Of a DNA stretch of 23,046 nt, positions 1-23,046 are shown piece after piece (positions within the stretch are counted from its first letter, which is position 1; each line of letters starts with the position of its first letter). A program made the position numbers and the translations under genes. The notes under the pieces were generated by a model. The model was not told the DNA's origin. It made no database searches and saw only the letters and a program-made list of their open reading frames with translations. Source of the stretch: a virus; IMG/VR virus record IMGVR_UViG_3300030202_002856, positions 1 through 23,046 of that record. One strand, given 5' to 3'.

Positions 1-2493
1 TTGACCGCCAGCATTACCATTGCCACCGCCAAAAATTGGTAAAACAGCTAATCTAGTTGTAGCTCTTTGTGCTTCCAAATGATCGTAGGTGCCGCCACCA
101 AAATACTTAGAAACAAATCTAGCTTCGGCTTCTATCGTGTAGTAGCCTGACACAGGTACTGTATATATACTACTTCCAACACCGTTTCCTAAGTTGTCGG
201 TGAAAGAGTCAAAGTTATTCCCTGGGTCATACTCCCCAGACATTTGTATATTTAAGCTAGTGTAGAAGCCTCCTTGAGGATTATTACTTATAACTTGATT
301 GTTAATAGGAAATTCACTATAAACAAAAGGATCTTCTGCAGTACCTTCACCACCTTCCTCGCCGCTCAAAATTGAGAAGTCTCTATAGTCAGTGTAAGCA
401 CCCATTACGTTTGGTGAATTAACCGTTGATGTATTATTGTCGTGACTATTTTGTCTTACCCTGGTGTTTATATCCGCAATTATAAGGTTGTGAGAATGAT
501 CTAAAAGATCGTAATCTTGAGTATAGTTACCATACATTAACCTATTGGCCTGTATTTCTTGAGCCACTGCTTTTTTAGGAACAGCATCGAAAACTCTCGT
601 CTGCTGGTCAGTTGGCAATGTGAAACCAAAAACTTTTTCTTTTATTTCAAACGATATGACATCCCAACCGCTAGCATCTATATTACTGAAGTCTCCTAGG
701 CCTCTAAGGACATAATCGCTAGTATGGCCTTCGTTACAATCAACTGTCTTAAACGAGTACATATTATCCGACTTTTGTGACTTAAATATAAGTTGAATTT
801 TTACTACGTCTCTAGGCGTGTGGTCGTGCACATAGTCAAATACTTCTATCTTATCTGCTCTATTTGCCATACCTAAGTTAAAGCCGTCTCTAGCTTGGTA
901 AGAGTAGTCTCCAGCAATAAATGCGGCTGGGGTAAAAGGAGCAAAAGCTGAGAATTCGCCATCTGTGTAGGCGTATCTATAAGAAAATCTTATAAAATCT
1001 CTATCGTATAATTTATCTTTATTAACAGTTCTAGCAAACCAATTCTCGTCACCTTGATTAAGGTTATAATCTACTCCGCTATCTAAATCGTTGAGGTTAG
1101 TATTTATATCTGTAATTCTATGTATGGTATAGTATCCGGCGCCAGGCCCAGGATTGTCACCGAAAACATCTACTACTTTTACACTTATCGTAGTGCTACT
1201 ATCTTGTCCTGTTAGTTCTATTATTTGATTCACCTCCCATGGTGCATCTAAAGGAGTCTGCGGTTGTATATAAATGTTAGTGTTTGCTTGGTACAGTTGG
1301 TCACTGCTATTAGTGAAAGCCCAAGGGCCATAAACTTGATTTCCTGTAATATCATTGTTTTCAGCACCCCAAACTAGTATTTCTTGAAGATTAGCTCCTG
1401 ATTGTCCTCTAGGTATAGCTCTAGGTGAAAGATCTGGGTTTGGTTTAAGAACAGTTATATGCTCTTCTTTAAGGTAGTCTCTAGCATATAAACGTTTGTT
1501 TTTCTCAATAACTAAAAGAGTGTGTGAGTTTAGTCCAATACTTGGATTACCAGCTATAGATCTTTTTATATTTATTTTTTTCGGCTCTGTTCTGCCGTCT
1601 GTAAAAAACAAAAAATCTCCTATAACATTGATAGCGCTTATGTAAGAGTTTTTAGGCGTTCTTGTAACTAATGGGTAGTCTGTGTTTTGCTCTAACTCAG
1701 AAGAACTTCCAGGATTAAAATTTAAAATTCTTTCTTCGCTAAATTTAAGCACAACACCCGCATCAGACATTGCTTGAGTGAACAGGCCTTGTTGATCGTA
1801 TATTTCAGTACAAACGATATTACACGTGCCTACTAACCCGCCTAAAGTAATAGATTTTACAAATATTTTATTTTGCGCGCCATAAACATCATTACCAGCA
1901 ATATCTATAGCTTGAACTCTCATGCCAACTCTTACACCTTGTATCGATGAAAAACTTGGAGAACCGTCAAGATTAGAGTATAAGTATGAATCTCTAGTAA
2001 AGCTATATATAGTTGTAGTGCTATCACCTGGAAATCTAGGTCTACGTCTAACCTCATACAAATCCCTAACTACAAGTTTAGTTTCTGTCAAATCAGGATT
2101 AGATTTGTGAGGTTTAATTTGCCATATAGCGTCAGATTTTTGTCCAAGTAAAACGTTTACAGGTCCTTGATCAAGTTCTATTATAGTGTTAGCAAGATCA
2201 CTATCTTTTGCTACAAAATTATACACGTGATTATTTTCTTCATCAGAGTAAACACCTACTGTTTGAGATGTTGTTGATTGCTTATATATTAATTCTGATA
2301 TAAAACCATATTGTAATCCTTGGCGCTGCCACCAGCTATTGCCTCTCAAGGTTTGAGCAGATCCAACATCACTATCATCTGAAGTAGTTATTTCTATGTT
2401 TAAAGCGTCTCTATACTCTCCATTAGGAACTAATCTTTCATCAAGATCTTTGTTCATCTTCCCTTTAAGAAAATTTCTTTTTAACTCAGCCAT
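1..2493 (-). CDS. Tail stabilisation / muzzle-like structural protein (3' end beyond window)
   Basis: The frame is open for 831 codons from ATG at 2493 to the left edge, with no stop in any of the codons I checked, so the C-terminus is missing. The N-terminus contains MNKDLDERLVPNGEYRDALN and then a DSDVGSAQTLRGN stretch. I recall this pattern from large structural proteins of marine and crAss-like phages, annotated as stabilisation proteins related to P22 gp10. Much of the remainder reads as beta-rich repeats. Near the edge (about 115-175) SIYTVPVSGYYTIEAEA resembles a C1q/TNF-like jelly roll, which would suit an exposed tail surface. It starts 3 bases after the adaptor gene, as expected for the last part of a head-tail connector operon. 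The family call is firm; the exact position in the virion is inferred. Confidence 0.75.
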   Translation of the reverse strand, partial: MAELKRNFLKGKMNKDLDERLVPNGEYRDALNIEITTSDDSDVGSAQTLRGNSWWQRQGLQYGFISELIYKQSTTSQTVGVYSDEENNHVYNFVAKDSDLANTIIELDQGPVNVLLGQKSDAIWQIKPHKSNPDLTETKLVVRDLYEVRRRPRFPGDSTTTIYSFTRDSYLYSNLDGSPSFSSIQGVRVGMRVQAIDIAGNDVYGAQNKIFVKSITLGGLVGTCNIVCTEIYDQQGLFTQAMSDAGVVLKFSEERILNFNPGSSSELEQNTDYPLVTRTPKNSYISAINVIGDFLFFTDGRTEPKKINIKRSIAGNPSIGLNSHTLLVIEKNKRLYARDYLKEEHITVLKPNPDLSPRAIPRGQSGANLQEILVWGAENNDITGNQVYGPWAFTNSSDQLYQANTNIYIQPQTPLDAPWEVNQIIELTGQDSSTTISVKVVDVFGDNPGPGAGYYTIHRITDINTNLNDLDSGVDYNLNQGDENWFARTVNKDKLYDRDFIRFSYRYAYTDGEFSAFAPFTPAAFIAGDYSYQARDGFNLGMANRADKIEVFDYVHDHTPRDVVKIQLIFKSQKSDNMYSFKTVDCNEGHTSDYVLRGLGDFSNIDASGWDVISFEIKEKVFGFTLPTDQQTRVFDAVPKKAVAQEIQANRLMYGNYTQDYDLLDHSHNLIIADINTRVRQNSHDNNTSTVNSPNVMGAYTDYRDFSILSGEEGGEGTAEDPFVYSEFPINNQVISNNPQGGFYTSLNIQMSGEYDPGNNFDSFTDNLGNGVGSSIYTVPVSGYYTIEAEARFVSKYFGGGTYDHLEAQRATTRLAVLPIFGGGNGNAGGQ

Positions 2494-2496
2494 TCA

Positions 2497-3369
2497 CTAA
2501 TGTTTTATTTGTTTGCTTTTACCTCTTAATACTTGAGTTATTTCTTCAATTTTTATATTAGATAATCTTAACTTAGCTTGACGTTTTGTTGCTCTAGCTT
2601 CTTTCTTCAACCTATTAACTAAGTTGACTGACATATTAGCTCTTGTAGAAACTATAGAATAAGCTATGTGCTTGTATAGTGCTTCTTCAGCAAACTTATG
2701 TACTTGCATTTCGGCATCAGTTCCTAAACTGTCACTTATATACTTCAATATTATAGTAACACCAGAAAGATTTGAACTAAAATGTATTTTACCTCTTAAT
2801 TCATCTATATAGAAAGATCCATTAGTTTGAGCAAATTGAGGATCTAAACCAAATCTTTGACCTAAATTATAATCTATTATATCATCATCGTAGTCAAAAT
2901 CATCTTGAGTACTTTCAGATGGTTGACTAGACTGATAATTAGTCCAAGTATCTGAATCAGATGTTTGTATTTCATTATTACTAAACGTGTAGCTACCGTC
3001 AGCACCTTGTGTTATTTTTTCTGGATTACTACTAACTCTAGCTGGATATATAACGTGTTCTATGCCGGCTCCATCTGACCAAGTCAATTTAACGTAGTTA
3101 ACATAGTCTTGAGGCAAAGTCATCTGTAGTGTTGTTGGAACAGATATTTCAAAAGCTTTTGTTGATTTAAACGTATCAAAGCTAAACTCTTGTAATCCTC
3201 TTTTCGCATGAAAAACTACATCTGTTCTTTTTATCTTACTTATTATCTTATCTTCTCCAACGTATGCTATTATAAATTGATCAATAACATCTTTTAAAGA
3301 AGTAAATTGATAACCACCTAAGTTGTTACCTCCGTAATACGCACTACCTGTTTCGTTAATTAAAGGCAT
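2497..3369 (-). CDS. Head-tail adaptor / ring protein (P22 gp4-like)
   Basis: This 290-aa protein has an N-terminal helical region (about residues 24-70, SLKDVIDQFIIAYVGEDKI and KIKRTDVVFHAKRGLQEFS). A beta region follows with PQDYVNYVKLTWSDG near residues 86-100. There is an acidic linker around 150-165, and a basic helical C-terminus (about 245-290) rich in Lys and Arg. This arrangement is typical of podovirus adaptor proteins that bind below the portal and make a dodecameric ring. It lies between the ring protein (3-base gap) and the stabilisation protein (3-base gap), the usual place for connectors. The structural role is inferred from order and sequence style; no catalytic motif is present. 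Confidence 0.7.
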   Translation of the reverse strand: MPLINETGSAYYGGNNLGGYQFTSLKDVIDQFIIAYVGEDKIISKIKRTDVVFHAKRGLQEFSFDTFKSTKAFEISVPTTLQMTLPQDYVNYVKLTWSDGAGIEHVIYPARVSSNPEKITQGADGSYTFSNNEIQTSDSDTWTNYQSSQPSESTQDDFDYDDDIIDYNLGQRFGLDPQFAQTNGSFYIDELRGKIHFSSNLSGVTIILKYISDSLGTDAEMQVHKFAEEALYKHIAYSIVSTRANMSVNLVNRLKKEARATKRQAKLRLSNIKIEEITQVLRGKSKQIKH

Positions 3370-3372
3370 ATA

Positions 3373-4545
3373 TTATGATTTTTCTTGTTGAACTTCTTTG
3401 TTATCTTTGCCTGTAGCAAATCCTTGTATATCTTGTTTCTGCATAGCTACACCTGCTATTTCTAGAATTTTATTAACTAGCGTAACTTCTTCAGATGGAT
3501 GAAGCATAAAGTTCACCGCGTTAGCACTATTAAATATAGCTTTTTCATTAACTATGTTATACGCCCAGTTTACTCTTCTTGGTTTTATTATATAATTTAC
3601 TGATAAATTACCTTGAGTTAAAGATGAAGGGTATATTGATAAAGATCTATCTTGTTGAACGTACGCAGGGCTTATTTCATCAGGCTTTGTTAAAGCTGAT
3701 GAGTTTACATATATAAGCTCGTTAGGCAAAAGTCTTTGCAACTCAACAAACCTTCCAGTTGAATCTGTGTAAAGAACACTTCCAAGTCTATATATATCAT
3801 CAGCGGTAGATATTAAAACCTTTTTACCAGTAACTTCCTTAACAGACACATTAGAAAAAACAGCAAAATCTGCAGTGTTATTTACCATATTTGCATGTAG
3901 TGTCAAGTTTGTCGACGCTGCAACAGCGGAAAAGTATAACACTAACGAGAAAGATCCTTGGCCTGGTAAAGCTATATTAGAAACTGAACCCCCAAAACTA
4001 ATAAAAGAATTTGAATTTGGTTGTGTTAAACTAGCGTTAACTTGAGATGTGTCTACAGTCGCAACGACTTTATATAAAGTGCCAGCTACAGTATCTACGG
4101 CCTGAGTAGAGCTTGTTCCAGTGGCATCTTCGTCGTTGTTAAGTTGAATACCAACTAAACCATCAACGTTATAACTGGCTTGACTACCACCTGAGCCCGC
4201 GTCTAACGCCCAGTTAGCAAGTCCAGAGCTAAAATCACCGTTTGTAACTAATTCACTTCCGAATGTAGCTGCGTAAGCTGGATTATTTGTTGTAGTTAGA
4301 TTTACTTCTTGAAGCTTGTTAAATACAGATGTTTTTTCATTTATAACATCTAGCATGTCAGAATACTCAGTATCATTCCCGTGTAGTCTGCCAAATTGGT
4401 TGATGTCGTAGAAGTATTGATCGAATATTTCTAACTGAGCTTGATTAGCAAATAAATTGAATTCTTGAGGCGTTACATAGCCTCTTTGTTCTTTGTTGGC
4501 GATTGCCAAAACTCTTTGATATATTGTATCTATGCTTATCGCCAT
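3373..4545 (-). CDS. Ring/tail adaptor protein with inserted CBM-like domain
   Basis: This 390-aa protein has a helical adaptor N-terminus (residues 1-94, with YVTPQEFNLFANQAQLEIFD). A second adaptor half (about 239-390) contains DDIYRLGSVLYTDSTGRFVE and PSSLTQGNLSVNYIIKPRRV. Both halves resemble connector proteins of marine and crAss-like podoviruses. Between them, about residues 95-238, sits a separate beta-sandwich that begins ELVTNGDFSSGLANWALDAG, the opening typical of CBM4/9-type carbohydrate-binding modules. The insert has no such place in a plain adaptor, which would be near 250 aa without it. GC content by hand count is 84/180 in the insert (4081-4260), against 32/120 (3541-3660) and 44/120 (4381-4500) in the flanks, suggesting later acquisition. 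Known adaptors build rings at the portal; display of the inserted domain outward is inference. Confidence 0.75.
   Translation of the reverse strand: MAISIDTIYQRVLAIANKEQRGYVTPQEFNLFANQAQLEIFDQYFYDINQFGRLHGNDTEYSDMLDVINEKTSVFNKLQEVNLTTTNNPAYAATFGSELVTNGDFSSGLANWALDAGSGGSQASYNVDGLVGIQLNNDEDATGTSSTQAVDTVAGTLYKVVATVDTSQVNASLTQPNSNSFISFGGSVSNIALPGQGSFSLVLYFSAVAASTNLTLHANMVNNTADFAVFSNVSVKEVTGKKVLISTADDIYRLGSVLYTDSTGRFVELQRLLPNELIYVNSSALTKPDEISPAYVQQDRSLSIYPSSLTQGNLSVNYIIKPRRVNWAYNIVNEKAIFNSANAVNFMLHPSEEVTLVNKILEIAGVAMQKQDIQGFATGKDNKEVQQEKS
3832..4263 (-). other. CBM4/9-like domain inserted in the ring protein
   Basis: Approximate limits of the extra domain, residues 95-238 of the 390-aa ring protein. 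It opens with the NGDF...GLANW signature, alternates short hydrophobic strands with Ser/Thr/Asn-rich turns, and closes with FAVFSNVSVKEV, as CBM4/9-like sandwiches often do. The reading frame continues without a break on both sides. The domain call rests on pattern recognition only. Confidence 0.6.
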
Positions 4546-4561
4546 TTATTTATATTTTTAT

Positions 4562-4602
4562 TATAGATGTTGAGCCACCTGAATAGGTGACCCAACTCTA
4601 TA
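4562..4602 (-). promoter_or_regulatory. Long imperfect hairpin between two genes
   Basis: The arms TATAGA (4562-4567) and TCTATA (4597-4602) pair, followed by GTTG with CAAC and an inner CACCT/AGGTG stem (4576-4580, 4585-4589) around a GAAT loop. It fills most of the 66-base gap between the 292-aa gene and the ring-protein gene. On the minus strand no U-run follows it, so it is not a typical terminator. An RNA processing or stability element is possible. Confidence 0.35.
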
Positions 4603-4611
4603 AATAATCAC

Positions 4612-5490
4612 TTAGTTTAACCGCTTTTCAATATTGGAGTATATCTCCATACCTTCGTCAGTTTTAAACCATTGTGCCAAAGCAGAATAAGGGTGCTCGT
4701 CAAATGGCACGGTCATTAACTTTCTGTCATTAGAAGCCCAGTTAAAAGTTCTTTGATCTGAAGATAATTTTATTATACCCATCTCAGTTGCTCTAATACC
4801 AAAGTTTCTAAGAATAACATTTTCATCATTAGCTAATTCTAAGAATAATTTAGGATTTTTCTTAGCATATAGTAACAAATCTCTTCTTAGCTCCTTAGAA
4901 CTCATGTCTGAGACCTTAGATCCAATCTCTACTCTCATAATAGCCTCAGCCATATCAATATCTATAGATTTAGCAGCTGTTAGCGCTTCTATTTCCATTT
5001 CTAACACTTCTATTTCACTAGCAGCATTAGCTACTGGTTTTTCCTCATAAAACATTGAATCTCTATCCGGGTGATATAAAGAAAGTAGTTTCTGTAAAAC
5101 TGTTTTTTCTTTCCCAACAATTAACATACCGTTTCTAAAGATAATATGTTCTAATCTTTGGTCTCCTTTCATTTCGTCTACAAACACTGTTTTTTGGTTT
5201 TGACAATATTTAAGCTCTCTTTCGTAGCCTTGCTCTTCATCAAACCAATGGATGTTTGCCGACTTTATAGATCTTGATAAAGGTTTTTTACCACCTTTCA
5301 ATCTATATATTCTGTCTTTCATTTCCCAACCATCATTAAGAGTTTTGTATTTTTTCTCTACTCTTTTTGGTTTTTCTTTAACGACAGGTGTTTCTTCAAT
5401 AGCTACTTCTTCAACAGCTATTGGTTTCATTTCGTTAGTAGCTTTTACTTCAGGTGCTACTTCAACCTTCTTTGTTTGCTTTTTAGCCAT
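4612..5490 (-). CDS. Conserved phage structural-region protein, function unknown
   Basis: This 292-aa protein lies directly after the capsid gene and its terminator. The first 50 residues are low complexity, rich in Lys, Glu and Val. The core opens with DRIYRLKGGKKPLSRSIKSA and continues with a WFDEEQGYERELKY segment, then KGDQRLEHIIFRNGMLIV and KTVLQKLLSLYHPDRD. A helical segment at about 155-205 may form a coiled coil, and the C-terminus contains NFGIRATEMGIIKL. I recall this pattern from many marine phage genomes beside the capsid gene, but no function is known to me. Position suggests a virion or head-assembly protein. No enzymatic motif or membrane segment is visible. Its ATG follows an AT-only leader (ATATTATG) without a Shine-Dalgarno. 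Confidence 0.7.
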   Translation of the reverse strand: MAKKQTKKVEVAPEVKATNEMKPIAVEEVAIEETPVVKEKPKRVEKKYKTLNDGWEMKDRIYRLKGGKKPLSRSIKSANIHWFDEEQGYERELKYCQNQKTVFVDEMKGDQRLEHIIFRNGMLIVGKEKTVLQKLLSLYHPDRDSMFYEEKPVANAASEIEVLEMEIEALTAAKSIDIDMAEAIMRVEIGSKVSDMSSKELRRDLLLYAKKNPKLFLELANDENVILRNFGIRATEMGIIKLSSDQRTFNWASNDRKLMTVPFDEHPYSALAQWFKTDEGMEIYSNIEKRLN

Positions 5491-5500
5491 AATATAATAT

Positions 5501-5547
5501 AATAAAAAATTAATAAAAAACTACCCCACCCGAAGGCAGGGTAGTTT
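5501..5547 (-). terminator. Strong intrinsic terminator after the major capsid gene
   Basis: On the minus strand a 13-bp stem pairs 5535-5547 with 5518-5530 (eleven Watson-Crick pairs and two G-U wobbles). It is closed by a UUCG tetraloop (5531-5534) and followed by TTTTTTATTAATTTTTT. It begins 15 bases after the capsid stop codon. This is a textbook rho-independent terminator and would cap the capsid transcript. Confidence 0.9.
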
Positions 5548-5561
5548 GAAAATCAGTATTT

Positions 5562-7058
5562 CTACTGCATTAACATAAAGTTGTTAGCACCTTGAGTAAC
5601 TAAACATCTTTCTGATAAGTAGTGAACTTGCATTGCATCAAGTGCAGATGTAGTAGCACCTACAGAACCAGTAACCCAAGTTTTCATTTTTCGGTTATCA
5701 GTTTGAGAAGCTCTATAACGTACGTGTAAGAAAGGACGTTTCATGTTCTTTCCTAAAGCTTGATCATAAACAGAAGATACACCAGCTGGTATAATCATAC
5801 CACGGATAGCTGCGCTACCTGCTCTATCATTAATACCACCACGAGTAGAAGCATCGTTTAGATATTTCATGTCAGACTTATAGAAGTCGTAAGATCCTCT
5901 ACGGAATCCAGAAAAACCTAAGTTTAATGCCATATCTTCAGAGTTGTCGAATACTCCGTAAGAAGTACCACCAGCACCGTAAGAATTCATAGAAGCTAAC
6001 ATATCGTCAATAGCCAAGCTTGTAGCACGGTTAACAAACATCATGTTTTCTTCAATAGCACCTTGACGATCGAATTCAGCTAAGATAGCGTCAAATTCAG
6101 CTAAGTCAGTAGCAGGGTTAATACCTGTAACACCAGAAGTAACATTACCTCTTGAAGTGATAGCAGCGAATAAACCTTCAGTACCAGCGTTAGTGCCAGC
6201 ATCAGCAGCGCCTCTAATCTGACCGTTATCACCGAAACCAATTAAAGATGCAGCAACTGTTCTCTCAGCTTCTAACATAGACATCTCTAAGTAATCAGTG
6301 AAACGAGCACGAGTATCGCCCTCAGCTTTCAAGTACCAGAAGTAACCGTTTTGACCTTCTTCGCCAGAAACTTCAACCCAACCAATTTGAGAAGCATCAG
6401 ATCCAGAGATCTCGTAGTAATCCTTCATTATGATTGGCTTGTTAGAGAAAGATCTGAAAGTAGGTGTCAAAGCTGTTCTTTTGTCAGCTTCAAAAGTACC
6501 AGTGTTATCAGTGTATTTCTGACCTTTACCGTACTCAGAACCTACAACTAATAATGTTGCTGTACCATCAGCTAAAGCTGAAGCCGCTGAACCGTAAGGC
6601 TCAAAGCTTACAACAGCAGATTCTGGAGTTTCAACGATTAACGCTCTCTCTACAGTACCAGCTTGTGCAATTAATACAACGTCGTTAGTTCTAATACCGT
6701 GACTAGCCACAGCAAAACCATCACCAGCAATATTTCCGTCAATGTCAGATACTACAGTAAAAGTACCGTTAACATCTCCATCAGCATCAATAGTTCCGAT
6801 ATAAGATAAGTGTAAACGTGATTGTTCAGACCAGACAACTTGATCAGATGTCATAGCCTCTTCAGCACCTACTTGAGCAAGAAATCCTGAGATAGTTCGG
6901 TTTCCGAAAACCTCAGCTTCTTTTTCCATAAGTTCTGGTAAATATTGTTGCGCCCAGTCGTTTCCTGCACCAGACGTAAAATCGATATAGTTGCTAGCAA
7001 GTGTTTGTTGCTGCGGTGCAGCTACACTATTTAACAACGGTCCATTAGTAATTGGCAT
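5562..7058 (-). CDS. Major capsid protein
   Basis: This 498-aa protein forms the icosahedral shell, probably with an HK97 fold. Recognisable segments are the N-terminal arm (LPELMEKEAEVFGNRTISGF), a FSNKPIIMKDYYEISGSDAS segment near residue 205-225, and GDTRARFTDYLEMSMLEAER near 248-267. The C-terminal part has RRGSYDFYKSDMKYLND and a final LSERCLVTQGANNF. I recall the central segments as typical of capsid proteins of uncultured marine phages. It follows the scaffold gene by 23 bases and precedes a strong terminator, as expected for the most abundant virion protein. Its leader shares the 13-mer TTAACTTTAAAAA with the 137-aa virion protein gene. GC content appears higher than in nearby genes. 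No N-terminal pro-domain is obvious. Confidence 0.88.
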   Translation of the reverse strand: MPITNGPLLNSVAAPQQQTLASNYIDFTSGAGNDWAQQYLPELMEKEAEVFGNRTISGFLAQVGAEEAMTSDQVVWSEQSRLHLSYIGTIDADGDVNGTFTVVSDIDGNIAGDGFAVASHGIRTNDVVLIAQAGTVERALIVETPESAVVSFEPYGSAASALADGTATLLVVGSEYGKGQKYTDNTGTFEADKRTALTPTFRSFSNKPIIMKDYYEISGSDASQIGWVEVSGEEGQNGYFWYLKAEGDTRARFTDYLEMSMLEAERTVAASLIGFGDNGQIRGAADAGTNAGTEGLFAAITSRGNVTSGVTGINPATDLAEFDAILAEFDRQGAIEENMMFVNRATSLAIDDMLASMNSYGAGGTSYGVFDNSEDMALNLGFSGFRRGSYDFYKSDMKYLNDASTRGGINDRAGSAAIRGMIIPAGVSSVYDQALGKNMKRPFLHVRYRASQTDNRKMKTWVTGSVGATTSALDAMQVHYLSERCLVTQGANNFMLMQ

Positions 7059-7067
7059 AATTAAATG

Positions 7068-7080
7068 TTTTTAAAGTTAA
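7068..7080 (-). repeat. Leader 13-mer upstream of the capsid gene (copy 1)
   Basis: The minus-strand word TTAACTTTAAAAA lies 9 bases upstream of the capsid ATG. The same 13 bases occur 10 bases upstream of the 137-aa virion gene (18122-18134). It could be a promoter, translation enhancer or chance in AT-rich DNA. Confidence 0.4.
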
Positions 7081-7081
7081 A

Positions 7082-8284
7082 TTATTTTTTGTTTTTAATT
7101 TTAAACTTAAAATCATTGGAATTTTCACCTAACACTCTAACTTTTAAGCCGCCAGCTTCTATTTCACCATGAGCCTGTCTTGGCTTCATGTTTACATTTT
7201 TGCTTTTTGCAACACTCTCCTTGAGAGCATCTGCTTTTCCTTGTTCGTAAAAGTGTTTTGCAACAGCGTCAGGATTCATTGCTGTAAATAAAGATTTGTG
7301 ATAACCCTTAGCATCTGACATCGTATTATCTTCTGCCAAAAACTTTTTGACAAAGTTATTGATGTCGCTTTGAGTATCTTTAACCTTTTCAGCATCCTTT
7401 ACGTTAAACCTATACTTTTTTTCTCCGACGCTATATTCAAAACCTTTGAACTTGTCGTTAAAGACTTCATTAGTCTTTTTGTTAAACTTAAGCTTAGCGT
7501 TTTCTGCTACTTTTTGATTCTCCTTTGATTCCTCGTTATATCGATTAAAGAAGTCCCAAGCTTTTTGCTGTTCAGCTGTTAAGCGTGATCCTGCTTTAAT
7601 CTCATCATAATATTTAGACTTTTGCCCGTCTAAGTAGGCTTTAGCACTGGCAACTTGCTCTTTTAGCGCTATTTTTTTCTTTTTAATATCTTTTTCATCG
7701 TCTACTTCTTCATCAAAGTTAAACTGATCTTCAATTAAAAAATCTATTTCATCAACCGACAGATGCGGTTTTGTTACTTTATAGTACTCTGTTAAAGCAG
7801 TTAAATTGTCTAGCTCAGAGTAATCTCTATTTAAATCAACGTAATCTTGAAGAGAACCACCGGTTTCTTCCATAAAGTCAATTAACTTTTGGATATTTTC
7901 AGGTAGTTCTTCTCCAGTCTCTTTAGCTTCAGATACAGCCTCTTGAACTTCTTCAGCAAGCTCTTTAACTTCCGCTGTTGATTCTTCTGTGATCTCTTCT
8001 AAAACCTCTTCGAGTTCTTGTGTTTCTGCTTGCGGTTGTACGTCTTCTTGCTTATCCGCGGCATCGGTGTCTTCATCGCTTCCAACCACTCCTGCGTCGT
8101 CAGTTCCACTTCCATCAACTTCAGGTTCTGTTGTTTCTTCTTGGGTTTCATTATTATTTATTGGTTTACTTAAGTCAATCTTAATAACGCTGTCGTCTCC
8201 AGCGGATTCAAATTTACTTTCGTCAACTGCTTCAACAGTTTCTTTTTGTGTAGTTTCTTCAACTACGTTTTCATTTTCTTCCAT
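7082..8284 (-). CDS. Scaffolding-like protein between portal and capsid genes
   Basis: This 400-aa protein has the composition of a capsid scaffold. Residues 1-130 are strongly acidic and probably disordered or coiled (long runs of Glu/Asp). The middle (about 130-330) is helical and charged (EVDDEKDIKKKKIALKEQVA). The C-terminus is basic and ends in KFKIKNKK, where scaffolds usually bind the capsid protein. Its place between portal and capsid genes is the standard one. Residues 24-31 (KFESAGDD) match KFESAGND near the portal C-terminus, a shared motif discussed separately. Scaffold assembly guides procapsid formation and the protein is normally lost or cleaved before DNA fills the head. The call rests on position and composition. 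Confidence 0.7.
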   Translation of the reverse strand: MEENENVVEETTQKETVEAVDESKFESAGDDSVIKIDLSKPINNNETQEETTEPEVDGSGTDDAGVVGSDEDTDAADKQEDVQPQAETQELEEVLEEITEESTAEVKELAEEVQEAVSEAKETGEELPENIQKLIDFMEETGGSLQDYVDLNRDYSELDNLTALTEYYKVTKPHLSVDEIDFLIEDQFNFDEEVDDEKDIKKKKIALKEQVASAKAYLDGQKSKYYDEIKAGSRLTAEQQKAWDFFNRYNEESKENQKVAENAKLKFNKKTNEVFNDKFKGFEYSVGEKKYRFNVKDAEKVKDTQSDINNFVKKFLAEDNTMSDAKGYHKSLFTAMNPDAVAKHFYEQGKADALKESVAKSKNVNMKPRQAHGEIEAGGLKVRVLGENSNDFKFKIKNKK

Positions 8285-8306
8285 AATATAAAATATAAAT
8301 TAGTAA

Positions 8307-10724
8307 TTATCTAGGGTCAAATCCACCTAAATCAAATCCACCAAGTGTATCATTACCTGCTGATTCAAACTTTTTAGGTGAACTACCTGTTTTCCTTTGG
8401 TCTATAAGCTCACTTTGTTGAGAGGCCTGTATTTTGGTTCTTTCGTCTTTCCTATCTTCTTTCTCTTTTTCTTTACCTTTCAAAGCTTCAACTTCCATTT
8501 GTCTAAGCTGCATGTTCATTTGGAACTCCAATTGCATAAGATCTTTTTTTACCTGAGCTTCTTGATTTAGCTTTTGAGCATCTAATTGACCTTGCAGTTG
8601 AGCTAGTTGAGCTTTTGATTGTGTTATAGCTTGATTTTTTTGAGCTTCAATCTGAGCTGCGTTTTGAGCGGCTTTAGTATTAGATTCTGTTTGTAGTTGT
8701 ATATTTCTTTCTTGGATTTTTTGATCTCTTTCTTGTTTTTCTTTTCTTCTTATTTTTAAAAGCTTATTAGCTAAGGTCGTATTTCTTATTTCGCGTATAT
8801 CTATAGCATCTTCAAGATCTATGTTTTGTTGAGATAAGGCAACTTGTATGTTATTTTCAAGCATAGCTTTTTCTTCCTCGTCAGGTGCTAATTCTAAAAA
8901 TATACCAAAGTCATATAAGTGAAGACTACTCATCTCTTCTAGTGTAGCTACATTATGAGCTCCTATAGCTTCTATAAAAGCGTCTTTAGTTGGAGAGTAC
9001 TCTATTACGTCTGATATTCTAAGAGATAATGATTCAGCTACATCCGTAGAAAGAAACAGTCCAGCTTGCAATATATGTCTAGTAGCAGTATTACTGTTTG
9101 CCGCCGCTAGTTTTTGAATACCAACTAACGCATTTTTATCAGGCGTACTACCATCTCTCGCTTCGTTAAGACCGGTAGTATCACGTATCATTTGTAAGTA
9201 ATAGTTGTAGTTACCTATAAGAGCGTTTATTTTATTACCACCAGAACCACTCGTTATTTCTTGAATAGGAACTTTTCCAGGATTCATATCTCCATCAGCA
9301 GTCATTGATCTACCAATAACAGAACCTGTTTGGAAAAACATGTTTAAAGCTTCCTGAGGATTATAGTTTGTTCCGTTGCCAAGATCAACTTCTGCCAAAC
9401 CGTCAGCATCAAGATAAACACCATCAGGTACCATGCGTGACATTACTTGCTGTATCTTTAAGTGAGTAAGTTGAATCATATCAGCAAATCCAGTAATTCT
9501 ACTAACTAAAGATTCAATGCGACCCTTGTACATTCTAGGTGCTACTATAGAGTAATTCATCTTTACTTTTGTGTAATCACTTTTTGGTCGCATCATATTT
9601 TTTGACATCTCCCATTTTAAAAGCTTTTTTGTACCTAACACAAGAGCTCCTTCATATAGACACTCTACGTTGCTTTGTAATTTAGAAAAGTTTGCCTCAG
9701 AGTTTTCTGGAGGATTAAACGTATCATCTTTTTCAATAGCTTTTTCCATACCAGAACCTGTTTGTTTTATTTTGTAAACTTGGTTCATGTATGTCTTGTA
9801 GTTAAAATACAAGACTTTAACTTTATTAGCGTCTGGTCTTTCTTGAGAATAATTATCTGATCTTTGATTAGGACCTTTTTGTATTTCTTCTAAATCCTCT
9901 TGTGTTAAATGCGGGAATTGCTTAGCTAGTTCATTAATCGGTATACTTTTTACTTCACCAACATAGTATATGTCATCAAAATAAGGGGATTCAGTATACG
10001 AGTAAACAAGATCTGCGGGATCAACATAATCTATAGTTATTCCTTCGGAAGTATTAAAGTTTGTTTTTACAGCTCCAATACCAAGCACAGCTAAGTCATA
10101 GTAAAAACGTTTCTTTGTTAGTTCATATTTGTTTCCTTCTAGTAAAACGTTTATAGCTTGCTCTTCGGCTAACTCTACGGTTTGCTTGTATGAAAGCTGC
10201 ATGTGAAGCTTTAACTCCTCTTCATTTTTTGGTAAAGTTTGCGGATCGTTCTCATACATGTTTATTCCAAAAGCTTCACCTACATAATCGTTGAAGTCTT
10301 GAGTCTTCATGTCTTTTAACACAGAGTCCATATATTCTGTTCTCATAGTAACTCCGTACGGATCTTGAGAGTAAGCTTTAATATCGTAAGTTCTTTCAGC
10401 AATACCATTAACTACAATATCTACAAACTTAGGTATAATAGGAACTGGCTTCCAGTCTAGATTTAAATAAGACAAATCACCATTTATAGATAATTCATCT
10501 TTATACTTCTGTATTGACTGCTCACCTCTAGCGTATAATCTTAAATTATGAAAGTGTCTCTGACTATGACCATGCATATTGTAATTAGACCCTTTATTAG
10601 AGGTGTTATCACCATACCACTCATCTTCTATCGCCTGAGCTACTTTTAATCCGTATTCGTAGCTTACTTTTTCTACGTCACTTACCACTTGGCTTGGAAA
10701 ATAATTATGAGATATATTAGCCAT
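8307..10724 (-). CDS. Portal protein
   Basis: This 805-aa protein forms the ring at the packaging vertex. The N-terminal half has HFHNLRLYARGEQSIQKYKD (about 57-76) and a WKPVPIIPKFVDIVVNGIAE segment (about 91-110), typical of large portals of crAss-like and marine podoviruses. A DPADLVYSYTESPYFDDIYY stretch follows near 235-255. The region from about 655 to 775 is a long Gln/Lys/Glu-rich coiled coil, comparable to the helical barrel of P22 portal. The last 22 residues contain KFESAGND and are Gly/Asp-rich. It starts 4 bases after the terminase stop, and the scaffold follows after 22 bases. Length far above 500 aa supports the podoviral barrel type rather than a siphoviral portal. Confidence 0.87.
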   Translation of the reverse strand: MANISHNYFPSQVVSDVEKVSYEYGLKVAQAIEDEWYGDNTSNKGSNYNMHGHSQRHFHNLRLYARGEQSIQKYKDELSINGDLSYLNLDWKPVPIIPKFVDIVVNGIAERTYDIKAYSQDPYGVTMRTEYMDSVLKDMKTQDFNDYVGEAFGINMYENDPQTLPKNEEELKLHMQLSYKQTVELAEEQAINVLLEGNKYELTKKRFYYDLAVLGIGAVKTNFNTSEGITIDYVDPADLVYSYTESPYFDDIYYVGEVKSIPINELAKQFPHLTQEDLEEIQKGPNQRSDNYSQERPDANKVKVLYFNYKTYMNQVYKIKQTGSGMEKAIEKDDTFNPPENSEANFSKLQSNVECLYEGALVLGTKKLLKWEMSKNMMRPKSDYTKVKMNYSIVAPRMYKGRIESLVSRITGFADMIQLTHLKIQQVMSRMVPDGVYLDADGLAEVDLGNGTNYNPQEALNMFFQTGSVIGRSMTADGDMNPGKVPIQEITSGSGGNKINALIGNYNYYLQMIRDTTGLNEARDGSTPDKNALVGIQKLAAANSNTATRHILQAGLFLSTDVAESLSLRISDVIEYSPTKDAFIEAIGAHNVATLEEMSSLHLYDFGIFLELAPDEEEKAMLENNIQVALSQQNIDLEDAIDIREIRNTTLANKLLKIRRKEKQERDQKIQERNIQLQTESNTKAAQNAAQIEAQKNQAITQSKAQLAQLQGQLDAQKLNQEAQVKKDLMQLEFQMNMQLRQMEVEALKGKEKEKEDRKDERTKIQASQQSELIDQRKTGSSPKKFESAGNDTLGGFDLGGFDPR

Positions 10725-10728
10725 ATTG

Positions 10729-12945
10729 TTATTTTATTATTTTAGAAGTAAAGCCATCGTTTTTATATCTAGCTATACCTAGGTTTAATTTTTGTTTTCT
10801 CCTACTAGCTGTTGGTTTGTATAAGTTTTTATTACAGGCCATTATAGCCAAACCTGAGCTTATAGAAGCATCGTGTTTTGTTCTCTTATTTATATCAAAC
10901 TTAGCCCAATCGTTTAGTGTTTCGTTAAAGTAAACGCTACCATAATTACCATTTTGCAAATGACCAACATGATCATTTATATACATTTCGATAGCGGCCG
11001 CGTGAGCTTGTTTTATGTCCTCACTAGAGTTTGGTATTCCACCCACCTCTTTTTCAGCCGTACTCAGTTTACTCCATATTTTATCTGGTCTGTTCATGCT
11101 AAAACCTCTATACCCTCTTCTTTTAAAATAATACAGAAGTCTAGGCTTATTGTTTTCCGCTAACAATGGCATTCCATAAAAAATACAAGCCATCAATACG
11201 TCTTCAAAAAATATTTCAGCGGTTTGTGGTCTAGCTATATATTCTAAAAATAATTGGTTGATTGGAGCGTTATCCATACTAAATTTAGTTAGTCCATGGA
11301 GAGATCCATTAGATCCTCTACCATCTACCGTACCACTAATATCATAGCTGTCGCACCCAAAAGCACCAATATGTTCGTTTCCAGGATATTTTATTCCATT
11401 TTTAAGTATTACTCGGTTTTGTAAATTTCTATCAGGAATCCAGCTAACTTTAAACCTACCGCTTGGATCTGGATGAAATACTACTTGAGTATCTTTAACC
11501 CCGTTCGCCCACTGAAAAGATCCTTTAGTTACAACAGATGAGTTTCTATTGCCTTCATTGTAATCAATTTGCTCGTAAATTTTTACTAAATTAAATAGAC
11601 TATTTTTTGTTTCATCTCTAAAAGCGTGCTCTGTAGTTCTTGGGAATTGACGATAAAATTCATTCAAAGCATCTTGATCTTCTTTTAAGCCTTCTACCTC
11701 GTTTTCCCAGTGATTGATAACACCTACATCTATTAATTCACCGTCTGGTCCATAAACGTCGGATACTGGAGTAGTGAATACAGGTCGTCCGTATTCGTCA
11801 ATAAATCCTTCAAAGTTCCATTCCATTGGGATAAACAAAGAATATAAACCAGATTTTGTTTGACCATTTTTATTTCTTTTATTTACATCACTGTCGTTAT
11901 ACAGTCTCTTAAAATTATCGCCACCTTTGTCGAGAGCGTTACTCGTTGAACCCATCATACACTTACCTATAATCCTACTACCTAGTCTTAAGCAAGTTTT
12001 AGTTACTCTCCAATTGTTTAATATATTATCAGGTCTTTCCCACTTACCACTTTCATCATGAACTAATAGCGCTAGTTTTTCACCATCATAACTGTTGTCT
12101 CCAGTATTCTTCCAATCAATAGTAGTATCTAAACCTTTAATCTCTTCCAACTTTTCATTGGTATCTATTTTTTTACGAGTAAACTTGCTAGCTGGAACAC
12201 GGTATGCTAATTCTGATTTCGGTCTATCCATACCGTCTTGTATTGGTTTAAAAAAGAAAGGATAGTTTATAGAAATAGGTACCACTTTATCTGTAAACAT
12301 TTTTTTCGCATCACTACCACTTTTTGATAGTATACCATATCTACTATCGCTTGAAATTGTAGCTTGATTAACTGTTTCAGCAGAAGACATAAAAGAAAAA
12401 CCAGAACGTCTGTTCTTAAGATAACACATTCCGTAGCACCTTTGATCAATTTTACAGGCCTCCCAAAAAATAAAAAATAATCTATTAGCTTCACGAAAGT
12501 CTGGAGCACCAACGTCAATCTTGCTCCATTGTAAATACATATAATGTGCACCTGTTATATAAGTTGGATCTCCATTATTGTTAAACCAAAATCCTTGCTC
12601 TCTTCTATTAAACTCTTCGTCTATATAGTCGTACCACTGTTCTTTGTTTTCTTCAGGATAAGATTTCCAATCGAATATAGTTTTTATTTTTTTAAGTATA
12701 TCAGGCTTTGTTATTTGCTTCCATTTATTATATTCATTAGAGTAAGCTTGCTTAGGGGGTTTTGGTAAAGCAATTTTAAGTCCTTGAATATCGTATATTT
12801 CACCAACTTGACCATCGCTACTAAGCACGATAAGATCGTGTTCTTTATTATAGCCTCGCTTCCACTTTTTGCTCCTATTCATTCTAGACAAAGTGGTTTT
12901 CTTTACGGGCTCAACTACACTATATAAAGTTTGTTCGTAACTCAT
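10729..12945 (-). CDS. Terminase large subunit (TerL)
   Basis: This 738-aa protein is the packaging ATPase and nuclease. The ATPase half shows a deviant Walker A at about 176-188 (LKNRRSGFSFMSS, lacking the usual GKS/T), Walker B LALLVHDES with D297 and E298, and a likely coupling motif MMGSTSNA at 330-337. The RNase H-like nuclease half shows AFGCDSYDI with D532 and the closing acidic site KHDASISSGLAI with D692. About 130 extra N-terminal residues are typical of the crAss-like/marine type I recall. The start overlaps the stop of the upstream 91-aa gene as ATGA, so the two are probably translationally coupled. The portal follows after 4 bases. Confidence is high despite the unusual P-loop. 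Confidence 0.88.
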   Translation of the reverse strand: MSYEQTLYSVVEPVKKTTLSRMNRSKKWKRGYNKEHDLIVLSSDGQVGEIYDIQGLKIALPKPPKQAYSNEYNKWKQITKPDILKKIKTIFDWKSYPEENKEQWYDYIDEEFNRREQGFWFNNNGDPTYITGAHYMYLQWSKIDVGAPDFREANRLFFIFWEACKIDQRCYGMCYLKNRRSGFSFMSSAETVNQATISSDSRYGILSKSGSDAKKMFTDKVVPISINYPFFFKPIQDGMDRPKSELAYRVPASKFTRKKIDTNEKLEEIKGLDTTIDWKNTGDNSYDGEKLALLVHDESGKWERPDNILNNWRVTKTCLRLGSRIIGKCMMGSTSNALDKGGDNFKRLYNDSDVNKRNKNGQTKSGLYSLFIPMEWNFEGFIDEYGRPVFTTPVSDVYGPDGELIDVGVINHWENEVEGLKEDQDALNEFYRQFPRTTEHAFRDETKNSLFNLVKIYEQIDYNEGNRNSSVVTKGSFQWANGVKDTQVVFHPDPSGRFKVSWIPDRNLQNRVILKNGIKYPGNEHIGAFGCDSYDISGTVDGRGSNGSLHGLTKFSMDNAPINQLFLEYIARPQTAEIFFEDVLMACIFYGMPLLAENNKPRLLYYFKRRGYRGFSMNRPDKIWSKLSTAEKEVGGIPNSSEDIKQAHAAAIEMYINDHVGHLQNGNYGSVYFNETLNDWAKFDINKRTKHDASISSGLAIMACNKNLYKPTASRRKQKLNLGIARYKNDGFTSKIIK

Positions 12946-13217
12946 TTAGATCTTCCTTCAGCAAAACCTTTAAATACACGTTCTTGCTTTTTCTCAGGTT
13001 CTTTACCGTTAAGTAAATTTTCTTCTTCTTGTATTCTGTTTAGTATCTCAAAAGCGTCAAATATAGCTAGCTTTTTAGTGGCTGCAGCATTCTTAAGTCT
13101 ATCAGCTGTAATGTCATCGCCACTATCAACTATAGCTTCTTTAGCTACTTTAATCAACTCTTCTACAGCTCTATGCCCAGCTTGGATTATACTCTTCTTC
13201 GTTTCCTTGATATTCAT
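12942..13217 (-). CDS. Small helical protein, small-terminase candidate
   Basis: This 91-aa protein is predicted to be mostly helical and lies directly upstream of TerL with an ATGA overlap (12942-12945). The helices are roughly residues 4-30 (ETKKSIIQAGHRAVEELIKV) and 38-68 (DITADRLKNAAATKKLAIFD, then EILNRIQEEEN). The tail (about 70-91) is basic. Small terminases are short, oligomerise through helices and are usually encoded just before TerL, which is the reason for the call. No clear helix-turn-helix is visible. Its first 47 bases overlap the end of the tandem-GroES gene; no later ATG exists, so the overlap appears real. It could instead be an unrelated assembly factor. Confidence 0.5.
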   Translation of the reverse strand: MNIKETKKSIIQAGHRAVEELIKVAKEAIVDSGDDITADRLKNAAATKKLAIFDAFEILNRIQEEENLLNGKEPEKKQERVFKGFAEGRSK

Positions 13218-13752
13218 ATTTTATTGTAATAAATTTAGAGTAAACTCTATATAGTCTTTCTCCATCAACGATAAACTCATATTCACTACTTGGTGTAAAG
13301 CCTACTAAATCACCAATATCTACAGTTCCATCAGATTGCTTTACAACACCTATTAGTGGCCGTTCTTTACTCTCATCAAACTTATCTATAGATTTTATAG
13401 GTTTGATAAAACAGAAGCCATCTATAGGTTTCCACTCGTTATCTCTTTTAAAAGAAAATATTTGATCTTTAGATACAAAGTATTTATTGTTTTTGAAGTA
13501 GCTTTTACTATTGCGCTCTCTACCTTTTACATCATGCCATCTTCTAAACACGTTGTGATGAACTATAACGGTATCACCAACTTTTAAATCAGACTTATTA
13601 TTAGCAGGTGTTGCTATTATTTCAGCTTCTCTGTTAACGTGTAGATGGTTGAATATTTCTGTGTTTACTATTAGACTTTTATTGTCTATGGCTATAGAGT
13701 TATTATATCTTCCACCTATGGGTTTTATGATATAATTATTTAAAGCTTTCAT
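13171..13752 (-). CDS. Tandem GroES-like (double Cpn10-fold) protein
   Basis: This 193-aa protein reads as two GroES folds in a row. Domain 1 (about 1-102) opens MKALNNYIIKPI, close to MKAINNYVVVDKI of the GroES at 18173-18430. It then has LIV at 27-29, where GroES has the IVL of its mobile loop, LKVGDTVIVHHN at 56-67 (GroES: VKVGDIVIFND), and a closing strand YFVSKDQIFSFK. Domain 2 (about 107-181) repeats this with PIDGFCFIKPI, VDIGDLVGFTP at 144-154 and GERLYRVYSKFITIKY at the end, but shows no clear IVL-type tripeptide. GroES caps GroEL; a fused pair resembles the plan of chloroplast Cpn20. It shares one base with the preceding 73-aa gene (TAATG) and sits just before the terminase genes. 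The fold assignment is motif-based; chaperonin binding is inference. Confidence 0.65.
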   Translation of the reverse strand: MKALNNYIIKPIGGRYNNSIAIDNKSLIVNTEIFNHLHVNREAEIIATPANNKSDLKVGDTVIVHHNVFRRWHDVKGRERNSKSYFKNNKYFVSKDQIFSFKRDNEWKPIDGFCFIKPIKSIDKFDESKERPLIGVVKQSDGTVDIGDLVGFTPSSEYEFIVDGERLYRVYSKFITIKYEYQGNEEEYNPSWA

Positions 13753-13973
13753 TAGTATTCTAGATTATACTCTATAGATATTGCCATGTTCTTATTGAAG
13801 TCTTTCCAAGGTAAAATGTCTTTACCTTTTTTTATATATATACTATATTTTTCTTCCTCTTCAATTATATCACAAATAGTATGACCACCATACACTTCCT
13901 GGTTAACAGAGTAGTGCATGGCGTCAATCTTGTAATCTTTACCAATAGTAATTTTACGAATCAGCTTGCTCAT
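13752..13973 (-). CDS. Small conserved phage protein, unknown function
   Basis: This 73-aa protein has the pattern LIRKITIGKDYKIDAMHYSV, then a YGGHTICDIIEEEEKYSIYI stretch and DILPWKDFNKNMAISIEYNL. I recall similar small proteins in phages of Bacteroidota, without known function. The predicted fold is mostly beta strands. Its start lies 20 bases inside the preceding coiled-coil gene, and its stop shares one base with the tandem-GroES start, so it belongs to the same transcript and may be translationally coupled. Confidence 0.65.
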   Translation of the reverse strand: MSKLIRKITIGKDYKIDAMHYSVNQEVYGGHTICDIIEEEEKYSIYIKKGKDILPWKDFNKNMAISIEYNLEY

Positions 13974-14235
13974 TTTTTTGCTTTATGATAGATCCGTCTT
14001 GGATGTTGATGTCTCCAGTTCCATATTTTTCTTTAAACGTCTCTCTAAGCTTAGACAGCATTTCTTGAAGTTCTAATATTGAATGGAGTATATGATGTTT
14101 TCTTGTCTCAATCATGCCGATTTCGCTTTGAGACTCTTGTATTGCTCTAACTAAAGCTTGGAGATTTTCTAACTCCTCTGTAGTAATTTTATCTGTCCCA
14201 AGGTTTTTAACCTTAGGTGTTTTTCTTTTTGCCAT
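13954..14235 (-). CDS. Small coiled-coil protein
   Basis: This 93-aa protein starts with a basic MAKRKTPKVKNLG tail. It then forms one long amphipathic helix from about 18 to 70 (ITTEELENLQALVRAIQESQ and HHILHSILELQEMLSKLRET) with regular leucines and isoleucines, most likely a coiled coil. The end contains YGTGDINIQDGSI. I recall the same layout in marine phage genomes; the function is unknown. It overlaps the 73-aa gene by 20 bases. Confidence 0.65.
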   Translation of the reverse strand: MAKRKTPKVKNLGTDKITTEELENLQALVRAIQESQSEIGMIETRKHHILHSILELQEMLSKLRETFKEKYGTGDINIQDGSIIKQKNEQADS

Positions 14236-14283
14236 TTTATTTTATTTTATTTAATTAAATTAGTCAATATATAGTATTACTTC

Positions 14284-14487
14284 TTATGACCAGTAGTTAC
14301 CACAAGAGCAATACTTAATATCATACAAAGCATTACAAGTTACCTCGTAATCATTTGAAGGTAAATCGTGATCTTCTACTTTTACAATAAGATTACCGTC
14401 TAAATCTATAATTCTATAATCGCTAGCGGTGCACGTGTATTTACCATCGACCATCGTGCCATCCGAACATTTATCGCATTCTTCCAT
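14284..14487 (-). CDS. Small Cys-rich, possible zinc-binding protein
   Basis: This 67-aa protein has cysteines at 4 and 7 (CDKC), 19, 51, 60 and 62 (CSCG). The CXXC and CXC pairs at the two ends could bind one zinc ion and close a small beta domain. It starts 1 base after the stop of the 307-aa virion protein gene, indicating co-expression. It is acidic and has no other recognisable motif. Zinc binding is inferred only from cysteine spacing. Confidence 0.6.
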   Translation of the reverse strand: MEECDKCSDGTMVDGKYTCTASDYRIIDLDGNLIVKVEDHDLPSNDYEVTCNALYDIKYCSCGNYWS

Positions 14488-14488
14488 A

Positions 14489-15412
14489 TTATCTATGTCC
14501 TATTATTCTTAAATTACTTAAAGCTAAATCTTGTTTGAATGCTGCTCCATCTACATGAGTGAAATATACGAAGTATATATACATGCCAGAATTACCGCTA
14601 GCACCCGCTAAATCAACCTCGCAAAATCTCCATCTATTAGTAGCCGCTAAAGACGTAGTATGACCAGTGCTTTGAAGTTGACCCTCTGTACCGCTATTGT
14701 TACCTGTAGCCCTAAGAGTTGTATGAGTAACTCTTAATGATTGAGTAGCGTCAGTGTCTAGCTCAGTATAAATAGTAATATTTTCTCCTCCGCTAGAAGC
14801 GTCAACAAGTCCGTTGCCTGTATTACCGCTATTGCTGCAATCTGTGGCACTATTTGAAGTTGCTATAGCTAGCCCTGAGCCATCAGCACCATTGAAAGCA
14901 CTACCAAAGGCATGAATCCACATCTGCAATGTCACTTTGCTATATCTAGAGAAGTCATATTCTAATGTTCTAATAGCACCTATTCTTGAAGCAGCACCAT
15001 TTACTGTCGCTGGATTAGAAGCCTCATAAAACATATAGCCGCTAGTTTGCTCTGTGTCCCAAACTCCATTACCGGAAGTGTTATAGATAGATCCAAATTG
15101 CGTACCCTTAGTCACAGGGTGTGAGTTAGAACCGCCCCAAGTTATGTTACAACCACCGCCAGGACCAGTATCAGCAGAGCCCGTGTTTCCGTAACCAGCA
15201 ACCCAACCATTACTTGCTTGCTTTGTAGCTCCTAAATCAGTGTCAGTTGTTCCGTCGTCTAGTATAGTAAAGTTTCCACTATCAGCCTTAACAAAACCTT
15301 TTGCTTCGAGCGCTGTAGAGTTTTTTCCCAAGAAGGTTGAAAAGTCATAGATCTTTATAACATCGTACACGCTTTCGTACGCATTTGATATGCTAGTTCC
15401 AACTCCAAGCAT
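14489..15412 (-). CDS. Putative virion surface / fibre-like protein
   Basis: This 307-aa protein is rich in Gly, Ser, Thr and Asn. The C-terminal half looks like a jelly-roll sandwich: RTLEYDFSRYSKVTLQMWIH, later RWRFCEVDLAGASGN and MYIYFVYFTHVDG. Such domains are common in lectin-like or MAM-like surface proteins. The N-terminal part includes GPGGGCNITWGGSNSH. There is no signal peptide or catalytic motif. It follows the 227-aa gene with no spacer (stop and start adjacent at 15412/15413), so the two are probably made together and may form one decoration or fibre structure. Carbohydrate or host-surface binding is inference. Confidence 0.6.
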   Translation of the reverse strand: MLGVGTSISNAYESVYDVIKIYDFSTFLGKNSTALEAKGFVKADSGNFTILDDGTTDTDLGATKQASNGWVAGYGNTGSADTGPGGGCNITWGGSNSHPVTKGTQFGSIYNTSGNGVWDTEQTSGYMFYEASNPATVNGAASRIGAIRTLEYDFSRYSKVTLQMWIHAFGSAFNGADGSGLAIATSNSATDCSNSGNTGNGLVDASSGGENITIYTELDTDATQSLRVTHTTLRATGNNSGTEGQLQSTGHTTSLAATNRWRFCEVDLAGASGNSGMYIYFVYFTHVDGAAFKQDLALSNLRIIGHR

Positions 15413-16096
15413 TTATTTACCGAAATAACAAATTACACCAGACGCAGAAGGTCTAAAAGCAGTCCATCTGCCATATATGGTAATACCTTTAGGATATACT
15501 TGTCCATCAGCTATAATACCTCCGGCTCCATGATACTCGTCTAGAAATATTAAAGATTGCGAGTCAGGAGATAGCCCTGTAAATGATGGACTTCCATTAG
15601 TTAAGTGCTGCTCTAAAGTTATATTTGCTCCATCTACACTTTTCACTTTTATGCCTCTAGCATTAGGACCATGATAAACTGGTGCTGGCGTTTGACCATC
15701 TAGAGTAATTAGAGGATCACCGTCTGTTTCAGCGGTATCGTTGACTAGTAAAACAAACTGACCAGGTTTAACTTTAGCGTTAGCGCCACCAGACAATACT
15801 ACTGGATTAATATTAGACCCAGCATTATCAGTTAAGTCTAGGGTAACCACACCATTTGCGTTAAAATCATTACTATCAGCATCGAGATCGGTATTAGCAC
15901 CTGCTGCTATATAAGGAAAGTTAGGACCGGCAGTATCTAATCTTTCTGGCTCCATAATTGTTGGCGTGTTGTCGTCTAGAAATTGAATAGCAACTATAAC
16001 GTGGTTTTGTGGAGGTATTATTGTCTGCGCGACGTCTGAATAAGCGCTTCCCATTTGCCCAAAGCTATATGCTACACTTGTTGAATTTTGTCCCAT
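15413..16096 (-). CDS. Putative virion decoration / fibre-associated protein
   Basis: This 227-aa beta-rich protein has an N-terminal NHVIVAIQFLDDNTPTIMEP region and a central GANAKVKPGQFVLLVNDTAE. Its ending, GITIYGRWTAFRPSASGVIC followed by YFGK, is a pattern I recall from structural proteins of uncultured marine phages. It has high Asp, Gly and Asn, and no membrane segment. It sits between the holin (5-base gap) and the 307-aa protein (no gap). A surface or head-decoration role is likely from composition and company; the exact role is unknown. Confidence 0.6.
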   Translation of the reverse strand: MGQNSTSVAYSFGQMGSAYSDVAQTIIPPQNHVIVAIQFLDDNTPTIMEPERLDTAGPNFPYIAAGANTDLDADSNDFNANGVVTLDLTDNAGSNINPVVLSGGANAKVKPGQFVLLVNDTAETDGDPLITLDGQTPAPVYHGPNARGIKVKSVDGANITLEQHLTNGSPSFTGLSPDSQSLIFLDEYHGAGGIIADGQVYPKGITIYGRWTAFRPSASGVICYFGK

Positions 16097-16101
16097 TTTA
16101 T

Positions 16102-16521
16102 TTATTTATTAGTTTGTTCGTTTTTCTTTGAACTTCCACCGAAGAAGAAGTCTATTATTGTATTTACTTTAGCACTCATCGCTCCAAATATTGTTGATAT
16201 GAAGCTTATTTCAAATTCACCAAGATCTATTGTCTTATTTACAAAGTAATTAAACATTATGTAAGTAATACCAAAATATGCTATGGTAAATAACGTAGCT
16301 AATATCTTTTGAATAATAGCGTCGTCTTTATAAAGATCACGCGCATCTTTGCGATCTTCAACTTCTTTTGAGAAAGCTTCACGCTCTGCGTCTAGTAATA
16401 GCTTTTTTATTGCAAGCTTTGCAGCATCTCTTTCTTTGTCTGTAGTAATAACTTTATCAAGTATACCCTCTGCGTTGTCTACTACTTTACCTAATATTCC
16501 TCCTAGTAAATTCTGTATCAT
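16102..16521 (-). CDS. Holin (GTA_holin_3TM-like)
   Basis: This 139-aa protein has an N-terminal amphipathic or weakly hydrophobic segment (IQNLLGGILGKVVDNAEGIL). A charged helix with DAAKLAIKKLLLDAEREAFS and EDRKDARDLYKDD follows. Two clear membrane segments lie at about 69-93 and 104-127, ahead of a basic, hydrophilic tail. This layout, including the NTIIDFFFGGS end, matches the holin family first described for gene-transfer-agent release. Holins form inner-membrane holes that time lysis. The start overlaps the stop of the HEXXH protein gene as ATGA (16518-16521). No classical endolysin is recognisable in this window, so the partner is either elsewhere or is the upstream gene. Confidence 0.75.
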   Translation of the reverse strand: MIQNLLGGILGKVVDNAEGILDKVITTDKERDAAKLAIKKLLLDAEREAFSKEVEDRKDARDLYKDDAIIQKILATLFTIAYFGITYIMFNYFVNKTIDLGEFEISFISTIFGAMSAKVNTIIDFFFGGSSKKNEQTNK

Positions 16522-16859
16522 ACTTTATTATTTTCCCAAGGTAAATTTTTATCTCCCTCAGTGTATTTTTTGCCAGTGTGAGGATCTGTTATATATCCAT
16601 TACCTCTTGGCCAAACTTCACCCATGTGATAAATAGCATGATCATCATAAGTGGTTTTACCTATTTCCATATCTGTCTGATGCTGCTTTTCATGAGTGAC
16701 AACATACTCAACCATACTTTCAGGTACTTTTGAATCAACATATATAGATCCATCGCTATTAGCCTCACCCATTATACCATCACCAAGCTTTTTTTTAAAT
16801 ATCTTAGTGTTGCTAGAGTTCTTAAAACCTCTTGTTTCTTTACCTAGTTTAAAAGCCAT
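16518..16859 (-). CDS. Small HEXXH-motif protein, putative metallopeptidase
   Basis: This 113-aa protein contains HEKQH at residues 56-60 in a hydrophobic helix (MVEYVVTHEKQH), the zinc and catalytic signature of zincin peptidases. Possible third ligands downstream are D63, E65, H74 and H78; none is certain. The N-terminus MAFKLGKETRGFKNSSN is followed by a beta region with ANSDGSIYVDSKVP. I recall similar short HEXXH proteins in marine phages with no assigned job. It overlaps the winged-helix gene by one base (TAATG) and the holin by four (ATGA). That placement suggests a role in lysis or virion maturation, but no signal peptide is present. The family is well supported; activity is inference. 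Confidence 0.6.
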   Translation of the reverse strand: MAFKLGKETRGFKNSSNTKIFKKKLGDGIMGEANSDGSIYVDSKVPESMVEYVVTHEKQHQTDMEIGKTTYDDHAIYHMGEVWPRGNGYITDPHTGKKYTEGDKNLPWENNKV

Positions 16860-17299
16860 TATCTATCTGAGTCTTTAATCATATCATCTATAGCCTTGTT
16901 AAAGACTTTATCAGTATATGATTTGTTGTTGTAGAATACACTTCTTTCTGATACTGGCATATCTTCTTCGCCTAGTAATATTCTGTATATCCTACTTATA
17001 AGTTGGCTGCATTTAAAAGAGGTTTTGAAAACGCTGTATTTAATCGTTGTTCGATTTCGATGACGCCAGACCTCTATCCAGCCTAAATTTCTTAACTTGT
17101 CCCACCGGGCTTTGTCCCAGCTCATGGTGTAAGTACCATCTATAAATTCTTGTCTTGTAAACCGTTTCTTGCAATCTAAATATATTAAGAGTTCAAGATC
17201 GGCATCTGTTAACCCGTAAGTCTTACAGGCCCACTTCCTTGTGAGCCTGTAGTACTTAAGGATTTGTAATTCACGTAAATCGTGACTAGTTAATCGCAT
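16859..17299 (-). CDS. Winged-helix DNA-binding-like protein
   Basis: This 146-aa basic protein has a helical core with YGLTDADLELLIYLDCKKRF, then KARWDKLRNLGWIEVWRHRN and a strand TTIKYSVFKTSF. The spacing of helices followed by a Trp-containing wing resembles MarR-type winged helices. The C-terminal helix (SQLISRIYRILLGEE) could give dimers. I recall this protein type in marine phage structural regions. It could regulate late genes or bind DNA in the virion. It shares one base with the HEXXH gene (TAATG) and begins 3 bases after the 102-aa gene, so it is co-transcribed with virion genes rather than standing alone as a regulator. Confidence 0.6.
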   Translation of the reverse strand: MRLTSHDLRELQILKYYRLTRKWACKTYGLTDADLELLIYLDCKKRFTRQEFIDGTYTMSWDKARWDKLRNLGWIEVWRHRNRTTIKYSVFKTSFKCSQLISRIYRILLGEEDMPVSERSVFYNNKSYTDKVFNKAIDDMIKDSDR

Positions 17300-17302
17300 C
17301 TA

Positions 17303-17611
17303 TTAAGCGTCAGCGCCAATAGAGTATGCAATTCCAGTAGCATCTTCAATAGGAGCTGCTAAAGCGACAAATTTGAAAACGCCACCGTTAGCAACGTTAC
17401 CAGCAGTCATGTGCTCAGCTATTACTAAAGCAACTTCATCAGCTTTGTCCGCTGTACATGTAATATCGATTTCATGATCAGTAATATCACCACTGTTTGA
17501 GAAATAAACTCTTACAGAAGTATTATTCTGAACTTCAATCATAGTCATGTTTCCAGCTGGAAAAAAATGCTCGTCTGAGCCAGCTGTGTCTACAAAATGT
17601 AAAACTTTCAT
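17303..17611 (-). CDS. Small putative virion protein
   Basis: This 102-aa protein has alternating strands (MKVLHFVDTAG, TMIEVQNNTSVRVYFSN, ITCTADKADEVALVIAEHM) and an Ala/Gly-rich ending. It is acidic and has no enzyme motif. It belongs to the run of structural genes between GroES and the terminase genes, following the 137-aa protein after 86 AT-rich bases and preceding the winged-helix gene by 3 bases. A decoration or accessory virion role is suggested by composition and neighbours only. Confidence 0.55.
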   Translation of the reverse strand: MKVLHFVDTAGSDEHFFPAGNMTMIEVQNNTSVRVYFSNSGDITDHEIDITCTADKADEVALVIAEHMTAGNVANGGVFKFVALAAPIEDATGIAYSIGADA

Positions 17612-17697
17612 AATTTTTGTTTTAATGATTAATAATTTGTTTTAAGTTCTAAGTTTTAAGTTTATGGATTATGGTTTAGGTTTAATCTGTTAAGGTA
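17612..17697 (-). promoter_or_regulatory. AT-rich leader with short repeats
   Basis: This 86-base gap holds three near-tandem copies of AACTTA on the minus strand (AACTTAAAACTTAGAACTTA). It also has TTAATCATTAA, an 11-mer that occurs again before the 137-aa gene near 18143. No hairpin terminator or clear promoter boxes were found. Confidence 0.3.
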
Positions 17698-18111
17698 CTA
17701 AGCTATTGTATATGCTCCGTCTAATTTAGACTGACCACTTATATAGATTTTTCCATCAGCTACAACCATATCAATATAGTCGCCGATAGTTTCAGCTCCT
17801 AGTTCAATATTAATAGTTGTACCAGCAACAGTAGAAGGACCATCATCAGAAGTATCTACTTCTAGTTCATTCATACCGCCAACCATAACAGCTGCAGTAG
17901 CTGTAATAATCCAGTCAGTAGTTGCAAAAGCAGTACCTACTATAAATCTACAATTAAATCCTTCTTGTGCATCAGCAACAGAAGGCAATGTAATTCCAGC
18001 ACCAGCAGCAGCATTCAATGTAAATATTTTACCTGAATCACTAGGCAGCACTACATACGCTCCTGTAAGACTGTGAACGTTTTCTCTTGTGTTAAAAAAT
18101 ACTCTTCCCAT
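17698..18111 (-). CDS. Putative head decoration / virion beta-sandwich protein
   Basis: This 137-aa protein has short strands and turns typical of small decoration proteins: GAYVVLPSDSGKIFTLNAAA, then GITLPSVADAQEGFNCRFIV, TTDWIITATAAVMVGGMNEL and IGDYIDMVVADGKIYISGQS. I recall the LPSxxxxxxGxxxxFIVG and DWIITA pattern from virion proteins of marine phages. It has its own 61-base AT-rich leader after GroES. The leader contains the 13-mer TTAACTTTAAAAA also found before the capsid gene, at nearly the same distance from ATG, suggesting strong late expression. The start is preceded by an A-rich tract with no Shine-Dalgarno. The exact role is unknown. Confidence 0.6.
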   Translation of the reverse strand: MGRVFFNTRENVHSLTGAYVVLPSDSGKIFTLNAAAGAGITLPSVADAQEGFNCRFIVGTAFATTDWIITATAAVMVGGMNELEVDTSDDGPSTVAGTTINIELGAETIGDYIDMVVADGKIYISGQSKLDGAYTIA

Positions 18112-18121
18112 TTTTTTACTT

Positions 18122-18134
18122 TTTTTAAAGTTAA
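18122..18134 (-). repeat. Leader 13-mer upstream of the 137-aa gene (copy 2)
   Basis: The minus-strand word TTAACTTTAAAAA lies 10 bases upstream of the ATG at 18111 and is identical to 7068-7080 before the capsid gene. Just upstream is TTAATCATTAA, repeated in the 17612-17697 leader. Confidence 0.4.
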
Positions 18135-18172
18135 TAATTAATTAATGATTAAGCTGTCGGGTTGTAACGAAC

Positions 18173-18430
18173 TTAATCTACTAGTACAATATCACTTGCT
18201 CTTATAACAAAATAAAGTTTATCTTCGTATTGAATACCGTGACCAGCGTGCTTATCGTAATGTATAACATCACCGTCTTTTACACCTTCTACTAAGTTAC
18301 CCACAGACATGACGTTTGCTTTTATATATCTATTGTCTTCGTCTAGGTCTTCTGTCATAATAAGTCCAGCAACTTTCTTCTGCTCTGTCTTTATTTTATC
18401 TACAACTACGTAATTATTGATCGCTTTCAT
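18173..18430 (-). CDS. groES: Phage GroES co-chaperonin
   Basis: This 85-aa protein is a short Cpn10. It shows the N-terminal strand MKAINNYVVVDKI and a mobile-loop region with LIM at 23-25 in the place of the GroEL-binding IVL. It continues with ANVMSVGNL (GroES: GEVLAVGNG), GVKDGDVIHYDKHAG near 49-63, and the closing KLYFVIRASDIVLVD. Bacterial GroES is about 97 aa, so the loops are shorter. It forms a seven-subunit lid on GroEL and closes the folding chamber. The start lies 17 bases inside the end of the GroEL gene, so expression is tightly linked. The order GroEL then GroES is opposite to most bacteria. The 193-aa double-GroES protein downstream has a very similar N-terminus. Confidence 0.88.
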   Translation of the reverse strand: MKAINNYVVVDKIKTEQKKVAGLIMTEDLDEDNRYIKANVMSVGNLVEGVKDGDVIHYDKHAGHGIQYEDKLYFVIRASDIVLVD

Positions 18431-19994
18431 AAGTGTCTTGTCTTGCGTTAGAGATTATACAGTCTGCAGATACTATAGTCATGACAACACTAACTGCATT
18501 TTTTAGTGCTGACTTAGTAACAAGTACAGGGTCAATAATGCCAGCTTCAACCATATTGACTGGTTCGCCTGTTACCACATCTATACCCATGCCTTTATCA
18601 GCTAATACTTTAGGTTCTAGGCCAGCATTATTCATAATGGTTTCAAAAGGTGCTTCTATAGATTTAAGTAATGTTTGCTCTCCTATTGATTCAGCAGTAA
18701 TACTTTGAGCAGCGTTAAGTAAAGCAATACCACCACCTGGCACTATACCTTCTTTGAGGGCAGCTTTTGTAGCATATATCGCGTCTTCGACCCTATCCCG
18801 CTTTTCTTTAAGTTCAACCTTAGAGTCTGCCCCAACGCGGATAATTCCAACACTACCCGATAGCATAGACAGTCTTTGCTCCAATTTCTTTTTAATATAA
18901 CCATTTTTTTCATCAGCAACTAGTTTTGATACTTGATCTATTCTTTCTTCTAAGTCTTTGTCGTCAAACTCTATTGTAGTTATAATAGTAGATTTTTCGT
19001 CAGTCACAGCTAGTTCAGCTTCACCTAAGCAATCAGGTTTCATAAGGTCTAAGTCATCACCCAGCTCTTCGTTCATTACCGTGGCACCTGTAAGTATTGC
19101 AAGATCTTCACATGTGTCTTTCTTAGTAGGACCAAACCCTGGTAGATCAATAATATTTATCTTAATGTTACCTTTAACTTTATTCATTAGTAATGCTGAC
19201 TTTACTTGCTGAGATACCGGTGCTACTAGTAATAAAGATCTGTTGTTCTTTATAACATATTCAAGTACCGTCTGTATTTTACGCACGTTAGGTATTTCAG
19301 ACATGCATATTAACACCAATGGATTTTCAAGTTCTGCTTTTTGTTTATCTACATTAGTGACAAAGTGTGTTGAGGTTAAGCCACAGTCTTTTAACTGCAC
19401 TCCATCTACAATGTCAACGTATGTTTCTTCACTTTCGGAAGTTTCCATAAGCACAACACCGTCTTTACCTACTCTTTTATAAGCTTCAGCTATTATACCA
19501 CCTAGTTCTACATCGTTATTGCACGATATAGAAGCGACATTTGATAGAGTGTCATCTGTTACGTCAATTTTTATGCTATCAAGGTATTCGTTAACACTAG
19601 ATAACGCTTTAGTAACTCCTTGTTTTATATCTCTAATTGAATTTTTGCTTAAGTCTGTAGAGTTTACTTTATTAAGTAAAGACTCAGCTAATACTGTTGC
19701 TGTAGTAGTTCCATCACCAGCTTCTCTAACGGTGTTGTTAGCGGCTTCTTTAATAAGCGTTGCGCCTAAGTTTTCTACAGGATCGTATAATACTACAGAC
19801 TCAGCTACAGTTACACCATCTTTAGTTATAACTGGTACGCCTCTGGCGTCTTCATATATCACACATTTACCTGATGCGCCAAGTGTTGACTTTACAGCTC
19901 TAGCAAGCTTTTTAACACCATCGCTAATTTTAGATTTTGCTTCTTTACCAAAGTTTAGCTCTTTGATAAGAAGACTTGGGTTGTTGTATTCCAT
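18414..19994 (-). CDS. groEL: Phage GroEL chaperonin
   Basis: This 526-aa protein is a complete group I chaperonin (E. coli GroEL is 548). ATP-site motifs are intact: STLGASGK at 36-43, TKDG at 57-60 with D59, GDGTTTATVL at 93-102, and RVEDAIYATKAAL around D404, followed by GIVPGGG. The apical domain retains PGFG near 285-288 and TGATVMNEE. The substrate-binding YLSPYF motif of E. coli reads LTSTHF at 206-211, and the Gly/Met-rich C-terminal tail is absent. The N-terminus is about 8 residues longer than in E. coli. GroES overlaps its end by 17 bases. Phage GroELs are known in a few large phages and presumably fold virion proteins. Its leader is AT-rich with no Shine-Dalgarno. Confidence 0.95.
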   Translation of the reverse strand: MEYNNPSLLIKELNFGKEAKSKISDGVKKLARAVKSTLGASGKCVIYEDARGVPVITKDGVTVAESVVLYDPVENLGATLIKEAANNTVREAGDGTTTATVLAESLLNKVNSTDLSKNSIRDIKQGVTKALSSVNEYLDSIKIDVTDDTLSNVASISCNNDVELGGIIAEAYKRVGKDGVVLMETSESEETYVDIVDGVQLKDCGLTSTHFVTNVDKQKAELENPLVLICMSEIPNVRKIQTVLEYVIKNNRSLLLVAPVSQQVKSALLMNKVKGNIKINIIDLPGFGPTKKDTCEDLAILTGATVMNEELGDDLDLMKPDCLGEAELAVTDEKSTIITTIEFDDKDLEERIDQVSKLVADEKNGYIKKKLEQRLSMLSGSVGIIRVGADSKVELKEKRDRVEDAIYATKAALKEGIVPGGGIALLNAAQSITAESIGEQTLLKSIEAPFETIMNNAGLEPKVLADKGMGIDVVTGEPVNMVEAGIIDPVLVTKSALKNAVSVVMTIVSADCIISNARQDTYESDQ

Positions 19995-20013
19995 TATATT
20001 GTATTAAATTTAA

Positions 20014-20121
20014 TTAAAATAATTGTATAAGTCCAGCTATAGCTATATAATATAAAAAAGCTGTAAAAAGTAGCCCTAACCAACCGATTAGAGCTACAAA
20101 TAGTAGTTTAAGTCTACTCAT
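20014..20121 (-). CDS. 35-aa single-membrane-segment mini-protein
   Basis: This 35-aa frame begins MSRLKLLFVALIGWLGLLFT and is hydrophobic almost to its end (IAIAGLIQLF). It has a positive MSRLK start and one membrane helix. Its ATG overlaps the stop of the 28-codon frame upstream (ATGAGTAG), a typical coupling arrangement, and GroEL follows 19 bases later. Short one-helix proteins in phages can act as holin-like, antiholin or membrane-modifying factors. Nothing here picks one. Confidence 0.55.
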   Translation of the reverse strand: MSRLKLLFVALIGWLGLLFTAFLYYIAIAGLIQLF

Positions 20122-20200
20122 CTTTAAAAGTCTTCACAACTTTAGGGCCTTTTGTAGCCTCTAATTTTTTAGTGAGATACTTCTGTTTGATAATAACCAT
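20114..20200 (-). CDS. 28-aa basic mini-ORF (tentative)
   Basis: A 28-codon frame MVIIKQKYLTKKLEATKGPK followed by VVKTFKDE. It overlaps the preceding 51-aa frame by 32 bases and the 35-aa membrane frame by 8. It may be a real short peptide or a chance frame that couples translation between its neighbours. Only position supports it. Confidence 0.3.
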   Translation of the reverse strand: MVIIKQKYLTKKLEATKGPKVVKTFKDE

Positions 20201-20324
20201 TAGGCAATTGGGTTATCCTCCAGTTTTCTTTATTGGATAAATGTTTCCATTGGTTTTTAGTTTTATCATTTACTTTCATTTCGCCACCAGTTGTACTAGT
20301 AGTCTGGTAATATAGGTACGTCAT
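20169..20324 (-). CDS. 51-aa small protein, unknown
   Basis: This 51-codon frame starts MTYLYYQTTSTTGGEMKVND and ends with NWRITQLPNGYYQTEVSH. The aromatic, regular NWRITQLPNGYYQTEV ending looks like a small beta domain that I recall as a repeated unit in some phage proteins, but I cannot name a family. It lies between the 134-aa Lys/Met-rich gene and the overlapping mini-frames, filling the stretch that otherwise looks empty. Codon content is protein-like, and the ATG follows an AT-rich leader. Confidence 0.5.
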   Translation of the reverse strand: MTYLYYQTTSTTGGEMKVNDKTKNQWKHLSNKENWRITQLPNGYYQTEVSH

Positions 20325-20368
20325 TTTAATTTGGTTTTAGGTTAATAACGTGGTTAACGGTCTTTCCG

Positions 20369-20773
20369 TTATTTTTTATATAAGTTTTGAGCTCTACGCT
20401 TTCTTATTTCAGTATCACTTAATAGTTTACCTGTTTTTTTATCGTGTCCTGTTTTAGTATAACTTTTTTTATCTTTGCTTTTAAGCTTCATTGCAGACTT
20501 TTCTTTAAGCTTCATAGCAGCTTTTTTCATTTTTTTAGCTGAATCTTTTTTTAAGATTTTATCTTGCACTTCTTCAGGTAGCCTGTCAAAGCCTTTATTT
20601 AAATCCATTGGAGAGTCTTTCTTCAACTTCATTGGCTTTTTCATTTTCATTGGCTCTTTCATCTTCATAGGATCTTTAGCCATTTTCATAGGTTCTGCTT
20701 TTTTCATTTTCATTGATGAACCTGCTTCTTTTGCCATCTTCATAACAGATGGATTTTTCATTTTAAATGCCAT
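20369..20773 (-). CDS. Lys/Met-rich repetitive protein, histone-H1-like
   Basis: This 134-aa protein is dominated by lysine and methionine. Residues 21-52 hold four xPMK units (EPMK 27-30, DPMK 34-37, EPMK 40-43, KPMK 46-49) spaced 6-7 residues apart, then SPMD. A short ordered segment RLPEEVQDKILKKD (64-77) is followed by more KxxxMKLK units and a basic tail (IRKRRAQNLYKK). S/T/D-P-x-K units recall the minor-groove-binding SPKK repeats of histone H1. It begins MAFKMKNPS, like the 40-aa protein (MAFKMKMKS) in this cluster. A DNA-condensing role in the virion or during packaging is inference; no folded enzyme domain is present. Confidence 0.6.
   Translation of the reverse strand: MAFKMKNPSVMKMAKEAGSSMKMKKAEPMKMAKDPMKMKEPMKMKKPMKLKKDSPMDLNKGFDRLPEEVQDKILKKDSAKKMKKAAMKLKEKSAMKLKSKDKKSYTKTGHDKKTGKLLSDTEIRKRRAQNLYKK
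20624..20695 (-). repeat. 18-21 bp coding repeat (xPMK units)
   Basis: Within the Lys/Met-rich gene, residues 27-50 are encoded by four imperfect units of 18-21 bases, each containing CCTATGAAG/CCAATGAAA-type codons. The units differ at synonymous and acidic positions, so they are old or under selection for the peptide. Confidence 0.65.
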
Positions 20774-20811
20774 GTCTTAATATATTAAGTTATCGATGTT
20801 TATATTATTAC

Positions 20812-21090
20812 TTATGTTCTTGTTCCTTTACCATATTCACCGCGGTTAGCTTTAACAGACACAAACTTACCTTTACTATGGTCATAGTCTTTACCTGCTA
20901 AGCTTATGCCTTTTTTCAAGGCAGCACGTCTTAATCGTTGGTTTTCTGCTTTTTTGTTTTTACGATCATCAGTTTTTGCTGCAACTAAGTCTCTTGTTGC
21001 TTTAGCATCAGCAGCTGCTGGAGATAACACTTGCTTTTTCATAGGACAAGATCTTCTTCTTTTACCGTGCATTCGTCTTCTTCTACTCAT
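20812..21090 (-). CDS. Arg/Lys-rich protamine-like protein
   Basis: This 92-aa protein starts MSRRRRMHGKRRRSCPMKKQ, a nearly pure arginine head with one Cys, and continues with an Ala/Lys-rich helix (AAADAKATRDLVAAKTDDRK). It ends with KGKFVSVKANRGEYGKGTRT. I chose ATG at 21090 rather than one 12 bases earlier because it forms an ATGA overlap with the preceding stop and is preceded by GGAGAGAA, a rare good Shine-Dalgarno here. The arginine-rich head resembles protamines and virus core proteins that neutralise packaged DNA. The function is inferred from composition. Confidence 0.6.
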   Translation of the reverse strand: MSRRRRMHGKRRRSCPMKKQVLSPAAADAKATRDLVAAKTDDRKNKKAENQRLRRAALKKGISLAGKDYDHSKGKFVSVKANRGEYGKGTRT

Positions 21091-21365
21091 TTCTCTCCGC
21101 ACTTTTTACTAGGGTTGTTAACTTGTCTCCAATCTTCTTTTTGAAACCAATCTCTTAGTGTAGCACCTTTTTTACGAGCACCTTTGACGTTAGTCTTAGA
21201 AGATCTTTTATATTTACCTTTAGCGCCAGAAGATCTTTTAGCGCGCACAAGCTTTTCTCTTTCAGATTTGCTCATGCTACGTATTTTAGCAGCGGGTAGA
21301 CAAGTTTTAGTTGTACCACCACCTTTTTGCTTCTTTTTAAATGGATTATTTAGCTGATCGTACAT
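21087..21365 (-). CDS. Basic phage protein with DWFxKEDW motif
   Basis: This 92-aa protein starts MYDQLNNPFKKKQKGGGTTK. It then has CLPAAKIRSMSKSEREKLVR and a C-terminal TLRDWFQKEDWRQVNNPSKK ending in CGEK. The two blocks (P.AKxRSMSKSE and DWFxKEDWxQVNNPSKKCGE) are recurrent in small basic proteins of marine phages; as I recall them the order is often reversed. Two cysteines (22, 89) are present. Its N-terminal QxxNPFKK matches the 97-aa protein at 22532-22825. It follows the previous gene by 1 base and overlaps the next by 4. It is likely a structural or DNA-binding protein; no activity is known. Confidence 0.6.
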   Translation of the reverse strand: MYDQLNNPFKKKQKGGGTTKTCLPAAKIRSMSKSEREKLVRAKRSSGAKGKYKRSSKTNVKGARKKGATLRDWFQKEDWRQVNNPSKKCGEK

Positions 21366-21366
21366 A

Positions 21367-21645
21367 TTATTTCTTTTTATTTAGCCTTTTACGTACAATA
21401 TTCATAGTTGTACGCATTTTCGCAGCGTAACTAGGTTTTTTCTTGCGATTAAAAACTACTTGTTGGTTTAAACTGCTAATAATTTTTGATAAATTGCCTT
21501 TTCTTGACTTAATTAGCCAACTAGCAAGCGCAGAAGGTGATAAACTTTTAAACTTGCCTTTAGCGTCTGGCGCATCAGACTCTTTAAACTCGCCCATACG
21601 CTTCTTTTTTGGCGATCCTGTAAACGTAGAGTTTTTAACTTTCAT
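21367..21645 (-). CDS. Basic helical protein, unknown
   Basis: This 92-aa protein has a basic, disordered head (MKVKNSTFTGSPKKKRMGEF) with an SPKK unit. The conserved-looking core is LSPSALASWLIKSRKGNLSK, then IISSLNQQVVFNRKKKPSYA and MRTTMNIVRKRLNKKK. The core reads as two or three helices and could bind DNA or pair with itself. No cysteine is present, unlike most of its neighbours. Its start overlaps the PAP2 gene stop as ATGA (21642-21645), so expression is linked to the phosphatase. I cannot name a family. Confidence 0.55.
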   Translation of the reverse strand: MKVKNSTFTGSPKKKRMGEFKESDAPDAKGKFKSLSPSALASWLIKSRKGNLSKIISSLNQQVVFNRKKKPSYAAKMRTTMNIVRKRLNKKK

Positions 21646-22181
21646 TTTTTGCTTTTTAAATGCTTAAACATGTCTTTACCTACTTGCTCACCAAACTTAC
21701 TGTCTGATTTGTAGTGTGCGTGTGCTACGTTTCTACTGTAAGATATGTCTTCACCTATTTTTTTGAATGCTTTAGCGTGTTTTGGGTGCATATCAGATAA
21801 TACTTCAGCTATCATTACGCCTTGAACAGAATGTCCTGATGGATATGATGGCGTTTTCATTGAATCTAACTCTTTATCGTCAAATTTAATATTCATCTTT
21901 TTAGCTAAAACTTTAGGTCTTGGTCTGTTGTGATGTTTTTTAATTTTCATTATGATCGGTGCAGACTTTTCTATTAAGTTATCGATCATATTTTTTGGCA
22001 CATCTAGATTTTTATCGTCTATAAGCTTTTTAAACGATGCTTTAATATCATCTTTATCTTTTACAAACTTAACATTAATAGGGATTTTGTTAAGCTCTTT
22101 AATTTCTTGCATCGTAGTGAAAGAATTATCACTCGGTGGTTTCTTGTCTAAATACTTTTGTATGTTAAACTTTTTAAACAT
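21642..22181 (-). CDS. Soluble PAP2-family phosphatase
   Basis: This 179-aa protein has the complete PAP2/acid-phosphatase signature: KX6RP as K79...R86-P87, PSGH at 114-117, and SRX5HX3D as S149-R150, H156, D160. The spacing is exact, so H156 is the likely nucleophile and H117 the acid. Related enzymes remove phosphate from lipids, polyprenyl diphosphates or small phosphoesters, or act as vanadium haloperoxidases. No membrane segments or signal peptide are visible, so it is likely cytosolic or carried in the virion. The N-terminal 75 residues are Lys/Asp-rich. It sits inside a run of basic proteins (3-base gap before, ATGA overlap after). The substrate is unknown. Confidence 0.85.
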   Translation of the reverse strand: MFKKFNIQKYLDKKPPSDNSFTTMQEIKELNKIPINVKFVKDKDDIKASFKKLIDDKNLDVPKNMIDNLIEKSAPIIMKIKKHHNRPRPKVLAKKMNIKFDDKELDSMKTPSYPSGHSVQGVMIAEVLSDMHPKHAKAFKKIGEDISYSRNVAHAHYKSDSKFGEQVGKDMFKHLKSKK

Positions 22182-22184
22182 GCT

Positions 22185-22397
22185 TTATTTCTTTTTGAAA
22201 TCGCCTCTTGTACATCTTACGCCCCAACCTGAAGCATACGCTGATGGCCATACTTTAAACTTTTTTTTAGCTTGGGCTTTACAACTAGCACTAATCTTAC
22301 CTTTCATAGGAGATTCGTCTTTCATCTTCACGCCAGACATTCTTCTTCTACCGCATCCACCTTTAGGTATAGGATTACTTTTTTGTATATAAGCCAT
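22185..22397 (-). CDS. Basic protein with FKVWPSAYASGW motif (DUF5872-like)
   Basis: This 70-aa protein starts MAYIQKSNPIPKGGCGRRRM, has an ESPMK unit and ends with CKAQAKKKFKVWPSAYASGW followed by GVRCTRGDFKKK. The K.KFKV(W/Y)PSAYASGW block is a recurrent motif of small basic phage and giant-virus proteins, which I associate with DUF5872. Three cysteines are present. It lies 1 base after the 40-aa gene and 3 before the PAP2 gene. Function is unknown; a virion or DNA-binding role is inferred. Confidence 0.65.
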   Translation of the reverse strand: MAYIQKSNPIPKGGCGRRRMSGVKMKDESPMKGKISASCKAQAKKKFKVWPSAYASGWGVRCTRGDFKKK

Positions 22398-22398
22398 A

Positions 22399-22521
22399 TT
22401 ATTTCTTTTTTCTAGGTACGCAGTTTGGCACCATTCTGTTACCTTTCTTTTTCATACCTTTCTGCACGTGAGATTTCCAACATGCTTTCATAGGTGATTT
22501 CATTTTCATTTTAAATGCCAT
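22399..22521 (-). CDS. 40-aa basic protein with ACWK...VPNCVP motif
   Basis: The 40-aa protein starts MAFKMKMKSPMKACWKSHVQ and ends KKKGNRMVPNCVPRKKK. An earlier in-frame ATG would extend it by 41 residues into the preceding gene, but those residues look like out-of-frame sequence, and the MAFKM start is 10 bases after the previous stop and matches the 134-aa protein start. The ACWK.....GMKKKG..MVPNCVP pattern is one I recall from small phage and algal-virus proteins. Two cysteines could form a disulfide or bind metal. Function is unknown. Confidence 0.6.
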   Translation of the reverse strand: MAFKMKMKSPMKACWKSHVQKGMKKKGNRMVPNCVPRKKK

Positions 22522-22531
22522 ATCTATAGTT

Positions 22532-22825
22532 TTAACATTTCCATCTTCTTCTAGCTGCTTTACCTCTTTCACCAGTCCAAGACTTAGATCTAGCACAGAA
22601 CGACTTTCTACGCTTAGCAGCTTTGCTTCCAGGCTTAACATCACCTGTTACGGCAGTTTGTAGTTTGCTACCAGGATTTTTACGCTTGTATTCAGCAACA
22701 CCTTTAGCAGTCATACCAGCACCTTCTTTTACAGTACGGAAGTTACGGCCTTTACCTTTAGTAGTTTTTCTAGGTTCGCTACTTGAGCGCTTCTTAAATG
22801 GATTTAATACTTGTTCGTATGCCAT
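22532..22825 (-). CDS. Basic DUF6321-like protein, first of the cluster
   Basis: This 97-aa protein has 29 Lys/Arg against 6 acidic residues by hand count. It starts MAYEQVLNPFKKRSSSEPRK. The core is GAGMTAKGVAEYKRKNPGSK, then LQTAVTGDVKPGSKAAKRRK and SFCARS, ending ARRRWKC. I associate the GMTAKG...YKRKNPGSKLQ...RRKSFCAR...RRWKC pattern with DUF6321 proteins of marine T4-like and other phages, although the usual glycine-rich spacer differs here. It is the first gene after the 22826-23046 leader, so its promoter should drive the whole basic cluster. DNA condensation or virion incorporation is inferred. Confidence 0.65.
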   Translation of the reverse strand: MAYEQVLNPFKKRSSSEPRKTTKGKGRNFRTVKEGAGMTAKGVAEYKRKNPGSKLQTAVTGDVKPGSKAAKRRKSFCARSKSWTGERGKAARRRWKC

Positions 22826-22861
22826 GAGTATATTATTACTCGATTACAAGTTATATTAAAA

Positions 22862-22910
22862 GTGTGACACAAGCCTGTTACTATCTAACCTTAATAGGCT
22901 CTTGTCACAT
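22862..22910 (-). terminator. Large imperfect hairpin upstream of first basic gene
   Basis: Arms 22862-22876 and 22896-22910 pair over about 13 of 15 positions around a 19-base loop. On the minus strand the stem is followed by ACTTTTAATAT, a weak U-tract, so it may be a terminator or attenuator upstream of the 97-aa gene. It may equally be an RNA stability element. Confidence 0.35.
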
Positions 22911-22991
22911 AAAAGTTGTTGTAAATATATAAGTATAGTGTAGCCCCTACCTTGTCATGACATATTGTCATATAGAAAACGAATTTATTTA

Positions 22992-23010
22992 GGCCTACGG
23001 GCCCCTTTTT
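22992..23010 (+). terminator. Short GGCC hairpin with UACG loop and T-run
   Basis: GGCC (22992-22995) and GGCC (23000-23003) pair around TACG, an UNCG-type tetraloop, followed by CCTTTTT. In the plus direction this is a minimal intrinsic terminator. No plus-strand gene is seen to its left, so it may block antisense transcription or be accidental. Confidence 0.3.
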
Positions 23011-23046
23011 CATATATTTTCTGTCAAAGTTTTCACATTTTCATTA

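Follow-up and report, generated by a model that had tools for sequence, protein, structure and literature searches.

Seven GroES modules close the GroEL ring through their mobile loops. Tandem co-chaperonins, with two such modules in one chain, are known in plastids and in the malarial apicoplast, and the fit of two-module chains to a seven-fold chaperonin has been described as a symmetry dilemma; Chlamydomonas Cpn20 and/or Cpn23 form seven-module hetero-oligomers with Cpn10, and concatamers of six to eight modules work too (PMC5780408). Arabidopsis Cpn20 mutated in its N-loop is inactive alone at 37 C and active together with Cpn10(1), itself inactive, a rescue that its authors attribute to four working subunits of seven (PMC4242682). 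In the Chlamydomonas structure 7ekq (entry titled CrClpP-S2c), chain R, named 'Cpn20 co-chaperonin subunit', occurs twice, chain Q (Cpn23) once and chain P (Cpn11) once, that is, three tandems and one single, giving 1+2+2x2 = 7 modules. Phages encode Cpn10-fold co-chaperonins of their own, such as T4 gp31 and the single-domain phage GroES of phrog_3188, with one module per chain. For the Pervagoviridae, Bartlau and colleagues count a 'chaperonin cpn10' among the core genes (PMC8776804), the paper on phage Panino mentions GroEL and GroES homologues (PMC11590407), and the GroEL of phage phi38:1, as distinct from its tandem protein, is reported among methylated proteins in infected cells and free virions (PMC13288928). 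The family described below is thus already annotated, most isolate phage records naming the tandem gene cpn10 or GroES; for its tandem architecture our literature search found no paper, no title or abstract start describing a tandem phage GroES (the original Cellulophaga-phage paper lay outside this search).

The window analysed here, a stretch of 23,046 nucleotides, comes from a virus record of 23,659 bases and carries, in addition to a single-domain GroES and a GroEL, a gene for a putative two-module co-chaperonin. The features concerned are the following.

10729..12945, minus strand: terminase large subunit (TerL), phrog_6681
12942..13217, minus strand: ORF of 91 aa separating the tandem gene from TerL, from the ORF list, without a convincing family match
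13171..13752, minus strand: predicted tandem Cpn10 (GroES-like) co-chaperonin, 193 aa; PHROG, profile and structure-model matches
13444..13752, minus strand: predicted first Cpn10 module, residues 1-103; VIA-align match to 4pko_O, profile E 4.1e-5
13210..13437, minus strand: predicted second Cpn10 module, residues 106-181; VIA-align match to 8wuc_a, profile E 8.3e-10
13633..13719, minus strand: residues 12-40, putative mobile loop of the first module at full length; equated with the GroES loop by alignment and model
13666-13674, minus strand: hydrophobic tripeptide LIV in the first loop, residues 27-29; from the sequence
13348..13401, minus strand: residues 118-135, the second module's loop, shortened to 18 residues and without a hydrophobic tripeptide; by alignment
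13171..13217, minus strand: C-terminal tail of the tandem protein; the following ORF begins within this stretch, in a different frame
18173..18430, minus strand: single-domain GroES, 85 aa, loop AGLIMTED; Pfam Cpn10, 44.3 bits
18414..19994, minus strand: GroEL, 526 aa; Pfam Cpn60_TCP1, 184.5 bits

The tandem ORF reads 193 aa from an ATG on the minus strand, the plus strand in the same frame containing many stops. Together with the 91-aa ORF it precedes, on the minus strand, a structural block made up of TerL, portal and virion structural protein (PHROG assignments), and the GroES and GroEL genes lie further upstream on the same strand. The gene had been placed beside the terminase in a preliminary description of this DNA, correctly so, with one 91-aa ORF (12942-13217) intervening. 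That description had also proposed that two GroES folds are fused in this protein, and the motifs it cited are found exactly as given: the start MKALNNYIIKPI against MKAINNYVVVDKI at the start of the separate GroES, LIV at 27-29, KVGDTVIV at 57-64 and DIGDLVGF at 145-152.

Among the sequence evidence for two GroES-like halves is a PHROG search in which phrog_13932, annotated 'co-chaperonin GroES' (200 positions), matched residues 1-145 of the tandem protein (E 8.3e-22); the window's separate GroES matched positions 112-197, the second half, of the same PHROG (E 2e-8). A profile-profile comparison based on an earlier, marine-heavy alignment was weak (E 7.2e-4 and 26% probability for the first half, 2.3e-3 and 13% for the second; controls 0.04 to 0.24), for which reason a wider alignment was built. 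With this alignment, comparison with a GroES profile composed of phage, E. coli and host-type sequences took the first half to E 4.1e-5 at a probability of 70% and the second half to E 8.3e-10 at 96.5%, whereas the four controls with reversed sequences lay at E 0.068 to 0.13. Simpler searches are less telling. Pfam returned no match for the tandem protein at E up to 1, the PF00166 (Cpn10) cut-off of 21.1 bits not being reached, nor any for its homologues in phages elemo, Manatee and Panino; the same model passes on the second half of relatives from phi18:3 (32.6 bits), phi38:1 (28.2) and L103 (26.4). Of 53 tandem proteins, 11 were recognised by a GroES HMM, and the matches listed do not include the protein of the window. 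An HMM of the second half matched 24 single GroES proteins, that of the first half matched none, and a profile comparison of the two halves with each other gave no detectable sequence match (E 0.085). Searched against the sequences of solved structures, the tandem protein alone yielded nothing useful, and the family profile placed GroES (E 0.79) below an unrelated acyltransferase (0.38).

An AlphaFold2 model of the tandem protein (88 sequences in the alignment) has a pLDDT of 83.2 and a pTM of 0.75. In a Foldseek search of the PDB it comes closest to 7ekq_R (E 1e-4), with 7ekq_Q and GroES chains next in rank. With VIA-align, 7ekq_R superposes over 156 residues spanning model residues 1-180 (Z 10.0, rmsd 4.0). 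Taken by range, the first half matches GroES 4pko_O (Z 8.0, rmsd 3.7, 82 residues, model range 1-104) and the second half GroES 8wuc_a (Z 8.0, rmsd 2.0, 75 residues, model range 106-180), a Z of about 8 being at the tool's own caution line and the fold a predicted one. T4 gp31 is also among the structural matches (2cgt_O, Z 6.3), and the first non-GroES row is a dehydrogenase at Z 5.4. A model of the phi38:1 homologue (pLDDT 85.7, pTM 0.79, 31 sequences), whose least certain blocks cover both presumed mobile loops, again has 7ekq_R as its top match (Z 10.7, 167 residues over 1-194); separate GroES rows land on its second half only. Chance resemblance to GroES is ruled out by the PHROG, profile and structure matches. 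Neither half was predicted to adopt a fold other than Cpn10, and the VGD motifs fall on the GroES base strands. The proposal of two fused Cpn10 folds is supported by the structure model and by the sequence profiles of each half: on this basis the tandem protein is almost certainly two Cpn10 folds in one chain. That the closest solved structure is a Cpn20 from an entry titled CrClpP-S2c could suggest that the protein caps or inhibits a different host ring, for example ClpP, in the manner of the chloroplast Cpn11/20/23 cap in 7ekq. However, this entry probably comes first only because it holds tandem Cpn10 chains, and no other evidence found in this analysis points to ClpP; we regard such a function as highly improbable.

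The phage protein resembles chloroplast Cpn20 and Cpn23 in having two head-to-tail Cpn10 modules within about 190 residues, in a similar arrangement in the model (Z 10.0), and in being co-encoded with a single-module Cpn10. It differs from them in being phage-encoded, in the absence of a Pfam Cpn10 match in the window's protein, and in the short second loop of the window's lineage, whereas 7ekq_R and 7ekq_Q each have two stretches matching E. coli GroES. The phage tandem probably goes back to a fusion event separate from that of plastid Cpn20, which we assume here rather than read from a tree. With T4 gp31 and phrog_3188 it shares the Cpn10 fold and a phage origin but, unlike these one-module chains, it has two modules and is accompanied in the window virus by a single GroES. 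The other members of phrog_13932 (phi18:3 gp096, phi38:1 gp89 and the elemo and Panino proteins) belong to the same family, are of similar length and are likewise encoded before TerL; phi18:3 and phi38:1 keep a full-length second loop, whereas that of the window protein is shortened.

The viruses carrying this gene are a widespread and common group of aquatic bacterial viruses with cultured flavobacterial members. A scan of viral contigs found at least 599 related stretches (80 loci kept). Further scans, whose counts may overlap with this one and with each other, were seeded with MW202828 from Manatee Spring (540 stretches, 80 kept), with elemo (20) and with phi38:1 (4), and a scan seeded with the alignment (597 stretches) overlapped the first; with Panino as the seed, no relatives turned up among viral contigs. 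Among annotated phages, 77 records match, namely Flavobacterium phage elemo (68), Cellulophaga phages (7), Maribacter phage Panino and one uncultured phage. With three isolates and one uncultured phage compared in an alignment, the window protein shares 27-39% identity. A genome scan gave 22 loci, 21 of them titled MAG and one bin. A search based on TerL retrieved 87 phage records, ten of which had no tandem-protein match (eight Cellulophaga and two Tenacibaculum by host tallies). Five of these ten were identified by name. At the place of the tandem gene, phi18:3, phi46:3, phi19:3 and phi13:2 prove to carry a 200-aa 'chaperonin cpn10' too diverged for tblastn; that of phi18:3 (gp096) matches phrog_13932 with E 5e-102. 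Gundel_1, of the same TerL family, has no recognisable tandem gene before TerL and no PF00166 or PF00118 match.

Within this group the position of the gene is constant. In 191/191 distinct loci with at least 1.5 kb of downstream sequence (191 among 227 distinct loci), the start of TerL lies no more than 1.1 kb downstream of the tandem gene and on the same strand. This constancy could be taken to indicate that a GroES-fold protein has been repurposed for packaging or head assembly, for instance as a ring adaptor working with TerL, and is no longer a lid; consistent with such a role, all 208 proteins compared from the marine, Manatee and elemo types have a shortened second loop, and GroES-like domains are also found in dehydrogenases, which figure lower down in the structural comparison (Z 5.4 and below). 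Yet the hydrophobic tripeptide of the first loop is kept in 197/208 distinct sequences, the gene is found with a single GroES and usually with GroEL, and the proteins marked as structural by MS/MS in the phi18:3 stretch are gp085, 086, 087, 099 and 104, not the tandem gp096. The missing MS/MS mark is a weak sign that the tandem protein is not part of the virion, since a small protein could be missed. Altogether, we consider a role other than that of a lid improbable, and the tandem protein likely works as a chaperonin lid.

The mobile loops were compared in an aligned set of 217 distinct proteins, the second loop being counted from the P118 to the G135 column. Counted from the sequence, the loop of E. 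coli GroES has 26 residues (K13 to G38), so that the second loop of the window protein is about 8 residues shorter. Its length is 18 residues in 134/134 marine-type and 20 in 60/60 Manatee-type proteins, and 18-19 in 14/14 elemo-type proteins. Long second loops are found in phi18:3 and phi46:3 (27 residues) and in all four phi38:1-group proteins (28-29), where they contain SLIYIP, NGLRVI or GSIIVP; three consecutive hydrophobic residues occur in the second loop of 7/208 short-loop proteins, of two of the four phi38:1-group proteins and of both Pachyviridae. At the tripeptide of the first loop, at least two positions are hydrophobic in 208/208 distinct short-loop proteins, and all three (I, L, V, M, F) in 128/134 marine-, 55/60 Manatee- and 14/14 elemo-type proteins. 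The first loops of phi18:3 and phi46:3 have LHA at these columns (by eye, phi18:3 has SGLEL nearby), and Panino as aligned has FET there and a second loop of 12 residues. These comparisons suggest that the first module retains a loop of the GroEL-binding type and that the second module has lost it in the window's lineage. The earlier proposal of one binding and one non-binding half thus stands for this lineage as a reading of the sequence, with the qualification that the asymmetry is probably derived rather than general: because the second loop has its full length in the Cellulophaga relatives, the long form is probably the ancestral one and its shortening a derived loss, as judged from the alignment and not from a tree. 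Among the records examined, groups with the short loop encode a GroEL themselves, those phages without GroEL whose loop was measured have the long form, and phi38:1 combines a long second loop with its own GroEL, an apparent pattern that is suggestive.

To see how the tandem gene is accompanied, 31 chosen tandem-bearing virus records (18 including the window, and 13 more) were searched over their whole length with PF00166 and PF00118. A single GroES was present in 27/31 (14/18 and 13/13) and GroEL in 22/31 (14/18 and 8/13); five records have the tandem and a single GroES without GroEL. These records are related and fall, by our own grouping and not by a tree, into about six groups, so that they do not represent 31 independent events. 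The four records without a single GroES (those behind loci L045, L046, L065 and L075) are also without GroEL, and in them the tandem gene lies 1.2-3.3 kb from a contig end, the end towards which GroES is found in 35 sister loci, at 3.1-6.0 kb upstream. Only 2/35 sister loci are closer than the 3.3 kb available in L075, which makes a cut contig the likely, though not certain, cause in that case. All four of phi18:3, phi46:3, phi19:3 and phi13:2 have a single GroES, and none has a GroEL match.

Where the upstream flank spanned at least 5.5 kb, a single GroES was found in 35/38 marine-type loci. Two of the three exceptions (L134 and L179) have none, and the third (L009) has its GroES match within a 575-aa ORF. 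This ORF (L009:2185-3912) matches the GroES profile at a locus that also has a GroEL match, and may be a GroEL-GroES fusion or the product of a contig frameshift. The same flank search found a single GroES in 1/28 Manatee-type, 0/12 elemo-type and 0/4 phi38:1-type loci; whole records were searched because the GroES gene is farther away in whole phages of these types. The tandem gene is not adjacent to the GroES and GroEL genes, which in elemo are on opposite strands from it. Outside the 31 records are five MAG genomes, four of which were left out since bacterial GroES confuses the count. The fifth, a 1.05 Mb chromosome titled Aenigmatarchaeota, has the tandem gene and a TerL block and no detectable single GroES in the genome or in the 120 kb around the block, an exception that may reflect a faulty assembly because the phage gene order is unlike that of MW202828. 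We note that this phage block (CP070801.1, about 866-898 kb; L286, L334-L335; titled Aenigmatarchaeota archaeon) has a TerL 74% and a portal 78% identical to those of MW202828, together with a changed gene order and a partial second structural-gene match, suggestive of misassembly, misbinning or an odd integration.

The preliminary description had seen the tandem protein as a second lid beside GroES, perhaps tuned to a large capsid substrate and with its gene placed for timing. A Cpn10-type co-chaperonin it does appear to be; given the co-occurrence of tandem and single proteins and the chloroplast precedent, however, a mixed ring with the single GroES is at least as likely as a second lid. 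On balance, we lean towards a Cpn20-type co-chaperonin acting in a mixed lid as the best overall explanation. In this scheme the tandem protein would be a lid subunit of a GroEL-type folding chamber used for virion or packaging proteins, three tandems and one single GroES making up seven modules, as in chloroplasts. Because the loop of the second module is shortened in the window's lineage, the live mobile loops of this ring would number four, those of the three first modules and of the single GroES, and four is the number reported to be required for GroEL binding. The phage set has the same parts as the Arabidopsis rescue, namely a tandem, a single and one loop lacking per tandem, and a mixed lid of three plus one is therefore favoured; as the working form of the protein, this composition is plausible at a little below even chances.

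Alternatively, there may be two separate lids: a tandem homo-oligomer (a tetramer, like that of Arabidopsis Cpn20) would cap the GroEL of host or phage when late structural proteins are folded, leaving early or general folding to the single GroES. The tandem gene does lie inside the structural block, some kilobases from GroES and GroEL, and the Cpn20 tetramer is active in vitro, as concatamers of six to eight modules are with GroEL (PMC5780408, PMC4242682). With the full-length second loops of phi18:3 and phi46:3 a homo-ring would have enough loops, and the absence of a GroEL match from the four Cellulophaga phages of this kind implies use of the host GroEL. In the window's lineage, by contrast, no more than three or four loops would be live in a homo-ring that engages seven modules, and tandem and single GroES stand together in 27/31 virus records. 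We therefore prefer the mixed lid of three tandems and one GroES to two separate lids, which seem rather unlikely, and to a non-lid role, which seems more unlikely still.

The mixed ring has points against it as well. The fused-GroES study behind the figure of four subunits reportedly found that five are needed for productive folding, a number that four live loops would miss. The GroEL of the window also differs from that of E. coli at some hydrophobic apical positions (L234Q, L259K), which we count against a mixed lid. In addition, Cpn20 homo-oligomers work in vitro, so that a partner is not mandatory (PMC5780408, PMC4242682). Tentatively, and with somewhat less confidence than we give to the mixed ring itself, phages may have evolved a mixed heptameric lid separately from chloroplasts; in lineages with their own GroEL and a shortened second loop it would be asymmetric, four of its seven loops being capable of binding. 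If this is true, four loops would equal the reported minimum and give a weak, directional grip, which may suit a large capsid or packaging substrate. With one loop of the tandem shortened, a single GroES and sometimes no GroEL of their own, these phages offer a natural experiment on the number of lid contacts that a chaperonin requires. They also point to a step dependent on a chaperonin, which may belong to head or packaging assembly, in common aquatic phages.

A few further observations concern the window and its relatives. The GroEL of the window (18414-19994, minus strand) is 37% identical to that of E. coli, is without the GGM tail and keeps most of the ATP site. In E. coli numbering, 10/11 compared ATP-site positions are identical, P33 being A, and several apical and inter-ring positions differ. 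The 91-aa ORF directly before TerL occupies a position where a small terminase might sit; the annotations of elemo, phi38:1 and Panino show a longer TerL and no separate ORF at this place, suggestive of an N-terminal fusion. The conserved C-terminal tail of the tandem protein (YEYQGNEEEYNPSWA) was considered as a functional motif and set aside because it overlaps the start of this ORF. After removal of 7 loci with variant tails, of repeats and of cut ends, 148 loci left 121 distinct marine loci, in 112 of which the ATG of the 91-aa ORF is kept; in the tail region the third-position entropy drops from 0.89 to 0.48 bits, and variation is lower in all three codon positions. Finally, the minus strand of the window carries at 20369-22825 a run of small, very basic ORFs rich in lysine and methionine, e.g. 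MAFKMKNPSVMKMAKEAG...

Follow-up and report, generated by a model that had tools for sequence, protein, structure and literature searches.

Seven small, strongly basic proteins (B1 to B7) are encoded on the minus strand between positions 20,369 and 22,825 of the 23,046-nt viral sequence analyzed here (IMG/VR record IMGVR_UViG_3300030202_002856, positions 1 to 23,046; "the window"). The cluster probably opens the late operon of a marine phage with a probably flavobacterial host, and we tentatively regard its products as virion proteins made late in infection, which would probably lie inside the particle in association with the DNA, with one disulfide per cysteine module and N-terminal leaders that may act as sorting tags. 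The seven reading frames, described in an earlier note as a tightly spaced cluster of protamine-like proteins, are real (40–134 aa, net charge +14 to +28), with a Lys plus Arg content of 27 to 35% and a pI of 10.3 to 11.4. Every other listed gene of the window has a net charge per residue of at most +0.10, and its structural proteins are acidic (scaffold −40, major capsid protein (MCP) −25, portal −26). The tight spacing was borne out by gaps of 10, 1, 3, 1 and 38 nt and two 4-nt overlaps, but the interval comprises eight genes, the PAP2 phosphatase gene between B3 and B4 having been overlooked.

Features of the basic gene cluster and of the region upstream of B1 (window positions)
Feature	Positions	Strand	Length (aa)	Net charge	Characteristics
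B1	22532..22825	-	97	+23	DUF6321; leader 1 (MAYEQVLNPF); Cys77 and Cys97
B2	22399..22521	-	40	+14	CWKxH...PNCVP module; starts MAFKMK (leader 2)
B3	22185..22397	-	70	+16	KVWPSAYASG module; leader 1
PAP2/PhoN-like phosphatase	21642..22181	-	179	+16	
B4	21367..21645	-	92	+22	helical; no Cys
B5	21087..21365	-	92	+21	leader 1; Cys22 and Cys89
B6	20812..21090	-	92	+21	phrog_6437 family (P60 gp41, Syn5 gp50)
B7	20369..20773	-	134	+28	KMK-repeat protein; starts MAFKMK (leader 2); no Cys
Inverted repeat	22863..22909	.			arms 22863-22876 and 22896-22909; upstream of B1; conserved in relatives
Second conserved noncoding element	22916..22949	.			GGGGCTACACTATA...TATATTTA on minus strand; upstream of B1; conserved in relatives

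Permutation tests showed clustering of small basic genes in the window (p ~0.003) and in two near-complete relatives of 61.9 and 63.6 kb (p 1.5e-4 and 5e-5). The same set, when sought in related phages, was found in synteny: the order B1/B3/PAP2/B4/B5/B6/B7 upstream of GroEL recurs in about 20 related loci, with GroEL/GroES downstream of the conserved set. The dN/dS values against relatives were between 0.00 and 0.65 and mostly below 0.4, indicating purifying selection. Taking the permutation statistics, these ratios and the ordered recurrence of homologous sets together, the cluster is not a product of chance. In both near-complete relatives the basic cluster opens the late strand, immediately following a divergent early block, and is succeeded by GroEL, TerL, portal, scaffold and MCP, a gene order that points to late expression. 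A search of Rfam gave no match.

The families to which the proteins belong are represented in phages infecting SAR11, marine Synechococcus, Prochlorococcus, Methylophilales and probably flavobacteria, where nearly all members are annotated as hypothetical. B1 was found in 51 contigs from metagenome-assembled or single-cell genomes. Since single members are widespread among marine phages, the unusual system that had been proposed is unusual in the assembled seven-gene set and not in its components.

B1 could be assigned to Pfam DUF6321 (PF19846; 43.2 bits against a gathering score of 28.5, E 6e-11). A structure search found no solved structure for DUF6321, and Foldseek gave good scores only for viral DUF6321 proteins, with a virion protein of Synechococcus phage S-SCSM1 at E 0.55; because this last match is weak, homology of B1 is based on Pfam and sequence. 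Profile matches were obtained for B2 (phrog_9737, 4e-9; phrog_727, 7e-6), B3 (phrog_27331, 3e-6; phrog_727, 1e-4) and B6 (phrog_6437, 5e-5, the family that P60 gp41 matches at 2e-32). When B3 and B5 were searched for directly in named phages, matches were weak or absent, and their link to these phages came from the cyanophage fusion protein described below, relative to which the B5 module is circularly permuted according to a rotation test. B4 is 70 to 91% identical across 15 sequences, and its AlphaFold2 model has a pLDDT of 75; helices were predicted for both B4 and B1. With B4, Foldseek retrieved one phage homologue (5e-5) and giant-virus proteins only at E 0.4 to 1.5, so that a common origin with the latter may be taken as a lead only. 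Assignments of B3 to DUF5872 (16.4 bits, gathering score 27.5) and of B4 to DUF5771 (14.2 bits, gathering score 26.2) were rejected. A literature search by family name found DUF5872 in one paper but neither DUF6321 nor DUF5771, and profiles of defence families gave no meaningful match.

Cysteines are present in five of the seven proteins, as had been noted (two each in B1, B2 and B5, three in B3, one in B6), and the CARS, RWKC and VPNCVP motifs were all found. The accompanying statement that cysteines are sparse in structural proteins holds for MCP, portal, scaffold and the 290- and 390-aa proteins, but not for TerL (eight) and GroEL (seven). In B1, which ends in FCARS ... RRW-x-C, both cysteines are invariant together with R79, S80 and W95 in 20 sequences from several host groups. 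Both cysteines are likewise kept in 22/22 B2 modules and 29/29 B5 sequences, and among 46 B3 cores 41 have both, five neither and none a single one; the lone cysteine of B6 is poorly retained, at about 9% of its family. This both-or-neither pattern of two cysteines per module suggests, from sequence conservation, that B1, B2, B3 and B5 are closed by an intramolecular disulfide rather than cross-linked between molecules as in protamines. The proteins are not protamines: Lys exceeds Arg in all seven, the sequences are conserved position by position, and helices are predicted for two of them. A functional analogy with protamine-type packing is nevertheless partly supported. Histone-type SPxK motifs were enriched among basic proteins in two relatives (3 observed, 0.2 to 0.3 expected), with one in the window; the counts being small and the window motif single, this enrichment was not used as evidence.

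Two N-terminal leaders are exchanged among non-homologous members of the set, and B3, B4 and B5 have different leaders in different relatives. Leader 1 was present in 32 of 182 small basic proteins and 2 of 647 others, counts that include related sequences, so that the p-values overstate independence. By analogy with the capsid-targeting sequence of T4 the leaders may be sorting tags.

The connection to virions came from cyanophages, in which B1, B2, B3 and B5 appear as mobile modules, each with its co-conserved cysteine pair. S-SCSM1 ORF29 (517 aa) combines B5', B3, B2 and, at its C-terminal end, DUF6321 (3e-22) in one chain, and is labelled "virion protein" in the sequence record. For this phage 45 proteins were found by mass spectrometry, which the record's 48 virion labels closely track (PMC9602691). 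S-CREM2 ORF137 has DUF6321 (3.5e-10), also C-terminal, as its sole module of the set; it was detected in the virion proteome by four unique peptides at a coverage of 4.1%, and that list lacks TerS and TerL, whose genes flank the one for ORF137 (PMC10665884). Scaffold and protease in the same preparations mean that proheads were present, so the absence of TerS and TerL is not decisive, and the proteome authors themselves caution that non-virion proteins, when abundant, can persist in CsCl preparations. The equivalent gene of S-P4 is named "structural protein", whereas in Syn9 and S-SM1, whose proteomes have been published, the homologues are annotated as hypothetical, although Lys/Arg-rich proteins are poorly mapped with trypsin. 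The module-bearing cyanophage proteins have extra, partly acidic domains, and their presence in virions may therefore not stem from the basic modules. A literature search for pelagiphage virion proteomics found nothing useful, and the Baltic Flavobacterium phage paper contains no proteome. The presence in virions proposed for the set is thus supported by same-module proteins reported in purified virions of two cyanophages, that is, by homology rather than for the phage itself, and this covers B1, B2, B3 and B5, with B4, B6 and B7 outside it. Within that scope virion association of the modules appears fairly well supported, and the occurrence of four modules in cyanophage particle proteins suggests that the set probably consists of particle proteins riding with the DNA.

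On the reading that we tentatively prefer, the basic proteins would be made just before assembly and drawn into proheads, possibly through their shared leaders. They would end inside the head, bound to and condensing the packaged DNA and offsetting its charge; once lysis had released them into oxic seawater, disulfides would form and stabilize the folded modules. The PAP2 gene counts against this explanation, as such an enzyme has no role in a pure DNA-packing model. Its product matches Pfam PAP2 (29.4 bits against a cut-off of 27.2, E 7.5e-7) and PhoN structures (4e-11), has the RP, PSGH and SR...H catalytic motifs, and is encoded at the same place in relatives.

A less probable but still serious possibility is that the proteins are virion components which do not pack DNA, and instead stabilize the particle by binding to capsid, portal or tail or by cross-bracing the shell, or are ejected to act early on host DNA or ribosomes. 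The homology-based virion association is silent on location, the strong position-by-position conservation of B1 and B4 would suit specific binders better than charge neutralizers, and the cyanophage modules are part of larger proteins with other domains. However, a positive charge that is strong and uniform across seven unrelated sequences is easier to reconcile with a nucleic acid target than with a specific shell site, and profile and structure searches found no related capsid-binding family. We consider it rather unlikely that the set acts only in the cytoplasm, as late assembly or packaging helpers absent from mature particles that aid the terminase with DNA or balance the acidic scaffold (−40) or chaperonin substrates. 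The gene order, with the set preceding GroEL/GroES and sharing a block with terminase, the location of DUF6321 within a few genes of terminase in several unrelated phages (S-TIP28, S-CRM01, S-N03, P60, Venkman and S-CREM2), and the hypothetical labels in Syn9 and S-SM1 would agree with such a role, whereas the detection of ORF137 but not TerS/TerL in S-CREM2 virions speaks against it, with the reservation about proheads given above. RNA-binding or ribosome-directed proteins for host takeover or late translation are improbable: the composition resembles that of small Lys/Arg-rich ribosomal proteins, but no ribosomal or RNA-binding family was matched in Pfam or NCBIfam, and the late-strand position and virion homologues point elsewhere. 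An accidental gathering of ordinary, unrelated small phage genes whose charge has no common purpose is already disfavored and very improbable, since, although the function of most member families is unknown and several are found alone in other phages, the permutation tests, repeated synteny, fusion of four members in one protein and shared leaders all speak against it.

If the proteins are virion DNA-associated, ocean phages have a widespread trait that has gone unnoticed, to which their poor detection with trypsin may have contributed; the fused modules, the circular permutation, the cysteine pairs and the leaders in common make this reading cheaply and clearly testable. More speculatively, and with low probability, marine phages might draw on one exchangeable kit of basic modules closed by disulfides (B1, B2, B3 and B5 with helpers) and sorted into heads by common leaders, a phage form of chromatin present as separate genes in flavophages, as one fused chain in cyanomyoviruses and as single copies in pelagiphages and cyanopodoviruses.

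Compared with known systems, the set has small size, strong positive charge and cysteines in some members in common with protamines and with the basic core proteins of eukaryotic DNA viruses, such as ascovirus P64 (PMC6163548), but it is Lys-rich and sequence-conserved with an intramolecular-type cysteine pattern, and no homology to them was found. The PAP2 product shares sequence and motifs with the class A acid phosphatases PhoN/PhoC of the PAP2 superfamily, and differs in being basic, without an obvious signal peptide and encoded within a phage late operon. The cyanopodovirus phrog_6437 proteins are small and basic like B6, and their gene, which adjoins one named terminase small subunit in RefSeq, stands alone instead of belonging to a seven-member set. 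The T4 internal head proteins IPI to IPIII are small and basic, with a common N-terminal capsid-targeting sequence. The present set resembles them in comprising several such proteins, in having N-terminal sequence in common and in the place proposed in the head with the DNA; no sequence relation was found, and the T4 proteins are not known to contain cysteine-paired modules. Related families of unknown function are DUF6321, phrog_10346, phrog_4689 and phrog_727; in T4-like cyanophages the DUF6321 domain is the C-terminal end of a 490 to 724 aa protein, whereas here it stands alone as B1 and carries a leader of its own, like its pelagiphage counterparts except that it belongs to a larger set. 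T4-like cyanophages also encode, between gp16 and gp17 and next to terminase in the late structural region, proteins (S-SCSM1 ORF29, S-CREM2 ORF137, S-CRM01 gp34, T4-GC119) that contain one or more of B5, B3, B2 and B1; in contrast to this fusion protein, the flavophage has separate small genes, a permuted B5 and, in addition, B4, B6, B7 and PAP2.

The seven small basic genes (B1 to B7) and the charges of their products agree with the description in the earlier note, which had proposed a cluster of protamine-like proteins for DNA packing. The gene count had to be amended, as an eighth gene of the PAP2/PhoN type had been overlooked; its product has no obvious signal peptide. About 20 related contigs have homologues of most members upstream of GroEL/GroES, in largely the same order. 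Substitution patterns against relatives indicate purifying selection (dN/dS 0.00–0.65, mostly <0.4), and B4 is 70–91% identical to the window copy in 14 relatives. Two near-complete relatives of 61.9 and 63.6 kb carry nearly all small basic genes of their genome within one block, a clustering that exceeds chance (permutation p = 1.5e-4 and 5e-5, respectively). In both, the block opens the late strand immediately after the divergent early region and is followed by chaperonin, terminase, portal, scaffold, capsid and tail genes, "late" being judged here by gene position and neighbours. The conserved noncoding region upstream of its first gene, which contains an inverted repeat plus another conserved element, is plausibly an early/late control site, for which operator, promoter and leader hairpin are candidate roles.

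Features and their coordinates (window positions unless a contig or phage is named; B3, B4 and the phosphatase gene on the minus strand)
Feature	Position	Remarks
Inverted repeat (TGTGACA...TGTCACA) and second conserved element	22863-22949	Upstream of late operon; kept in several relatives
B3	22185-22397	
PAP2/PhoN-like phosphatase gene	21642-22181	Between B3 and B4; same place kept in relatives
B4	21367-21645	
113-aa protein	16518-16859	
Acidic 67-aa protein	14284-14487	Six Cys; structural region; possible zinc-binding protein
Second GroES-like protein	13171-13752	Near terminase (phrog_13932, 8e-22); besides GroES adjoining GroEL
Lys-rich protein, S-TIP28	L263:8242-8373	phrog_25774
Lys-rich protein, Venkman	L268:1325-1465	phrog_25774
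S-CREM2 ORF137	108049-109521	C-terminal DUF6321, 3.5e-10

The window belongs to an IMG/VR virus record of 23.7 kb. The terminase shares 64% identity with its counterpart in a Manatee Spring podovirus and 46% with those of Flavobacterium Elemovirus phages, with further matches in phages of Cellulophaga, Tenacibaculum and Maribacter; because of these flavobacterial relatives, the host is likely a marine flavobacterium.

B1 is DUF6321, a domain that also occurs in named phages infecting Pelagibacter, Synechococcus, Prochlorococcus and Methylophilales. The near-identical phrog_25774 proteins (43–46 aa), another basic companion family, adjoin DUF6321 and terminase in Synechococcus and Methylophilales phages. 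B3, B2 and B1 follow each other within PHROG profiles of long proteins, and translations of T4-like cyanophages unite B5-type, B3, B2 and B1 modules in a single protein encoded close to the terminase. Flavophage B5 matches the cyanophage module well only once rotated (local scores 77–96 rotated, 47–61 unrotated, 37–41 for shuffles, SD ~7), and the predicted joint was the best cut in 6/6 comparisons. Further fusions occur in other relatives, either of a B2-like module with B5 or of B5 with B1. That the modules are joined and split again and again speaks for their working together.

Both B1 cysteines are invariant, and the pairs of B2 and B5 occur in 22/22 and 29/29 sequences, retrieved with patterns that in part already assume the first cysteine or its surroundings. 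Among B3 proteins 41 have both cysteines, none a single one, and five neither; these five look related, and independent losses may number as few as one or two. The pattern fits a predicted internal disulfide or joint ligand in each module. B4 and B7 lack cysteine, and the single one of B6 is rarely conserved.

Two N-terminal leaders recur on different families. Leader 1, M(A)YxQxxNPF, is carried by B1, B3 and B5 in the window and by B4 in relatives L187 and L189; leader 2, MAFK[ML]K, by B2 and B7 and, in relatives, by B3 or B5. They start 32/182 and 20/182 small basic proteins versus 2/647 and 10/647 others, respectively, counts inflated by family relatedness. Exchange between non-homologous cores was observed directly, and since the window copies of leader 1 encode shared residues by different synonymous codons, their likeness lies at the protein level. 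We hypothesize that the leaders are sorting signals; alternatively, they may affect translation. The 113-aa protein starts with MAFKLG, resembling leader 2, and its HExxH-like motif THEKQH makes a small metalloprotease possible.

AlphaFold2 models were helical for B4 (pLDDT 75) and of low-to-moderate confidence for B1 (pLDDT 69, pTM 0.43); structure searches with both gave no functional match. B4 weakly resembles DUF5771 and giant-virus folds (Harvfovirus, Marseillevirus), and B3 likewise DUF5872, all below threshold; these likenesses could indicate families common to phages and giant viruses.

ORF137 of cyanophage S-CREM2 is in the published virion proteome with 4 unique peptides (4.1% coverage); the list lacks TerS (ORF135), encoded on one side of ORF137, and TerL, on the other (PMC10665884). 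S-SCSM1 ORF29, which combines the four cysteine modules, bears the label "virion protein". We counted 48 such labels in its record, three more than the 45 proteins reported by mass spectrometry (PMC9602691), and since the labelled set includes non-structural proteins that the paper states as detected, the label very probably denotes detection. Evidence to the contrary comes from Syn9 and S-SM1, whose equivalent genes carry the label "hypothetical".

The best reading is that the set consists of basic modules, made late and associated with the virion, that probably lie with the DNA inside the head. As a functional analogy the protamine idea is reasonable, but the name itself does not hold. Taken singly, members were known before as families of unknown function; new, as far as our searches go, are their assembly into a set, the exchange of modules, the pairing of cysteines and the sharing of leaders.
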